Source: Salipaludibacillus agaradhaerens
Lineage (GTDB): Bacteria > Bacillota > Bacilli > Bacillales > Salisediminibacteriaceae
Direction of reading: 5' to 3'
NCBI RefSeq assembly: GCF_002019735.1
Contig: NZ_KV917378.1
Location: 1,297,869 to 1,361,868 of the forward strand
DNA length: 64,000 nt
Below, piece after piece: positions 1 through 64,000 of the stretch; within the stretch, counting starts at the first letter, position 1, and each line of letters begins with the position of its first letter. Both the position numbers and the translations under genes were made by a program. The notes beneath the pieces are model-generated. The model did no database searches. It worked only from the letters and a program-made list of their open reading frames with translations, and was not told where the DNA came from.

Positions 1-193
1 ACAATGTCACGATTTTTTCAACCTCGCCTGTAATTTCTGTTTCCCCTAAAGCGTGTTGGATAACGCGAGTTCCTTCGGTGTCTCCCTCTACTTCTTCACT
101 ACTCACACTCTCTTCTGAATCGCCGCATGCAGCAAGCAAGAAAAATAAAAATAGACTTGGTAAAAGTCTTTTAACGTTAATTATTTTATACAC
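1..193 (-). CDS. Siderophore/iron ABC transporter substrate-binding lipoprotein (partial, N-terminus only)
   Basis: Not a long open frame in the window, but the minus strand from a GTG at 193 reads without a stop to the window edge (64 codons). It begins with a basic and hydrophobic signal peptide ending in a lipobox (LLAAC, then G), followed by an acidic linker. The segment RVIQHALGETEITG, then EKIVTL, is the opening of the FeuA/FhuD/YfiY-type iron-siderophore binding fold. An AAAGGAGG ribosome binding site lies about 7 nt before the GTG. It would be anchored outside the membrane and deliver ferric siderophore to a permease. A Fur-box-like palindrome lies just upstream. Ligand cannot be told from the fragment. 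Confidence 0.85.
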   Translation of the reverse strand, partial: MYKIINVKRLLPSLFLFFLLAACGDSEESVSSEEVEGDTEGTRVIQHALGETEITGEVEKIVTL

Positions 194-212
194 GATAATT
201 CCTCCTTTTTTT

Positions 213-237
213 ATTGATAATGATTTTCAGTATCAAT
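213..237. promoter_or_regulatory. Fur box
   Basis: The arms ATTGATA and TATCAAT are a perfect 7-bp inverted repeat around a core holding TGATAATGATTTTCA, which matches the Bacillus 7-1-7 Fur site with one mismatch. It lies between the start of the siderophore lipoprotein gene (193) and the divergent AraC gene (291), so iron repression of either or both is likely. Confidence 0.75.
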
Positions 238-290
238 TATAATATACTTTAATTGTACGTCAACCGCTTTTTCATGGAGGAGTTTATCTT

Positions 291-1160
291 ATGACAAACC
301 AACCTACTGTATTAAACCCTAAGGAATTAGGTTTAATTGAATGTATTCATGCATCCCATCACCTTCTATCTCAAGATATGAAGTCTTATAAACTTGTCAA
401 CTATACTTTTTTATTTTTCAAAAAAGGAGATGGTGACCTTTACATTAATGAAAAAAGACATTTCATTAAAATGAATCGTTTTTTTCTTCTACATCCAGGT
501 ATGACTATGCGTATCGCTAATAAAGGAGAAAACCTTATCCATTATTACCACATTGAGTTTCGTAAGATACATGTTCACGACAGCACTTTTAATCATTTGC
601 AAGGACCTATATATGCAGCACACCCGTCAGCTCTTGCTCACCATACAGAAAATCTTGTCCACAAACCAAAAATGGAAGGCAATCAACAGCTCAAAAAACT
701 GCGTCTTCAAATGCTTACATATGAATTAATTTATTTTTTGCATACAGACCAACACACCACTTCTCAAAGTAACATTAAAATTGCAGAAGAGTTTATTCAA
801 ACACATTATCAAGAGGACATTAATAGAGATATGCTAGCTTCTATGACCGGCCTTAGCCCTAGTCATTTTTCTGTAAGATTTAAAAAGGAAACAGGACGAT
901 CCCCTATGGATTACTTAACTCATATCCGTATTGAAAAAGCAAAAGAACTTCTTACAACAACAAATGACCGCTTAAAAGGAATTGCTAAAAGCGTCGGCTA
1001 TCAAGACGAATTTTATTTTAGTCGTATTTTCAAAAAAGTCTCTGGCATACCTCCGACTGTCTACAGTCAAACAAAACGACCTCGTATTGTAAACCTTGTA
1101 TCTGCTTTTAACGGTCACTTTCATGCTTTAAATCATATCCCTTTTACTTCATTCAAATAA
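291..1160 (+). CDS. AraC-family transcriptional regulator
   Basis: 289 residues. Residues about 10-150 form a cupin-like AraC sensing domain. Residues about 165-265 carry the paired helix-turn-helix domain, with RDMLASMTGLSPSHFSVRFK as the first recognition unit and GYQDEFYFSRIFKKVSG as the second, the latter typical of XylS/AraC proteins. A GGAGGA site at 275-280 fixes the ATG. It is divergent from a Fur-controlled siderophore-binding lipoprotein. In B. subtilis the AraC protein Btr activates the neighbouring feuABC, but Btr carries a fused siderophore-binding domain that is absent here. Activation of the neighbouring uptake gene in response to a siderophore is an inference from position. 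Confidence 0.85.
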   Translation: MTNQPTVLNPKELGLIECIHASHHLLSQDMKSYKLVNYTFLFFKKGDGDLYINEKRHFIKMNRFFLLHPGMTMRIANKGENLIHYYHIEFRKIHVHDSTFNHLQGPIYAAHPSALAHHTENLVHKPKMEGNQQLKKLRLQMLTYELIYFLHTDQHTTSQSNIKIAEEFIQTHYQEDINRDMLASMTGLSPSHFSVRFKKETGRSPMDYLTHIRIEKAKELLTTTNDRLKGIAKSVGYQDEFYFSRIFKKVSGIPPTVYSQTKRPRIVNLVSAFNGHFHALNHIPFTSFK

Positions 1161-1210
1161 CACGAACCTTCAATCAGTGGGGGTACTGCCCTAAGTGTGG
1201 GATAAATATA
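1161..1210 (+). repeat. R1 repeat, 5' fragment (copy A)
   Basis: CACGAACCTTCAATCAGTGG matches the start of the R1 repeat found at 45104-45250, 61388-61533 and 61845-61945. Only the first part is kept, and the similarity fades after about 1190. Confidence 0.5.
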
Positions 1211-1269
1211 TACCGAATTTTCACATAGATACCCCACACCACACTTTTTATTATCTTAATACGCTATAA

Positions 1270-1303
1270 TAACCCCCGTATGTGTGATCACATACGGGGG
1301 TTA
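1270..1303. terminator. Perfect 15-bp hairpin between convergent genes
   Basis: TAACCCCCGTATGTG and its exact complement flank a 4-nt loop. It sits between the AraC gene (+) and tctA (-), which converge. There is no clear U-tract on either strand, so it may be a weak bidirectional terminator or only a 3'-end stabilising structure. Confidence 0.6.
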
Positions 1304-1351
1304 TGAGCGGCTATTCTGAATAAACATCACCTATTTTAGTCCAATGACCAT

Positions 1352-2851
1352 TCAAGATCTTTGCTTATTGCTTCTAAACAGTACCATTATTTTTTTAAAC
1401 AATGGCCAACATAAGGACAGGACCGCTATCGTTAACAAAATAAGTGCAATGGGACGTGTAAAGAAAATAGCGTACGGTTGATCAGGTGACATAACGAGTG
1501 CTCGTCTAAAATTTGCTTCTGCCATTGGCCCTAAAATAAGGCCTAATATTAATGGGCCAAGAGGGTAGTCAAGCCTTCGAAAAAGAAATCCAATAATACC
1601 GCAAACTAGCACGATCCAAACATCAAAATAAGAATTGTTAAGGGCATAAGCACCAATGACACAAAAAAGAATGACAGATAACCAAATGTATTCTTTTCTA
1701 ATTAGCATGATTCTTGAAAATAAGTTAGCCCCTATTAAACCAATGACAATAACTAAAATGTTAGCCATGAGGAGCAATCCCATAATCGTATGGACAATAT
1801 CAGGGTTTTCCAAAAATAAATTAGGCCCTGGTTGCATACCGTACATCATGAGAGAACCGATAAGGATAGCGGTGACTGCATCACCAGGCAGCCCCAGCGT
1901 TAACATGGTAGTGAACGCTCCCCCAATAACGCCATTATTCGCTGTTGTCGTCGCTGCCAGACCACCTAATGAGCCTTTCCCATATTCCTCTTTCTTCTTT
2001 CCCTTTGAAAATCGTTTGCTCTGTTCCCATGTAACAATAGAAGCAATATCTCCACCTGCTCCTGGAATCGCCCCAATGATAGGAGATATAAGAGCTGAGA
2101 ACCAAAAGGGCTTTCGCATCTCTTTGCGCTCTTTTTTCAATGGTAAAATTCTACCTATTTTCCTCTTCACATTTTTTCTACTAAAATCAGCACCACTGCT
2201 TGAAATTTGATAAAATACTTCTCCTATGCCGAATAAACCTATCATAATAGGAATAAACGAAACACCGTCATAAAGGTATGTTTGATCAAATGTAAATCTC
2301 GGCGTACTAGTTATAGGATCAAGGCCAACTGTAGCAATGAATAAGCCTAGAAAGCCGCAAATAATTCCCTTTCTAATTGATTTCCCCGATATACTTATCA
2401 TCATCGATAGACCAAATACAGCAAGAGCAAAATATTCTGCCGCTCCAAAATGTAAAGCAAAAGCAGCAATCGGCTGAGCGGCTAAAATAAGAAATATTAC
2501 GCTTATAACGCCACCTAAACCAGAATATATAGCATTTATTCCTAAAGCTAAACCGCCTTTCCCTTTTAATGTGAGGGGATAGCCATCGAAAGCTGTAACC
2601 ATTGATGCAGGTGTTCCTGGCGTGTTAACGAGAATAGCTGGAATTCCTCCCGCAAAAATAGCTGTACAATATATTGAAATAAGCATAGCTAACCCTTGTT
2701 CAGGAGGCAACCAGAAAGTCATCGGGGTTAATATGGCCACTCCCATAGTAGCGCTAAGTCCTGGGAGCGCGCCTATAAAAAGACCTAACACACTTCCAAT
2801 TACCAAAAAAAGGAGAGTCCCAGGCAACAGCAACTGTGTGATAATATCCAT
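1352..2851 (-). CDS. tctA: Tripartite tricarboxylate transporter, large membrane subunit (TctA)
   Basis: 499 residues, the usual TctA length, and hydrophobic throughout with about 11-12 membrane segments. The N-terminal block GLFIGALPGLSATMGVAIL and the repeated inner block ending IGAIPGAGGDIAS are the two halves of the TctA signature, together with FGIGEV. TctA is the main permease of secondary binding-protein-dependent uptake of carboxylates. It is the last gene of a five-gene minus-strand cluster (lyase, lacI, tctC, tctB, tctA), 11 bp after tctB. The family imports citrate, tartrate, aromatic acids and other carboxylates, so the substrate is unknown. Confidence 0.93.
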   Translation of the reverse strand: MDIITQLLLPGTLLFLVIGSVLGLFIGALPGLSATMGVAILTPMTFWLPPEQGLAMLISIYCTAIFAGGIPAILVNTPGTPASMVTAFDGYPLTLKGKGGLALGINAIYSGLGGVISVIFLILAAQPIAAFALHFGAAEYFALAVFGLSMMISISGKSIRKGIICGFLGLFIATVGLDPITSTPRFTFDQTYLYDGVSFIPIMIGLFGIGEVFYQISSSGADFSRKNVKRKIGRILPLKKERKEMRKPFWFSALISPIIGAIPGAGGDIASIVTWEQSKRFSKGKKKEEYGKGSLGGLAATTTANNGVIGGAFTTMLTLGLPGDAVTAILIGSLMMYGMQPGPNLFLENPDIVHTIMGLLLMANILVIVIGLIGANLFSRIMLIRKEYIWLSVILFCVIGAYALNNSYFDVWIVLVCGIIGFLFRRLDYPLGPLILGLILGPMAEANFRRALVMSPDQPYAIFFTRPIALILLTIAVLSLCWPLFKKIMVLFRSNKQRS

Positions 2852-2862
2852 ATAACTCCCCC

Positions 2863-3288
2863 CTACAAAATAATATTAAATCCTGCTGTAAATATATAAT
2901 AGGTCGTTACACTCAAGCTTATAGCTGTTACTAACGAGGGAACCAAAGGAAGTCTTAAAACAAGACCGAGTGAAAAAAGTGCTAGACTAGCATTTATCAT
3001 AAAAGGAACAACGCCTAACAAACTAATAAAAAGTGTCATAACTGCTATAAACAAAATGAGCTTTACACCTTTTTTCCAATCAAATAAAAATGAATCAACT
3101 ACACGGAGTCTGACGCTTATTATTAGTTCCAGAACAGCCGTTACTAATATTACCAAAAGGATAATTCTAGGGAAATAAGCGGGACTCATTGCACCTGATG
3201 CACCTTTTGCAAATTCAAATGTTTGCAAAAATAGCCAGCTGCACATTATCAACACAGCACTGCACATCACTATATTTGCAGTTTTCAC
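2863..3288 (-). CDS. tctB: Tripartite tricarboxylate transporter, small membrane subunit (TctB)
   Basis: 141 residues with four predicted membrane helices, a typical TctB size and layout. The GTG at 3288 is preferred over upstream starts because AGAGGTG lies 8 nt before it. The segment SPAYFPRIILLVIL near residue 35 is the usual TctB motif around helix 2. TctB works with TctA in the membrane and has little sequence conservation, so the call rests on length, topology and position between tctC and tctA. Confidence 0.88.
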   Translation of the reverse strand: MKTANIVMCSAVLIMCSWLFLQTFEFAKGASGAMSPAYFPRIILLVILVTAVLELIISVRLRVVDSFLFDWKKGVKLILFIAVMTLFISLLGVVPFMINASLALFSLGLVLRLPLVPSLVTAISLSVTTYYIFTAGFNIIL

Positions 3289-3341
3289 TCTCTGTTCACC
3301 TCTTTTCAAACACATTTTCATTTAGCGAATGATATGGATTT

Positions 3342-3387
3342 CCTTCACCAAATAGAAGGATGTAGCAAAACAGCTACTTGGTGAAGG
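3342..3387 (-). terminator. Long hairpin between tctC and tctB (partial terminator or processing site)
   Basis: CCTTCACCAA pairs with TTGGTGAAGG, and inside it GTAGC pairs with GCTAC. There is no strong U-tract. Such a hairpin after a binding-protein gene commonly lets more binding protein than permease be made. Confidence 0.65.
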
Positions 3388-3400
3388 TGTGGTTAACTAA

Positions 3401-4384
3401 TTAAGATTCTTCGTCTTCAACCTCTACTTGAGGAATTAAATCAGTAAAGAAATCATACTGTTCCATGCTAAATTCCATAAATTCATCTCCTGGTTTATAA
3501 TCTGCATTCATTCCTCTTTCATCAAGTAGTTGTATAAATGTGTCACTCGTTGCAGCTGCTTCAAACGCTTCTCTCAAAGTGTCTAGAACTTCTTCCGGTG
3601 TATCTTTAGGTGCTACAAATCCACCCCAGCCAGAAAGGTTGATATCATACCCTAGCTCCTGTAAAGTCGGAACATCTGGGACATTAGCATCTGGCTCTTC
3701 ACTCATGACAGCCAACACTTTCAAATCATCACTATTCAATCCTGAAATAACCTCTGAAGGACTCACTGAGACCGCATCAATGTGCCCTCCCATAAGTGCT
3801 GTAACGGCTGGTGCAGCACCTTCATAAGGGACATATTGAACGTCAATTTCCACTTCATCTGCAAATGCAGCCGCTGCTATATGCCAAATTGACCCCGTAC
3901 CAGAATTACCTATTGTAACATTTCCAGGGTTCTCTTGTGCAAACTGAATAAATTCTTCAATTGTATCGTATGGGGCATCCGCTGGCACAGTGATAGCGGC
4001 TGGTATGGTCATTAATTGACCTATTCCTTCAAAATCATTTGGTGAGATATCTGCCAAGTCAAGACTTTCTAACATAGCAAGTTCTACTGGAACATAGCCA
4101 ATCGTATAACCATCTGCCTGCGCATCCCTTACAGAATACATACCATTTGCCCCTGAACCACCTGTTCTATTCGTAATAACAACTGGTACATCGAGTTCCT
4201 CTTCCATTTCACTTGCAATTGTTCGAGAGACAAGATCAGAAGCCCCTCCAGCAGCAAATGGCACTACCACTTCAATTTGTTTTTCTGGATAATCTGCCGT
4301 ATTCTCCTCGCCACTCTCGTTTCCACATGCGACAAGAAAGATCAGAAAAGTCATCATGAATGCGCTTACTAATTTATTAGTCAT
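3401..4384 (-). CDS. tctC: Tripartite tricarboxylate transporter substrate-binding lipoprotein (TctC)
   Basis: 327 residues. A signal peptide ends in the lipobox FLVAC, so the protein is lipid-anchored outside the membrane. The mature start YPEKQIEVVVPFAAGGASD is the TctC/BugT hallmark, and the loop VTIGNSGTGSIWHIAAAAF is the carboxylate-clamp region. The mature protein is strongly acidic, as in salt-adapted Bacillaceae. AGGAG lies about 11 nt before the ATG. It captures the carboxylate and hands it to TctAB. Ligand identity cannot be read from the sequence. Confidence 0.93.
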   Translation of the reverse strand: MTNKLVSAFMMTFLIFLVACGNESGEENTADYPEKQIEVVVPFAAGGASDLVSRTIASEMEEELDVPVVITNRTGGSGANGMYSVRDAQADGYTIGYVPVELAMLESLDLADISPNDFEGIGQLMTIPAAITVPADAPYDTIEEFIQFAQENPGNVTIGNSGTGSIWHIAAAAFADEVEIDVQYVPYEGAAPAVTALMGGHIDAVSVSPSEVISGLNSDDLKVLAVMSEEPDANVPDVPTLQELGYDINLSGWGGFVAPKDTPEEVLDTLREAFEAAATSDTFIQLLDERGMNADYKPGDEFMEFSMEQYDFFTDLIPQVEVEDEES

Positions 4385-4391
4385 TGTTAAA

Positions 4392-5411
4392 TCAACTCCT
4401 AATTTTTATAGTTTTACACGAATTACCTGGTACTAATTCAGGCTTGATGATTATTTGCTTTTCAGCAAATTCCTCATGTGCTTCCAGTCGATTTTTTAAT
4501 AATATTGAGGCCTCTATGCCAATTCTCTTTACTGGCTGGGCCATTAATGACAGAGCAGGAGTAATTAATTCCCACTGTGCCTTGTCCCCAAATGCGATAA
4601 TCGAAACATCTTCAGCCACCCTGAGTCCTTGTTCTCTTACTGCTTTCAAAACCCCTTTAGTCATTGTATTATTGCAGGAGTATATGGCTGTAGGTGGTTT
4701 AGGTGACAGTAGCAGTTCCATTGTTGATCGGTATGCCTGTTCTTCTTTAAAATTTGCTTCCTTAATTAATGTACTGTCTTCATCCATGTTAAGTTGTCTA
4801 ATGGCATCGATAGCACCCTGATACCTTTCCCTACCAATTGAGTTTTTTGTGTGCCCATAAATAACACCAACTCGTTCGTGTCCTAGAGAATGTAAATATT
4901 CAATAGTTTCAAAGGACCCATAATAGTGATCGTCCATTATAAGATCTGTCACGACGTCGTCAACTTTTCTATCAATCGAGATAACTGGAATACCTTTCCT
5001 TTTAATTGAACCAATCATCTCTCCATTCCCTCCTGTAGGGATGATGACAAGCGCATCGACTTGCTGCTCCAAAATGATTTGTAAAGAGGCTAGCTCTAAC
5101 TGTTCATCATCGTTATGGCTAAGAAGGATCATATGATAACCTAAAGCACGTATCGTTTTCTCCATTTCTTTTGCAATAGACATTAAATAAAAATTTGAAA
5201 TATCAGATATTAAAACGGCTACTTTATTTGACTTAGAAGACTTTAAACTTCTCGCATTTGCATTAACGCTATACCCTAAACGATCGATGGATGCCATTAC
5301 TTTAACTAATGTTTCTTTCCCAACATAGCCTTTATTATTTATAACCTTAGAAACTGTTCCTACTGATACGCCAGCATCTTTCGCCACATCTTTAATCGTT
5401 ACCTTCTTCAT
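4392..5411 (-). CDS. LacI-family transcriptional regulator of the tct cluster
   Basis: 339 residues. Residues 1-50 hold the LacI helix-turn-helix (VTIKDVAKDAGVSVGTVSKV) and hinge helix, and residues about 60-330 a periplasmic-binding-like effector domain. GGAGGT precedes the ATG by 5-6 nt. It lies inside the operon, 52 bp after the lyase gene and 7 bp before tctC. Two identical palindromes TGAAACGTTTCA upstream of the first gene are LacI/GalR-type operators and are its likely targets, giving autoregulation. The effector is probably the imported carboxylate or a product (inference). Confidence 0.9.
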   Translation of the reverse strand: MKKVTIKDVAKDAGVSVGTVSKVINNKGYVGKETLVKVMASIDRLGYSVNANARSLKSSKSNKVAVLISDISNFYLMSIAKEMEKTIRALGYHMILLSHNDDEQLELASLQIILEQQVDALVIIPTGGNGEMIGSIKRKGIPVISIDRKVDDVVTDLIMDDHYYGSFETIEYLHSLGHERVGVIYGHTKNSIGRERYQGAIDAIRQLNMDEDSTLIKEANFKEEQAYRSTMELLLSPKPPTAIYSCNNTMTKGVLKAVREQGLRVAEDVSIIAFGDKAQWELITPALSLMAQPVKRIGIEASILLKNRLEAHEEFAEKQIIIKPELVPGNSCKTIKIRS

Positions 5412-5463
5412 TATTACCTCCGGACAGGATAAATAATTGTTTATGAGTTAATAAGCTATGTCT

Positions 5464-6378
5464 TCATTCTAAGAGCTCCACAAGTGATAATTTCCTTTTC
5501 CATGAATTAATATTTTCTATTAATGCTTTTTCTTCCTCGATAGTTAGATCTAACTGAGGACGTTTTACTGATCCTCCTTGTATACCTCGAAGTTCTAAGC
5601 CTTTTTTAAAGTAAGAGAGATTGCTTCCTCCTTTCAAAATTTGAATGATGTTGTCTGCGTGCTGTTGGACATTGCGAGCTTGCGTTAACTCACCTTCCGA
5701 ATACAACTTATAAATCTCTTTGAAGGGTTCTGGAAACACGCACGAGACACCTGATACGACCCCGTCACACCCCATTGCTAAGGCCGGTAAAAATAAAGAA
5801 TCGCTCCCTGTTAAAACAGAGAAACTATTATTTCTAACACTTAAATAATCTTTTAATGTTAAAAAATCAGGATAACTGTACTTAATCCCTACAATATTCT
5901 GATGATTAGCAGCTAACCTTTTTACTACTTCAAGAGAAAGAGCATTACTAGCTAACTGTGGAATGCTATATAAATAGATCGGAAAATTGTCCGGGACTTC
6001 TTCAGCAATTGCTTGATAATAAGCTTCAATTTGAACGTCATCAGCTGGGAAAAATACGGGTGTAACTGCCCCTATTCCAGTTGCTCCAATGCTAACAGCA
6101 TGATTGGCTAGTAGAAGTGTATCATCTAACGTCATCGCTCCTATATGAATAAATACCTTCACTCGCTTTTGGGCAGTGTTTACAACCGTTTCAGCGACTT
6201 TCTTTCTTTCGTTAACGTTCAGTTTAAACATTTCACCTGTCGTACCTAATGGGTATAAACAGTTAACGCCTTTATCAATTAGAAATTCTGTTAATCGTTC
6301 CAACTCCTTATAATTGACTTCCCCTTTTTCATTCATCGGGGTAACCATTGCTGTCGTTACTCCAAAAAGTTTTTCCAT
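5464..6378 (-). CDS. Dihydrodipicolinate synthase/N-acetylneuraminate lyase family aldolase or dehydratase
   Basis: 304 residues from the ATG at 6378, chosen because AAGGAGGA sits 5 nt upstream; a longer frame to 6423 lacks a site. TIM-barrel class I aldolase with GTTGE at 45-49, catalytic Tyr137 (IYLYSIP) and Schiff-base Lys166 (VGIKYS). True DapA enzymes have an Arg shortly after the Tyr, within YN-P-RT, that binds the substrate carboxylate. Here the loop reads SIPQLAS, so lysine synthesis is unlikely. As first gene of a carboxylate-transport operon it more likely cleaves or dehydrates the imported acid or a keto-acid made from it. The specific reaction is not known. Confidence 0.88.
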   Translation of the reverse strand: MEKLFGVTTAMVTPMNEKGEVNYKELERLTEFLIDKGVNCLYPLGTTGEMFKLNVNERKKVAETVVNTAQKRVKVFIHIGAMTLDDTLLLANHAVSIGATGIGAVTPVFFPADDVQIEAYYQAIAEEVPDNFPIYLYSIPQLASNALSLEVVKRLAANHQNIVGIKYSYPDFLTLKDYLSVRNNSFSVLTGSDSLFLPALAMGCDGVVSGVSCVFPEPFKEIYKLYSEGELTQARNVQQHADNIIQILKGGSNLSYFKKGLELRGIQGGSVKRPQLDLTIEEEKALIENINSWKRKLSLVELLE

Positions 6379-6407
6379 AACATCCTCCTTCAAGATAATA
6401 AGTATAG

Positions 6408-6472
6408 ATAAACGAACCTTCATTCAGTGGGAGTTGAGTGAATCAGGATATTAGCGTTCGTTATCTGTAATA
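6408..6472 (+). repeat. R1 repeat, short copy (B)
   Basis: AACGAACCTTCATTCAGTGG is followed by GAGTGAATCAGGATATTAGCG and a CGTTATCTG-like end, the same order as in the full R1 copies. It lies in the 5' leader of the tct operon, between the operators and the first gene. The second hairpin is missing. Confidence 0.55.
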
Positions 6473-6491
6473 AACTTATAACACTTCATAG

Positions 6492-6503
6492 TGAAACGTT
6501 TCA
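6492..6503. promoter_or_regulatory. LacI-type operator 1
   Basis: The perfect palindrome TGAAACGTTTCA, identical to the site at 6632. It lies 114 bp upstream of the lyase start and probably overlaps the operon promoter. Confidence 0.7.
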
Positions 6504-6516
6504 TCATAATTATATT

Positions 6517-6531
6517 ATGTAAGCGCTTAAA
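6517..6531. promoter_or_regulatory. cre-like site (CcpA)
   Basis: ATGTAAGCGCTTAAA matches the CcpA consensus WTGNAANCGNWNNCW with one mismatch at the C. Together with the LacI operators it would add carbon catabolite repression to the tct operon. Confidence 0.4.
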
Positions 6532-6631
6532 TTTCAAGGCCTATTTGATGATTGAAATTAAATTCGACTAAAACAGCGTTTTTACAGTGTGTTTATAAAT
6601 GATTTCACCAGTCAATAAAAGCTCTAATTAG

Positions 6632-6643
6632 TGAAACGTTTCA
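6632..6643. promoter_or_regulatory. LacI-type operator 2
   Basis: A second exact TGAAACGTTTCA, with its centre 140 bp from operator 1. Two identical distant operators fit repression by looping. Confidence 0.65.
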
Positions 6644-6737
6644 TTTTATTTAAAAATCTAAAAAAACACATTGTAATTCCAACGTGTCTCAATTAAAGTA
6701 GATAAATAATTGGCTATTTATCATTCATTGCTCTCAT

Positions 6738-6923
6738 TTAATTCGATGAGACAGGGGTATTTTGATTACCTTCTGTTACCTTTCGATAAATATTCATCAA
6801 TTGGTCAAGCTCCTGACTATAGCGAATCGCCTCTGTGGACGTAAAACCATATTTGTTTGCAGATACGATCATTAATGCTCGCTTGACTTCCATTTGTTCT
6901 TTTAATGAATGTTCAAATCCCAT
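6738..6923 (-). CDS. Spo0E-family aspartyl-phosphate phosphatase
   Basis: 61 residues with the Spo0E signature SQELDQLMNIYRK near residues 35-47, in the order Ser, Glu-Leu-Asp, Leu, Tyr, and a short helical N-terminus. Family members (Spo0E, YisI, YnzD) remove phosphate from Spo0A~P and so delay sporulation. GAGGCGA lies about 8 nt before the ATG. It is a stand-alone gene between the tct operator region and pgcA. The family is identified with good confidence, but which paralogue it is cannot be said. Confidence 0.85.
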   Translation of the reverse strand: MGFEHSLKEQMEVKRALMIVSANKYGFTSTEAIRYSQELDQLMNIYRKVTEGNQNTPVSSN

Positions 6924-6987
6924 CTGTCTAATCGCCTCACATTAATTACATTTATTTACAGAACGTATTTCTTTATTCACCATGTCC

Positions 6988-7013
6988 AAATGGGTGATTA
7001 GACACCCATTTTT
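6988..7013 (+). terminator. Plus-strand terminator facing away from any plus-strand gene
   Basis: AAATGGGTG and CACCCATTT form a 9-bp stem followed by TTTTT on the plus strand. No plus-strand gene precedes it, so it would end an antisense transcript across the spo0E-like gene. Read on the minus strand it is a hairpin in the leader of that gene. Confidence 0.5.
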
Positions 7014-7187
7014 ATAGTGTGACTGTAATCGTCATTTTACCATAGACTACCACACGATTTCCATGTAAAAGCGTCAAATTTCGTAAGTTTTATGACAAAT
7101 ATACAAAATAATCACTAAATAATCCTACTTTATAGGTTAATTATTTATAATTCTTTTAAAAAAAGTTAAGTTTTTTTCCTTTTATTC

Positions 7188-7227
7188 AAAAAATAAACAG
7201 AAGTCTGGATTGACCTCTGTTTATTTT
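7188..7227 (-). terminator. Terminator of pgcA
   Basis: AAATAAACAGAAGTC pairs with GACCTCTGTTTATTT (one G-T pair), with a T-rich tail on the minus strand. It directly follows the pgcA stop at 7238. Confidence 0.8.
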
Positions 7228-7237
7228 AAAATGGTAC

Positions 7238-8971
7238 TTACAATGATTGAACTTTTTGTAATACGTCATTCTTAATCACGTCTAACCGTTGCTCAGCATC
7301 TTCTGTAGAGATGCCTTTGACACCAAAATAGCATTTGATCTTCGGTTCGGTACCAGAAGGCCTTAAACAATACCAAGAACCATCTTTTAAAATAATCTTC
7401 AGAACATTGGAGGCTGGTAAATCAATGATTTCTGTCTCACCTTGCGCAGGTATATGTCTGATGCCTGTTTTATAGTCTTCAATACTATGTACATCATCAG
7501 AGAAATTTCCCTCTGCTATATCCCTTCGGAAAGTGGTCATAATACGTGCCATTTTTTCAGCCCCCTCTTTCCCTTTAAAAACAAATGAAGCTAGGTCTTC
7601 AAAATAATAACCATATTGATCAAAAATATGAATGAGTCCATCATATAAGGTCTTATTTTGTTTTTTATAATAAGCACACATTTCAGCAGCTAAGAGGCCA
7701 GGCTGTATGGCATCTTTATCTCTTGCAAAGGGTTCAATTAGATAACCAAAACTTTCCTCGTAACCAAAAAGAAAGGTGTCCTTCTCAGAACGTTCAAACT
7801 GCCTAATCTTTTCACCTATAAATTTAAAACCTGTTAAAACATCAAGCGTTTTCAAATTATAGCTATTTGCAATCGCTCTGCCTAGTTCTGATGTGACGAT
7901 TGTTTTAATAACCACGCCATTAGCAGGTAACGTCTTCATCTCTCGTTTCTTTTTTAACAAATAGTCTAACAATAAAGCACCGGTTTGATTTCCAGATAGG
8001 ACGTGATAGTCACCATCATGACTTTTAACAGCCAGACCGATACGATCAGCATCTGGATCTGTCGCTATAAGCACATCAGCATGTTTTTCTTTGCCAAGCT
8101 TTATAGCTAACTCAAACGCTTCCCGCTCTTCTGGGTTTGGTGATTGCACCGTTGAAAATTCAGTGTCCGGCTCTGCCTGTTCAGCCACTACATGGACATT
8201 AGAAAAGCCTGCTCGTTTCAAAGCTTCTGTCATCGGGATATAAGCCGTGCCATGAAGTGGTGTGAATACGATAGATAAGTCCTCACCCATTTCATCAATT
8301 AACGCCTTGTCCATCACTATATTAGACATCTGCTTAAGATATGCCTCATCGATCTCTTCGAGCACCCATTCAAGAAGCCCGTCATGCTCTAACTTCTCAG
8401 GAGCTTCGGTTACTACCTCTAATTCATTTTCAACAGCATCAACCATAGCAATTAAACGATCTGCATCCTCTGGTACAAGCTGAGCACCATCTTCTCCATA
8501 CACCTTAAACCCATTATATTCTGGCGGGTTATGGCTTGCTGTAATCATAATCCCCGAATGGCAATTTAATTCTCGTACAGCAAATGACAACTCTGGCGTC
8601 GGTCGTAACTCTTTAAAAATATATGATTTAACCCCATTAGCTCCTAATGTACACGCTGCTTCAAGAGCAAACTCTTTAGACATGCGACGATTATCATGAG
8701 CAATTATAACGCCTCTTTTTACCGCTTCAGCACCTGCTTCTTTTATATATTGGGCAAGTCCTTGTGCACCTTTACGAATCGTATAAATGTTCATACGATT
8801 TGTTCCAGGTCCGATCTCACCACGCATACCACCTGTTCCAAACTCAAGGTTTTTGTAGAAACATTCCTCTAGATCCTTCTCATGATCAGTTAGTGCCAGC
8901 AAATCATTTTTTAGTGTATCGTCCAAATCTTGTTTTGTTCGCCAGCGTTCATACTGTACTTTCCACTTCAT
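7238..8971 (-). CDS. pgcA: Phospho-sugar mutase (alpha-phosphoglucomutase)
   Basis: 577 residues, full length for the PgcA/YhxB type. The active-site phosphoserine is Ser146 in MITASHNPPEYNGFK, the metal loop is ATDPDADRIG, the sugar-binding loop GYEESFGYL and the phosphate-binding C-terminal loop RPSGTEPKIK. It interconverts glucose 6-phosphate and glucose 1-phosphate, supplying UDP-glucose for wall teichoic acid and glycolipid anchors. GAGGAGG precedes the ATG. It follows glpD as in B. subtilis. Confidence 0.95.
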   Translation of the reverse strand: MKWKVQYERWRTKQDLDDTLKNDLLALTDHEKDLEECFYKNLEFGTGGMRGEIGPGTNRMNIYTIRKGAQGLAQYIKEAGAEAVKRGVIIAHDNRRMSKEFALEAACTLGANGVKSYIFKELRPTPELSFAVRELNCHSGIMITASHNPPEYNGFKVYGEDGAQLVPEDADRLIAMVDAVENELEVVTEAPEKLEHDGLLEWVLEEIDEAYLKQMSNIVMDKALIDEMGEDLSIVFTPLHGTAYIPMTEALKRAGFSNVHVVAEQAEPDTEFSTVQSPNPEEREAFELAIKLGKEKHADVLIATDPDADRIGLAVKSHDGDYHVLSGNQTGALLLDYLLKKKREMKTLPANGVVIKTIVTSELGRAIANSYNLKTLDVLTGFKFIGEKIRQFERSEKDTFLFGYEESFGYLIEPFARDKDAIQPGLLAAEMCAYYKKQNKTLYDGLIHIFDQYGYYFEDLASFVFKGKEGAEKMARIMTTFRRDIAEGNFSDDVHSIEDYKTGIRHIPAQGETEIIDLPASNVLKIILKDGSWYCLRPSGTEPKIKCYFGVKGISTEDAEQRLDVIKNDVLQKVQSL

Positions 8972-9052
8972 ATCATTTCCTCCTCTTAACTAAAAGCACT
9001 ACTTCTACGTATAGTTATACGCATTTTCATGCCTTTAGTAAAGGGAATTTTA

Positions 9053-10720
9053 TTAGTTTTTCTCACGAGTTTCAATAGGGTGTGCAGCATAGTATAATTC
9101 TTCATCCAGTATCTTCTCATGGCATTCCATCTCTTCATCACTCCAATGGAAACGGTCCTTCATGTATTTCATGACGCCTTCTTTATGACGATGCACAGCG
9201 TGTATATCGAAAATAACTTCACTCGTCCGCCGATTAAAGAAATCAATTGGAGATACGACCATTTCTTCTTCGATTCCATAGACTAGAGAGGCATATACAC
9301 TTTCAGGTAAATGATAATGCTTACTTTCACGCCCGGATGTTTCAATAATCTCTAGTAATCTTTTAACGTTTGATCCATACAAAGAAGTTAATCGTTTAGC
9401 TTCTTTTTCACTTAATCCAACCTCTTTTCCTTTATTTGTCCACGTCTCTATGAAGCTAGTTAAGTTATCTGCTCCACCGACGTCACCACCGGAAAGAGTT
9501 ATTTTTTCAGTCGCACTTTTTTCTTTAATGCCTAATTCATTTGCCGCAATATCAACGATACGTTCTGCCATTTTTCGATAACCAGTTAGCTTCCCTCCAG
9601 CAATCGACAAGAGACCTGATTGAGATTCAAAGATTTCATCTTTGCGTGAGATTTCCGAAGCACTTTTACCTTCTTCATGAATAAGTGGCCTCAATCCTGC
9701 CCAACTAGATTCCACATCTTCTCGCTTAAGTTGAACTGTAGGGAACATATAATTTGTCGCGTTGATTAAATAGTTCAAATCATCTTCTGTCATACGTGGT
9801 GAATCTATTTCTTCCGTATAGTGTGTATCAGTCGTTCCGACATATGTTTTGCCATCTCTCGGTATGGCAAATACCATACGACCATCATCTTTCGTATCGA
9901 AGTAAACAGCTTGCTTTAAAGGAAAACGTGACTGGTCAATTACAATATGAACCCCTTTTGTTAAATGAAGATATTTTCCTTTTTTAGAATTGTCCTTTTC
10001 TCGTAAGTCATCCACCCACGGCCCTGCTGCATTAATCACTTTTTTCGCTCTTATATCATATGTTTTGCCACTCACTAAATCTTTAACTCTTGCACCAGCC
10101 ACTTTTCCGTTGTCGTAAATAAGCGTCTCAGCCTTTGCATAGTTAACTGCCGTCGTGCCTCGATGAACGGCTTCTTTTAATATTTCGAGTGTAAGACGGG
10201 CATCATCCGTTTTATACTCCACATAAATACCGCTGCCTTTTAAGGTATCTCTCTTCAATAGTGGTTCTTTATCAATCGTTTCCTGCTTACTAAGCATGTT
10301 TCGACGTTCTTTGCGTTTTACTCCCGCTAGGAAGTCATAAACTTTTAAGCCTACAGAAGAGGCTAACTTGCCATAGGTGCCTCCTTTAATAATTGGTAGG
10401 AGCATCCATTCAGGATTCGTCACATGTGGTGCATTCTCATAGACGATCGCCCGTTCTTTACCAACCTCTGCCACAATTTTAAACTCTAGCTGCTTCAAAT
10501 ACCTCAAACCACCATGAACGAGTTTTGTCGAGCGACTGGAAGTACCAGCTGCGAAATCTTGCATCTCTACTAACCCTGTTGATAATCCTCTTGTCGTTGC
10601 ATCAAGAGCAATACCAGCACCCGTGATACCACCGCCAATAACTAAAATATCCAATTCAGAATCTCCGTTCATTTGTTGTAAATAAGTTTCTCTTTGTACG
10701 GCAGAAAAAGGTTTCACCAT
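9053..10720 (-). CDS. glpD: Aerobic glycerol-3-phosphate dehydrogenase
   Basis: 555 residues from the ATG at 10720. A GTG at 10723 is also possible, and AAAGG lies about 10 nt upstream. The FAD-binding Rossmann motif is ILVIGGGITGAGIALDA near residues 22-38, with GGLRYL, the DAO fold and a C-terminal DAO_C domain. It oxidises glycerol 3-phosphate to dihydroxyacetone phosphate at the membrane, passing electrons to quinone. A leader hairpin at 10758-10810 identifies it as a GlpP antitermination target, so it is made when glycerol 3-phosphate is present. Confidence 0.96.
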   Translation of the reverse strand: MVKPFSAVQRETYLQQMNGDSELDILVIGGGITGAGIALDATTRGLSTGLVEMQDFAAGTSSRSTKLVHGGLRYLKQLEFKIVAEVGKERAIVYENAPHVTNPEWMLLPIIKGGTYGKLASSVGLKVYDFLAGVKRKERRNMLSKQETIDKEPLLKRDTLKGSGIYVEYKTDDARLTLEILKEAVHRGTTAVNYAKAETLIYDNGKVAGARVKDLVSGKTYDIRAKKVINAAGPWVDDLREKDNSKKGKYLHLTKGVHIVIDQSRFPLKQAVYFDTKDDGRMVFAIPRDGKTYVGTTDTHYTEEIDSPRMTEDDLNYLINATNYMFPTVQLKREDVESSWAGLRPLIHEEGKSASEISRKDEIFESQSGLLSIAGGKLTGYRKMAERIVDIAANELGIKEKSATEKITLSGGDVGGADNLTSFIETWTNKGKEVGLSEKEAKRLTSLYGSNVKRLLEIIETSGRESKHYHLPESVYASLVYGIEEEMVVSPIDFFNRRTSEVIFDIHAVHRHKEGVMKYMKDRFHWSDEEMECHEKILDEELYYAAHPIETREKN

Positions 10721-10757
10721 CACCCATCATCCTTTCAACTTCAGAGGCCAAGATATA

Positions 10758-10810
10758 CAAAAAGACCACAACAACTTGAACATGCCTTTCATGTTCAAGT
10801 GCTGTGGTCT
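10758..10810 (-). promoter_or_regulatory. glpD leader terminator, GlpP antitermination target
   Basis: On the minus strand AGACCACAGCACTTGAACATG folds back on its near-complement, ending GTGGTCT followed by a TTTTT run. It lies 38 bp before glpD. The outer GAGACCA/TGGTCT arms are shared with the glpF leader hairpin. A TATAAT box at 10848-10853 is a likely -10 for this transcript, though its -35 is weak. Confidence 0.85.
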
Positions 10811-10890
10811 CTCCTTATCTCCGGACCTTCATGATTAACTTACGACTATTATAACATATATCATCATTGTTTGTATTCATCAAGACCACA

Positions 10891-12405
<1,515 letters not shown>

Positions 12406-13251
12406 CTAAGCTTTTTGTTCTTTCGGATTATGATAAACCTTTCTATTTTTGTGCAGACGTATATTGTTTTTGTGCAACTGGAAAGAGATAAGTAAAACCA
12501 CGAAGAATAATCCGATAAATATCCAAAGTGCACTATAGATAACCCCTTCAAATAACGCTGCATACATCAATGCTCCTAATCCACCTCCTATAACTGGTCC
12601 AGCGATAGGTATCCACGCATAACCCCAATTTGAACTCCCTTTGCGTGGGATAGGTAAAACAGCATGAGCAATTCTCGGCCCTAAATCCCGAGCAGGGTTT
12701 ATTGCATATCCTGTGGTTCCTCCAAGAGAAAGACCAATTGCAATGATTAGAAATCCTACAATTAAAGGATTCAGACCTTCTGTAAATTCATTAGCTCCAA
12801 TAAACAGTAAACCAATGACGAGAACAAATGTGCCAAGCACTTCACTAAAATAATTTGATGGTGTATGTTTGATAGCTGGATCTGTACTAAATACAGCTAA
12901 TTTCGGACCCACTTCTTCTGTTTTTTTAAAGTGAGCGTAATATTGACAGAATATTAAGCTCGCCCCTATGAAAGCACCAATCAATTGAGCTGTAATATAT
13001 GCCGGTACATCTGACCATGGAAATTCTCCAATCAAAGCAAACCCGATCGTTACTGCTGGATTTAAATGGGCGCCACTAATTTCTCCCACGGCGTACACGC
13101 CTAACGCAACACCTAGCCCCCAAGCCATCGTTATGACAATCCAGCCACCATTTTCCGCTTTCGTCCCTTTTAATACGACCCCTGCCACGACCCCTGCTCC
13201 GAAGATGATAAGTATCATCGTCCCGAATACTTCTCCTAAAAATGGTGACAT
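12406..13251 (-). CDS. glpF: Glycerol uptake facilitator (aquaglyceroporin)
   Basis: 281 residues, six membrane helices and two half-helices with the NPA boxes GAHLNPAVT and GYAINPARD. The Asp after the second NPAR is typical of glycerol-conducting rather than water-only channels. AGGGGG precedes the ATG. First gene of glpFK, preceded by a GlpP-type leader terminator and a promoter overlapped by a cre site. Confidence 0.96.
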   Translation of the reverse strand: MSPFLGEVFGTMILIIFGAGVVAGVVLKGTKAENGGWIVITMAWGLGVALGVYAVGEISGAHLNPAVTIGFALIGEFPWSDVPAYITAQLIGAFIGASLIFCQYYAHFKKTEEVGPKLAVFSTDPAIKHTPSNYFSEVLGTFVLVIGLLFIGANEFTEGLNPLIVGFLIIAIGLSLGGTTGYAINPARDLGPRIAHAVLPIPRKGSSNWGYAWIPIAGPVIGGGLGALMYAALFEGVIYSALWIFIGLFFVVLLISFQLHKNNIRLHKNRKVYHNPKEQKA

Positions 13252-13355
13252 GCCTTTATTCCCCCTTAGTTTGAAATAGAGGTAAAGAAAGCAATGACTT
13301 GCTAATAGTTTTCTTTACCCATCTAGCGGAAAAAATATGTTAACCATTCTCAACG

Positions 13356-13419
13356 AAAAAGAGACCAGCAGAATTATCCTTAGCCATAATAGTATGCTAA
13401 GCTAATTTCCGTTGGTCTC
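13356..13419 (-). promoter_or_regulatory. glpF leader terminator, GlpP antitermination target
   Basis: On the minus strand GAGACCAACGGAAATTAGC pairs through an interrupted long stem with GAATTCTGCTGGTCTC-like sequence and ends in TTTTT. It lies 105 bp before glpF. The same GAGACC...GGTCTC closing arms occur in the glpD leader, as expected for a shared GlpP binding element. Confidence 0.85.
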
Positions 13420-13456
13420 CGTTGTCTCCATCGAAAAGAATATTAACTTGCTTCCT

Positions 13457-13485
13457 ATTTAATCAAACTATGAAAGCGTTGTCAA
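13457..13485 (-). promoter_or_regulatory. Sigma-A promoter of glpFK
   Basis: Minus strand: -35 TTGACA at 13480-13485, a 17-bp spacer and -10 TTAAAT at 13457-13462. Transcription would start just before the leader terminator. Confidence 0.65.
13470..13484. promoter_or_regulatory. cre site (CcpA) on the glpFK promoter
   Basis: ATGAAAGCGTTGTCA matches the cre consensus WTGNAANCGNWNNCW at every fixed position. It covers the spacer and -35 box, so CcpA bound there would block RNA polymerase when glucose is present. Confidence 0.75.
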
Positions 13486-13522
13486 CATCCCGAACATAAT
13501 TAATATATTTAATTATCTTTGT

Positions 13523-14071
13523 TTAGAAAGTCGCTTCCCATAGCGTTTTTTTCGAGGTTGTAACAGCTGCGGCCCCAGCTTTGATCGCTGCCTTCACCTC
13601 TTTTTCTGTTCTGATCAATCCTCCGGCAATAACAGGTGTGTTCGTTTTTTCATAAATTTCTTTAATAATATGGGGCATGATTCCTGGTAAAACTTCGATA
13701 CAATCTGGTTGAATTGTTTCCACCATATTATAGCTTGATTCTAAAGCGAGGGAGTCTAAAAGAAACAATCGTTGAACAGTAAGTAACTTTGCCTTTTTCG
13801 CCGTTAATAGAACACTTTTTCTTGTGGACACGAGCCCCTCTGGTCTAATATCTCTACATAAAAATTGAGCGGCGTACTCATCATTCTTAAGGCCTTGAAC
13901 AAGGTCAGCATGAAGCAGTACCTTTTTGTCGTGATCATGCAACATCTTGACTAAACTTTTTAACTGTCCTATATGGGTATTCAATAAGACAATGTATTCG
14001 AATTTGGTTTGCACGACTTTATCTAAATCTTTCAAGTCACGGATGGCAGGTAATATTGTGGCATTTAACAA
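13523..14071 (-). CDS. glpP: Glycerol-3-phosphate-responsive antiterminator
   Basis: 182 residues with the GlpP TIM-barrel-like fold: NATILPAIRDLKDL at the N-terminus, then LLHADLVQGL, and PVIAGGLIRTEKEV near the C-terminus forming the phosphate site. It starts with TTG, supported by AAGGAGGGG 10 nt upstream. When it binds glycerol 3-phosphate it lets RNA polymerase read through the leader terminators of glpFK and glpD, both of which are in this window. Confidence 0.94.
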   Translation of the reverse strand: MLNATILPAIRDLKDLDKVVQTKFEYIVLLNTHIGQLKSLVKMLHDHDKKVLLHADLVQGLKNDEYAAQFLCRDIRPEGLVSTRKSVLLTAKKAKLLTVQRLFLLDSLALESSYNMVETIQPDCIEVLPGIMPHIIKEIYEKTNTPVIAGGLIRTEKEVKAAIKAGAAAVTTSKKTLWEATF

Positions 14072-14148
14072 GTTTAAAATTCCCCTCCTTAATTAACTCA
14101 CTTTTCTAAAGTTCATTATAGCAAAGTGATAAAGAAAAGGAAGATATC

Positions 14149-15168
14149 TTAATCATTAAGCGTACCAAACGAGAAGATTGTTTGTTTTTGGTAGGTTTCA
14201 CCTTTATTAATTAAGTAACGTTCTGTTTCATTTGGTGGCATCTGTGTTTCCAAACATATCCCATCATATTTATTAGCAGTTCCACCATTTAACAAAGGGC
14301 TAGATTTAATCTGGTTTCCTGAATAAATAACGACTGCAGGATCAGTCGTTTTAACTGATAATTTTCTTCCTGACATGTGATCAGTTAAAACGATTTTTTC
14401 TTTTATGGAATGATCCTCAAGTAAAAACGGATGGTCGATCCCATTCCCCACTTTAACAATTTGATCGTGATCAGAGACAAGTGCTTCTTTTACTTTTTTG
14501 CCGTTTCTAAAATCCAATTCTCTGAACTCATCTACCGGCACAACTCTCGTTGGAATAGACTCATCATCTAGTTCATAAACGTTTGAACTTGCTACTTGAA
14601 GACTGTGCTCTTGTATATCTCTTTCCTTATTCCCACTTAAATTGAAATACGTGTGGTTTGTTAAATTAATCGGTGTTAACGAGTCTGTTTCTGCATAGTA
14701 ACTGACAATAAGGTCACTATTATCAGAAAGTTCATACGTTAGTTGGAATGAAACTTGTCCAGGATAACCGTCTTCTCCATCTTCGCTAACATAGGTGAAA
14801 ATAAGGGATGACTGCTTTTCTTCAACGTTCCACACGCGTTTAGCAAGACCTTTTACACCACCATGCAAATGATTATTGCCATCATTTTTTTCTAGTTCAT
14901 AGTTATTATCATTAACTATCAACAAACCTTCTTTCGTTCGCCCAGCTGTGCGCCCGACCACAACACCTAGATAATAAGGGTTCTTTTCATAATCTTCTAT
15001 ATTGTCATAGGTAACGACAACATTCTCTTTCTTATCATACCTATCAGGAACACATATTTCCGTAATAGCTGCTCCATAATTTAATGCTGTTAAGGTCATT
15101 CCCTTTTTATTTTCAATCGTATAAGCTATTATTTCTTTGTTTCCAAACTCGGCCACTTTTCTCTTCAT
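14149..15168 (-). CDS. galM: Aldose 1-epimerase (mutarotase)
   Basis: 339 residues from the ATG at 15168, chosen because GAGGAG lies 9 nt upstream; a GTG-initiated frame to 15216 is possible but weaker. The beta-sandwich galactose mutarotase fold is shown by NNHLHGG, the catalytic His region NLTNHTYFNLSG and the catalytic Glu near the C-terminus in GICLETQMPPN. It interconverts alpha and beta anomers of hexoses before phosphorylation. A 47-codon gene lies 58 bp upstream on the same strand. Confidence 0.92.
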   Translation of the reverse strand: MKRKVAEFGNKEIIAYTIENKKGMTLTALNYGAAITEICVPDRYDKKENVVVTYDNIEDYEKNPYYLGVVVGRTAGRTKEGLLIVNDNNYELEKNDGNNHLHGGVKGLAKRVWNVEEKQSSLIFTYVSEDGEDGYPGQVSFQLTYELSDNSDLIVSYYAETDSLTPINLTNHTYFNLSGNKERDIQEHSLQVASSNVYELDDESIPTRVVPVDEFRELDFRNGKKVKEALVSDHDQIVKVGNGIDHPFLLEDHSIKEKIVLTDHMSGRKLSVKTTDPAVVIYSGNQIKSSPLLNGGTANKYDGICLETQMPPNETERYLINKGETYQKQTIFSFGTLND

Positions 15169-15226
15169 CGTCTCCATCTCCTCAAATACAATACTTTTTA
15201 TTAATTTTCTATTCACCCTTTTTCAC

Positions 15227-15370
15227 CTAAGGTTCTCTATATAAAGCGTTTTCTTTTTTAACTTCAGCAATCTCCTTTTTTAAAGCGATCGACTCATACA
15301 AGATGAAGAGACTCCTTAACCAGGCAACAAAACGCAGCTCACCCTCTTTCTTGAGATATTTATTTTCCAT
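15227..15370 (-). CDS. Small hypothetical protein (47 residues)
   Basis: The ATG at 15370 has GGGAAAGG immediately upstream. The protein is amphipathic: a W/F-rich centre (FVAWLRSLFILYESIA) followed by a charged, probably helical tail (LKKEIAEVKKENALY) with a short coiled-coil look. It shows no signal peptide or cysteines. It is 58 bp upstream of galM and may be co-transcribed. I do not recognise a family. Confidence 0.55.
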   Translation of the reverse strand: MENKYLKKEGELRFVAWLRSLFILYESIALKKEIAEVKKENALYREP

Positions 15371-15557
15371 CCTTTCCCTTCCACCTCTTATTGTATCGAA
15401 AAAAAACAAAGAAAAAAAGGTTGCTATCGTTTAATTATCCGGAGATTGTCTTTGCCTATAAAATCTAAAAATTTCCAAAAGAGTGCCATCCTATTAGTAA
15501 CGACAAGCATACGTTAAGGTATGAGCTAATCATTCATTTAGGATAAAACAGCAAAAA

Positions 15558-15617
15558 ATAAAAGAGCTCCTCTAAAGTCACTTTTTAATGATAGTGACCT
15601 TTTGAGACAGCTCTCTT
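15558..15617 (-). terminator. Terminator of the GNAT-nitrilase gene
   Basis: An outer AGAGCT/AGCTCT stem encloses AAGTCACT/AGTGACCTT, with T-runs on both strands. It lies 12 bp after the stop at 15629. Confidence 0.75.
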
Positions 15618-15628
15618 TTTACTACGGC

Positions 15629-17164
15629 TCAACATTCATAATCTACTCTATACAAATCTTTTCTTCGATCACGCCATTGTGTGACATTTCCTGATTTCCG
15701 ATGACGCCGAAGTAATTCTAAATCCACATCCCCTACCACCACTGTTTCGATGTTAGGATGACATTCTCCTACGATCCCATCCCGAGGAAACGCAAAATCA
15801 GATGGTGTAAAAATACCAGATTGAGCATATTGAATATCCATATTTTCCACGTGGGTGAGATTACCAACAGTGCCTGCAATCATCGTATATACTTGATTTT
15901 CTACCGCTCTCGCTTGCGCACAATATCTCACCCGCAAATAACCTTGTCTTTCATCTGTACAGAATGGTGTGAAGATAATGTTTGCCCCTTTTTCAGTTGC
16001 TATCCTTGCAAGCTCTGGAAATTCAATATCATAACAAATTTGAATAGCTATTTTACCACAGTCAGTATCAAATACCTCTACTTTATCACCGCCATGTATC
16101 CCCCAAAATTTTCGCTCATTCGGGGTAATATGAATCTTATATTGTTTTTCAATCGTACCATCTCGTCTAAATAAGTAAGCGATGTTAAAGATTTTTCCAT
16201 CTTCTTCCACAAAATGCGAGCCACCAATTATATTCACGTTATATTTAATAGCCAAATTATTAAATAAATTAATATAATCTTCCGTGAACTCAGTCAATCG
16301 TCGAATAGCTTGACTGGCACTTTTTTCTTCTATAAAAGATAAGAGTTGTGTGGTGAATATCTCCGGAAAAACTACGAAATCAGATGCATAACTAGCGCCT
16401 ACGTCAGCATAATAGTCACATTGCTGAGCAAATTCTTCAAATGAATTAATTTTTTTCATCATATATTGAATTGCACAAATTCTAACTGGAAATGATGTCT
16501 TGAAATGTCGTTTGGTTGTCGGTCTATAATCTACATTATTCCACTCCATAAGTGTGGCATATTTCATTGATGCTTCATCATCTATAAGGTAATTTCGGTT
16601 GATTCGCTTTAATGTAAATCCGTTCATTATTTGAAAAGTTAAGACAGGGTCATATATATTATGATGTAAAACCTCTTCTACATACTGTCGAGGCGTTAAA
16701 TCATTAGCATGTGTTCGATAATTAGGAATTCTTCCCCCTATAATAATACTCTTTAAATTCATATTTCTTGCTAGTTCTTTTCTTGCCTCATAGAGTCTCC
16801 GACCGATCTTCATTCTGCGAAAATCAGGGTGAACAGCTACTTCTATACCATACAAATTATAACCTTCTGGATCATGATTGGTAATATAACCTTCATCGGT
16901 TATTTCATCCCACGTATGCTGATCATCATATTCATCGAAATTTATAATAAGACTAGAGCATGAACCGATAATTTGACCTTCAATTTCTACACAAAATTGA
17001 CCTTCAGGAAACACCTCCAAGTGACTCATTAAATGCGATCGTTTCCATGGCGCCATATTAGGAAAGGAGATTCTCGACAATTCTATAATATTTTCTATAT
17101 CATCATGCTTAATCGTTCTAACCACAATTTTCGTTTCAAATTTAGACATATCTAACGGATTCAT
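15629..17164 (-). CDS. Bifunctional GNAT acetyltransferase / carbon-nitrogen hydrolase
   Basis: 511 residues. Residues about 10-200 form a GNAT domain with the acetyl-CoA loop FRRMKIGRRLYEARKELA. Residues about 230-495 form a nitrilase-superfamily domain with the full catalytic triad: Glu near 266 (VVFPEIF), Lys near 349 (NERKFWG) and Cys near 376 (AIQICYDIEFPE). An ATG with AAAGGATG upstream. The hydrolase would split a C-N amide bond and the GNAT half would acylate an amine. Substrates are not known. The fusion occurs in other Bacillaceae genomes as I remember. Confidence 0.9.
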   Translation of the reverse strand: MNPLDMSKFETKIVVRTIKHDDIENIIELSRISFPNMAPWKRSHLMSHLEVFPEGQFCVEIEGQIIGSCSSLIINFDEYDDQHTWDEITDEGYITNHDPEGYNLYGIEVAVHPDFRRMKIGRRLYEARKELARNMNLKSIIIGGRIPNYRTHANDLTPRQYVEEVLHHNIYDPVLTFQIMNGFTLKRINRNYLIDDEASMKYATLMEWNNVDYRPTTKRHFKTSFPVRICAIQYMMKKINSFEEFAQQCDYYADVGASYASDFVVFPEIFTTQLLSFIEEKSASQAIRRLTEFTEDYINLFNNLAIKYNVNIIGGSHFVEEDGKIFNIAYLFRRDGTIEKQYKIHITPNERKFWGIHGGDKVEVFDTDCGKIAIQICYDIEFPELARIATEKGANIIFTPFCTDERQGYLRVRYCAQARAVENQVYTMIAGTVGNLTHVENMDIQYAQSGIFTPSDFAFPRDGIVGECHPNIETVVVGDVDLELLRRHRKSGNVTQWRDRRKDLYRVDYEC

Positions 17165-17370
17165 TGAGTTTCATCCTTTCTCAGCCTGATTTCCTTTTTA
17201 ATGATACAGGCCTTTTATAAATCTAATGGTTTTCCATCAAAAATGCAATGAACAGCATAATACTTAACCGACCTTTTAACAATAGAAAATTCGATTCGCC
17301 TTCACATCCACAATCTGTCCTTTATTCAAACCTCTGTTTATAGAACCTTTGGAATATTGAGCTAAAGTAA

Positions 17371-17410
17371 GCAAAAAAAGATCCCCATTGAAATGTGGAA
17401 TCTTTTTTGC
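17371..17410. terminator. Bidirectional terminator after cheX
   Basis: GCAAAAAAAGATCCCCAT pairs with ATGTGGAATCTTTTTTGC, giving U-runs on both strands. It lies 34 bp after the cheX stop. Confidence 0.8.
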
Positions 17411-17443
17411 TATTAAGTCTAGTTATGTCCTAACCTCACGATG

Positions 17444-17911
17444 TCAGACCTTTTGCATTTCAGATAATGAAATGTGAACTTGTATTTTTCCAATGGAGCT
17501 GTCCATCGGTACACTAATAAACTTCTTTGTTGATCGATATGTTGAGGGGCCGTCATTAACAACTGGGGGTGTTACATCGATAATACAGTCTTCTTTAGAC
17601 AATTCTGTAGCGGTTGAACCAGCAACCCAGTTACCAAATTCCTGAATTGCACTCCAACCAATATCATCAATAGCCTCAATGGTCATTCCACCCATCATCG
17701 TTCCTATTATCTTTTTAGCTGTCTCAATATCAAGTGTGCAAATAATTTGACCGGATAATTCGCCATGTACCCCCAATACGACGGAAACATCGTCTGAAGG
17801 TATAATACCTTGACCAGCTGTCGGTTTATTAGGGCTAATATCTATGCCAAAATGACTACTCATAATTGATTTGGTCGCGCGGCATACCGCGTTGATGTGA
17901 TTAACGTTCAC
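17444..17911 (-). CDS. cheX: CheX-like CheY-phosphate phosphatase
   Basis: 155 residues matching the single-motif CheX form of the CheC/CheX/FliY family. The catalytic ExxN motif lies in IQEFGNWVAGSTAT (Glu and Asn near residues 90-93), with GQIICTLDIETAKKI before it and a C-terminal beta strand IGKIQVHISL. A GTG start is supported by AAAGGTGAG. It would dephosphorylate CheY~P or a similar receiver. No chemotaxis gene is nearby, so its partner is not evident. Confidence 0.85.
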   Translation of the reverse strand: MNVNHINAVCRATKSIMSSHFGIDISPNKPTAGQGIIPSDDVSVVLGVHGELSGQIICTLDIETAKKIIGTMMGGMTIEAIDDIGWSAIQEFGNWVAGSTATELSKEDCIIDVTPPVVNDGPSTYRSTKKFISVPMDSSIGKIQVHISLSEMQKV

Positions 17912-18479
17912 AAAACTTCACTCACCTTTCTTCTAAATGATACATCCGCTGATAATATAACTCAATAAATTCTTGACCCCTTTGGGCGTTATTAACATGA
18001 CACAGCTTTTTGCTTCTATCATTTAGAACGCATACCTTTTCTGGTCATTACTCAGGTCTACCATCTCTTGTTTTTGTCAGCATTACCCTTTTATTAGCAA
18101 TAGTCTTCACTATTAGCTCCGTTATTAGTATATGCATTTCCGTTCCAAGCATATAAGCGTTCTTTTGCAACGAACCTTTTTATCATACAATGGTTGTGTA
18201 TCGTTTGTCACGATTTCACTGCTAAAGTATGATTTTCAACATAATAATAGTATAAAAGACCTCGAAAGAAGAAGAAAGAAGAAAAATCGATTTCACTATA
18301 TACGCTACAATAGTCCTATGAGTATGACTATTTTTCTGAGGGTATCAGTTTTTCTTCCTACTTTATTGCAGGGGTTATTCACTAATTAAAGATGATATGA
18401 ACCTCTCAAGGTATTAGACGACTATTTCGAGGATAACTCATTTAGTTTGTTGTTATATTCTCTTAACTTTATGTAAAAG
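17912..18479. other. Intergenic gap without a supported gene
   Basis: About 570 bp of AT-rich sequence. A plus-strand frame at 18132-18389 has no ribosome binding site and a composition like its surroundings. A purine-rich tract lies near 18260-18290. I see no hairpin or repeat here. Confidence 0.5.
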
Positions 18480-18534
18480 AAAAAAAAACAGAGTGTTCAT
18501 GAAGCTCATAAAGACCACTTCAGTACACTCTGTT
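18480..18534 (-). terminator. Terminator of the nup operon
   Basis: AACAGAGTGT and ACACTCTGTT form the stem, followed on the minus strand by an eight-T run. It lies 15 bp after the nupQ stop. Confidence 0.9.
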
Positions 18535-18549
18535 TTTTCAAATATTTAG

Positions 18550-19515
18550 TTATCTGCTGCCTTTTTCATAAGGCTGACTCAATGCTTTTGGACCTTCTGC
18601 TTTACCTACAAATCCTGCAAGGGCAAGAATCGTTAATACATAAGGTAAAATGAGCATATAAACTTGTGGTACATTCGCCAATCCCGGTATTTGTTGAGCC
18701 GATATACTTAAGGCTTGAGCAAAACCGAAAAAGATAGCCGCTCCCATAGCACCTAAAGGGTGCCATTTACCAAATATAAGTGCTGCTAATGCCATAAATC
18801 CTTGGCCGACAATTGTGCCACCAGCAAAATTTCCGGCAGTTGTAATCGCATATACGGCTCCACCCATACCACCGAAAGCCCCACTGAGCATGACACCAAT
18901 ATAGCGCATTCGATTAACTTTAATCCCCATCGTATCGGCAGCCATAGGATGCTCCCCAACGGAGCGAAGCCTTAATCCAAATGGTGTTTTAAATACGACA
19001 TACCAAACGATGACAGCTAGAATAAAGGCAATATATGTCGTAGCGAATATTCTTGAAAAGAACATAGGTCCAATAATTGGAATATCACTCAATATTGGGA
19101 CATTTGTTCTAAAAATACGTGCTGAAATCGTATCTGTTTGCCCTCGCTCAAACACTTCCCTTACGATGAAAACGGTCAAGCCGACAGCAAGAAAATTCAA
19201 TGCCACACCACTTACTATTTGATCTGCTTTTAATGTAATAGAAGCTACGGCATGAAAAAGTGAAAAGATGGCGCCTAATACAATGGCCACAATAATACCA
19301 AGCCATGGGGAAGCAGCCCCTAAGCCGACAGACTCGAAATAAAGAGTGCCGACAATACCTGCAAATGCCCCCATAACCATTAAGCCTTCAAGACCGATGT
19401 TGACGATCCCTGATCGTTCACTAAACAACCCGCCTAGTGCTGTTAGAAGTAAAGGGGTAGCTGCTATCAACGCAGCTGGTACAATCGTGTACAGGATTAA
19501 TAAAAATTGATCCAT
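18550..19515 (-). CDS. nupQ: Nucleoside ABC transporter permease (NupQ/YufQ type)
   Basis: 321 residues, 8-10 membrane helices, with the BPD_transp_2 signature FSERSGIVNIGLEGLMVMGA near residue 31. It directly follows nupP with no gap, and AAGGAGGGG precedes the ATG. With NupP it forms the membrane channel of a guanosine/nucleoside importer whose ATPase and binding lipoprotein are the two preceding genes. In B. subtilis NupNOPQ (YufNOPQ) imports guanosine. Confidence 0.92.
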   Translation of the reverse strand: MDQFLLILYTIVPAALIAATPLLLTALGGLFSERSGIVNIGLEGLMVMGAFAGIVGTLYFESVGLGAASPWLGIIVAIVLGAIFSLFHAVASITLKADQIVSGVALNFLAVGLTVFIVREVFERGQTDTISARIFRTNVPILSDIPIIGPMFFSRIFATTYIAFILAVIVWYVVFKTPFGLRLRSVGEHPMAADTMGIKVNRMRYIGVMLSGAFGGMGGAVYAITTAGNFAGGTIVGQGFMALAALIFGKWHPLGAMGAAIFFGFAQALSISAQQIPGLANVPQVYMLILPYVLTILALAGFVGKAEGPKALSQPYEKGSR

Positions 19516-20580
19516 TTATTTCCCCTCCTTCTTGCTGCTTTGCAGTCGACTATAGATCCAACGAATTAAATAGCTTGAGGCTACGAAGAAAATAATGAGC
19601 GCAATTATAATCTCAACAAGCTCTGGTGCAACACCAGCCTGTCCTTGCATATTGTTCGCACCTTCTTTTAAACCACCAAAAAGGAAGGCCGAAAGAAAAA
19701 TACCAACTGAAGAGCTAGCACCTAACAATGCTACTGCAATACCGTCAAATCCATAATTAGTAAATGAAGGAAGGATATTAGCATAGTTGTATGTTCCCAA
19801 ACCGAGCATTGCGCCACCAATCCCAGCGAATGCACCTGACACAGACATTGATAAGATGATATTTAAATTCACATTCATCCCCGCATATGAGGAGGCATGT
19901 TGATTGTACCCTACTGAGCGAAGTTCAAAGCCTTTCTTCGTTTTCCACAGTAAAAACCACATTAGCACGCATGCACCTATAGCAATAAGGAACCCCCAAT
20001 GCAACCGTGAAAAATTCGTCAGAGCAGCTAAATAGTCTGAAGAAAGTGAAGATGAGTTATGGATAAAAGCTGTTCTTTGACCAGACTCCAGCATAAAGTT
20101 TCTTATAAAATGGTTCACAACATGCATGGCAATATAATTCATCATAATCGTTACAATCACTTCGTGTACTTGGAAACGTGCTTTTAACAATCCCGGGACA
20201 AACCCCCACAGTGCGCCAGCAAGAGCACCTGCCAATAAAGAAAGCGGGAGGTGTATAGCCATAGGAGCCTCTACTGTAATTCCTACAAACACTGACGTAA
20301 ACCAACCTACAATCAGCTGACCTTCTACCCCGATATTTAACAAACCTGTCCTAAAAGCAAAAGCTACTGCCAACCCAGAAAAAATAAGCGGGGTCATTCG
20401 CTGTAATGTTTCTCCAAAGTAATAGGCATCTCCGAAGACACCTTGAAAAAGTGCTACATAACCATCGATTGGATTGTTCCCACTAACGAGCATAATCACG
20501 GCCCCTGCCAGAAAACCAAATCCAATGGCTATAAGAGGAATGACTAATCCAAAAAATTTACTTTTTATCGCATTGGTCAT
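19516..20580 (-). CDS. nupP: Nucleoside ABC transporter permease (NupP/YufP type)
   Basis: 354 residues with 9-10 membrane helices and the family block FRTGLLNIGVEGQLIVGW near residue 77. Its ATG overlaps the stop of nupO by 4 bp, which indicates translational coupling. Second permease half of the importer. Confidence 0.92.
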   Translation of the reverse strand: MTNAIKSKFFGLVIPLIAIGFGFLAGAVIMLVSGNNPIDGYVALFQGVFGDAYYFGETLQRMTPLIFSGLAVAFAFRTGLLNIGVEGQLIVGWFTSVFVGITVEAPMAIHLPLSLLAGALAGALWGFVPGLLKARFQVHEVIVTIMMNYIAMHVVNHFIRNFMLESGQRTAFIHNSSSLSSDYLAALTNFSRLHWGFLIAIGACVLMWFLLWKTKKGFELRSVGYNQHASSYAGMNVNLNIILSMSVSGAFAGIGGAMLGLGTYNYANILPSFTNYGFDGIAVALLGASSSVGIFLSAFLFGGLKEGANNMQGQAGVAPELVEIIIALIIFFVASSYLIRWIYSRLQSSKKEGK

Positions 20581-22106
20581 GACTGTGGCTCACCTGCTTC
20601 CTTTTTACCCCCGGCCATAAGTAGCCCTAATTCTTTCTCATTTGTCGATTTTGCATCCACGATAGCGACAATCTCACCTTCGTAAATAACAGCAATACGA
20701 TCACTGAGATTTAATACTTCGTCAAGCTCAAGAGAGACTAATAAAACCGCACGACCTTTATCTCTTTCTTCCACTAGTTTTTTATGGATGAATTCGATTG
20801 CTCCTACATCAAGTCCCCGTGTAGGCTGAGCTGCAATCAGAAGATCAGGCGACCTATCCACTTCTCGGGCGATAATAGCCTTTTGCTGGTTTCCTCCAGA
20901 AAGTGCTCTTGCTAATGTTCGTTCACTTGGTGTTCTCACATCATATTCCTCTATTAATTGACGTGCTTTATCGTACATTTTAGGATAATTTAGAATACCA
21001 TTAGATGTATATGGCTTTTGATAGTACGTTTGCAATAAAATATTTTCGCCTACAGTGAAGTCAAGTACGAGACCATGTTTATGACGATCTTGCGGAATGT
21101 GTCCGACACCAGACTCCGTCACTTTACGCGGCTTATGCGACGTAATATCTTTTCCAGAAAGGTGGATCGTTCCCTTCTTAGGAGCGTTTAGTCCTGTAAT
21201 AGCCTCAATCAATTCAGACTGACCGTTGCCTTCCACCCCAGCTACCCCTATGATTTCCCCTGCACGAACGTCCAGATTTAATCCGTTAACCATATCCACG
21301 CCTCTACTATCTTGCACATGTAAATCTTTTACTGACAAAACAACCTCTTTTGGAGACGCATCTGTTTTATCCACAGCAAATGTGACTTCCCGTCCTACCA
21401 TCATTTCAGCTAGGCTATTTTCAGTAGATTCAGCCACGTTTACGGTACCAATCCCTTTACCACGGCGGATAACCGTACAACGGTCACACACTTGCATAAT
21501 TTCTTTTAGTTTATGAGTAATGAGAATGATGGACTTTCCTTCTTTAATAAGATTCTTCATAATTTGAATAAGTTCTTTAATCTCTTGGGGTGTTAATGCT
21601 GCTGTAGGTTCATCGAAGATTAGAATATCCGCCCCTCGATACAACGTCTTCAGTATTTCTACCCTTTGCTGCATGCCTACAGATATATTTTCAATTTTGG
21701 CATTAGGATCAACGCGAAGCCCATATTGATCAGAAATGTCAGCAACATCTTTTGCAGCTTTGCGATGATCAATCTTACCCCTTTTTACTGGCTCGCTCCC
21801 AAGAATAATATTTTCAGTAACGGTAAAATTTTGTACGAGCATGAAATGTTGATGAACCATACCAATTCCTAAGTCATTTGCTACATTAGGGTCAGTAATG
21901 TTCACTTTTTCTCCACGCACTTTAATGTCACCTTTTTCCGGCTGGTACAAACCAAACAAGACATTCATCAATGTGGATTTACCTGCCCCATTTTCACCCA
22001 ACAGTGCATGGATTTCGCCTTGTTTAACTTGTAATGTAATATTATCATTCGCAACAATACCGGGAAATTCTTTCCTTATGTTATTCATTTCAATTACATA
22101 TTCCAA
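20577..22106 (-). CDS. nupO: Nucleoside ABC transporter ATP-binding protein, duplicated (NupO/YufO type)
   Basis: 509 residues from a TTG at 22106 with AGGAG 8 nt upstream; the longer frame to 22130 has no site. Two ABC domains in tandem. The first has Walker A GENGAGKST, signature ISVGMQQRVEI and Walker B LIFDEPTAAL. The second has a degenerate Walker A (GVEGNGQSE) but an intact signature LSGGNQQKAIIAREV. This asymmetry is normal for sugar/nucleoside (RbsA-like) ATPases. Confidence 0.94.
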   Translation of the reverse strand: MEYVIEMNNIRKEFPGIVANDNITLQVKQGEIHALLGENGAGKSTLMNVLFGLYQPEKGDIKVRGEKVNITDPNVANDLGIGMVHQHFMLVQNFTVTENIILGSEPVKRGKIDHRKAAKDVADISDQYGLRVDPNAKIENISVGMQQRVEILKTLYRGADILIFDEPTAALTPQEIKELIQIMKNLIKEGKSIILITHKLKEIMQVCDRCTVIRRGKGIGTVNVAESTENSLAEMMVGREVTFAVDKTDASPKEVVLSVKDLHVQDSRGVDMVNGLNLDVRAGEIIGVAGVEGNGQSELIEAITGLNAPKKGTIHLSGKDITSHKPRKVTESGVGHIPQDRHKHGLVLDFTVGENILLQTYYQKPYTSNGILNYPKMYDKARQLIEEYDVRTPSERTLARALSGGNQQKAIIAREVDRSPDLLIAAQPTRGLDVGAIEFIHKKLVEERDKGRAVLLVSLELDEVLNLSDRIAVIYEGEIVAIVDAKSTNEKELGLLMAGGKKEAGEPQS

Positions 22107-22536
22107 TATAAACACTCCTATCGGACTCATAAGAAAAACCTAGCATAGTTTTCACCTTATCTGCCGTCTATATGGATACTCGTTTAAAGTATGACTTAAA
22201 GGTCCTATTTTGACAGGTACTCTCTCACTTTATGGCATTTCCACTTTATGCTCACATGCCAGTTACTAACAATTGTATTTATTTTAGTTCATGCTGCATA
22301 CGTACACTCATAGAAGAACTATAGCTAAATTAATTTACTTCATTAAAGTGCTAATTTTATGTTTGGCTATGTAAAAATAAAGGGTAAACGCCAAACATCA
22401 CTATTTCAGTTAGCATACATTTGGATTAAAAAAGTCACACCCAACACTTTATCAAAGAAAGTGTCAGTCTCAATAAATCAAGTCAATTTTGTCGAGCCTT
22501 TTTTAGGTAATTGATTGATAATAAAGCATATGAACA
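22107..22536. other. Leader/intergenic region between nupN and nupO
   Basis: About 430 bp without a gene. Apart from a weak hairpin near 22454-22475 (ACACTTT with AAAGTGT) I see nothing clear. The length between two genes of one importer suggests nupOPQ may have an additional promoter here. Confidence 0.4.
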
Positions 22537-22559
22537 AAGGCTAGTACAAGACTAGCCTT
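22537..22559 (-). terminator. Weak terminator after nupN
   Basis: AAGGCTAGT and ACTAGCCTT form a 9-bp stem with a 5-nt loop, 41 bp after the nupN stop. Only a short T-stretch follows on the minus strand, so partial read-through into nupO is likely and would favour extra binding protein. Confidence 0.6.
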
Positions 22560-22600
22560 CGTTACGCCTTATTATTTATACATTCCCAGTAAATGTTTAC

Positions 22601-23740
22601 TTAAAGGGAATCTTCAAACTCATCATATTCTTCATCAGTTTGAGGCACTTCGATCTCACCATTCAAAATCATTGCCTCATATTCTTCAACTGCTTCAATC
22701 GCTTCTTCAGATACGTTATCACGTGTTTCTGCAATGCCTACACCGTCATCTTCTAGACCAAATTCAAGTATTTCTCCACCAGGGAAATTACCATTCATTG
22801 TATCTTCAGCGACTTGATAAACAGCTTGGTCTACACGTTTAACCATTGAGGTTAAAATGACGTTTCCTTCAGCCCACTCACCTTCTGTTAACGCTTGATC
22901 TTGGTCAACACCAATGGCCCAAACATTTTCACCGTTTTGAGCACGATCAATTGCTTCTGTGAACAAGCCATTCCCAGTACCACCAGCAGCATGATAAATA
23001 ATATCAGCACCATTACCATACATTGTATCTGCTATTTGCTGACCGCGAGAAGCATCATTGAAATCTTGTGCATATTGAACAGAAATTTCAATATCAGGAT
23101 TTACATATTTTACACCAGCTTTAAAGCCGCTTTCGAATTTTTTAATTAGTGGGCTTTCCACGCCACCAATGAAACCAATATGGTCAGTTTCAGTATGCAT
23201 AGCAGCAACAACACCTACTAGGAAAGACCCTTCATGCTCTGCAAATGTCAAGTTAGCAATATTTTCTACAAGTTCATCATTTTCATCTCTTACAACATCA
23301 TCTACAAGAGCAAAATTTTGATCAGGGCTCTGTTCTGCAACCGTACGAATATCATCAAGCATTAAAAATCCAATGGCAAATGATAAGTCAGTACCTTCTC
23401 TAGCAAGTCGATTTAAGTTAGGCGCATAATCAGAGGCGTCACTAGATTGAATGTAATCAACTTCTACGTCTGGATAATCTTCACCGAACATTGTTAGCCC
23501 TGCCCACGCAGATTCGTTAAATGAGCGGTCATCAACACCTCCAACGTCGGTAACCATTTTAGCGGAAAAACCTTCACCATCGCCCGCAGCTTCGTTATTA
23601 CCGTCATTTTCAGTTACTTCATTACCATTATCCGCTCCGTCATTAACCGGAGTAGTGTCATCATTACCTTCGCCACAGCCAGCTAAAATAGCACCTGCAG
23701 CTAGTGCAGAAGACACCAGCATCATAAAACGCTTTTTCAT
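22601..23740 (-). CDS. nupN: BMP-family nucleoside-binding lipoprotein (NupN/YufN type)
   Basis: 379 residues from the ATG at 23740 (AAGGGGG 9 nt upstream). The signal peptide ends in lipobox AAGAILAGC. An acidic, Asn/Asp/Glu-rich linker of about 35 residues follows, then the PnrA/BMP fold: DVGGVDDRSFNESAW near the start, FIGGVESPLIKKFESGFKAG and YHAAGGTGNGLF around the nucleoside site. It captures nucleosides outside the membrane for NupOPQ. Confidence 0.94.
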   Translation of the reverse strand: MKKRFMMLVSSALAAGAILAGCGEGNDDTTPVNDGADNGNEVTENDGNNEAAGDGEGFSAKMVTDVGGVDDRSFNESAWAGLTMFGEDYPDVEVDYIQSSDASDYAPNLNRLAREGTDLSFAIGFLMLDDIRTVAEQSPDQNFALVDDVVRDENDELVENIANLTFAEHEGSFLVGVVAAMHTETDHIGFIGGVESPLIKKFESGFKAGVKYVNPDIEISVQYAQDFNDASRGQQIADTMYGNGADIIYHAAGGTGNGLFTEAIDRAQNGENVWAIGVDQDQALTEGEWAEGNVILTSMVKRVDQAVYQVAEDTMNGNFPGGEILEFGLEDDGVGIAETRDNVSEEAIEAVEEYEAMILNGEIEVPQTDEEYDEFEDSL

Positions 23741-23847
23741 CCTGTAAATCCCCCTTGAAAATAATGTTTTTTTCTGTCGTAACATCGCAACATGTTAACT
23801 AACAGCTATGCCATTATTATGACATACAATGAAGAAAAATATAATGC

Positions 23848-23862
23848 TTAAAACGTTTTCAA
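23848..23862 (-). promoter_or_regulatory. cre-like site upstream of nupN
   Basis: Minus strand TTGAAAACGTTTTAA fits the CcpA consensus with one mismatch, about 110 bp before nupN. Confidence 0.35.
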
Positions 23863-24080
23863 ATAGTTGATATTTCACTTGTACGATGTCTGACAACTAA
23901 ATGTGACATACTTTTCTATTAAAAACGTTTTTTGATTCGAATTAAATATATCATTAATCCCCACCATAATAAATACTTTTTTCATAGAAATTTATATTTT
24001 TTGGCCAATTATCTAACAGCCTAAATGTTCTATTAAGTTGTACTATATATAGTAATACCTTTTACCTTTAAATATCTTTA

Positions 24081-24095
24081 TTTTTTCAGAAAATA
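24081..24095. promoter_or_regulatory. CodY-box-like site
   Basis: TTTTTTCAGAAAATA shares the central TTTTCAGAAAA with the CodY consensus AATTTTCWGAAAATT; three outer positions differ. It lies between divergent nupN and the 24238 gene, so the target is unclear. Confidence 0.35.
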
Positions 24096-24237
24096 AGTAT
24101 GCCAACTAAGTTCAAATAGATGAAATTACGCCCAATCTTGGTATGTGAACTCTCAGTTAATTGTTTTTATTATTTAAAAAAGGGAATGCATACACTAACA
24201 TCAGGAATATAATTTGATAAAGGGGGGTTGCTTCTTT

Positions 24238-24489
24238 ATGATTAACAAAAAAACACCTTGGTCTTATAAATGGCACCGCTTTTGGGTACTCTGGCACGCA
24301 GCAAAAGCGGATTATTATGGAAGCATCAAACATGAGAAACGTATGTTAAAGCATGAAGAATTAGCCTCCAGGCTTTTAAATGAGGTAAATGAAAAGAAAC
24401 AAAGTAAGGTACAAAAGGACAACGACTCCTCTTCTAGGACAGAGGAAACTAACATGGCCCCTTTAGAAACCTCTCACTCAACGAAGTAA
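24238..24489 (+). CDS. Small hypothetical protein, Trp/Lys-rich (83 residues)
   Basis: The ATG at 24238 is preceded by AAAGGGGGG at 9-10 nt; the longer frame from 24214 lacks a site. The N-terminal third is rich in aromatics (WSYKWHRFWVLWHAAKADYY), then a charged helix (HEKRMLKHEELASRLLNE) and a polar, Ser/Thr-rich tail. No signal peptide or membrane segment is evident. Its 3' end overlaps the convergent eutH gene by 12 bp. I do not recognise it. The good ribosome binding site is the main support. Confidence 0.65.
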   Translation: MINKKTPWSYKWHRFWVLWHAAKADYYGSIKHEKRMLKHEELASRLLNEVNEKKQSKVQKDNDSSSRTEETNMAPLETSHSTK

Positions 24490-25557
24490 TCTAGCTGATA
24501 ACATGTAGGCAAGAATAACAGCTAATATACCCGCAGATAATTTACCGATGATCATAGGAAATACTAAAGTCGGCTCAACAGCTGCGGTGAAAGCTAAGTG
24601 GCCACCAAAAACAAATGCACCGCTGACAGAAAAAGCAATATTCATTAATTTGCCTCGATTATCAAGATCATCAAGTTTTTTATACATGGGGATGCTATGG
24701 GCTAAAGATGCAATGAGACCAATCCATGTTCCTGCCTCGATTCTGCTTTTATCAATGATGTTTGAACAAATGGGAATCACTCTTCGTTGAAGAAAGTGTA
24801 CGAATGGAAAAGCACCACCTAAAGCAAGGACGATCAATCCGACAATTTCCATCGACTCTGCAAATGGGGTTAATCCCCTTATTAAAGTAACACCTGCAAG
24901 TTCTTGAATTGCCACGACAACAAGAACCGAGGTGACGAGTAACATCATCACTTTACCAATAAAAACAAAGCACCATATCATGATGTCTTCTATCAAAAGA
25001 AGTCCAACTATTACAATACCAGTAAAAATGAAGACCGGGATGAGCTGTTGCCCAATAAAAGCAGGAGAAAAGCCTGCTAGTAATCCACCAAGGAAGGCCC
25101 CAACTGGTACAGGTATTAATCCAAGCATAATTCCTCTTGCTAAAAGAGGATAATGTTTGTTGCTAATTAAACCTAAAGCGACAGGAACAGTAAAAACAAA
25201 CGTCGGCCCAAGCATTGTAGCAAGTATTATGCCTGAAAATTTTGCCGCTTCTTGGGAAGATGCCAACTCAAATGCCAATGGATAGCCCCCCATATCTACA
25301 GCTAAAATCATTCCTGAGAACATGGCTGGGTCTGCTCCTAACCAGAGGAATGCTGGTGTTAGCAATGGTCTTAGTCCCTCAGCTAAAATTGGCGCTACTG
25401 TAATCATACCAACCATAACAATAGCTAACGGCCCCATCGTCTGAAACCCTTCATCAAACGCTTTCCCGTAACCTCGCTTGTTTCCTAATGCTTTATCACC
25501 AATTCCAATAATCATGAAAAAAATCAACATCCAAATAATAGCCGTATTAATCCACAT
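24478..25557 (-). CDS. eutH: Ethanolamine permease EutH
   Basis: 359 residues from the ATG at 25557 (AAGGAG upstream; the longer frame to 25650 is unsupported). Ten or more hydrophobic segments with the EutH blocks GDKALGNKRGYGKAFDEGF, MGGYPLAFELA and HSIPMYKKLDDLDNRGK. EutH carries ethanolamine across the membrane when the uncharged form is scarce. No ethanolamine ammonia-lyase, shell or regulator gene lies next to it, so it acts alone here or with genes elsewhere. Confidence 0.9.
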   Translation of the reverse strand: MWINTAIIWMLIFFMIIGIGDKALGNKRGYGKAFDEGFQTMGPLAIVMVGMITVAPILAEGLRPLLTPAFLWLGADPAMFSGMILAVDMGGYPLAFELASSQEAAKFSGIILATMLGPTFVFTVPVALGLISNKHYPLLARGIMLGLIPVPVGAFLGGLLAGFSPAFIGQQLIPVFIFTGIVIVGLLLIEDIMIWCFVFIGKVMMLLVTSVLVVVAIQELAGVTLIRGLTPFAESMEIVGLIVLALGGAFPFVHFLQRRVIPICSNIIDKSRIEAGTWIGLIASLAHSIPMYKKLDDLDNRGKLMNIAFSVSGAFVFGGHLAFTAAVEPTLVFPMIIGKLSAGILAVILAYMLSARLLR

Positions 25558-25857
25558 ACTCCGCTCCTTACAATTATAACCAACATCATACAAAATATTT
25601 ATCTTTTTGGGAATTTTATTTATTGAGTATTCTTTGTATAAAAGGTCCACCTTAATGCTTACAACTTCACGTCTCTTTTGCTCGTAAATTTACCCTATTA
25701 AGCTAATATTATCCCAAATTTAACTTGCCATCCTATTAAACACGCTCGTTTCAATTCTTTAATAATAGCAATGTTCCCGACAGTATAAAGGAATCACTCT
25801 TTTTTGCCAACTCTCTTTTTACAAGACTAATTGATTAACACGCTTATGAAGATAATA
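25558..25857. other. Intergenic region upstream of eutH
   Basis: About 300 bp, AT-rich, with no supported gene, hairpin or operator that I can see. Confidence 0.4.
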
Positions 25858-25885
25858 CACAAAAACCTGCTACAATGAGCAGGTT
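25858..25885 (-). terminator. Terminator of the 25938 gene
   Basis: AACCTGCT and AGCAGGTT form an 8-bp stem with a TTTTTG tail on the minus strand, 52 bp after the stop. Confidence 0.85.
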
Positions 25886-25937
25886 AGTTTTCGAAAAGCC
25901 AATTATCAAGACTCATTTTTATAGGATCACATGAAAA

Positions 25938-26387
25938 TCATTGCCATTCGGAAGGCAATTCATCCCCTATTTCCTCCAGTCCGATAATAAGTAAAGCTTC
26001 TATTTCTTGTTCACTTAAACGTGTAAGCACTTTTTGTTCAATTTCAGCTTGTTCTTCAGGTGTTATCCCCCTAGTCATTTGTGTTGCCATGTCTTTTACT
26101 TCACCTACAGAGAATTTACTAAGAACAACTTTCGTTGCCTCTTCTTTTGTCTTAAATGGCAAGTCCTCTAATGAGACATCACTTGAACGAGAAGCTGCTG
26201 TATTAGCATAAGTCTTAAAAGCAGCAACCAAGTGAGGATTGGCACTCAGCTCTTCAACCACCTCTTCTGTTAAAACTTGACTCGTCATTTTATCAAACAC
26301 TTGATCTGAAATAAACGATAATGCAAACCGATAACCACCATAGAGAATTCCTGCAGCAATAACAATAAATATAAGAAATTTTTTCAT
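25938..26387 (-). CDS. Hypothetical membrane-anchored protein (149 residues)
   Basis: The ATG at 26387 follows GAAAGG. One N-terminal membrane segment (FLIFIVIAAGILYGGYRFA) with a short basic start is followed by an acidic, helical extracellular part with two similar Leu/Glu-rich stretches (VLTEEVVEELSANPHL and VLTRLSEQEIEALLI). There is no lipobox or catalytic motif. Its own terminator follows. I cannot name its role. Confidence 0.7.
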   Translation of the reverse strand: MKKFLIFIVIAAGILYGGYRFALSFISDQVFDKMTSQVLTEEVVEELSANPHLVAAFKTYANTAASRSSDVSLEDLPFKTKEEATKVVLSKFSVGEVKDMATQMTRGITPEEQAEIEQKVLTRLSEQEIEALLIIGLEEIGDELPSEWQ

Positions 26388-26467
26388 TATACCTTTCGCC
26401 TCTTCCGTCATTCTACATTAGTTTCCTCAATCTATTATAATGAGAAAAAGGTTAAAAGCAAGTCGTT

Positions 26468-28297
26468 CTAAGGCCCATTTTCTTCATGAAGCGGAAGCCT
26501 TACCGTGAATTTAGTCCCTTTTCCTTCTTTACTTTCCAACTGGATGTCTCCTCCATGATCTTCAATTATTTGAAACGAGACCATTAAACCTAAACCGGTT
26601 CCTTTTTCTTTCGTCGTAAAAAAAGGTTCTCCTACTCGTTCTAACAACGATTTAGGGATACCGTGCCCTTCATCAATTACTTCAACGATGGCATAGGAAC
26701 GGTCTTTTTTCAAACGGACAATAATTTTCCCTTTGTCCATCGCTTCAATGGCATTTTTAATAAAATTCATAAATACCTGTTTTATTTGATTGCTTATACA
26801 ATAAATGAATAAATTTTTATCCATTTCTTCAATTTCAATATAGATATTTTTTATAATTGCCTGAGTATTAAGTAACGTGACAATGTGCTCGATAAGTGAA
26901 TTTAATAAACAAGCATCTTTCTCAAGCTTTTGCGGCTTTGACATAATAAGTAGTTCATTTAATATTTGCTCTATTCGTTTAAATTCAGAATTCATGATAT
27001 CAAAATATTCTTTTTTACCTTGTCCGCTCATTTCTATAAGTTGAAGAAAGCCTTTTAGTGACGTAAGTGGATTTCTAATTTCATGAGCAATCCCTGCAGC
27101 CAATTGGCCAACAGCCGAAAGTTTCTCTGATTGATAGAGCAGTTCCTCTGATTTTTTCTTTTCAGTAATATCTCTAAATGTACAAACCATGCCGACTACC
27201 TTATCCGCTACGACCATTGGTGTCAAAACAAATTCAACAATGATGGGAGTACCATCTTTATGGAAGATGGACACTTCACTTTCTCGAATGACGGTCTCCT
27301 TAGATAGTTTATCGATAGAGGGAACGTTTTCTTCACCAATTGTTAGATGATTATCCGCGTTTTTCATAAACAGTTGTAGGAAAGCCTCTGTTGTTAATTC
27401 ATCTTTCGTATAGCCCGTCATCTTTTCCGCAGCATGATTCCACATGACAACATTGAAATCTTTATCTAGACCTGCAATACCTTCTTCAACAGATTCAAGG
27501 ATGAGTTCATTCATCTTTGACACTTCGAAATATTTTTCAAGACTATCACGCTCTGACGTAATATCTTTAATAATACCGTAAACACCAATAATATTGGATT
27601 GAACAATGATTGGAAGAGTTGTAATGAGTAAATGAAACGGATGATTGACGTCTTCAGAGAAGTTTATTTCCATTGCTTGTGGCTTTCCATTAATAGCATA
27701 GTTAAATAAAAATTCGACACTTTTCAACTTGTTCTTAGGGACAAATTCTTTATAATGACTACCTAAAAATAACTTTTCATCTAAAGGAAATAAGTTTTTA
27801 AATGCTGAATTAATCGCTAAAATATTTCCGTCCATATCAATAGAGCAGACAGCTTCTGGATGTTTTTGAAAAAGGGTTCTATAGCTTTCTTCGACCACTT
27901 CCATCGCTAAATGCTTTTGTGTAATATCTTGAAAGATGACTAATAGACCCCCATTTTTCGGAAAAGCCTGTACATGAAACCACGTATCATTGGCTGAATA
28001 ATATTCATCAAACTCCACAGAGGTTTCCTTCATGAGGGCATGATGAAAGGCTTCATAGAAGAACGTTCTCACTAATTCAGGAAGTTCCTCCCATAATTCC
28101 TTCCCGAGCATTTCCTCTCTCTTAATACTCATATGTGCTTCAGCAGCTTCATTTATGTACAAGAATCTCCAATTTCCATCCAGGTACATGACCCCATCAG
28201 AAAGAAGGTCCATCGTCTTAGAGAAAGAAGCAACGAGATCGGTTGCATTAACTCCTTTGCCTAAAAGTGACTCGATATTATTATTATGAGTTCTCAT
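26468..28297 (-). CDS. PAS-domain sensor histidine kinase, KinA-like sporulation kinase
   Basis: 609 residues from the ATG at 28297 (AGGAG 8 nt upstream). No membrane segment. Three PAS domains (about 25-130, 140-255 and 270-385), then HisKA with phospho-accepting His405 (IAHEIRNPLTSLKGFLQLI) and a HATPase_c domain with N box NFIKNAIEAM, G1 DEGHGIP and G2 GTGLGL. Soluble three-PAS layout, length and His position match B. subtilis KinA as I remember it (606 residues, His405). No response regulator is adjacent, as for phosphorelay kinases that feed Spo0F and Spo0A. Assignment to KinA rather than KinE is inference. Confidence 0.9.
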   Translation of the reverse strand: MRTHNNNIESLLGKGVNATDLVASFSKTMDLLSDGVMYLDGNWRFLYINEAAEAHMSIKREEMLGKELWEELPELVRTFFYEAFHHALMKETSVEFDEYYSANDTWFHVQAFPKNGGLLVIFQDITQKHLAMEVVEESYRTLFQKHPEAVCSIDMDGNILAINSAFKNLFPLDEKLFLGSHYKEFVPKNKLKSVEFLFNYAINGKPQAMEINFSEDVNHPFHLLITTLPIIVQSNIIGVYGIIKDITSERDSLEKYFEVSKMNELILESVEEGIAGLDKDFNVVMWNHAAEKMTGYTKDELTTEAFLQLFMKNADNHLTIGEENVPSIDKLSKETVIRESEVSIFHKDGTPIIVEFVLTPMVVADKVVGMVCTFRDITEKKKSEELLYQSEKLSAVGQLAAGIAHEIRNPLTSLKGFLQLIEMSGQGKKEYFDIMNSEFKRIEQILNELLIMSKPQKLEKDACLLNSLIEHIVTLLNTQAIIKNIYIEIEEMDKNLFIYCISNQIKQVFMNFIKNAIEAMDKGKIIVRLKKDRSYAIVEVIDEGHGIPKSLLERVGEPFFTTKEKGTGLGLMVSFQIIEDHGGDIQLESKEGKGTKFTVRLPLHEENGP

Positions 28298-28489
28298 TAC
28301 CGTCACTCCTATCACTTCACTTACTTGAACAGACGCTCTCAAGTAAAATCACATCGAAATTTGTATAAACCTTCTATTATTCTTTTTATAAGAACCAACT
28401 TACCCCTATCTTACCAAAAAATTGTTCACCATACGGAACTTTTTAAAAGTATTACACATTATTTATCGTCCCCACTCCCGAATATGTGA

Positions 28490-28520
28490 TAAAAAACACG
28501 GCCATTCGTTATGGCCGTGT
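28490..28520 (-). terminator. Terminator of the manganese catalase gene
   Basis: ACACGGCCAT and ATGGCCGTGT form a perfect 10-bp stem, followed on the minus strand by TTTTTT, 14 bp after the catalase stop. Confidence 0.9.
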
Positions 28521-28534
28521 CAGTTCGTGTAGAT

Positions 28535-29428
28535 TTAAAGTCCAGCCGATCTCTGGAGACGCTTAGCAATTTCTTGAAACATCTCCTCTGTTATCCCTGG
28601 AGCAAATTCTTCAGGAACCTCTTCTAAATCTGGAATAGGTCCTCCCTCAGGCGTCCCTTGAATAACCTCAAGAGGTCCGCCATCTGGGTGTTCACCTTTC
28701 CAGATTTTGCGAATTTCTTTATAATCATTATCACTAAACGTGTATAGTTTTCGTTGTGAGCCCATATCCTCAAATTTTCTCGCTGTCTCGAATTGACGAT
28801 TATCTAAGTTTGGGATAGGGAGCATTTTTTTCACATCTACTCCTGTAATAACTTCAAGCGCTTTAGCGTAAGCAAGGATGTGAACGCCACCTCTGACGAG
28901 TAAATAACCAGTCATTTCCCGTGCTACTGGATTATCTGTCATTTCATAAACACGCATTTTATGGGTGCGTGCACCACATTCAAGGAAAAAGTTGTGAAGT
29001 AAGTCTAATACAAGGTTACCACTGTTAAAAACATAATCTCCAGACCACGGTCGCCCCATCGAATCACTCGGTATTGATGTTTGTGCTGTCTGAATAAAAT
29101 GGTGTGAGTTCCGTTTATCTTTTGCATTTCTCATTGGTGTCACATCAGGATCACCCGGGAAAGTTGTCCCTGTGATCATTAAGTTAATCGTATTTGAAAC
29201 GAGCTCTACGTGACCAAATTCTTCTGCTGTTATGCTGGCAATTAAATCGTAAAAAGGACGATATTTATTCTTTTGCCTAAAATTAAACGATTGGAACATA
29301 TAATTATTTAAAGTGGACATCTCACCATATTTTCCACCTAATAATTCCTGTACCGCTGCTGCCCCGTTTGGGTCTGGGTTTTTCGGCATTGGCAGTTCAA
29401 TTTGGAGTTTATCTATTCGTTTGAACAA
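28535..29428 (-). CDS. Manganese (non-haem) catalase
   Basis: 297 residues from a TTG at 29428, giving the usual start MFKRIDKLQIELP; another TTG at 29431 is also in frame and AGGAGGG lies 5-8 nt upstream. Four-helix ferritin-like core with metal-binding blocks AAAVQELLGGKYGEMST, ITAEEFGHVEL and FFLECGARTHKMRVYEMTD. It splits hydrogen peroxide with a di-manganese centre. Related Bacillus proteins (YdbD, YjqC, CotJC) include spore-coat forms, so vegetative or spore use is open. Confidence 0.94.
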   Translation of the reverse strand: MFKRIDKLQIELPMPKNPDPNGAAAVQELLGGKYGEMSTLNNYMFQSFNFRQKNKYRPFYDLIASITAEEFGHVELVSNTINLMITGTTFPGDPDVTPMRNAKDKRNSHHFIQTAQTSIPSDSMGRPWSGDYVFNSGNLVLDLLHNFFLECGARTHKMRVYEMTDNPVAREMTGYLLVRGGVHILAYAKALEVITGVDVKKMLPIPNLDNRQFETARKFEDMGSQRKLYTFSDNDYKEIRKIWKGEHPDGGPLEVIQGTPEGGPIPDLEEVPEEFAPGITEEMFQEIAKRLQRSAGL

Positions 29429-29531
29429 CAAAAATCCCTCCTGATATTTCGGCTTCGCCGGCCGGCTACAAAGCTACAAATAATGTATATGCTTTATACA
29501 ACTTGGCCTAACACCTTTTCAAAAGGGAAAA

Positions 29532-30269
29532 CTAATACGCGTCTATATTAAGTTCCACTGGAACGTGATCTAGAAGACGTACACCGTTAGGAGTAACATG
29601 ACACCGGCAAGCACTGAGGACCACTCCCGCCTGCTCTGCTATTAAAAGAGCATTCGTAAAGTCTGGATCTATCTCAGCCGCAGGCTGAAGCTCTTTAATA
29701 TCACTGCGCTGGGATACAAATAAAATAGCTGCACGCCATCCTAGTTCTTTGGAAATTTCGGCCAGTTCTAGTACATGCTTTGTTCCTCTAGCTGTTACAG
29801 CGTCAGGGAAAAAGCCTGTGCCATTCCGATTAACAAGTGTCACACCCTTCACTTCTACAACCATGTATTCATCATCTTTTTGGAGAAGGTGATCCCACCT
29901 TGACCTTCCTTTTGTATACTCACTGCGTAAATATCTCCAGTTGGTAAAATCGGACAATTGTTGTTGTTCAAGGGCGAGACCCGTCAGCTTATTCGGCAAT
30001 GTGGCATTAATGGATACCCAATTGTCGCTAGTCGAATCCTTCACACACACCGCTGAAAATTTCGTCTTACGTCTTGGGTCGCTATTAGGAAGTAAATACA
30101 GCTCCGCACCTTGAATAAGCAGTTCTTTTAATCGACCAGAATCTGGTAAGTACGCCTCGATAATGTCGCCACTCTCTAATATTTGACACCTTATTAAAAA
30201 GCGGTTTGGTCTGTCGATGAATATGGCTCTTATTATTGAAGATGAGTACGGAATAAAAACGCTTGACAA
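29532..30269 (-). CDS. sfsA: SfsA family protein
   Basis: 245 residues, full length. SfsA marks: FIDRPNRFL, AYLPDSGRLKELL, YTKGRSRWDHLL, YMVVEVKGVTL and FFPDAVTARGTKHV. The Asp, Glu and Lys arrangement (FPDA, then VEVKG) resembles a nuclease fold; the E. coli protein was described as a DNA-binding stimulator of sugar fermentation genes. Starts with TTG; AAAGGGG lies 8 nt upstream. It is 33 bp downstream of a lipoprotein gene, probably one operon. Confidence 0.92.
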   Translation of the reverse strand: MSSVFIPYSSSIIRAIFIDRPNRFLIRCQILESGDIIEAYLPDSGRLKELLIQGAELYLLPNSDPRRKTKFSAVCVKDSTSDNWVSINATLPNKLTGLALEQQQLSDFTNWRYLRSEYTKGRSRWDHLLQKDDEYMVVEVKGVTLVNRNGTGFFPDAVTARGTKHVLELAEISKELGWRAAILFVSQRSDIKELQPAAEIDPDFTNALLIAEQAGVVLSACRCHVTPNGVRLLDHVPVELNIDAY

Positions 30270-30302
30270 AGCTTCAGCCCCTTTCTGCTTTAATTTATAG
30301 GA

Positions 30303-30917
30303 TTATCTCACCTCGATCACTAGAGATGTGGCATATTGATGCGTAATAGGTTGACCTTCTTGCAATATAGTAAAATCAGCACGTAATTCAATTTCATATT
30401 CCCCTGGAGGAAAACCAGGCTCCTCCATAAAAGAATGGAAAAAGTCTGCATGCTCATCAGTCTCGCTATATGAAATGCGTTTAACATAGTCTTCTTCATA
30501 CCATTCTTTCTGTTTTAAAACAGTCTTCTCTTCTAGTTCAGTCGTAGGATAGTATAGGAGTTCAACACCCCTGTCTACTTCATGCAATTCAAAATAAAGC
30601 GGACTCTCGACATGGATAATCTCTAGTTCCTCTCTCTCTCCTTTATATTGAAGCTTACCTGTTAGCTGAATCTGCTCTTTTGATTCGTACACAGCTTTTT
30701 CGGAAATCAAACGAAGTATGAATTCACCAGCATCAGTTTCCGCAACCACTAATCCTTCATGTTCATTTTTATCTTCCTCGTTATTTATATGTTCACGCTC
30801 ATACTCATTGCTGTTTATAGAGGTGTTATCAGAATCTGTCACTTCCTCAGAAAGGTGACTACAAGCAGCTAACATTAAGAAAAGACTTGATAGGATCCAA
30901 ACTCTCGGATTGAGCAT
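30303..30917 (-). CDS. Hypothetical lipoprotein (204 residues)
   Basis: The ATG at 30917 follows GGGGAAGG. The signal peptide ends in lipobox LMLAAC. An acidic Asp/Glu/Asn linker follows, then a beta-rich region with VYESKEQIQLTGKLQYKG and PPGEYEIELRADF, resembling the intracellular proteinase inhibitor (BsuPI) or immunoglobulin-like folds of secreted Bacillus proteins. The function is unknown. It is 33 bp upstream of sfsA. Confidence 0.8.
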   Translation of the reverse strand: MLNPRVWILSSLFLMLAACSHLSEEVTDSDNTSINSNEYEREHINNEEDKNEHEGLVVAETDAGEFILRLISEKAVYESKEQIQLTGKLQYKGEREELEIIHVESPLYFELHEVDRGVELLYYPTTELEEKTVLKQKEWYEEDYVKRISYSETDEHADFFHSFMEEPGFPPGEYEIELRADFTILQEGQPITHQYATSLVIEVR

Positions 30918-31135
30918 AACCTTCCCCTCCCATGTATGAGGCACTATCGTTCGTCTTCATTTTACTCAATTAGGAAATTTTTTGTCTATATGTACCCTTG
31001 CTCTTTCATTATTTTTGTTATTTACTGTTCTGAAAAGAATGTTGCATGATATAAATTAAAAGGCAAAACTTAAGCTATCTCTTTAATCATCATGCTTATA
31101 TGCATCTCCTTTGTATCTGTCGCAAAATAAACACT

Positions 31136-31175
31136 TTTAAAGCTGCCTCTCTTCTCAAAGTCAGACAGCTTTAAA
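31136..31175 (-). terminator. Hairpin after a small broken membrane frame
   Basis: TTTAAAGCTG pairs with CAGCTTTAAA, with an inner loop of 20 nt. On the minus strand it lies 25 bp after the stop of the 31203-31337 frame, with a modest T-rich tail. Confidence 0.5.
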
Positions 31176-31202
31176 TCATTAATTAATAACTATTTCATTT
31201 TA

Positions 31203-31337
31203 AAATAGACGATTGGCTATCATTAATGGCGATTCTAAAAGCAATAAAATACCAACGATCAACACGGTCAATATTATAATAAGCACAAATCCTGCCAATA
31301 ATATTGCTGTTTTTTCACATTGCTTCCACTTGACAGC
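31203..31337 (-). pseudogene. Possible N-terminally truncated small membrane protein
   Basis: An open minus-strand frame of 44 codons after a TAA encodes a charged KWKQCEK segment, a long hydrophobic stretch (LLAGFVLIIILTVLIVGILL) and ESPLMIANRLF. No ATG, GTG or TTG lies before the membrane segment and there is no ribosome binding site. A terminator-like hairpin follows. An R2 repeat begins about 55 bp upstream, so the 5' end may have been lost when it inserted (inference). Confidence 0.35.
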
Positions 31338-31392
31338 TTACGAAAAAACCAACTATAAGTGAATCGATTTCATAAATCATAGTTGTATCTAT

Positions 31393-31630
31393 TTCGGAAC
31401 GTTATGACTCATTCCACTACAGATGGACGCTTTCCGTGGGCTCTCCTGCACCTCATTTTGCCTTTGCAAAGCACAGTCAGAGTGGATTTTCAGACGTCGC
31501 TTCTTCGCACAAGAGTCGCTATCTTTCGTTCCAACTCTTCGTTTCTAACGACGAATAATTTGTTATTTTCCCCACTATTACTCGTTATATTGAGCGTGAC
31601 ATTGCATTATGAAATTCATTCAAGTAGAAG
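31393..31630 (+). repeat. R2 dispersed repeat, copy 1
   Basis: About 240 bp closely similar to 43788-44021: shared blocks CGGAACGTTATGACTCATT, CCACTACAGAT, ACGCTTTCCGT, TTTCAGAC, CTTTCGTTCCA, GTTTCTAACGACGAA and CGTTATATTGAGCGTGACATT. A 100-codon frame inside it (31383-31685) is incidental. The middle resembles the GGACGCTTTCCGCGGGC repeat that I remember from many Bacillaceae. Confidence 0.85.
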
Positions 31631-31735
31631 CGTTATAGTCAAAGATAAAAGGTTGGATGACATCCATATGCACACGCCTTGGTAAAAGTCGCCTACCTCT
31701 TATCTATCCGATTAAAGAACTATACAATCCCAATC

Positions 31736-32050
31736 TTACTCAAGCTTGACTGCTGTTCCATAGACAAGAACTTCTGACGTTCCTGACATGATTGAAGATG
31801 AGGAATATCTCACATTTACAATCGCATCTGCTCCAAGTGAGTCTGCTTTAGAGAGCATTTCTTTTTCTGCAATTTCCCGTGCTTCATTAAACATTTCTTC
31901 ATATTCCTTCATTTTACCTCCCACAAGTCCACGTAATCCCCCAACAATGTCCTTCCCTACGTGTTTCGCCTGTACTGTATTTCCTGATACAATGCCAAGT
32001 GCTTGAACAATCGTTCTGCCTGCTACTGTTTCTGTATTAACCATGATCAT
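31736..32050 (-). CDS. YbjQ/UPF0145 heavy-metal-binding-domain protein
   Basis: 104 residues from the ATG at 32050 (AAGGAGAG 8 nt upstream). The whole protein is the YbjQ domain: VNTETVAGRTIVQALGIVSG at the start, GGLRGLVGG, and ADSLGADAIVNVRYSSS towards the end. These proteins form pentameric rings; the metal-binding name comes from structural resemblance and the function is unsettled. It stands alone on the minus strand. Confidence 0.9.
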   Translation of the reverse strand: MIMVNTETVAGRTIVQALGIVSGNTVQAKHVGKDIVGGLRGLVGGKMKEYEEMFNEAREIAEKEMLSKADSLGADAIVNVRYSSSSIMSGTSEVLVYGTAVKLE

Positions 32051-32139
32051 TGCTCTCTCTCCTTCACTCATTCATTATTCTTTTCCTTAAAGTATTTACG
32101 GAAAAGGATTTAAAAAGTTCCGTCATGTGACTGTTTTAA

Positions 32140-32256
32140 TTATAATAAGCAATTAATCATTATAACCGTCTTCCCGTCAACGTTTTTCAAGATTTCCTCT
32201 TCCAAAGTAGCTTTTAGTTGTTTCTTTATTTCTTCATTTAATAGGCTCTCTTTCAC
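32140..32256 (-). CDS. Candidate small protein (38 residues)
   Basis: A GTG-initiated frame whose product has strong charge patterning (KESLLNEEIKKQLKATLEEE, then NVDGKTVIM). It looks protein-like, but there is no clear ribosome binding site and I know no family, so it may be a remnant. Confidence 0.25.
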   Translation of the reverse strand: MKESLLNEEIKKQLKATLEEEILKNVDGKTVIMINCLL

Positions 32257-32419
32257 ATTGAAGGCTATATGGAGATAAAACCTGATATTCGTCCTTAGCA
32301 GTAAATAATACAAAACCTTTACTTTTATTCTTAAAACTCTTTTGTTTATATTTAAATTGCACAGTGATCATTTTGACTATATAATTATATCAATGAAAGA
32401 TTAGACGGAGGGGACAAGT

Positions 32420-32665
32420 ATGATTGCAGCAAAACTAAAAGAAATGTCTCAAAATGACCGAATTGAAACAGGCATTATTGTCGCTATTCTAGCGCTATCA
32501 GTTATTATAGGCATTATTGTAGGACGGCAGGAAGAATGGATTGCACCACGTAACTTTACCGCTGGATATATGGTTGGATCGCTTACATCTATTATTATTT
32601 TATTCAGTATTTACCGCTCAATTTCAATTATTGCTAAAATGCTGGATAAGAAACGCTCTGTTTAA
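32420..32665 (+). CDS. Hypothetical two-helix membrane protein (81 residues)
   Basis: GGAGGGG lies 6 nt before the ATG. Two hydrophobic segments (IETGIIVAILALSVIIGIIVG and MVGSLTSIIILFSIYRSISII) are joined by a short polar loop with a Trp, and the C-terminus is basic (LDKKRSV), so both ends probably face the cytoplasm. A terminator at 32751-32815 follows. I do not recognise the family. Confidence 0.75.
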   Translation: MIAAKLKEMSQNDRIETGIIVAILALSVIIGIIVGRQEEWIAPRNFTAGYMVGSLTSIIILFSIYRSISIIAKMLDKKRSV

Positions 32666-32750
32666 ATGTCGTTCAACCTCACTCAACTAGTACGTGGATA
32701 TAATCGGGTTAGTGCATATGTTTAATGTCATATTTCTTAACCTTTTATAT

Positions 32751-32815
32751 AAAGCCATTGGCTGACTTCGCTCACTGTTAAACAGTGCACGTGAAGTTCT
32801 GACAATGGCTTTTTT
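32751..32815 (+). terminator. Terminator of the 32420 gene
   Basis: AAAGCCATTG pairs with CAATGGCTTT around an inner TGACTTCGC...GTGAAGTT and CACTG...CAGTG stem, followed by TTTTT on the plus strand. Confidence 0.85.
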
Positions 32816-32860
32816 GAATGGTCAGTAAATGTATTCAATATAGAGGAGTCTCTTTACAGA

Positions 32861-32885
32861 AAAAACTCGCCTTCTCGGCGAGTTT
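32861..32885 (-). terminator. Terminator with no clear upstream gene
   Basis: AAACTCGCC and GGCGAGTTT form a 9-bp stem with a TTTTTT tail on the minus strand. It may be a back-up terminator for the sinI-like unit or the mark of a gene now lost from 32886-33150. Confidence 0.75.
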
Positions 32886-33149
32886 AAAAAGTTTTATAAA
32901 TATGACCAGTATTAGCAGCAATTCCTCTACGTCCCAAATCTATTAGAAGGTTGCTACACTATTTTTATTAAATTTCACCACACGAACACTTCCAAAACGA
33001 AAACGTTTACTTTATCATTTTATAAAACCAGCCTTTACAAGCCATATCTGACTTTAACACACTGGTGTTTCAACGTTTACGTTGAACTCTCCCTATTTGT
33101 TTGCTGAACCTATCTCAACGAGAAGACATTTAAAGCAATGTATTATTAC

Positions 33150-33190
33150 AAAAAACATTAAAGTAGCTTCTATGCCCGTATCTTTAATGT
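33150..33190 (-). terminator. Terminator of the sinI-like gene
   Basis: ACATTAAAG and CTTTAATGT form a 9-bp stem and are followed on the minus strand by TTTTTT. It begins 3 bp after the sinI-like stop, closing a monocistronic unit. Confidence 0.85.
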
Positions 33191-33192
33191 TG

Positions 33193-33315
33193 CTATTTTT
33201 GCTTTTCCTTCAAAAAGGATCGCACTTCTTCTGGTGTCAGCCCTAGTTCTTTCGCAGCCTGAATCAGTGCCACCCATTCTTGGTCATGTTGTTCTTCTCT
33301 TTTAATAGTGAGCAT
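33193..33315 (-). CDS. sinI: SinI-family anti-repressor (40 residues)
   Basis: A short frame from the ATG at 33315, preceded by AAGGGAGG at 9 nt. The core DQEWVALIQAAKELGLTPEE and then VRSFL matches the SinI domain: Glu-Trp pair, Leu-Ile, Ala-Lys, then S/TPEEIR-x-FL. In B. subtilis SinI binds SinR through this helix-hook and frees biofilm matrix operons from repression. No sinR lies next to it, so its partner must be elsewhere. It has its own terminator, a c-di-GMP-I riboswitch in its leader and Spo0A-box-like sites upstream. The Shine-Dalgarno GGGAGGC can pair with the GCCTC that follows the aptamer. Confidence 0.85.
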   Translation of the reverse strand: MLTIKREEQHDQEWVALIQAAKELGLTPEEVRSFLKEKQK

Positions 33316-33336
33316 GAGGTAAGCCTCCCTTATGTC

Positions 33337-33436
33337 ACTCCATTGAGGCGACTGTGCAATCATAGAATATAATAATTCCTTAGATTCACAGTTTTGCGTC
33401 CCGACCTTTCGATAGGGTTGCCTTTTCTGAATGAGT
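33337..33436 (-). promoter_or_regulatory. c-di-GMP-I (GEMM) riboswitch in the sinI leader
   Basis: Read on the minus strand. The core hairpin has GGCAACCC, a GAAA tetraloop in ATCGAAAGGT, and GGGACGCAAA, the diagnostic c-di-GMP-I block (33391-33422). The second hairpin is closed by ACTGTG/CACAGT and carries CTAAG opposite TATG (33362-33384), the 11-nt receptor that docks the GAAA tetraloop. ACTCATT (33430-33436) can pair with AATGGAGT (33337-33344) to close the three-way junction. Downstream, GCCTC can pair either with GAGTGAC-side sequence or with the Shine-Dalgarno (33323-33331), which suggests translational control; ligand turning sinI off is inferred from pairing only. Confidence 0.85.
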
Positions 33437-33495
33437 AGATGATATAAATAGTAGTATGTGTATTAAATTCCTTATAACGAACGATAGCTAGTAAA

Positions 33496-33513
33496 TTCGA
33501 CATAACCGACAAA
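33496..33513 (-). promoter_or_regulatory. Tandem Spo0A-box-like sites upstream of sinI
   Basis: On the minus strand TTTGTCGGT is followed by ATGTCGAA. The second holds the core TGTCGAA exactly; the first differs from it in the last two bases. They start 9 bp apart, about one helical turn, and lie 60 bp before the aptamer, where the promoter must be. B. subtilis sinI is also activated by Spo0A~P. Confidence 0.5.
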
Positions 33514-33789
33514 TTTCTTTAGTTATATTGACATCCCTTTCTATTAATACACCCCCGTTATGTTCTATATTACGAATGTAGTAGCTAAATCATAATATTT
33601 TTCCTCAAATATGTAAATGAGTACAAATACTTAAATTATCAAAATTATCTATAATTCCCTATTTACTCCCTGTGATAAACGACTTGTATAAGCTTATTAA
33701 AGGGTTAATCACACTGAAACAGTTCTTTATATTTAGTCTATTAGGTCTACTTCCTGTTGAAAAACAAATACAGGAAAAAACAAGAAAAT

Positions 33790-33818
33790 TGTCATTTAGT
33801 TAATATGACAGTCTTTTT
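33790..33818 (+). terminator. Possible plus-strand terminator in the gene-free stretch
   Basis: TGTCAT and ATGACA form a short stem around TTAGTTAAT, followed by TCTTTTT. No plus-strand gene precedes it. Confidence 0.35.
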
Positions 33819-34961
33819 CCCCTTTTCATCTTTATTAGAGGTTAAATCTATTGTGAATTTTTTCAAAACTATTTCCCCTTTCAATTTGAAAGGACTATAA
33901 AATTGGTATTATTTAATGACACATTCTACTTAAATAAGGAAATAATTTAGAAACATATTTAAAATTAGCAACTCTCTAAGTAGTCAAGCCCACCTTTCTG
34001 TCATTTACATTTAGTCAATATGACCCGATTTTTCACAACTTTATATATGGTCCGACGATTAGAATAACACTTAAATGGCTATAAGAACGGTCTAATCTTT
34101 TACCAAAAGCAAAAAAGAAGAATGATATTTAATATTCTCCTACTTCTAGAAGTATCTTGTCTATGACTTTATATCTATAATTACTCAGAAATAAGAACGT
34201 AAGATGGAAAAAGACCTTAAAATTGTTTATTTCTCTCTTACAAAACGAACGAGTCATTTACCTTCAACTATATTTTCTCTTCTAAGTGGTATACGTGTAT
34301 TGAATCATTATACCTAAATTCCCTAACCTTAATGTATTTTTATGGGAATCAATCGTCAATACGTTCTTCTAATTCTGCTTTCAAAACAGTCACTTTATGT
34401 TTTCTCTACCATAGTCACAGTTATATAGTAAATAAAGACCTACAGCTATCGTAAGAGAAATACAAAACTTGGTCTGTTTACCGAGAGAATTCCCCTAGTT
34501 CTAATGAAATATTTGAATTAAACACACTAGATTAAAAACTGATCATGTGACCCTTAATAATGCTGATCCATAATGACTAAACCCATATTTAACTTTTTAA
34601 AACGTTAATCATATACATCTAGTTATTTCACTAAGCTTCACCCTCTAGTTTTACGTCCACATACCTACTTGAATTGTCCCCCTAATTGTAAACTTTATTT
34701 TATATGTAAGTTATCTCATACTGATCAGTTGGCTTGGTTTCTAATATCACCTTTTAATGATTGAACGGCCTTTTTGCTTATTCATTTTTGAGGAATGGAT
34801 ATACTTTCGATAGAAAATATTTAAAGTTAAAATAATACACCGCCATATTTTATGCTTAATCAAAACATTTACAGAGATAGGTTTATTAATGTAGGCTCCA
34901 TGACGGATTATCCTAATAACCCAGAATTATATTTTAAAAATGAGCTATTCAACATACCTCT

Positions 34962-34997
34962 AACGACTTTAACGTAGAAATAAATGTTAAAGCCGTT
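34962..34997 (-). terminator. Hairpin downstream of yhbH
   Basis: AACGACTTTAAC and GTTAAAGCCGTT pair over 12 bp with one mismatch. There is no U-tract, so it is a weak candidate for the yhbH 3' end, 85 bp after the stop. Confidence 0.45.
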
Positions 34998-35081
34998 GAA
35001 GTCTGCTGTTATGTGCGCCTTCTTTCCTTGAAAAAACGGCCATGTTCAAGTAAAACAGAAACTGATTCAATAGCTTTATTA

Positions 35082-36248
35082 TTAATAGGCGACTGCCTCT
35101 TCTCCTTTTTTAAAGAACAATTTCAATGCTTCATACACATCTTTTTTGTCACGCAGAATATAATGCTTGAACCGATTATCATCTATCTTCTTATAAGCGT
35201 TCATTAAAGTTGACGGTCGATTGTATTGATTCACCTCACCATAGCCAAACATATTAGCTATTTCCATGAGTTCCTGAACATATTTTAGACAGCGATGGTT
35301 ATCAGAGGTCAGGTTGTCTCCGTCTGAGAAATGGAAAGGGTAAATGTTGTAGCGTGATGGCGGATAGTCGGTAGCAATAATATCAAGTGCTTTTTTATAG
35401 GCTGATGAACAAATGGTACCACCACTTTCACCTTTCATAAAAAAGTCATCCTCCGTTACTCTCTTAGCTTCTGTATGATGGGCAATAAATACGATGTCCA
35501 CAGTTTCATATTTTGTTCTTAAGAACCTTGTCATCCAAAAGAAAAAGCTTCTAGCGATATACTTCTCAAATCGCCCCATACTTCCCGAGGTGTCCATCAT
35601 CGCTAAAACAACGGCTTTAGATTCCGGTTTCACTACGTCATTCCAGGTTTTAAACCGTAAATCATCATTATAAATAGGAGCAACATGTGGTTTACCATGC
35701 ATGGCGTTTCGCTTTAATGCTTGCAATATTGTCCGCCGTTTATCTACGTTTCCCATGAGACCTTTTTTTCGAATGTCGTTGAATTCGATATCCTCTACTA
35801 TTACGTCATCATCTTCTTTTGCCTGTAAATGAGGTAGCTCTAATTCGCGAAAAAGTAAAGTTTCCAATTCTGTAATAGAGACTTCTGCTTCGAAATAATC
35901 TTTTCCTGGTTTATCCCCTGCTCCTTCTCCTTTTCCAGATCGCTTTGCATCACTACCATCTCGAGCAATTACATCCCCAATTTTGCTTTTACCCTTTCCT
36001 TGACCAACATGTTTGTTTTTATCATAGTTATATTTAATTTTATATTCGTCCAATGAACGAATAGGAACTTTAATGACGTCTCGACCATTAGACATCACAA
36101 TACTCTCTTCACTTACTAGGTCAGGTAAATTTTTCTGTAAGGCATCTTGTACCTTCTCCTGATGCCGTTGCTGGTCTTGGTAGCCTTTTCGATGGAGGGA
36201 CCAATTTTCTTGAGAGACAACGTAATTTCTAGTTGAAGAGTTTGTCAT
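35082..36248 (-). CDS. yhbH: Sporulation protein YhbH (DUF444)
   Basis: 388 residues, full length. N-terminal blocks [20 protein letters not shown], then [22 protein letters not shown]-like glycine/lysine linker and a C-terminal VWA-like half with the MIDAS-like [20 protein letters not shown] and [11 protein letters not shown]. YhbH/YeaH proteins pair with PrkA/YeaG; B. subtilis yhbH is a sigma-E-dependent spore gene. AAGGAGGGG precedes the ATG. prkA lies two genes upstream, separated by a signal peptidase gene. Confidence 0.94.
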
Positions 36249-36394
36249 CCGCTTCCCCTCCTTAGTTTTACATCATACATATGTGCATGATGTTTATTTT
36301 ATACTATGCAGTATGGACAGCGAGTTGACACAAATTCTTTACAATCATATTGCTCTCATTATATATTGAACCCTTCTTTAACATTCAACACATT

Positions 36395-36437
36395 AAAAAG
36401 ACTTTGAACCTGCGATGATAACACAGGCTCAAAGTCT
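36395..36437 (-). terminator. Terminator of the signal peptidase gene
   Basis: AGACTTTGA and TCAAAGTCT with inner CCTG/CAGG form the stem and TTTTT follows on the minus strand, 12 bp after the stop. Confidence 0.9.
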
Positions 36438-36448
36438 AGATGCTTATA

Positions 36449-37042
36449 TTAAGAAAGTAGTCTTATATTCGTTAAAGGCCAAAAAGTAATATTGGCTTTT
36501 CCTACAATTTCTTTAATGGGGACGAGACCAATATGGCGACTATCAACACTATTTTGACGATTATCACCTAACACAAATACATAGCCTTCAGGTATTTCGC
36601 TTTCACCTGTCACTTGTTCCAAGGTAAAATCATCAGTAAACAAGCCATTTTCATGAGTTTCTTTAAAATCATCTAGAAATGTTTCTTCCTGGACTTTTCC
36701 ATTAATATAAAGGATATCATTTTTATACTCAACCGTATCTCCAGGGAGGCCAATAATTCGTTTAATATAGTCAGATTCTTCAGTAGCATGGAAAATGATT
36801 AGATCAAAACGTGATGGCGTAACTAACTCGTAATCAAGTTTGTTTACAATAATACGTTCCCCATCATTGATTGTTGGCATCATTGATTGGCCATAAACAA
36901 TGTAATTAGTAAATAAAAAACCGCGGATGATGACGCCAATGATCACTACAACGGTCAACAGTTTGGTTAATGACCATAAAGCCGTTTTCCATGTTGGCTT
37001 TTCTGGGAACGTGGCCTCAGGCGTATTACTTTCCATATTCAT
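36449..37042 (-). CDS. sipS: Signal peptidase I
   Basis: 197 residues from the ATG at 37042; a second ATG at 37036 fits GGAGG spacing equally well. One N-terminal membrane segment (LLTVVVIIGVIIRGFLF), then catalytic Ser53 (VYGQSMMPT) and catalytic Lys94 (YIKRIIGLPGD), and box E GDNRQNSVDSRHIG. The Ser-Lys dyad and single membrane anchor are typical of Bacillus SipS/T/U/V. It removes signal peptides outside the membrane. The paralogue letter cannot be fixed. It sits between prkA and yhbH, unlike the B. subtilis order I remember. Confidence 0.94.
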   Translation of the reverse strand: MNMESNTPEATFPEKPTWKTALWSLTKLLTVVVIIGVIIRGFLFTNYIVYGQSMMPTINDGERIIVNKLDYELVTPSRFDLIIFHATEESDYIKRIIGLPGDTVEYKNDILYINGKVQEETFLDDFKETHENGLFTDDFTLEQVTGESEIPEGYVFVLGDNRQNSVDSRHIGLVPIKEIVGKANITFWPLTNIRLLS

Positions 37043-37211
37043 TTTTCTCCTCCACATTCAATTTTCACAGTCACAAGCAACGTCCTGTTTAATTAAATTA
37101 TTGCCTGATTCATAATGTTTTAAACTTTTATAAAGATAGAATTTTAGTTGTTAACAAGTTGTAACATACGGTTATGTGCCGGAGGAGGGGCGATTATAAC
37201 CGTGCCCACAC

Positions 37212-39107
37212 TTACCTGTTTAAAAGGCTACCTACGTATTTTAGTAAGTCGTTCGCAGATGTACTATTATAGCCATATTCATCAATTAATCTCGCAATAA
37301 CTTCATTAATTTTCTTCAGTTGATTTTCATCTGGTGTCTTAGTTGACGTCGTTATTTTAACGACATCTTTTAAATCGGCAAATAGTTTCTTTTGTATAGC
37401 TTCACGCAATCGGTCATGAGACTGATAATCGAATTTCTTTCCTTTCCTTGCATAGGCTGAAATTCGAATTAATATTTCCTCCCGAAATGCCTTTTTAGCG
37501 TTTTCAGAAATCCCAATTTGTTCTTCAATTGAACGCATTAATTTTTCATCAGGACTCATCTCTTCACCTGTTAATGGGTCCCTTAGTTTATTTTTATTAC
37601 AGTAGGCCTCCACATTATCAAGATAATTATCCATCAATGTTTTAGCTGATTCTTCGTAGGAATAAACAAATGCCTTTTGTACTTCTTTTTTTGCCATCTC
37701 ATCATACTCTTTTCTTGCAAGAGAAATATAGTTTAAATACTTTTCTTTATCTTCTTGTGAGATAGACGCATGTTGACTTAAGCCATCTTTAATAGAACGA
37801 AGAACATCAAGGGCATTTATGGATGTAAGTTCTTTACGAATAATTGCAGAAGAAATACGGTTGATCACATAACGTGGATCAATGCCATCCATTCCTTCAT
37901 CAGCGAATTCCTTCTTCAACTCAATCACATCTTGTGTGTTAAAGCCTTCTACATTTTGCCCATCATAGAGTTTCATTTTTTTCAGCACATCTACATGGCC
38001 TTTTTCAGATTCCTTTAACCGAGTGAGAATCGTAAAGATGGCTGCTATTTTTAGTGCATGAGGGGCAATGTGGACATCTGCAATATCAGATTCTAAGATC
38101 ATCTTTTTGTATATTCGTTCTTCTTCACTTACTTTTAAGTTGTATGGGATTGGCATGACAATTATCCGTGAGTGAAGGGCTTCATTTTTTTTATTCGAAA
38201 TAAATGATTTGTACTCCGCTTCATTCGTATGAGCAACAATCATTTCATCGGCAGAAATAAGGGCAAATCTTCCCGCTTTAAAATTTCCCTCTTGGGTCAG
38301 TGAAAGTAAATGCCAGAGAAATTTCTCGTCACATTTTAACATTTCTTGAAACTCCATTAATCCTCGATTGGCTTTATTTAATTCGCCATCAAATCTGTAA
38401 GCTCTCGGATCAGATTCGGATCCAAATTCTGCAATTGTAGAGAAGTCAATACTTCCCGTTAAGTCCGCAATATCTTGAGATTTGGGGTCAGAAGGGCTAA
38501 ATGTTCCTACACCAACACGTCGATCTTCAGATAAAAAGATCCGTTCAACCATGACGTCCTCGATGCGTCCTCCATAATCTTTTTCTAATCTCATCATATT
38601 AAGCGGTGAGAGGTTACCTTCAATTCGTATACCAAATTCTTTGAAAAAATCGCCTCTCATATGATGAGGGATTAAGTGTAACGGATCTTCATGCATAGGA
38701 CAGTCTTTAATGGCATAGACAGCGCCTCGATCTGTCCGTGTATATTTTTCCAACCCTCTTTTTAGTAGTGTCACAAGCGTTGATTTCCCACCACTTACCG
38801 GCCCCATTAATAACAGTATACGTTTTTTCACATCAAGCCGCTTCGCTGCCGAATGAAAATATTCTTCAACGAGACGCTCAATAGCCTCTTCAAGACCAAA
38901 AATTTGGTCTTCAAAAAACAAATACCTCTTTTTTTCACCCTCTTCTACGACACCTGCATCTTTTATCATATTGTAGATGCGGGAGTGGGCTGTCTGTGCA
39001 ACTTCTGGCCTTTCACGCAAAATATCCAAATATTGTGCGAAAGTGCCTTCCCACTTCAATCTCTCCTCTTCCTCACGGTGACGTTGTATTTTGTCTATAA
39101 TTTTCAT
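37212..39107 (-). CDS. prkA: PrkA AAA+ serine kinase/protease-like sporulation protein
   Basis: 631 residues from the ATG at 39107 (GAGGAGG upstream), the same length as B. subtilis PrkA. N-terminal AAA domain with Walker A GPVSGGKSTLVTLL near residue 105, then FEFQEMLK-type arginine-finger region and the C-terminal PrkA domain (TQDVIELKKEFADEG, then YVINRISSAI). First called a serine kinase, later work proposes an AAA+ Lon-like protease acting in sporulation. Made in the mother cell under sigma-E in B. subtilis; no promoter was identified here. Confidence 0.95.
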   Translation of the reverse strand: MKIIDKIQRHREEEERLKWEGTFAQYLDILRERPEVAQTAHSRIYNMIKDAGVVEEGEKKRYLFFEDQIFGLEEAIERLVEEYFHSAAKRLDVKKRILLLMGPVSGGKSTLVTLLKRGLEKYTRTDRGAVYAIKDCPMHEDPLHLIPHHMRGDFFKEFGIRIEGNLSPLNMMRLEKDYGGRIEDVMVERIFLSEDRRVGVGTFSPSDPKSQDIADLTGSIDFSTIAEFGSESDPRAYRFDGELNKANRGLMEFQEMLKCDEKFLWHLLSLTQEGNFKAGRFALISADEMIVAHTNEAEYKSFISNKKNEALHSRIIVMPIPYNLKVSEEERIYKKMILESDIADVHIAPHALKIAAIFTILTRLKESEKGHVDVLKKMKLYDGQNVEGFNTQDVIELKKEFADEGMDGIDPRYVINRISSAIIRKELTSINALDVLRSIKDGLSQHASISQEDKEKYLNYISLARKEYDEMAKKEVQKAFVYSYEESAKTLMDNYLDNVEAYCNKNKLRDPLTGEEMSPDEKLMRSIEEQIGISENAKKAFREEILIRISAYARKGKKFDYQSHDRLREAIQKKLFADLKDVVKITTSTKTPDENQLKKINEVIARLIDEYGYNSTSANDLLKYVGSLLNR

Positions 39108-39373
39108 TCGCAACCTCCTCTCAACACCACTAGATCCCATTTTCTAAGACCATGATTCATCTTATGCAATGACCTAGAAAAGGATGTTCAAAAGTGTGAG
39201 AAGTTGCTTAACAGGAAGTGCCGTAAGAGCTGCTACCTCCCAGTTAAAATATCTCTATTAAGTCTGCAACTGACGAAGGTAAAGACACAGTTACTATTTG
39301 TTATGACGCCCCATGTTAAATTCAAGTATCTCCATTTGCCAGTTAGTCACATTAATCAATCCTAAATATGAAT

Positions 39374-40510
39374 TTATGTTGATTTTGCTAAAGATCCCTT
39401 GTATCTCAAACGTCTTTTGATATGTTGAATCTGATAATGATGCTTAGCAGGTTTGCTTTTCCTTATTTTGTAAGATACAAACAGTAAAGGTAGAAAGAAT
39501 AAGAAGTAACTACTAAAAACCTGAATATCTAATTGATTTATCTTCCCTAACTTAGAAATACTAGATACTGTTAAATAGTTTAACGTTAACAATGACACAA
39601 TACCGAACCAATGTCTCTTTGTGAAATGTTTAAATGAATAGCTATATAAAAGATGACTGCTTCCAAAAAGGATTATTCCGACAAAAGCGCCATTTGCAGT
39701 CATTAAGCCTGCTTCAGCAAGGAGAACAACCATTATAAGTGCTAAACTTGTGGCTATAAACACATGCCTTACTTTCCATTTAAATGTGCGAATAGTATTT
39801 TCCTCTAAAGTAATAGTTTCCCCTTTTTTATAAACAGGATAATAGGGATAATAATAACCTTTTTTTCTGTTAAAATAAGTGCTAATATCACCATTAAATT
39901 GTAATGGGACTCTCGCAAAATCATGTTCAATAGCTTCTTCAGGATGGGGAATTCCAATAAGTCCTTCTACACATTCATCCGTAATCGTTAATGGTAAGTT
40001 GGCTTTTTGAAGATTATCTAGCCATTCGTTAGTTTCCGAGTTTGTTTTACAAGTAATACCGAAAAAGTACTTTTCCCCTTCTTCTTCATACACAATAAGA
40101 ATGATAGGTTCATAATGGTATCGTTTAATCGTTAATCCTGCCCGACCAATATCCACCCATTTTTCAGATGGTGCTAATACAACGCTACTAATAGCTTGAA
40201 ATGGAATAGTAATCTCTTTGATAACATCCTCCACACCTTCTTGAATGAAGATCCGCACTAGCACACGTTTTTTTAAATCTATCCTATGCGTCATCACTTC
40301 TTCATATGTGCGATCTATTTTCATCCATTTATAGAAAGCTACAAACAACCCTATGTAAATAGCAAATAGCGGATACTTAGCCCATCCTATTCCTAATTGA
40401 TGAGCGATTAAAGCAGGAATACCTACAATCACAAATAGAACTGCCATGATAATTGCAAAGTTTAGGGTGGCATTCCTTTTCTTCACGATGTCTGTCTTTT
40501 GTTCTGCCAT
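39374..40510 (-). CDS. Hypothetical membrane protein with PH-like cytoplasmic domain (378 residues)
   Basis: Two N-terminal membrane helices (about 17-60), a soluble beta-rich section at about 75-175 (KKRVLVRIFIQEG, then AISSVVLAP, then IILIVYEE and TNEWLDNLQ ending in an amphipathic helix) that looks like a bacterial PH domain, a Tyr-rich stretch (GYYYPYYPVYKKGE) and four C-terminal helices. The start lies just before an R1 repeat (copy C). I do not know the family, and the fold call is by eye. Confidence 0.7.
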   Translation of the reverse strand: MAEQKTDIVKKRNATLNFAIIMAVLFVIVGIPALIAHQLGIGWAKYPLFAIYIGLFVAFYKWMKIDRTYEEVMTHRIDLKKRVLVRIFIQEGVEDVIKEITIPFQAISSVVLAPSEKWVDIGRAGLTIKRYHYEPIILIVYEEEGEKYFFGITCKTNSETNEWLDNLQKANLPLTITDECVEGLIGIPHPEEAIEHDFARVPLQFNGDISTYFNRKKGYYYPYYPVYKKGETITLEENTIRTFKWKVRHVFIATSLALIMVVLLAEAGLMTANGAFVGIILFGSSHLLYSYSFKHFTKRHWFGIVSLLTLNYLTVSSISKLGKINQLDIQVFSSYFLFFLPLLFVSYKIRKSKPAKHHYQIQHIKRRLRYKGSLAKST

Positions 40511-40535
40511 ACATTTAACTCCCTTATTTTATAAA

Positions 40536-40652
40536 ATGAACGTTCAATCGATAGGAGTTTTTATATTTCTCCCACCGAGGTAGTTGAGTGAATCGAGACA
40601 TTAGCATCAGTTATCTCTCGCCTCTTTTTCTCTATTTTGAGGCGGGAGATTA
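40536..40652 (+). repeat. R1 repeat (copy C)
   Basis: Order of blocks as in other copies: AACGTTCAATCGATAGGAG, GAGTGAATCGAGACATTAGC, GTTATCTC and CTCTATTTTGAGG. The second hairpin is very strong here: TCTCTCGCCTC pairs with GAGGCGGGAGA with a single G-T. Confidence 0.75.
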
Positions 40653-40907
40653 ATGGATGATAAAAGAGATGAACTTTTAAGATTAAACCATACTAGATTC
40701 AATTTGTTAACTGAAAAGAAGCTTAAATATCAAGATAAGGATATTTAACTAGATCATTAGTCTCTCGTAAATGATGCACTCTTTTTTAATGAAGATTCTA
40801 TACGTGATAACACTACTGAAAATGCCATCAACAAATATAAAATAGGCCTTATGACTGAATATACCATAAGAAAAAAGTCTTCCTCTGTCCTTTATTTTAG
40901 AGTAATA
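40653..40907 (+). pseudogene. Possible decayed small gene with two in-frame stops
   Basis: From an ATG at 40653 one frame reads MDDKRDELLRLNHTRF, then NLLTEKKLKYQDKDI before TAA (40746), then a TAG (40758), and then continues for 49 protein-like codons (SLVNDALFFNEDSIRDN and further) to a TAG at 40905. The 31-codon first part could be a gene by itself; GGGAG 4 nt upstream belongs to the R1 repeat. The family is unknown. Confidence 0.3.
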
Positions 40908-40940
40908 TAGGGAAGTAATCATATTATCTAAGAGAGTGTT

Positions 40941-42818
40941 GTGACAGTTATGCGTATGATGGCTGGAAATCTATTCATCATCTTATTTATAGGGATTTTT
41001 ACGTTATTTTTCATGGAAACGACTAAGGAAATGTCATCAGCACAATCACTTCAAACTGTTTTGGATGACGCTGTAGAACTAGAGCAAATAACATTGCACT
41101 CTAACAGCCTCATACTTGACCGGGATGGAAACACTATATCAGACATTTTTTCAGCAGAAAATCGGATTTATCTTCCGTATAACGAGATTCCTGATATGTT
41201 CAAACATGCGTTTTTAGCAGCCGAAGATCAATCTTTCTTTGATCACCCGGGCTTCGATATGACTGGTATTGCCAGAGCATTTATTGTTAACATACAACAT
41301 CAATCCATTGAACAGGGTGGCAGCACAATTACCCAGCAGCTAGCACGCAATTTATATTTAACACATGATCAAAGCTATGAACGGAAAATCTCTGAGTTAC
41401 TATATTCCTATCACATTGAACAAGTTATGGAAAAAGAGGAGATTCTCGAGCTCTATTTAAATACCGTCTACTTCTCTAACGGGGTTTATGGTATTGAAGC
41501 AGCAAGCCATTATTATTTTAATAAGACCGCTCATGAACTAACCTTAGCAGAAATAGCTTTCTTAAGTTCTGTTCCTAATAATCCAGCGCATTACAACCCA
41601 TTAACTAACAGTGATGCGACCCACGAGAGAAAAGAATGGATTTTAGCAAAAATGAAGGAACAAGACTATATTAGCAATGATGACTATGAAGAGGCACTTG
41701 ATAAGAAGATCTCTCTTTCTAATTTTGAAAAAAGCGATGAGTATCCTGACTATATTACCTATGTTTACTATGAGCTAGAGCAGCTTATTGCAAAAGAAGA
41801 AGGCTACATGCAACAGCTGAAATCAGCAAACAATGATGAAGCAAGGCAGGACATCGAAATGAAACTCCAAGAACGGGTACAGCATTTGTTAGCAAGTGGC
41901 ATCACAGTTGATACTGCTCTTGACCCAAACGTGCAATCGCATGCTGTTAAAACTATCAATAATCGGTTATCTTCTACTGATATTCAAGGGGCCGTATCGG
42001 TTATTGACCATGAAGCTAGCGAAATTGTCGCAATGACTGGTGGAACTTCCTATGAAAAATTTAACTTCCATAGAGGCTATCAAGCCTATCGCCAACCTGG
42101 ATCCGCCATTAAACCATTACTTGTTTACGCACCTTTAATTGACACAACGAAAATGTCTAGCAGTTCGCTCATTGATGCGGGACCAATTCAACGTGGGCAG
42201 TATGAACCACAAAATTTTGGTGGGGCTGTCTATGGGAAAGTAACACTTGAAGAAGCTCTTAAAAATTCTTATAATACTGCCGCAGTTAGAATACTGGATA
42301 TGGTCGGTATTGAAGCTTCCTTTAATTACCTAGATCATTTCGATTTTCAAAAAATCACCTCTAATGACCATGTACTACCTGCTGCCCTCGGTGGACTTTC
42401 TGAAGGCGTAAGTGTCCATGAACTCACACAAGCTTATACAATTTTTGCTACTAATGGCATTTATACATCACCCAAAGCGATTCGTGGTGTTTATGATATG
42501 GATGGGGAATTGCTATACGAGTGGCCAAGGAAAGAAACAGAGGTGTGGACAAACGATACCGTTAATGAAATGCGCAAGATGCTAGGTAAAGTGATAACCG
42601 AAGGCACCGGCCGCCGAGCACGCTTTTCCACATCTGGTTATTTAGGTGGAAAGACAGGTACAACGAATGATTATTATGACTTATGGTTTGTAGGATCGTC
42701 CAACCGCTATACGACTGGGTTATGGATCGGAAATGATAATCCATCATCCCTTTATCAGCAAAGCCAAAATCATATACACACCCAGCTTTGGCGGGACATT
42801 ATGGCAGGCATTCATTAA
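40941..42818 (+). CDS. Class A penicillin-binding protein (bifunctional transglycosylase/transpeptidase)
   Basis: 625 residues, GTG start; the ribosome binding site is weak. An N-terminal membrane anchor (NLFIILFIGIFTLFF), then a GT51 glycosyltransferase domain (about 60-235) with catalytic Glu in AAEDQSFFDHPGFD and GGSTITQQLARNLYL, then a transpeptidase domain with SxxK at about 388 (GSAIKP), SxN near 443 (SYNT) and KTG near 569 (GGKTGTTNDYYDLWF). It polymerises and cross-links peptidoglycan. Short, with no C-terminal extension, like PbpF/PbpG; the paralogue is not certain. Confidence 0.93.
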   Translation: MTVMRMMAGNLFIILFIGIFTLFFMETTKEMSSAQSLQTVLDDAVELEQITLHSNSLILDRDGNTISDIFSAENRIYLPYNEIPDMFKHAFLAAEDQSFFDHPGFDMTGIARAFIVNIQHQSIEQGGSTITQQLARNLYLTHDQSYERKISELLYSYHIEQVMEKEEILELYLNTVYFSNGVYGIEAASHYYFNKTAHELTLAEIAFLSSVPNNPAHYNPLTNSDATHERKEWILAKMKEQDYISNDDYEEALDKKISLSNFEKSDEYPDYITYVYYELEQLIAKEEGYMQQLKSANNDEARQDIEMKLQERVQHLLASGITVDTALDPNVQSHAVKTINNRLSSTDIQGAVSVIDHEASEIVAMTGGTSYEKFNFHRGYQAYRQPGSAIKPLLVYAPLIDTTKMSSSSLIDAGPIQRGQYEPQNFGGAVYGKVTLEEALKNSYNTAAVRILDMVGIEASFNYLDHFDFQKITSNDHVLPAALGGLSEGVSVHELTQAYTIFATNGIYTSPKAIRGVYDMDGELLYEWPRKETEVWTNDTVNEMRKMLGKVITEGTGRRARFSTSGYLGGKTGTTNDYYDLWFVGSSNRYTTGLWIGNDNPSSLYQQSQNHIHTQLWRDIMAGIH

Positions 42819-42887
42819 CAAACACCACTATATGTAAACAATGTTTATTTTGCTTATCACGAGGTAACGATATTCTTAAAATCACCA

Positions 42888-42924
42888 AAGCGGTTTCAGT
42901 CTCTCAATTGAGCTGGAACCGCTT
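42888..42924 (+). terminator. Terminator of the penicillin-binding protein gene
   Basis: AAGCGGTT(T)CAG pairs with CTG(G)AACCGCTT, followed by a T-rich AGTCGTTTTG on the plus strand. Confidence 0.75.
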
Positions 42925-43042
42925 AGTCGTTTTGTAGTCAATCACTTCAGAAATAGCCGGATCTATACTAAGGGAACTTGCTGACACGTAAAACAAAATA
43001 TCTAAAAATGCATAAGGCAAACTTCTAAGGATAATCGTTTTT

Positions 43043-43414
43043 CTATTTTCTCCAAAAAGTTGAACATTCGGCTTTATCATTAATATTAAATGCTATCATT
43101 TTCTTTAGTAAAGAGAAGTCCACGGGTCTATCCCACATAATACGAACCAACTCCTTCGTATGGTCGTAACCAGCTTGAACAATGTCATCTGCAAAATGAT
43201 TAATCCCTGCCTTCTCAGGGGCAACCGCCATATGACGTTTTGCTACGCTAAAACCAATAATAAATGTGCCATGATCTGTAAACATAGGCTGGTTCCACGC
43301 AATTTTCGGTGTTAAGTTTGGGTATGTGTTCATTACCCAAGTTAAAACTTCCTCCATTCGACTCCGATGTTGCGGATTATCAATCGTCGCTAAATAATCT
43401 GCAAAAATCTCCAT
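43043..43414 (-). CDS. fra: Frataxin-like iron chaperone (DUF1801/YdhG type)
   Basis: 123 residues from the ATG at 43414. The order [48 protein letters not shown] and the very C-terminal AECSTFWRK is almost the B. subtilis Fra (YdhG) protein as I remember it, which has the same length. Fra binds iron and delivers it for Fe-S cluster and haem synthesis. It stands alone, between the penicillin-binding protein and an R1 repeat. Confidence 0.9.
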
Positions 43415-43555
43415 ATTATCCCTCCACATAAGTTTTGACTCATTATACTACTCTTAACTATTCGGCATAACGCTAACCGCTATTCACGTTTCAATCTAAT
43501 ATAACTAAGGTAGACTAACTATTGAGGGCAAATTTTTTAAAAAGAAATGGCGATT

Positions 43556-43668
43556 CAATATAACACGCCCCTTCAATCAGGACATTTGCATCCGTCAGCT
43601 CCCGTTTAACTAGATTTACCTGTCGTCTTTATTTTCTGCGAGGAGGTTTACGGACGGTTAACTGTCAT
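43556..43668 (+). repeat. R1 repeat (copy D)
   Basis: Starts ACGCCCCTTCAATCAGGACA, contains GCATCCGTCAGCTCCCG, ACTAGATTTACCT and TTTATTTTCTGCG, and ends TTTACGGACGGTTAACTG, the R1 3' signature. An R2 copy follows 120 bp downstream in the same direction. Confidence 0.75.
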
Positions 43669-43787
43669 AAAACGGGGATGTCTCAGACGAAGAAAATACT
43701 TGTTAAGTCACTTAGTACTCAAGCAGTTCGTAGGAGAAAAAAGAGAAAGAACTATAGAAATAATATAGGATCGGTTGTATCGTTAAT

Positions 43788-44021
43788 TCGGAACGTTATG
43801 ACTCATTTCCACTACAGATACACGCTTTCCGTTGCGCTCGTCTTCAGCTCATTCTACCTCTGCAGAGATTACTCAGAATGAATTTTCAGACTTTTCTTCT
43901 TCTCACAGGCGTCGCCACCTTTCGTTCCACTTCATAGTTTCTAACGACGAACATTTTGTTATTAATCCCCAATATCATTCGTTATATTGAGCGTGACATT
44001 GTATTATTCATTCATTTATGT
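43788..44021 (+). repeat. R2 dispersed repeat, copy 2
   Basis: Aligns over about 235 bp with 31393-31630, starting TTCGGAACGTTATGACTCAT and ending near GAGCGTGACATTGTATTATTC. A 67-codon frame at 43678-43881 running into it is incidental. Confidence 0.85.
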
Positions 44022-44356
44022 AAATTTCATATAAAAAGGCAATAAAATACTCAATCCAAAGAACCTCCTTTTGTAGACACAGACATTTAGATCCTAAATA
44101 TAAGGCAGAACGAGAGAATTGCTGACCCTAAATCCGATTGTTTCACCCTTTAAAAAATCCCCCAAAGTAAAACAGATGTTGATCGTTCTCTGTCTATCTT
44201 TAAGGGATCATATTATTTACCTCATTGATACTACGATTTATAATAACCCCTCTTTGTGACCACAAAGAGATAATTTCAATAGTTAGCCAAACTTGCTCAG
44301 CTTCATGACATCAAATAACACAGATATACTTTTTACGTATCAAGTTACCGGTCTAT
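44022..44356. other. Gap with a palindrome and a possible interrupted gene start
   Basis: A hairpin CTCTTTGTG/CACAAAGAG lies at 44250-44269 with a 2-nt loop. On the minus strand AAAGGAGG near 44066-44073 is followed 9 nt later by a TTG frame that reads only about 12 codons before stopping at the R2 copy boundary, as if R2 had cut off a gene start. No complete gene is seen. Confidence 0.35.
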
Positions 44357-44914
44357 TTAGACGGGCAAGCTAGCGATTAAACTATTATACAATTTTATAA
44401 TGGCATAGCCTACAGCCATTACAAACGCAAACCAAAAAAATATGTGAAAGAAAATCAGGGCAATCAATGCAGGAGCTGATAGAGAAACACTTACCTTATA
44501 AATAAAATAAATAAAATAGACAAAACATGAAAGTAAAAACGTCCCTAATAATACATACAAATCAAAGGAAGCAATAACCGATCCGATACTTCCTATGAGA
44601 AAAATCCATGACCCTCTTCGAATATTGGTTAAGTCAGTACCTACCTCATCCTTAGAAAAAAAGAGTAAAGATAACTCATTGACTGTATTGGCAATGAGCT
44701 TGAGTGCTGCAAAAAACATAAAGAAAAATAACCACATAACAAATAATAGTGTTAAATGAATGCCTTGTTCAGAGAAAAATTCAATCATCCCACTATATAA
44801 ACCAATAGATTGTAAATAATAAATGGTCATTCTTTCTAAATATATCGAACCCGCTAAACTAAATAAAATAATAGATATAAGCGGAAAATGGCTTGTTAAA
44901 TAAGCGTTTTTCAT
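44357..44914 (-). CDS. YufK-type integral membrane protein (DUF5366)
   Basis: 185 residues from the ATG at 44914 (AGGAG 8 nt upstream). Five predicted membrane helices; conserved-looking blocks HFPLISIILFSLAGSIYLE at the start, then HLTLLFVMWLFFFMFFAALKLIANT and RGSWIFLIGSIGSV. Related proteins in Bacillus are annotated only as YufK family. The function is not known. Confidence 0.75.
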   Translation of the reverse strand: MKNAYLTSHFPLISIILFSLAGSIYLERMTIYYLQSIGLYSGMIEFFSEQGIHLTLLFVMWLFFFMFFAALKLIANTVNELSLLFFSKDEVGTDLTNIRRGSWIFLIGSIGSVIASFDLYVLLGTFLLSCFVYFIYFIYKVSVSLSAPALIALIFFHIFFWFAFVMAVGYAIIKLYNSLIASLPV

Positions 44915-45060
44915 CTGTAATCTCCTGATTAACTCAATTTTATAGACTGCACCTTTCTTGAAGCTCATTAAAAAAGGAGTCAGACTTGTTTTAAATATAG
45001 TATCTATTTAGTTTTTCGGTTAAACTTCCCGTTTATTCTAGGTAGCTAATTAATATAACT

Positions 45061-45097
45061 ACGAAACCGGAATTTTTCATCCGGTTTCGTGATTTTT
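45061..45097. terminator. Terminator near the monooxygenase gene 3' end
   Basis: ACGAAACCGG and CCGGTTTCGT form a perfect 10-bp stem followed by GATTTTTT on the plus strand; it can also act on the minus strand. It lies beyond R1 copy E. Confidence 0.65.
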
Positions 45098-45103
45098 TAT
45101 CAC

Positions 45104-45250
45104 AGATAACCGTCCAGAAAACGCCCACATCAAAATAGAGAGCAGAGATACTCTATAGAGGGGGAGATAATGGGCGTTAATATGCTGATTCACACAACGA
45201 TCAATCAGTGGGGATAGAACGAAAACTCCCACTGATTGAAGGGGTTCATT
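45104..45250 (-). repeat. R1 repeat, full-length copy (E), minus orientation
   Basis: The most complete copy, about 147 bp. Hairpin 1: TCAATCAGTGGG (45201-45212) and CCCACTGATTGA (45228-45239), 12 perfect pairs. Hairpin 2: AACGCCCA (45120-45127) and TGGGCGTT (45171-45178) with an inner AGAG/CTCT stem. On the minus strand it starts directly after the monooxygenase stop and ends CTGGACGGTTATCTG. Confidence 0.9.
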
Positions 45251-45556
45251 TTATAAGTAATGGACAGCTTCATAAGCATAAATTTTGTTACCTGATGTAG
45301 GGCTTTTATCGAGGTTTTCACGCCTTTTTTTATGAGCTCGCTTAAATGCATCACTATTAATCCAGTTCTCGTAGTCTAATTTCGAATCCCATTTTGTTAA
45401 GACAATTTGATAATGACTGTTATCTTCTGGGTTTAAAAACATAAAATCAAGGCAGCCAGGAACATGTTTCATTTTTTCAGAGCTTTCTGCAAAACGTTTC
45501 GCTACATTCTCTCTTCCCTCAACTGGGACATATAGCTCATTCATCACCACATACAT
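45251..45556 (-). CDS. Antibiotic-biosynthesis/haem-degrading monooxygenase fold protein (HmoA/IsdG-like)
   Basis: 101 residues from the ATG at 45556 (AAAGGAGG 8 nt upstream). An ABM dimeric ferredoxin-like fold: NELYVPVEGRENVAKRFAES, then VPGCLDFMFLNPEDNSHYQIV, then LTKWDSKLDYENWINSDAF and KRAHKKRRE. The Trp-Asp and WxxSxxFxxAH pattern is typical of IsdG/HmoA haem monooxygenases, where the His binds haem. Haem degradation for iron release is plausible but the fold also occurs in other oxygenases. Confidence 0.8.
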   Translation of the reverse strand: MYVVMNELYVPVEGRENVAKRFAESSEKMKHVPGCLDFMFLNPEDNSHYQIVLTKWDSKLDYENWINSDAFKRAHKKRRENLDKSPTSGNKIYAYEAVHYL

Positions 45557-45715
45557 CACTTCTACCTCCTTTATACCTTCTTTATTATACGACAATAGAC
45601 CTCATTTTCAAAAAGATTTAATCCTCCTAGCTAGTTATATTCTCTCTGTTATTTTCAGGGAGGTTGTTGTAAGATAAATTCTCTGAAACAATTACACCAT
45701 ACAAAACATACCTAT

Positions 45716-45826
45716 AAAAACGCCCCCTTCAAAAAGTGGCGTTTTCGCTCTTTTCTCGCTAAATAGGTTTAGCTTTCATCTCTATTATTATCAGGGAATT
45801 TTAAGGACAGTTATCTTTGATAAAAA
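45716..45826 (+). repeat. R1 repeat (copy F)
   Basis: Contains AACGCCCCCTTCAAAAAG, TCGCTAAATAGGTTTAGC, CATCTCTATTATTATC and AGGACAGTTATCTTTG in R1 order, but is more diverged. Its first part forms AAAACGCC/GGCGTTTT. An R2-like copy begins about 10 bp downstream. Confidence 0.65.
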
Positions 45827-45835
45827 TCATTCTTA

Positions 45836-45967
45836 CAGTGGTTCCACGCTACAGAGGGACGATTTCCCGAGGGCTTGCTTCCAGCTATAAGAAACCCGTT
45901 CGCAACATGAGGATCTTCAGACTTGGTTGAGATTCTCCGATAGTCACGGTCTTTCTCTATAGTCCTT
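45836..45967 (+). repeat. R2 dispersed repeat, diverged copy 3
   Basis: GTGGTTCCACGCTACAGAGG, GACGATTTCCCGAGGGCTTG, ATCTTCAGAC and a TCCGATAGTCACGGTCTTTC end keep the R2 block order, but it lacks the GCGTGACATT end. Confidence 0.6.
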
Positions 45968-46099
45968 TTAAAAAACACATGTGATATCGTTTATTTATCA
46001 TTGGTCACTTTTTCGTGTTAAAAATTTAATCGAGACATTCATTCATCGAATCAGAAATTGGTAGGTCACTTTATTTATTATACGTTGGAGGATTTATTA

Positions 46100-47587
46100 A
46101 TGCCACATGTTACAGTCAAGACAAAGCCTAGACACCGTTTGTTTAAAAAAATAGCTTTTACCTCTATCATACTTTATATAACACTAACGATAGGTTTTGC
46201 AATTTATGGTTATGTAAAGCCTCTCCCTGACAACATCTCTATTGAAGGCACTGTATATGAAACAAATCACATTGATTTTTTATATGATTTAACCTATCGA
46301 ACTGAAGAAGGAATAGAACAACAGGAGCACGTCATCTTTAATACCATGCATGATATGATTAGTGACGCTGAGGAGTTTATTATCGTTGATATGTTTTTAT
46401 TTAATGATGATTATCCACGAGATGACGAACTATATCCACCTCTTTCCTCATCATTGGCTGACGCTCTTATTCAAAAATTACAGGAGTCTCCCGAAACCAC
46501 TATTATCGTTATTACGGATCCTATAAATACGTTTTATGGTTCTTATACACCTGATCATATTAAAGAGATGGAAAAGGCCGGAATAACTGTGATTTTAACA
46601 GATTTAACTGAATTAAGAGATTCGAACCCTACATTTTCCGGTATATGGCGTTCTACTTTTCAGTGGTTCGGTCATTCTGAGAACGGGGGCTGGCTTCCCA
46701 ACGCATTTAGCCCTGATTCACCAGATGTGACACTCCGTTCATACTTAGAACTAATTAATTTTAAAGCCAATCATCGCAAAATAATGATAACAGAAAAAGA
46801 AGGTATCATATCTTCTGCCAATGCTCATGATGCCAGTGCCAACCATTCGAACATTGCTTTCACAGTACAGGGAGATATTATAAACGACCTAATCGCCACA
46901 GAAAAAGCAGTCGCCGTTATGTCTGGAGTTGACCCTACTATTTTTGACGGAATGCGTGCTGAAACACTTGATGGAGAGGTTGATCTTGGGGAAGATCGCT
47001 ATGAACTTCAACTGCTCACAGAGGGCAAAATAAAGGAACACATATTACTAGAATTAGAAAAGGCTTCTAAAGGAGACATTGTAAACATAGGTATGTTTTA
47101 TCTATCTGATCGTGATATAATCTCTCATTTGTTAAAAGCATCAGAACGAGGCGTCACGATAAATCTTATTCTCGATGCTAATAAGGACGCCTTTGGTCAT
47201 GAGAAAAACGGTGTTCCTAATCGCCCAGTTGCCCATGAGCTTATTGAAGAATCTGGCGGTCACATTAACATTCGCTGGTACCATACTGTCGGCGAACAAT
47301 ACCATGCTAAATTTGTTTATATTGAAAAACAAGATGAAGCAGTAATGATTGGTGGTTCCGCAAATTTGACGAAGAGAAATATAGATGATATCAACCTTGA
47401 GACGAATATTAAAGTGACAGGATCACCTAATTCTGACTTTATGCTGGATGTCTCCCATTATTTTGACCGATTATGGGGGAATGAAGATGGTCTTTATACC
47501 GTAGACTATGACACATTAGCTGACGAATCTCGTATTAAAAAATGGATGTATCTTTTTCAAGAATGGAGTGGCCTGTCCTCCTTTTAA
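46100..47587 (+). CDS. Phospholipase D-like membrane-anchored protein
   Basis: 495 residues from the ATG at 46100 (GGAGG 8 nt upstream). A basic N-terminus and one membrane segment (KIAFTSIILYITLTIGFAIYG) are followed by two PLD domains. First HKD-like motif is NHRKIMIT with SANAHDAS after it; second is YHAKFVYIEKQDEAVMIGGS with NLTKRN after it. Both keep His and Lys but the Asp position is less standard. It resembles cardiolipin synthase-like or phospholipase D-like Bacillus proteins. It would act on membrane phosphodiesters at the outer face; the substrate is not known. Confidence 0.88.
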   Translation: MPHVTVKTKPRHRLFKKIAFTSIILYITLTIGFAIYGYVKPLPDNISIEGTVYETNHIDFLYDLTYRTEEGIEQQEHVIFNTMHDMISDAEEFIIVDMFLFNDDYPRDDELYPPLSSSLADALIQKLQESPETTIIVITDPINTFYGSYTPDHIKEMEKAGITVILTDLTELRDSNPTFSGIWRSTFQWFGHSENGGWLPNAFSPDSPDVTLRSYLELINFKANHRKIMITEKEGIISSANAHDASANHSNIAFTVQGDIINDLIATEKAVAVMSGVDPTIFDGMRAETLDGEVDLGEDRYELQLLTEGKIKEHILLELEKASKGDIVNIGMFYLSDRDIISHLLKASERGVTINLILDANKDAFGHEKNGVPNRPVAHELIEESGGHINIRWYHTVGEQYHAKFVYIEKQDEAVMIGGSANLTKRNIDDINLETNIKVTGSPNSDFMLDVSHYFDRLWGNEDGLYTVDYDTLADESRIKKWMYLFQEWSGLSSF

Positions 47588-47714
47588 TCCTAACATTTTT
47601 CGAAAATACCTCATTGAATGGTGAGGGAATAAATCATACAGGAGAACCGAATCTTTCATTCAAATTAAAATCATGATATATTGAGTATAGATATCATTTA
47701 AGGGGGCGTATCAA

Positions 47715-47804
47715 TTGGCACTTCTTCTAATCTTAGGCGTTTGCTTAACATTTCTTATCGCGATTTTCACAGCCGGGTATGATTCCAATCCCCATAAACG
47801 CTAA
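47715..47804 (+). CDS. 29-residue membrane peptide
   Basis: A TTG at 47715 with AGGGGG 8 nt upstream. The peptide has one hydrophobic segment (ALLLILGVCLTFLIAIFTAG) and a short polar end (YDSNPHKR). Its stop is followed within 5 bp by a strong terminator, so this is a complete tiny transcription unit. It sits between the phospholipase D-like gene and trmL. The family is not recognised. Confidence 0.6.
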   Translation: MALLLILGVCLTFLIAIFTAGYDSNPHKR

Positions 47805-47808
47805 ACGA

Positions 47809-47844
47809 AAGCAGCCTCTTCTAACTAAGAAGGGCTGCTTTTTT
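47809..47844 (+). terminator. Terminator of the 29-residue peptide gene
   Basis: AGCAGCCTCTT pairs with AAGAAGGGCTGCT (one bulge), followed by TTTTTT on the plus strand. Confidence 0.9.
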
Positions 47845-47888
47845 AGACAAAACTTATATTAATTTGTTGTTCCGCTTCACCATATGTT

Positions 47889-48362
47889 TTAATCTAGCAC
47901 AGGAAACATTTGCTGTCGTAACGCTTCGTAAACAACAATTGCTGCCGTATTGGATAAGTTTAACGACCTTATTTTATCAGTTTGAGGAATGCGAAAACAT
48001 CGCGCTCTGTTTGCCTCCGTTATCTCTTTAGGTAGTCCTTTCGTTTCCTTTCCAAATACAAAAAAATAATCCTTACCTACGTCACTGTAATCAAATTCAT
48101 GATAATATTTTTCTCCTATCGTTTCGATATAGAAAAATTCAGCCTGTGGGTATTTTTCCAGTAATTCATTTATCTCATTGTAATGGTTTACCTGTACATT
48201 TGGCCAGTAGTCACAGCCTGCTCTTTTTAGCATTCTATCATCTGTAGAAAAACCTAGTGGATGAATTAAATGAAGAGCTGTGTTTGTACCTGCGCAAGTT
48301 CTTGCAATATTCCCTGTATTCGCCGGAATCTCCGGTTCATGTAAAACGACGTGCAATCCCAC
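47889..48362 (-). CDS. trmL: tRNA (cytidine(34)-2'-O)-methyltransferase
   Basis: 157 residues from a GTG at 48362, giving the usual start MGLHVVLHEPEIPANTG; AGAGGTG lies 6 nt upstream. The SPOUT trefoil knot is shown by IPANTGNIARTCAGT, FVFGKETKGLP, RIPQTDKIRSLNLSNTAAI and VVYEALRQ. It methylates the wobble ribose of leucine tRNAs. Ortholog of B. subtilis cspR, in the same yhb neighbourhood. Confidence 0.95.
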   Translation of the reverse strand: MGLHVVLHEPEIPANTGNIARTCAGTNTALHLIHPLGFSTDDRMLKRAGCDYWPNVQVNHYNEINELLEKYPQAEFFYIETIGEKYYHEFDYSDVGKDYFFVFGKETKGLPKEITEANRARCFRIPQTDKIRSLNLSNTAAIVVYEALRQQMFPVLD

Positions 48363-48438
48363 CAGTTTCACCTCTGTATGTTATCAATATCTAGATTATC
48401 TTATCATGTCTTTCTAGGAAAGAAAAGAAGCTTCACTA

Positions 48439-48963
48439 TTAAGTCGAAGCTTCTAAAGTATGAATAAATTCTTTTAACTCGTCTGAGGAGACACCTTTTC
48501 CAATCACTTGATAATAAGGAATAGGCCCTATGTTTTCAGTAAACAGTTCATTTTTTTGTACAAATGTATATTGAAGCGTTGAAATAGGATCAGTAAAATA
48601 GGCTAATTCCCCTACATACTCCCCCACTTCTACTACTTCATGATTTACAAGAAATTCATTTCCTACAGGCACATTTGACAGTACATGGTTTCTCAATTCA
48701 TCAACATCAAGCCCTTGAATATTTTGATCCTGCACGAGTTCTATTTGTCCCTCTTGGTTATTATTAAAGATGATGACGAGAAGACGATCTTCATATATCG
48801 TCTCATCAACAGCCCAACCTTCTGGTACTTCTTCAGGATATAAAACAGGAAACGGTAGTTCTTGTTTTGCCTGCGTTAGAGTTGAATCCGTTTGAGTACA
48901 GGAAGCTAATAAAACGACTAGTACAACTATCATTACATATTTTAATAATCCACTTATTGTCAT
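48439..48963 (-). CDS. Hypothetical lipoprotein with DUF4367-like domain
   Basis: 174 residues from the ATG at 48963 (GGTGG upstream). The signal peptide ends in lipobox VLLASC. The mature part begins with FPVLYPEEVPEGWAVDE, the usual opening of DUF4367/MucB-RseB-like domains found on anti-sigma and envelope proteins, then alternating beta strands, and ends in a short helix (SSDELKEFIHTLEAS). The function is unknown. Confidence 0.75.
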   Translation of the reverse strand: MTISGLLKYVMIVVLVVLLASCTQTDSTLTQAKQELPFPVLYPEEVPEGWAVDETIYEDRLLVIIFNNNQEGQIELVQDQNIQGLDVDELRNHVLSNVPVGNEFLVNHEVVEVGEYVGELAYFTDPISTLQYTFVQKNELFTENIGPIPYYQVIGKGVSSDELKEFIHTLEAST

Positions 48964-49118
48964 AGGCATCCACCGCAACTTTTCTTAAACTTATACATGT
49001 TATAATACGGAATAATACATAAAAATAACGCAGAATTCTCAAATCCCAATATCTACTATACCACAACAAGAAGTTGGATGTTAGTGCCAATTGAAGGATT
49101 ATTTATCAAAAAAGCTTA

Positions 49119-50033
49119 TTACCCAGTAATATGAAAAAATTTATATTGGATATTTGGCGTCCAAGCTGTAGAATCTTCATATCCCCAATAACGCATACGA
49201 CTGTTTGTAGTATGAGCATTAACTAGAGGCATCTGATCTGCATCCTTTTCAACAACCACTGTTGTGTGTTGCCAACTGCCGTCACCGGTAAAGTCATAAC
49301 AAATAATATCTCCCTTCATTAACTGCTGTGCTGAGGAAACTTCTTCCGCTTTAAGTCCTTTTTCCGATCCACTTAAATACCAACGTAAAGAATGTGCAAC
49401 AGCCCAGCTAAAACTCCACTTCGAATCGCCATACCACCAGCCTTCCTTCCGATTAGGAGCGCCTCTCATCGGCGCTCCCCCTGCTCTCAAACATTGAGAT
49501 ACATAATTCGTACAGTCATTATCAAACTGTTTGTAAGCCGGATTGTAATCGTTCCACCAGCGTTCAGCATATTTCACTGCTTCTAGTCTATCGTAGGAAA
49601 AGCGATTTTTTTCTGAATGAATTGTTTGACGTGGCATTTTTCTTCTCGCTCTATACAGTTCTTCTTTACTAACCGTTTCATGTCCGTCAGCTGCTAAAAT
49701 ATAGTCATCAATTAACTGTTCTTCCTCAAAGACAGCTCTTCTAAATTGTCGTTGCGTTTCTAAATATGATATGTCCTTATGAATGATGAATTGTTCAATT
49801 GTAAAAAAATAATCAATCACTCGCCTATCATTTAATACGTGTTGTTGAATTAAATAGCCGTCAACGTTATTTTTGACAATGATAGCTTCTCTCTCTGCCA
49901 TCTTCAATACCTTTCTTTTTGCCGCCTCATTATCTTCCTCCCTTATAAAAGGGTAGCCTTGCTTATCTCCTGAAACATAAAGACGACAGCAAGTCTCCCA
50001 ATAACTTTGCAAACTGTTTAGCTCATGCTTCAT
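49119..50033 (-). CDS. yhbB: YhbB-type amidase-domain protein
   Basis: 304 residues. Residues about 150-304 form a cysteine amidase (Amidase_6) domain: RLEAVKYAERWWNDYNPAY, catalytic Cys in FDNDCTNYVSQCLRAGG, and His in GSWQHTTVVVEK. The N-terminal half is charged and helical. No signal peptide is present, which fits a forespore or mother-cell protein; B. subtilis yhbB is a sporulation gene. AGGGGA precedes the ATG. It cleaves an unknown peptide or amide bond. Confidence 0.88.
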   Translation of the reverse strand: MKHELNSLQSYWETCCRLYVSGDKQGYPFIREEDNEAAKRKVLKMAEREAIIVKNNVDGYLIQQHVLNDRRVIDYFFTIEQFIIHKDISYLETQRQFRRAVFEEEQLIDDYILAADGHETVSKEELYRARRKMPRQTIHSEKNRFSYDRLEAVKYAERWWNDYNPAYKQFDNDCTNYVSQCLRAGGAPMRGAPNRKEGWWYGDSKWSFSWAVAHSLRWYLSGSEKGLKAEEVSSAQQLMKGDIICYDFTGDGSWQHTTVVVEKDADQMPLVNAHTTNSRMRYWGYEDSTAWTPNIQYKFFHITG

Positions 50034-50172
50034 AAGATCCCCTCATTTCGTCAGTTCTTCTATTCTATTCATCACTAAAAAGGATTCATGCCTAATTTAT
50101 ACTGTTACACAGATGTCTCAGCTCCAACAATAATGGGGGAACGTTCCTTTGTAAAAAGGCGTAAAACATCAC

Positions 50173-50205
50173 AAAACCTCTCACCTTGAAAAGGTGAGAG
50201 GTTTT
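50173..50205. terminator. Terminator of the queG-ogt operon
   Basis: AAAACCTCTCACCTT and AAGGTGAGAGGTTTT form a perfect 15-bp stem with a 3-nt loop, 4 bp after the ogt stop. The arms end in T-runs on both strands. Confidence 0.9.
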
Positions 50206-50208
50206 ACA

Positions 50209-50745
50209 CTAAGATGTTAGTGTTTTTAATGCGCCTTCATGTTTTAGTAAAGCTTCTTTTTTATCTAATCCTCCACCATAGCCAACCATTGCCCCGTTAG
50301 AACCAATGACTCTATGACACGGTATAATAATCGGTATGGGATTTTTATTATTTGCCCCCCCAATTGCTCTAACGGCTCTTGGAGCGCCTATGTTAATCGC
50401 AATTTGTTTATAGGAGGCAGTTGAGCCGTATGGAATTTTCTCTACTTCGTGCCACACAAGCTTCTGAAATGCTGTCCCAAAGGGGTCCAACGGTAAGTCG
50501 AATCCTTTTCTGACACCTGTAAAATAATCAGAAATTTGCTTTTCTGCGGCTTCTATAAGTGTGCCTCTGTCTTCTCTAACCTCTGCCACAATATGATGTC
50601 GTTTTAGCTTTGTTATGAAAATGGGGCGTGTCGTTTGTAATGAGCCAAACTCTACAAAGCAGACACCTTTTTCAGATGTAGCTAGACTGATTGGTCCGAT
50701 AGGGGTTGATATCTCACTAGTAGCAATTAATGGACGCAAGGTCAT
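50209..50745 (-). CDS. ogt: Methylated-DNA--protein-cysteine S-methyltransferase
   Basis: 178 residues. The acceptor Cys143 lies in IPIIIPCHRVIGSNG, with GYGGGLDKKEALLKHEG after it and the helix-turn-helix SYKQIAINIGAPRAVRAIG before it. It removes methyl groups from O6-alkylguanine by suicide transfer to the Cys. GGAGGA precedes the ATG. It lies 20 bp after queG and shares its terminator, so the two are co-transcribed. Confidence 0.95.
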   Translation of the reverse strand: MTLRPLIATSEISTPIGPISLATSEKGVCFVEFGSLQTTRPIFITKLKRHHIVAEVREDRGTLIEAAEKQISDYFTGVRKGFDLPLDPFGTAFQKLVWHEVEKIPYGSTASYKQIAINIGAPRAVRAIGGANNKNPIPIIIPCHRVIGSNGAMVGYGGGLDKKEALLKHEGALKTLTS

Positions 50746-50765
50746 ACCAGTTCCTCCTTATTCCG

Positions 50766-51947
50766 CTAAAAGTTTTTGATAAGATGCCGTTTATCTTGAA
50801 TCGTTTCTTTTTCATTTTGTATCTTAAATAGGGCCTTTTCTATTTCTGCTATCACCTCTGAGTCACTTTCCTTCTCTTTTGCTTCTCTTAGTTTAGCGCA
50901 CATATCATTATTTTGTGGCATTTCTGCAATAGCCCAAGCAGCTGTCCCTCTAATAACAGCTCTAGGGTCTTTAAACATTAACTCATATAATAAAGGTAAA
51001 GCCTCTTCTTCTTTATAGTGAGCCAGGGCAATAATCGCATTTCGTTGAATGGGCTTTTTGCCTCTCCACGCACCAGAAATCCGTCCAAATGTCTCTTTGA
51101 ATTCTCTGTTACTCATTTTGAGTAACGGAATTAATTCAGGTTTAACTATTTCGGGATCAGGCAACATCTCCGGATGATGGCGGGCATCTTTTCCTTTATT
51201 AACAGGACAGACAACTTGACACGTATCACAACCATACAAACGATTACCAATTTTTTTTCGATACTGCTCCGGAAGCATCTCCTTTGTTTGTGTCAAAAAA
51301 GCAATACATTTATTTGAATCCAGTTGGCCTCCTTGCACCAATGCCCCTGTAGGACATGCATCCACACATTTGTTACACGTACCACATTGATCAAAAATCG
51401 GCTGATCCTCGGGAAAATCAAGCGTAGTGATCATATCCCCTAAATAAACATACGAACCGAACTCTGGTGTTATAATAGCACAATTTTTTCCACTCCATCC
51501 AATACCTGCTCGTTCAGCTACTGCTCTGTCAGATAATTCTCCGGTATCAACCATCGATTTACATTTAGCTTCAGGCACACGTTCATAAATATATGCTTCA
51601 AGCTTGGATAACTTACTTCTTAAAATATGATGATAATCTTCCCCCCACGATGCTCGACAAAAAATCCCCCGCCGTGCGCCTTTTTTAGATTGAGTGGCGT
51701 TTTTTAATTTAGATGGATAAGCCAAAGCGATGGAGATAATCGTTTTAGCCTCTGGTAGCAACAGATCAGGGGTCGTTCTTTCCTCAATGGTCCCCTTCTC
51801 AAAACCAGAGGCATATCCTAGCTTTTGCTGTTCTTTAAGCCTTGCTTTTAATGTCACAAAAGGGTCAGCCGATGCAAAGCCTATCTTATCAATGCCTATA
51901 TGTTTACTGTATGCGATAATATCCTGTTTTAATTGGGCATTTGTCAC
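50766..51947 (-). CDS. queG: Epoxyqueuosine reductase
   Basis: 393 residues, GTG start with AAGGGG. Contains the two [4Fe-4S] motifs CGTCNKCVDACPTGAL and CDTCQVVCPVNKG, an N-terminal cobalamin-binding domain (KNCAIITPEFGSYVYLGD) and a C-terminal HEAT-like stretch (LPLLYELMFKDPRAVIRG) that binds tRNA. It catalyses the last step of queuosine synthesis in tRNA. Ortholog of B. subtilis yhbA, next to yhbB and trmL in that genome as well. Confidence 0.96.
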   Translation of the reverse strand: MTNAQLKQDIIAYSKHIGIDKIGFASADPFVTLKARLKEQQKLGYASGFEKGTIEERTTPDLLLPEAKTIISIALAYPSKLKNATQSKKGARRGIFCRASWGEDYHHILRSKLSKLEAYIYERVPEAKCKSMVDTGELSDRAVAERAGIGWSGKNCAIITPEFGSYVYLGDMITTLDFPEDQPIFDQCGTCNKCVDACPTGALVQGGQLDSNKCIAFLTQTKEMLPEQYRKKIGNRLYGCDTCQVVCPVNKGKDARHHPEMLPDPEIVKPELIPLLKMSNREFKETFGRISGAWRGKKPIQRNAIIALAHYKEEEALPLLYELMFKDPRAVIRGTAAWAIAEMPQNNDMCAKLREAKEKESDSEVIAEIEKALFKIQNEKETIQDKRHLIKNF

Positions 51948-52097
51948 GGTGTCCCCTTCTTTCTATATAAAAAGTTTTACGTTTTGTCATACTTTAGCAA
52001 TTAGCCAATCTACCTTCATTATTCTAACGCACTTTATAAAATAAATGAAACTCACTCAACTTACGTTTAGAAAAGATAGTGGTGATGAGTAAAATAA

Positions 52098-52127
52098 AAA
52101 GTAGCGCCTCAAAAGAAACGCTACTTT
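52098..52127 (-). terminator. Hairpin upstream of queG
   Basis: AAAGTAGCG and CGCTACTTT with a minus-strand tail TTTTTATTTT. No minus-strand gene precedes it, so either it ends an unseen transcript or it acts on the plus strand. Confidence 0.5.
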
Positions 52128-52185
52128 ACTATTATCCCTTTTTATTATAACAAAAATACACTTAACGAGGAAAGGAGTCACACCA

Positions 52186-52278
52186 TTGTCTCATCTTTCT
52201 CGAGAAAATGTTAAAGACTTTTATATCTTAAAAAGAACTATTTATGTCCTCATGTTAAGCAGTCAACTCTTTTTTTAA
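52186..52278 (+). CDS. Candidate small protein (30 residues)
   Basis: A TTG frame with AAAGGAG 8 nt upstream encodes a charged start (SHLSRENVKDFY) and a more hydrophobic end (TIYVLMLSSQLFF). Only the ribosome binding site supports it. Confidence 0.3.
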   Translation: MSHLSRENVKDFYILKRTIYVLMLSSQLFF

Positions 52279-52566
52279 AATAGACATAGGCACTTTATGC
52301 CAAATCAAAATTTTACGCTAAGAATTTCATGTTATGAAATTGCCATTTTAGGTAATACATATCATAACAGTCAATCATCTTAAGTTCCCTTGTTAGTCTG
52401 TACACAGATAGCATTTAAACAATCACGATGAGAAGCTTCCATCACTATTTTCTATCAATGTATACTTGATTTAACAACTAAATCCACTCAACTCATAGGG
52501 AATTCCAGTAACCTAATGATTGGCTATAAGCATTATGACATTTTAAAATTGGAAGGTGTTTAGCAT
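52279..52566. other. Intergenic region before the SDR gene
   Basis: About 290 bp. ATTTCATGTTATGAAAT near 52324-52340 is a short palindrome (ATTTCAT/ATGAAAT) that could be an operator. No gene or strong promoter is evident. Confidence 0.35.
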
Positions 52567-53445
52567 ATGAAGTTTACAGAGATTAATAAGCAACAGCAAA
52601 AAGGGCAACCAGAACAAGTTCAACAGCGCCAACCTGGCTTTGAAAGCGAGATGACGCCCGAGCCCATTTTTGATGACCTTAATTATAAGGGATCAGGAAA
52701 ACTCGAAGATAAAGTTGTTCTCTTAACAGGCGGTGATAGTGGCATTGGACGTGCCGTTGCAATCGCGTTTGCCAAAGAAGGAGCCAAGCTCTCTCTCGTC
52801 TATTTGGATGAACATGAAGATGCAGAAAAAACAAAATTATACGTAGAAAAATATGGTGGAGAGTGCCTGCTCATTCCTGGCGATGTAGGAAATGAGACAT
52901 TTTGCTTTGATGCTGTAAAGCAAACGATTGATCACTTCGGTCAATTGGATTGTCTCATTAATAATGCGGCCGAGCAACACTTCCAAGAAAATATTGAGGA
53001 TATTTCTGCTGAACAACTAGAACGTACGTTTAAAACAAATATTTTTTCCGCCTTTCACTTTATTAAAGCTGCTAGACCACATTTAAAAGAAGGAAGCACA
53101 ATAATCAATAGTGTTTCCATCGTTGCTTACAAAGGGATGCCTGTCTTAATGGACTATTCAGCTACAAAAGGAGCACTTGTAACATTGACACGCTCCCTTT
53201 CTGAAAATCTTATTTCTAAAGGTATTCGCGTCAATGCTGTGGCACCTGGACCGATTTGGACACCACTCATTCCCGCTTCGTTCCCTGCAGAACAAGTTGG
53301 TCAATTCGGGACAGATTCCCCTATGGGAAGACCAGGACAACCAGCTGAGCTCGCTCCTGCTTATGTGTATCTTGCATCCGGTGATTCCACGTATGTCTCT
53401 GGACAAGTCATCCATGTGAACGGTGGACAAATAGTAAATGGTTAA
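52567..53445 (+). CDS. SDR-family oxidoreductase, YhdF/general-stress type
   Basis: 292 residues. A Gln-rich start (NKQQQKGQPEQVQQRQPG) typical of the YhdF/YhxC/YdaD subgroup, then an NAD(P)-binding TGGDSGIGRAVAIAFAKEG, NNAAEQH, catalytic Tyr-Lys in YSATKGAL and PGPIWTPLIP. GGAAGGTG precedes the ATG. Related Bacillus proteins are general-stress dehydrogenases of unknown substrate. A terminator at 53460 closes a single-gene unit. Confidence 0.9.
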   Translation: MKFTEINKQQQKGQPEQVQQRQPGFESEMTPEPIFDDLNYKGSGKLEDKVVLLTGGDSGIGRAVAIAFAKEGAKLSLVYLDEHEDAEKTKLYVEKYGGECLLIPGDVGNETFCFDAVKQTIDHFGQLDCLINNAAEQHFQENIEDISAEQLERTFKTNIFSAFHFIKAARPHLKEGSTIINSVSIVAYKGMPVLMDYSATKGALVTLTRSLSENLISKGIRVNAVAPGPIWTPLIPASFPAEQVGQFGTDSPMGRPGQPAELAPAYVYLASGDSTYVSGQVIHVNGGQIVNG

Positions 53446-53459
53446 ACAATGAGACGCCT

Positions 53460-53498
53460 GCCTCTGAATGGATTATTTAAATCATTCAGGGGCTTTTT
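53460..53498 (+). terminator. Terminator of the SDR gene
   Basis: GCCTCTGAATG pairs with CATTCAGGGGC (one G-T pair), followed by TTTTT, 14 bp after the stop. Confidence 0.9.
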
Positions 53499-53598
53499 CT
53501 CTTGCTCCTTCTTTCTAGTTAAGGCGATCATTACCACCTATAAAATCATTACATCAAGAAAAACTAATAAAAATTTATGAAAGAAGGAGAGAGAATAA

Positions 53599-54498
53599 AT
53601 GCAAAATAAATTCATTACCATTTTGTTATTATGTCTAATGGCTCTTTTACCGATAGGGTGTAACGGCAATAACCAGAATGCAGCTGGTTTAGGGGAAGAT
53701 GCAAGGTACTTTCAAGATGAAGCAAACGACATGTATTTGTCAAGTGAAGCTACCGATATTCCAAGTCAAAACTTTCCACATACGAAACCGGTCAAAATTC
53801 AAGAAGCTAAATTTGATTTTGTGATCGATGACTCGCAACTACACCCTAGGGAAATTTATGATTTAAATCAAAACCTAGATAGTGCTACACTTCAAGAACG
53901 ATTACGTACACTATTACGTAATAATTTACCGGAAAGACAACGTCCTGATCAAGCTGCTCCAGAGGAAACTGAGCCGCAAGCTCCAGAACCAGAACAGCCA
54001 GCAGAAGAAGAGACGCCAACTCCAGAACCTGAGCCCGAAGAACAACCTCAAGCTCCAGAACCTCAGCCAGAGGAAGCAGACGAACCAGAACAGGATGAGC
54101 CACAAGAAATTACAGACGGAATTAGGCAGGAAGAGCGGCAAGTGGTGGAACTCACCAACAATCACAGAAGAGAGGCTGGATTATCAGACCTACAGTTAGA
54201 TACAGAATTAAGTGCGGTTGCTCGTCGCAAGTCGACAGATATGGCACAAAACAATTATTTTTCCCATACAAGTCCAACTTATGGTTCTCCATTTGATATG
54301 ATCCGAGACCATGGGATATCTTATAATGCGGCAGGGGAGAACATCGCTCAAGGCCAGAGATCAGCAGAAGAAGTTGTTCAGGCATGGATGGACAGCCCTG
54401 GGCACAGAGAGAACATTATGAACGGCAATTACACACATATCGGTGTTGGTTATGACCCAAGTGGGCATCATTGGACCCAAATGTTTATAAGCCGTTAA
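53599..54498 (+). CDS. CAP-domain (SCP/YkwD-like) lipoprotein
   Basis: 299 residues. The signal peptide ends in lipobox LLPIGC. Residues about 110-172 are a Pro/Glu/Gln linker made of imperfect PEPEQP-type repeats. Residues about 178-299 form a CAP domain: VVELTNNHRREAGLSDLQL, MAQNNYFSHTSP, GENIAQGQRS and VVQAWMDSPGHRENIMN, then HIGVGY. This is the YkwD/SafA-associated spore and wall family. The mature protein is strongly acidic. AAGGAG precedes the ATG. The role in the envelope is not established. Confidence 0.9.
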   Translation: MQNKFITILLLCLMALLPIGCNGNNQNAAGLGEDARYFQDEANDMYLSSEATDIPSQNFPHTKPVKIQEAKFDFVIDDSQLHPREIYDLNQNLDSATLQERLRTLLRNNLPERQRPDQAAPEETEPQAPEPEQPAEEETPTPEPEPEEQPQAPEPQPEEADEPEQDEPQEITDGIRQEERQVVELTNNHRREAGLSDLQLDTELSAVARRKSTDMAQNNYFSHTSPTYGSPFDMIRDHGISYNAAGENIAQGQRSAEEVVQAWMDSPGHRENIMNGNYTHIGVGYDPSGHHWTQMFISR

Positions 54499-54526
54499 GC
54501 CTTATCGCAACATATAATATAAAAAC

Positions 54527-54563
54527 AAACAACCAACTATTTAAAAAAACTAGTTGGTTGTTT
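54527..54563. terminator. Bidirectional terminator between convergent genes
   Basis: AAACAACCAACTA and TAGTTGGTTGTTT form a 13-bp stem. It serves the CAP gene (+) and the 54573 gene (-). Confidence 0.9.
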
Positions 54564-54572
54564 ATTCTTTCC

Positions 54573-54911
54573 TCATCGCTGTCTATCTTTTTGTTTATTA
54601 AAAGCCCATTTCTTCTCTTCTACATTCGCTGTGGTCGAGACACTTTTTATAAGACCTGTTTCTTCAATGTCTTCTAATAACTTGTGGACAGTATCAATGT
54701 GCTCCTTACCTCTAAAAACAGTTTCACACAGTTCCCTCGTTGACACTTTTTTCCCTTCTGCTTCCTCACGTAAATAGAGGAGTAATTTAACTCGCTTCTT
54801 CTGTCGTATCTCTTCCTTATATTGGCCTGTAAATAATTTTTTAAGAGGATCGGCAGCAATCACGCCGATAAAAATACCTATTGTCACTAACAGAAAATCA
54901 TATAAAATCAT
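54573..54911 (-). CDS. Hypothetical membrane-anchored protein (112 residues)
   Basis: One N-terminal membrane segment (FLLVTIGIFIGVIAA), then a basic, helical soluble part: KKLFTGQYKEEIRQKKRVKL, then a winged-helix-like stretch (VSTRELCETVFRGKEHIDTV and LLEDIEETGLIKSV). It looks like a membrane-tethered DNA-binding-like fold, called by eye only. GAAAGGA precedes the ATG. Confidence 0.7.
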   Translation of the reverse strand: MILYDFLLVTIGIFIGVIAADPLKKLFTGQYKEEIRQKKRVKLLLYLREEAEGKKVSTRELCETVFRGKEHIDTVHKLLEDIEETGLIKSVSTTANVEEKKWAFNKQKDRQR

Positions 54912-55081
54912 CGCTTTATCCTTTCTTAACTCGTGTTTTAATTATTTTAACATACGAAAGAAGTATCAAGTTCCTAGGTCACTTACACGACGTTTAAACC
55001 ATTATAATAGAATCCCTCTTTCAACACTGGTCACTTTTGTGTTTGAAAATGGCCAACTGTCTCAAGAGATTAAGCCTAAAC

Positions 55082-55129
55082 AAAAGAGAACCAGCGATGA
55101 ATTATAAAATCCACGACTGGTTCTCTTTT
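55082..55129. terminator. Terminator of the RND pump gene
   Basis: AAAAGAGAACCAG and CTGGTTCTCTTTT pair perfectly over 13 bp, giving T-runs on both strands, 35 bp after the stop. Confidence 0.9.
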
Positions 55130-55163
55130 TATTTAAAGGGGTTGAGCCCCTTGTGATGTACAT

Positions 55164-58100
55164 TTAAGATGCTTTTTTTACAACTGTGTCACTTGTCTTC
55201 TTTTTACTGAAAATCCGCTTAATAGCTCGTTTCATATCTTCTACTAGTAAGTAGACAGCTGGGATAAGCAATAGTGTGATAAAGGTAGCAAACAGTAACC
55301 CTCCAATTATCACAGTGGCAAGCGGTGCTTGATAGGCATTTGCTCCACCTGTAGCTAAAGCTAAGGGTAGCATACCACCTACAGTCGTGAGTGTTGTCAT
55401 AAATATAGGTCTCATCCGATTTTTTCCCGCTTCAATGACTGCTTCATAGATCGGCAGCCCTTGCTCACGCAGCTGATTAATCCTATCGATTAACAGGATC
55501 GCATTGTTTAGTACCACCCCAATTAACATGAGTAAAGCTAGCGCGGAAAACACACTCAATTCTCTTTGTGTGATGAGTAAGGCTAAAATAGCTCCTACTG
55601 CTGTCATTGGAATAACTGACATCACAATGATTGGTTGAATAAAGCTATTAAATTGAACAGCCATGACGATATACACTAACAGGATAGAGATACCTAATAC
55701 AACCACTAGGTCGAACATCATTTCCTGCTGGGCTTCAATATCTCCACCAGTGGACACAGCATAACCGGCTGGCGGCTCTAATTCATCTACAACCTTCTGC
55801 ACATCCCTTGAAACAGCACCTAGATCTCTTCCTTCAATTTCAGCAGAAACCGTCACATAACGTGCTCCATCTGTTCTACTAATTGTAATAGGTGATGAAA
55901 CGTTTTCCAAGTCTGCATAATTTGAAAGGGGTTTAGTTCCAGTTGGCCCCGTAATATCAAACTCCTCTAAATCTTTTTCACTATTGATAAGGGAGCTAAA
56001 GGTGGATACTACTGGAATTTCTGTTCCCTCTTCTACGATCTCACCAACAGGAAGAGGAGCAAAAACACCTTGTAGCTGCTCATATATAGCTGTTGTCGTT
56101 AACCCATCTTCTTTTAATGATTCATGATCAAAAACAAGTTGACGCTCTTCTACTTGTTCATCCATGGATGTTGAGACATTGACTAACCCATCAACCTCTT
56201 CTAGTTCTTCAGATAAATAGCTGCTGAGCTCTTGGAGTTTAGTTAAACTATCTCCCTGAACGATAAGCTGTACAGGCTGACCTCCCCCACCGGTATCCAT
56301 CGTTGTAAAAACACCAGTGACTGGAAAATCATCTTCTAGCTCACGTAATGTATCCGTAATAGCTAAATTAACATCCTCTTGTGGAACAGTTATATCTTGA
56401 TCCTTTGTCATATTAATTAGCGCATATAAATAATCACCTGCATCCATAAACACGACAGATTGTATGTCATCTACATCGGTCAACTTCTCTTCAGCTGCTT
56501 CAACCACTTTATCTTTATCCTCAGCTGTTAATCCTGTTTCCAGTCTTATTTCCATTTCACTATAACGATTTAATACATCTGGCATTAGGACAAATGGGAT
56601 TTTTGTCGTGAGGCCTATTGAACCAACAAAAATAAGGAAAAAAACAATAATGAGACCATAGCGGCGACGCTTTTTTTGTGAGAACCAATTTAACACACTT
56701 CCGTAACGTTCGATTATACGGCTTTTTCTTTTATTCTCTGCTTTTTTTCTAAGCTTCATAAAGTTTTCTGCCAAAGCAGGTATTAAAGTGAATGCCACAA
56801 TAACTGAACTCACAAGTGTAATGACAACGACAACACTAAGGACGAGAATAAATATAGCAAAATCTCCGCCAAATAATCCGACAGGTAAAAACACCACCAC
56901 TGTCGTTAACATTGAGGCAATGACAGCTGTTGCTACCTCTTTTATCCCTGTCATAACAGCCTCAATACCTACTAACCCTTCCTCTTTTTTACGATAAATG
57001 GACTCTAATATGACGATTGAGGCATCCACCATCATTCCGATTCCGAGCCCTAATCCGATAAGGGTCAAAATATTAAAGCTGTAATCCATGAACCATAGCG
57101 TCGTAAAAGTTAATAAAAGCGACACTGGAATCGATAAACCAACAATCAAAGTTGCCCTACTATTCCTTAAAAATAGCATTAAAATAACGAGTGCCAACAC
57201 GCCACCAATTAAAATATTTTGTGTAACTCCATCAATCGACGATGAAACGTAATCAGCCTGAGCCACAATTTCTGTAAATGATAGCTCACTCGCTAACCCT
57301 TCGTCATGGATCTCCGCCACTTCATCTCTGATAGCTTCTGCCATCTCAACTTGGGTATAATCATCAGCACGGGCAATTTCAACAAACACCACATCTCTGC
57401 TCCCGTTCTTCCAAGCCATTGATGATTGTTGCAATGTTTCCACGTCAATCTCAGCCATGTCTTTTAAGTCTATCGGTCCTTCAGGAGTATCAATAGTTGC
57501 CTCTTCTATATCTTTAAGTGAGGACAATTCAGTATTCCATCGTAAAGAAGGCTCATTATCCTCTTCAGTTAACTCTCCTAATGAAACATTCACATCAGTT
57601 TGTTGAAGCGCTTGAACGACGTAGCTTAGCTCAAGTCCTAGCTCACGTAATTCATCTTGGTCAAACGTTATCACATATTCCGTTTCCTCTAAACCATTTA
57701 AATTAACTTCTCTGACTTCATTTAAGTTTTCAAGGCGTGGCTTCACGACCTCATTTGCAAACGATGTGAGGTCATTCATTTCTCCGTTTGACACTTCCAT
57801 ATAAAACTCATAACTTTGATCTGTACTTATAGGTCTCACGTCAGTATAAACAATACCTGTCACATCATTTGAAATGTGCGTAAGATGAGATTCAATCTCT
57901 CTTGTTACTTCATCTACACGCCCCTCCTCAATGTCAATAAAAAAGGAGCTGCTTCCCACAGCTGTCGATGAGTCGTACGAGGTAACGCCATCAATACCCG
58001 CCAGCTCTTTTTCCACCGGTTCAGTAATTAAGTTTTCCACGTCTCTCACAGGCATATCGCCTGCATCAACAGTTATCATCGCCATATCAAAGGCAACTGA

Positions 58101-58214
58101 TGGCATTAATTCCCTATCCATCTTACTAATTGAATAAATACCTAACACTAAAATAAGTGCAACCATTAATCCAATTACTTTTTTTCGTTCTAATAGTTTC
58201 TGTAGTATGCTCAT
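55164..58214 (-). CDS. swrC: RND-family multidrug/surfactin efflux transporter (SwrC/AcrB type)
   Basis: 1016 residues from the ATG at 58214 (AGAGGG 8 nt upstream). Twelve membrane helices in two halves with large extracellular loops after helices 1 and 7; helix 4 has GLGLGIGMMVDASIVILES with the proton-relay Asp, and helix 10 GVVLNNAILLIDRINQL. B. subtilis SwrC (YerP) exports surfactin and gives resistance to it. Works with the proton gradient. No membrane-fusion or outer-membrane partner, as expected in Gram-positives. The substrate here is not known. Confidence 0.92.
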   Translation of the reverse strand: MSILQKLLERKKVIGLMVALILVLGIYSISKMDRELMPSVAFDMAMITVDAGDMPVRDVENLITEPVEKELAGIDGVTSYDSSTAVGSSSFFIDIEEGRVDEVTREIESHLTHISNDVTGIVYTDVRPISTDQSYEFYMEVSNGEMNDLTSFANEVVKPRLENLNEVREVNLNGLEETEYVITFDQDELRELGLELSYVVQALQQTDVNVSLGELTEEDNEPSLRWNTELSSLKDIEEATIDTPEGPIDLKDMAEIDVETLQQSSMAWKNGSRDVVFVEIARADDYTQVEMAEAIRDEVAEIHDEGLASELSFTEIVAQADYVSSSIDGVTQNILIGGVLALVILMLFLRNSRATLIVGLSIPVSLLLTFTTLWFMDYSFNILTLIGLGLGIGMMVDASIVILESIYRKKEEGLVGIEAVMTGIKEVATAVIASMLTTVVVFLPVGLFGGDFAIFILVLSVVVVITLVSSVIVAFTLIPALAENFMKLRKKAENKRKSRIIERYGSVLNWFSQKKRRRYGLIIVFFLIFVGSIGLTTKIPFVLMPDVLNRYSEMEIRLETGLTAEDKDKVVEAAEEKLTDVDDIQSVVFMDAGDYLYALINMTKDQDITVPQEDVNLAITDTLRELEDDFPVTGVFTTMDTGGGGQPVQLIVQGDSLTKLQELSSYLSEELEEVDGLVNVSTSMDEQVEERQLVFDHESLKEDGLTTTAIYEQLQGVFAPLPVGEIVEEGTEIPVVSTFSSLINSEKDLEEFDITGPTGTKPLSNYADLENVSSPITISRTDGARYVTVSAEIEGRDLGAVSRDVQKVVDELEPPAGYAVSTGGDIEAQQEMMFDLVVVLGISILLVYIVMAVQFNSFIQPIIVMSVIPMTAVGAILALLITQRELSVFSALALLMLIGVVLNNAILLIDRINQLREQGLPIYEAVIEAGKNRMRPIFMTTLTTVGGMLPLALATGGANAYQAPLATVIIGGLLFATFITLLLIPAVYLLVEDMKRAIKRIFSKKKTSDTVVKKAS

Positions 58215-58342
58215 GTCCAATCCCTCTTTCATTTATGCAACTTATAGTGCTTTATCTAAGTTAAGTATAAAGAGAAGTGACATAGCCTTACTACAGGCTT
58301 GAGACTAGAATTAAACTAAGACCTACGACTTACTTTGATATG

Positions 58343-58801
58343 TCAACTATGTATTTTAACGAATTCTTCTTCGGATATGACCTGAAACCCCGATCGGGCT
58401 AATAAAGCTGCCGTTACACCATTTCCAGTTCCCGTAACGCCATCAAAAGTCCCGTTATATATAGACCTAGAACCGCAAGATGGACTAAATTCCTTTAGTA
58501 CGACTAGTTTAGCTTGTAAGATATTTGCTTGCTCTAATGTCAAGTATGCGCCCTTAATATAAAGTTCTGTCACATCTCGACCTGATCTTTCTATGACAGA
58601 CGCTTTACCGTCAAGCACATCTTCTCCTGTTCCATCAATAATTTCCGCTGGCTCTCGTGGGGTTGAAAAACCCCCTAATAATTCAGGACAAACCATGGTC
58701 GCTTGTCCTGCTTCTACTAGTTGACGTATTTTTGTATTTAAGCTATTTGTCCCGTTATACCTGACATTTTCTCCGGCTAAACACGCACTGACAAGAATCA
58801 T
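58343..58801 (-). CDS. DUF523 family protein
   Basis: 152 residues, whole-length DUF523: ILVSACLAGENVRYNGTNS at the start, VCPELLGGFSTPREPAEI in the middle, LKEFSPSCGSRSIYNGTF and NGVTAALLARSGFQVISEEE near the end. Conserved Cys residues (SACLAG, VCPE, SPSCG) suggest metal or Fe-S binding; the function is unknown. AGGAGG precedes the ATG. Confidence 0.88.
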   Translation of the reverse strand: MILVSACLAGENVRYNGTNSLNTKIRQLVEAGQATMVCPELLGGFSTPREPAEIIDGTGEDVLDGKASVIERSGRDVTELYIKGAYLTLEQANILQAKLVVLKEFSPSCGSRSIYNGTFDGVTGTGNGVTAALLARSGFQVISEEEFVKIHS

Positions 58802-59030
58802 CTTATCCTCCTATCATTTCTGCACCTTAAAGTTGACGTGTATATGAAACAATCAACTTATGTGTGATATAAATTGAACTTATATATTCTCATTCTTTTT
58901 TAACTAGCTTTCGTTACAAAGGAGCGTTAAATCAAAATATATCCTTAAGTTATATTCCCTTGTGGATCACCTTTCTTGATAATAGTCGTAATGGAGGAGT
59001 GACTTAACCTACGAAAAGCGATATATAAAC

Positions 59031-59073
59031 AGGAGCGGTGGGGCGCCCATTAGCTTATCAAAACACCGCTCTC
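59031..59073 (-). terminator. Terminator of the UbiB-like gene
   Basis: GGAGCGGTG pairs with CACCGCTC(T)CC around a loop holding GGGCGCCC, 7 bp after the stop. The tail on the minus strand is TGTTTATAT. Confidence 0.75.
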
Positions 59074-59079
59074 CTTTCG

Positions 59080-60762
59080 TTAAAACCTTCCAGATTTAAA
59101 GATAGAGTAGAGCAACCAAAGAAACATTAACAAAGCTACCGTAAAGCCTATTTCAATTGCTGGCAAATTCCAAAGTACTGATGATTGTCCTGACATTGCT
59201 GAACCTACAATAAGACCAACCATAATAATACTGAATGAAAGTAACACAATACTAAAAGAGAGGCGATTGCTAATTCGATCAAGCTTCGTTAAAAATCGCT
59301 CTACATTTGGTATGTCCACTTCTAAAGGTAGCTTTCCTTTTTTCACAACGTTAGTCAGCTCATTAATTTTTTTCGGTAATTCAATAAGACTTTCTCCGTA
59401 ATCCCCTATGTATGAAAATGTATTAGCTGCTACATTTTTAGGGTTAAAGCGATCAATTAGTAGCTGTTTTCCAAACGGTTCGGCAATTTCGATGATGCTT
59501 AGGTCAGGATCAAGGGTTTCAACTACCCCTTCCATTGTAAGAAGTGTTTTTCCTAATAATGTGAGATCTGATGGTATTTTAATTTGGTGCTCATGAGCCA
59601 CAGCAAATAAATCGTTAACCGCCTCCCCAAGACTTACTTGACTTAAAGGAACATCATAATACTTCGCTTTTAGATCATCTACATCCATAGTCAATTTTTG
59701 AATATCAACTTCCTCAGAAACTAGTCCCATTCGCATAATACCTCTAATAACACCCTCTGTCTGCTGCCTCATAATTGCAATCACCAGTGTGGCAAAGTTA
59801 GCCTTCATATCTGGCGTTAACCGTCCCACCATCCCAAAGTCCATAAAAATAATACCATCACCTGGGAAGGCGACCATGTTTCCGGGATGAGGATCTCCAT
59901 GGAAAAAACCTTCAATTAATATTTGGTGAAAGACCGAATTTGCCACTCTTTCAGCTAACACTTTTGTATTGTAGCCTTCCCGTGTCAGTTTACCGATGTC
60001 ATTTAGCTTTGTTCCTTCTACATACTCCATAGTCAATATTTTTTTGGTCGTGTAATCCCAGTAAACTGAAGGAATATAAATGTGTGGGTCCTTTTTAAAT
60101 TGCTTCGCTATTCTGTCAGCGTTTCTTCCTTCATTCGTATAATCTAACTCTTTTCGCAAAGCTTTAGAGAACTCTTCTACGAGACCACATAACTCATATC
60201 TAGCAGCCCATTCAAATCGTTTTTCGGCAAGTGAAGCAATTTCGTAAAGAATTTCTAAATCTGTTTGGATTATCTTCTCAATCATGGGACGCTGCACTTT
60301 AACTGCGACTGGCTCACCCGTTTTTAAAACAGCGTAATGAACTTGTCCTATTGAAGCTGCGCCTAATGGTTCTTGATCAAAATCATCAAAAATATCCTCT
60401 AAGTTCCCTTCTAATTCTGCTTCAATAATCGCTCTTGCACCTTCATAGGTAAACGGTGTGACTTTATCATGAAGCTTTTCAAGTTCCTCTATAATAGAGA
60501 CAGGAATTAAATCAGGTCGCGTACTCGCAATTTGTCCAAGTTTTACAAAAGTTGGGCCTAATTCTTCTAAAAATAATCGTATTCTCTCCCCTGTTGTTTT
60601 AGTTCTAAACTCATTATCCTGTTCCTTCATAAATAGGCGCTTCGGTAAAGAAATAATTTTATATAATCCTAATTCTTTAACAATAAAACCAAACCCGTTT
60701 CTTGAAAAAGCAAAGGCAATTTCTCGATAGCGTTGAATGTGGCGTATCTTTCTTCCAATCAT
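59080..60762 (-). CDS. AarF/UbiB (ABC1) family atypical kinase
   Basis: 560 residues. KxGQ motif in GPTFVKLGQIASTRPDLIP, the alanine-rich ATP loop PLGAASIGQVHYAVLKTG, the catalytic EGFFHGDPHPGNM and metal-binding GIIFMDFGMVGRL. Two C-terminal membrane helices (LSFSIVLLSFSIIMVGLIVG and AIEIGFTVALLMFLWLLYS) follow. UbiB proteins support quinone synthesis or lipid handling as ATPases; in menaquinone-using Bacillus the exact role is unclear. GGAAGGAGG precedes the ATG. Confidence 0.92.
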   Translation of the reverse strand: MIGRKIRHIQRYREIAFAFSRNGFGFIVKELGLYKIISLPKRLFMKEQDNEFRTKTTGERIRLFLEELGPTFVKLGQIASTRPDLIPVSIIEELEKLHDKVTPFTYEGARAIIEAELEGNLEDIFDDFDQEPLGAASIGQVHYAVLKTGEPVAVKVQRPMIEKIIQTDLEILYEIASLAEKRFEWAARYELCGLVEEFSKALRKELDYTNEGRNADRIAKQFKKDPHIYIPSVYWDYTTKKILTMEYVEGTKLNDIGKLTREGYNTKVLAERVANSVFHQILIEGFFHGDPHPGNMVAFPGDGIIFMDFGMVGRLTPDMKANFATLVIAIMRQQTEGVIRGIMRMGLVSEEVDIQKLTMDVDDLKAKYYDVPLSQVSLGEAVNDLFAVAHEHQIKIPSDLTLLGKTLLTMEGVVETLDPDLSIIEIAEPFGKQLLIDRFNPKNVAANTFSYIGDYGESLIELPKKINELTNVVKKGKLPLEVDIPNVERFLTKLDRISNRLSFSIVLLSFSIIMVGLIVGSAMSGQSSVLWNLPAIEIGFTVALLMFLWLLYSIFKSGRF

Positions 60763-60829
60763 GAGACCCTTCCTCCTTCCTGAATTAACACTTAAATGGT
60801 ATAACCTTTTGATGTAAAAAGAGCTGGCA

Positions 60830-60857
60830 AGCCATCACTTTAAGCATATGAGACTTG
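60830..60857 (-). terminator. Terminator of the 60890 gene
   Basis: GGCAAG and CTTGCC form a stem around an 18-nt loop, followed on the minus strand by AGCTCTTTTT. Confidence 0.65.
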
Positions 60858-60889
60858 CCACAACTTATCTAAAGGTAGGTTTCCTTCAT

Positions 60890-61237
60890 TTAGTTATGAT
60901 GAAACAGCCTATCAATATAATGCTTCAATTCTTCAATATAGCCGTCTGTTTTTATTTTAACATCTTCCTTAAATTGGTCCTCCTTTTTTTCATCTTTTTC
61001 TTTTGCAGATTCAAAGTAAGCAAATACTTCTGTATACATTCTCTCTGCCTCTGCCTTTAATAACTCCTCCTGATCTAGTTCTGTCTTATTTTCTAAATAG
61101 CTTGAAAACTCATCATCTAATTCCGCTTTAAGATCGTCCCTTGCCTTCTCCAACAAATAATACGTCGTACTAGCACTTACCGCCGAAGCAACTAACATGG
61201 ATGCTAAGATAGCCCCAACAAACGTCGTTTTTTTCAC
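60890..61237 (-). CDS. Hypothetical protein with N-terminal membrane segment and charged helix (115 residues)
   Basis: GTG start with AAAGGAG. An N-terminal hydrophobic stretch (VGAILASMLVASAVSASTTYY) could be an anchor or a cleaved signal (AVSA-S). The rest is charged and helical with coiled-coil character (ARDDLKAELDDEFSSYLENK; KDEKKEDQFKEDVKIKTD). It shares features with phasin-like or YtxH-like proteins but no family can be named. It is just upstream of the UbiB-like gene with a terminator between. Confidence 0.7.
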   Translation of the reverse strand: MKKTTFVGAILASMLVASAVSASTTYYLLEKARDDLKAELDDEFSSYLENKTELDQEELLKAEAERMYTEVFAYFESAKEKDEKKEDQFKEDVKIKTDGYIEELKHYIDRLFHHN

Positions 61238-61387
61238 AAGCTATCACTCCTTTTGTCTATAGAATGTCCTTTCCTTATATATCTAGCTTTCGGCATATAA
61301 AATTAGTACACGAATCATTAACAAACGGAAAGAGCAGTACTGGTCAAAACCTCATACAACCACCCTCACGAAAGATATTTAATAAAA

Positions 61388-61533
61388 CAAGACTTCAATG
61401 AGTGGACGTTTTCACTCTCGTCCAATGATTGATCGTTGCGTGAATCAGAATATGAACGTCCGTTAGCTACTGGCAATATAGATTCAGTTCTCTATTTTGG
61501 TGCGGAAGTTATAAGACGGTTATTTGTGATAAA
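61388..61533 (+). repeat. R1 repeat, full-length copy (G)
   Basis: Aligns from end to end with copy E. Hairpin 1 here is TCAATGAGTGGAC with GTCCAATGATTGA; the GGAC/GTCC pairs replace the GGG/CCC pairs of copy E. It ends CTCTATTTTGGTGCGGAAG and GACGGTTATTTGTG. Confidence 0.85.
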
Positions 61534-61640
61534 TTTTAAAAATAAATGAAAATGTCCAATCGCTATTAAAATTAGGTCATAGGATAGTACTGTAATAACC
61601 AAATGTATTGGGAATACACACAAAATGAGGAGTGAGTTGT

Positions 61641-61811
61641 ATGTACGGATATGGATATGGTGCACCAGGACACGGGTGTGACCCAGGTTGCTACCCAGGA
61701 ACTGTTGCGGGTGTTGGAGATTGTAAAGGGGCTGGTGTAGGCGGCTTTGCGCTCATATTAGTTCTCTTTATTTTACTTGTTATTATTGGTGCCTCTTTTG
61801 TGGGCTATTAA
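61641..61811 (+). CDS. YjcZ-family small membrane protein
   Basis: 56 residues. A Gly/Tyr/Cys-rich start (MYGYGYGAPGHGCDPGCYPG) and a C-terminal membrane segment GGFALILVLFILLVIIGASF then VGY, the hallmark end of YjcZ/sporulation-associated peptides in Bacillus. GAGGAG lies about 9 nt before the ATG. Family members are small spore-related or envelope peptides without known mechanism. R1 copies flank it on both sides (G and H). Confidence 0.85.
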   Translation: MYGYGYGAPGHGCDPGCYPGTVAGVGDCKGAGVGGFALILVLFILLVIIGASFVGY

Positions 61812-61844
61812 TAACTTAGTGGGGACTTTGCTCCCTGCTACATA

Positions 61845-61945
61845 AAACGAACCTTCAATCGAGCCAAAACCGCCCGTTATCTCCCACCTAAATAGATTTA
61901 GCTCTCCCTCTATTTTGAGCTGGGAATTTTACGGACGGTTAGCAT
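61845..61945 (+). repeat. R1 repeat (copy H)
   Basis: Starts AAAACGAACCTTCAATCGAG, contains CCGTTATCTCCCACCTAAAT and CTCTATTTTGAGCTGGGAA, and ends TTTTACGGACGGTTAGC. It lacks the 3' arm of hairpin 1. Hairpin 2 keeps TCCCA/TGGGA and CCGT/ACGG. Confidence 0.85.
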
Positions 61946-62033
61946 CCTCTTGATAATGGTGTCGCTTTTTTACAATACAAAGAAAATATTCTCGATTATC
62001 ATAACACGTAAAAAGTGGTTCAAGGAGGACAAT

Positions 62034-62414
62034 ATGGAAAAATTTATCGAGAGAATTTGTGAGCACCAACCTAGCTGTAAGAAGGCGTTTAAAGAAGAAT
62101 GGGGAGCAATTCGGTTTACAGTAGGCGATAAAATATTTGCACTAATAGGAAAGAACAATCAAAATGATCTCATTGTCACCCTAAAATGTGCTCCCGACAA
62201 GGCTAACGAATACCGCCAAGAATTTCTAAGTATCATGCCTGGTTACTATATGAATAAAAGACATTGGAACTCTATCTTATTGAAAAACTGTGATGTACCA
62301 AAATCTCTGCTTAAACAAATGATTATTGATTCATATAATCTTGTATATAAAGGCCTGTCAATGAAACAAAAAGAGCAACTTAGAACGGAATCACTCCCTG
62401 TTAATAAAAGATAA
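62034..62414 (+). CDS. MmcQ/YjbR-family protein
   Basis: 126 residues from the ATG at 62034 (AAGGAGG 5-6 nt upstream; a longer frame from 61950 is unsupported). Fold-defining blocks: EWGAIRFTVGDKIFALIGK, then LIVTLKCAPDKANEYRQEF, then MPGYYMNKRHWNSILL and a C-terminal helix IDSYNLVYKGLSMKQKEQL. The CyaY-like DNA-binding fold is often named MmcQ/YjbR; the function is unknown. A terminator at 62493 follows. Confidence 0.88.
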   Translation: MEKFIERICEHQPSCKKAFKEEWGAIRFTVGDKIFALIGKNNQNDLIVTLKCAPDKANEYRQEFLSIMPGYYMNKRHWNSILLKNCDVPKSLLKQMIIDSYNLVYKGLSMKQKEQLRTESLPVNKR

Positions 62415-62492
62415 TTTAACTACTCGTTTTTTGAAGATATGAACTAACATGAAGCATAAACATTTAAACTAGAAAAATAGGGTATACCTTTT

Positions 62493-62523
62493 AAAGCAAG
62501 GGTGAGCCTACCCCTTGCTTTTC
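62493..62523. terminator. Bidirectional terminator after the YjbR-like gene
   Basis: AAAGCAAGGG and CCCTTGCTTT form a 10-bp stem with TTTT on the plus strand. Confidence 0.85.
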
Positions 62524-62540
62524 GCTTGCTTGATAAACTA

Positions 62541-62762
62541 TTATGCCTTTTCAATCCAGAATTTAATAAGACCGTTATCATCCTCACCTGCCAGAATTTT
62601 ATGTCCACTGGCTTTCACCCATGCGGTAAAGTCATTTTTAGCTCCTTTATCTGTTGCATGTTTTAAACACTCCCTTATCCCCCTTCCATTACCTAATATA
62701 CACATACCTCTATAAGTATATTGATTGATCTCATGAAGACTGTCAACTTTTATAGTAAGCAA
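62541..62762 (-). pseudogene. Degenerate TusA-family sulfurtransferase fragment
   Basis: 73 codons. The C-terminal half, HATDKGAKNDFTAWVKASGH and then NGLIKFWIEK, is the typical TusA/YrkF/YrkI ending. The N-terminal half lacks the CPxP active-site motif and shows no similarity to the domain, and there is no ribosome binding site. I read it as a fragment of a TusA gene or of a fusion with a C-terminal TusA domain. Confidence 0.6.
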
Positions 62763-63123
62763 TCTTATTAAAAAACCGACACCATGATTTAATCAATGAT
62801 AAAGTAACATTTCCTGGGGAATTTTCACGTCACACAATGTCATTACAACAGGTTTGCTCTTAGACTGAATAAATTAAATTGCACAAAAAAAAGCGCCTTG
62901 ACTCCGCTCCACACACATAACCCTTTCACATAATGAGGATCCTTATCACAGTCATTGGAGCACTCTTTTTCTAGTCAACGCTACGTTATTTTATTCTAGT
63001 TCCTCAGTTCAATATGTTGCCACACGCTTTTTGTTTAACCTTCAAAAATAACTATCACTCTCCTTTTTTCGGAAAGTGATTGATACTCAATAGAAGCTAA
63101 ATGTCGTGCGATGAAAGTTAACT
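62763..63123. other. Intergenic region around the TusA fragment
   Basis: About 360 bp without a supported gene. AAAGTGATTGATACTCAATAGAAGC and a GGAGTCAAGGCGC-like stretch look like decay products; no inverted repeats of note. Confidence 0.3.
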
Positions 63124-63157
63124 AAGAAAAAGGACATCACTTTGTAAAATGATGTCC
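63124..63157 (-). terminator. Terminator of the 63273 lipoprotein gene
   Basis: GGACATCA and TGATGTCC form an 8-bp stem with further A-T pairs, followed on the minus strand by TTTTTCTT. Confidence 0.8.
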
Positions 63158-63272
63158 GCTACTCTTAGCATTTGATATTTTTGACACAAAATGATCATGT
63201 CGCAGTCTTGAACAAAAGCACAGATAGTTTGTTATATGTGTACATTAAAATTAAAAGAGTTCTTTAATGGAG

Positions 63273-63479
63273 TTAATCATCATCTATAGGTGTATGCGGT
63301 TCTGCCTCTTTCATCTTTTCTTCTGTCCAATACTCGTCTTCCTCATCTGATTCTTTATTTTTTTGAAGTTGAGTTTTTTCTGGATCATCTTCTATATTAT
63401 TATCTTTTGATTCACCTGTCACACAGCTGACAAGTAAAAAGGTCCCAATCAAAACTAGAAACAACATCGCTTTTCTCAT
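63273..63479 (-). CDS. Small acidic lipoprotein
   Basis: 68 residues from the ATG at 63479; a TTG at 63494 is also possible, and neither has a strong ribosome binding site. The signal peptide ends in lipobox LLVSC. The mature 49 residues are mostly Asp, Glu, Lys and Asn (for example NKESDEEDEYWTEEKMKEAE). A surface-anchored peptide of unknown role. Confidence 0.65.
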   Translation of the reverse strand: MRKAMLFLVLIGTFLLVSCVTGESKDNNIEDDPEKTQLQKNKESDEEDEYWTEEKMKEAEPHTPIDDD

Positions 63480-63548
63480 ATCATTCTTAACCAACTCTTA
63501 CTTCTTATTGCCTTAGCCCCAAAACGATAGATGCAGGAATCTATTTCA

Positions 63549-64000
63549 TTATCTCATTTCATCAAACATATCCTTTACTGCTTGTGTGATCGGCCTGGCA
63601 TATAATCTTTGAACGCCGCTTGTAGAACCATTAAATTCCCATAGACCATAATGGGGTACTCCCTCGTAATAGGCAGGGGCAAATCTAATATTGGAATGCC
63701 ACCCACCTCATGGTCCTTCATGAACACAATGGCAGCCGTCATGACTAAATTCTTATAGTCATTGTTAATAGCAGATCCTGAACACACATAATTTTTACCA
63801 TCACTTTTTGTAAAAAACACTTTTCCTGATGTACTTGGCACCACTGCATATGGAGATAAATCGTTGGCTTCAGGTGGGATTGGATGAGAAAGGTTTTCTC
63901 CTATCTGGTGATTTTCCAATTGGGGTATCGGTGTCTCTAAGGTTTCTTTTTTATCTAACATTGTATCCATATCAGCTGGAACAGCATTTTCCATTTTCTC
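63549..64000 (-). pseudogene. Trypsin-like serine peptidase, broken (partial at window edge)
   Basis: The frame entering from the right reads VVPSTSGKVFFTKSDGKNYV, then CSGSAINNDYKNLVMTAA, the S1B-type opening. At the catalytic His (TAAHC) one base is missing: restoring it gives AAHCVHEGP, a TGA stop, GGWHSNIRFAPAYYEGVPHY and GLWEFNGS, the normal continuation. So there is one frameshift at the catalytic His and one nonsense codon. The restored frame ends with a TAA at 63549-63551 soon after, lacking the catalytic Ser region. The prefix contains an acidic pro-region-like segment. It was once a secreted glutamyl-endopeptidase-like enzyme. Confidence 0.8.

Follow-up and report, generated by a model that had tools for sequence, protein, structure and literature searches.

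We report that a 40-codon gene of the SinI anti-repressor family, located in a 64-kb stretch (the window) of the Salipaludibacillus agaradhaerens genome, is likely led by a translational c-di-GMP-I riboswitch, which most likely acts as an ON switch, and that its promoter probably receives input from Spo0A. The aptamer is recognised by its covariance model and the gene by its protein family, the two recur together in related genomes, and helices that could compete over the start of translation are present in the computed folds of the leaders. The aptamer-sinI pair is new as a widespread circuit and not as a kind of molecule. The features of the window locus are given in Table 1.

Table 1. Features of the aptamer-sinI locus, numbered along the 64-kb window
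Feature	Position	Strand	Basis
sinI-like gene, 40 aa, ATG start at 33315, stop TAG ending 33193	33193..33315	-	Pfam SinI
c-di-GMP-I (GEMM) aptamer	33344..33432	-	RF01051, 55.8 bits, full length
Aptamer GCC, first C (33348) taken as the expected ligand-contacting C92	33347..33349	-	alignment of leaders
Extended P1 helix, 33436-33427 with 33347-33337, one C-C mismatch, one bulged G	33337..33436	-	predicted pairs
Alternative hairpin burying the start codon (approximate limits)	33307..33339	-	predicted fold
Shine-Dalgarno (SD) GGGAGG	33324..33329	-	read from sequence
Presumed Spo0A-box consensus TGTCGAA	33496..33502	-	sequence match, enrichment in relatives
Weaker second box TGTCGGT, imperfect, starting 9 bp from the first	33505..33511	-	read from sequence
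A/T-rich hairpin resembling a terminator, with U run, 3' of the stop	33150..33191	-	z -1.94, weak

At gathering thresholds the aptamer is the only Rfam match in the window (E 3.4e-08; gathering threshold 35 bits), and its 3' end lies 28 nt from the sinI ATG. The preliminary description of this DNA had read a c-di-GMP-I aptamer from a core, a GAAA tetraloop and its receptor, and had suggested scoring it with the Rfam model; all these features are present and the score is well above the threshold. In the covariance-model alignment the window leader keeps the equivalents of G20, A47 and C92, the expected ligand-contact bases (the numbering being, we presume, that of the Vc2 structure). The C92-equivalent is a C in 126/126 leaders, a position that was itself located by seeking a C, and the window clade has a C at an aptamer position that is an A in 122 of the 126. 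In four other leaders (L013, L050, L095 and L099) an A replaces the G at the G20-equivalent base, a substitution associated in other GEMM RNAs with 3',3'-cGAMP sensing. A plasmid search with the window leader gave no match.

The 40-codon frame scores 49.0 bits against Pfam SinI (PF08671; cut-off 31.4), as expected from the SinI-like gene proposed in the preliminary description, and sequence comparison matches its product to B. subtilis SinI (PDB 1b0n, E 4.1e-05). The NCBIfam equivalog NF046031 was missed by the protein (37.8 bits, cut-off 80), which is therefore called SinI-family and not a B. subtilis-type equivalog. Absence of the protein from related genomes would have spoken against the gene; proteins 95% and 90% identical to it are encoded in two other genomes of the genus, both preceded by an aptamer. 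A spurious short open reading frame was ruled out, as Pfam assigns 29/29 proteins, i.e. the window protein and 28 chosen named ones, to SinI; D11, W14, L17 and A21 do not vary in the alignment of these 29. In three close species the sinI frame stays open for 16 codons 5' of its ATG, into the aptamer (33363-33316, minus strand, in the window), and this extension has an ATG of its own. Downstream of the window sinI lies a YbjQ-type gene, and upstream a DUF444 gene and a PrkA-type kinase gene, which we take to be the sporulation genes yhbH and prkA.

Each of the three SinI genes in the source genome is preceded by a c-di-GMP-I aptamer, the fourth SinI match being the C-terminal domain of SinR. 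The fourth aptamer of the genome (G000:C1:3122627-3122714; L001, L148) is followed by a terminator-like hairpin and by genes for a pyridoxal-dependent decarboxylase and a methyl-accepting chemotaxis protein. Among eight genomes of the genus, the aptamer is present at 25 of the 26 loci found with the window protein (the exception is L016); counted by Pfam, 26/30 SinI frames have a listed aptamer and 4/30 do not, and SinI lies behind 26 of 46 aptamers. The arrangement, which the preliminary description had suggested looking for in relatives, is common in the family. Specifically, 35 genomes have 79 short SinI frames, of which at least 57 have an aptamer 53-81 nt upstream and at most 22 are without a listed one; these counts are lower bounds, as 17 aptamers fall outside those listed. 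Short and long frames were divided at 105 aa (a chosen cut). One SinI with a longer open frame is also aptamer-led, which gives at least 58 frames in total; none of the other 35 long frames, presumed to be SinR-like, has an aptamer among those listed. Of the 29 family genomes with a SinI match, 28 have at least one aptamer-SinI pair. Chance co-occurrence was ruled out by the spacing in the 58 frames. In these and all later counts of recurrence, folds and promoters, close relatives are weighted equally.

A DNA-pattern scan of named genomes for the aptamer-sinI pair gave 111 loci, by record title mostly from many genera of Bacillaceae and a few from Paenibacillaceae; no title among the 111 names B. 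subtilis or a species of the B. cereus group, and many read 'Bacillus sp.'. Rfam confirms the aptamer in all 18 pattern loci chosen for this purpose, four of them as the c-di-GMP-I-GGC family. One contig is titled Chryseobacterium sp. ISL-80 (L041) and has a leader that closely resembles the leaders at Mesobacillus loci; the record is probably mislabelled. Bacillaceae-1 RNA (RF01690) is present in two aptamer-sinI loci (L020:850-916 and L087:3552-3618).

Neither reading the sequence nor a terminator scan revealed a terminator between the aptamer and the start codon of the window leader, and the aptamer therefore probably acts on translation of the SinI-family gene, as had been suggested earlier. 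For the folding analysis 131 leaders were collected and 126 used, leaving out three duplicates, one leader at an edge and one with an unrecognised core; L051 is without a start codon, and pairing was analysed in 125 leaders and the upstream region in 124. In the predicted folds, pairing between the CC of the aptamer and the SD region has a mean probability of 0.67, vs 0.30 with shuffled spacers (Wilcoxon p 1.8e-13, relatives kept in). The pairing exceeds 0.5 in 86/125 leaders and is above the leader's own shuffles in 91/125, not above in 34/125. With the aptamer omitted from the fold, the SD is more open in 114 of the 126 leaders (by >0.2 in 77) and less open by >0.2 in two. Since the ligand would hold those aptamer-end bases, the expected ligand-contact C among them, that pair with the ribosome binding site (RBS), c-di-GMP should turn translation on, and for most leaders (86/125) the folds thus predict that c-di-GMP switches SinI translation ON. 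Covariation in the short P1 helix is confined to one of its three pairs: pair 3 is paired in 85/126 leaders (shuffles 70.5, maximum 80), pair 1 equals the shuffle mean (106 vs 106.6) and pair 2 does not leave the range of the shuffles (101; mean 97.3, maximum 105).

This common anti-SD hairpin was sought in the window leader (L004) and not found: it is among the 32/125 leaders with low CC-SD pairing, and its SD hardly changes when the aptamer is omitted (0.62 to 0.63). It belongs to a class of seven loci of the genus in which an extended P1 is set against a hairpin containing the start codon, the 3' strand of the former overlapping the 5' strand of the latter. In further species the extended P1 shows compensatory changes, and its own-pair duplexes average -6.65 kcal/mol vs -4.10 for cross pairs; the best own pair of the start-codon hairpin (-12.2) is matched in strength by a cross pair (-12.4). 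With P1 forced, the start codons of the window clade and of L014/L015 become more open, that of the window leader going from about 5% (0.05, unconstrained) to about 46% (0.46), while the window SD closes somewhat (0.73 to 0.50); within the same class, the start codon hardly opens in L012 (0.05 to 0.08) and does not in L013 (0.53 to 0.51). In the window group and L014/L015 the fold without ligand is more stable by 7.3-10.5 kcal/mol, so ligand energy and folding order would have to decide. For the window leader ON is our best guess from these models, less certain than for the family.

On the reading that we prefer, at low c-di-GMP the aptamer end and the sequence that follows would be free to form a hairpin over the RBS or the start codon, and SinI would not be made. 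At high c-di-GMP the bound ligand would lock the closing helix of the aptamer and block this hairpin, such that SinI is translated and sequesters SinR. The source genome would then have three sinI genes under such leaders, one of them beside sinR.

A candidate SinR partner (HTH_3 and SinI domains; L146:2572-2895) is encoded at 0.97 Mb of the genome, which is a single 4.32-Mb contig, and the window gene lies at 1.33 Mb. A convergent, aptamer-led sinI belongs to the sinR locus; the window copy is not adjacent to sinR. Between sinR and the convergent sinI lies another SinR-like HTH gene, which has no SinI domain (L146:3304-3609). Across the pattern loci, 66/110 have a one-piece sinR homologue within 2.5 kb, which ties the aptamer-led genes to SinR; a looser count of 74/110 included matches to sinI itself (six loci overlap), and the stricter one is used here. 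Where 2.5 kb are available on both sides, the homologue is present in 23 of 36 loci.

With respect to the output, matrix genes may be released by the window sinI, as had been suggested earlier. The genome has 11 GGDEF matches and a Wzz-led, exopolysaccharide-like run of 14 same-strand ORFs, which from its sequence is a probable exopolysaccharide cluster. A profile search of the genome gave no match to PF12389 (camelysin/TasA), and the 18 kb read at the Wzz-led cluster contain no GTTC-N8-GAAC palindrome.

The alternatives concern the sign of the switch, the role of the protein and the state of the aptamer. That the same riboswitch works in the opposite direction, with c-di-GMP hiding the RBS and turning SinI off, appears distinctly unlikely. 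The SD of the window leader, predicted to be less open with P1 forced, would fit this sign, and so would Bc1 of B. thuringiensis, whose RBS and AUG, according to the available text, enter a stem on c-di-GMP addition (PMC11218506); folds alone can accordingly not fix the direction of a switch. Opposed to it are the SD regions that become freer without the aptamer in nearly all leaders, with only two differing markedly the other way, and the start codons that open with P1 forced in the window clade and L014/L015. Moreover, high c-di-GMP is generally associated with biofilm, which also argues against SinI being switched off. Decay of the window aptamer to a relic, leaving SinI controlled at the promoter only, is highly improbable. 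Its score is the lowest of the genome's four aptamers (55.8 vs 68.0, 76.2 and 80.5 bits), and it has non-standard pairs and a changed base 3' of the core, changes that are common to the two closest relatives; the expected ligand-contact bases are kept, however, its counterparts in two other species score 56.9 and 53.1 bits, and compensatory changes occur in the extended P1 of further species.

It is also unlikely that the riboswitch is real and the small protein has another role, either as an SlrA-like SinI paralogue or as the partner of a different regulator. The distance of the window copy from sinR, the score below the NCBIfam SinI equivalog cut-off and the genome lacking a TasA-family match would agree with this, and B. 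subtilis does have a SinI paralogue, SlrA; SlrA, however, is likewise said to sequester SinR in the part of the source available (PMC8072697). The invariant D11, W14, L17 and A21, and a SinR in the same genome with both HTH and SinI-type domains, favour an anti-repressor that would bind SinR, and this, together with translation turned on by c-di-GMP, is the reading with which we continue.

TGTCGAA, which we take to be the Spo0A-box consensus, occurs twice in the window where 7.4 copies are expected from shuffles, so the single box alone is no evidence. Support for it comes from enrichment upstream of related genes: TGTCGAA precedes 27/124 aptamer-sinI genes vs 1.78 in shuffles (maximum 5; relatives kept in), and these upstream sequences make Spo0A input at aptamer-sinI promoters in general likely. 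Two Spo0A-like boxes one helical turn apart had been described earlier; the exact box stands, and the second deviates from the consensus and lies 9 bp off. With c-di-GMP acting on translation and Spo0A on the promoter, the two would form a two-input gate. A weak promoter match would start the RNA near 33432, leaving out part of the P1 extension. Upstream of the aptamer in four of 124 regions (0.08 in shuffles), all from the sister species L012-L015, there is a GTTC-N8-GAAC palindrome, which presumably is like a SinR operator, and SinR feedback on sinI is possible in these species; the upstream region of the window clade has only GTTC-N8-GAA. As to the terminator placed after the stop codon in the preliminary description, a plausible 10-bp A/T-rich stem begins 1 nt past the stop (-9 kcal/mol) and leads into a run of six U, the stem including two of these, but it is weak (11/200 shuffles are as good) and is not listed by the terminator scan of the window.

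The earlier remark that no c-di-GMP riboswitch was known on sinI has to be corrected, since an RNA-seq paper on B. methanolicus MGA3 lists '(c-di-GMP)-sinI', a putative c-di-GMP riboswitch in the sinI 5' UTR (PMC4342826). In its available text this entry is a table row derived from RNA-seq and Rfam, giving no expression platform, direction or distribution (PMC4342826). The literature searched, with most subscription papers outside reach, held no functional study of a sinI c-di-GMP switch and none on its frequency. The B. cereus group switches at cbpA ('on') and mcpA ('off') (PMC7793685) and Bc1 (PMC11218506) share aptamer class and leader position with the window aptamer; as far as these sources are available, they lead adhesin or chemotaxis genes, whereas the window aptamer leads a small anti-repressor gene that could relay the signal to a regulon. 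Array data for B. thuringiensis, cited as unpublished, associate high c-di-GMP with higher sinI expression, the route not being given in the text available (PMC7793685). The window gene and its genome resemble the sinI-sinR system of B. subtilis in a SinI-family protein, a SinR with a matching domain and probable Spo0A input, as that system is described in the accessible part of the source (PMC8072697). In contrast, SinI but not RF01051 is matched in the B. subtilis control genome, and c-di-GMP is said, in the text available, not to control B. subtilis biofilm (PMC4879592).

If our reading is true, the second messenger reaches the SinR switch of many relatives by a direct molecular route, which B. 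subtilis is without, and raising c-di-GMP is predicted to raise SinI. In general, c-di-GMP serves as a signal to settle. We tentatively consider it possible, without holding it probable, that direct c-di-GMP control of SinI translation is an old and general biofilm wiring that Bacillaceae and some Paenibacillaceae share and the B. subtilis model does not have. Where a genome has several sinI copies, aptamers of differing quality would then read c-di-GMP in a graded manner, with Spo0A acting at the promoter and, in some species, SinR closing the loop.

Finally, an 'antisense-acting' c-di-GMP-I riboswitch has been described at a sinR-like gene of Paenibacillus, and its authors propose antisense control of sinR (available text of PMC9943018). 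This case is similar to ours in that a c-di-GMP-I aptamer faces a sinR homologue. Since sinR is convergent with an aptamer-led sinI in 37 of our 66 sinR-linked loci, a missed sinI is a possible alternative for the Paenibacillus case, as far as the accessible text describes it (PMC9943018), and some 'antisense' riboswitches facing sinR genes could be leaders of small genes missed by annotation. The two Paenibacillaceae pattern loci with a SinR match are themselves not convergent.
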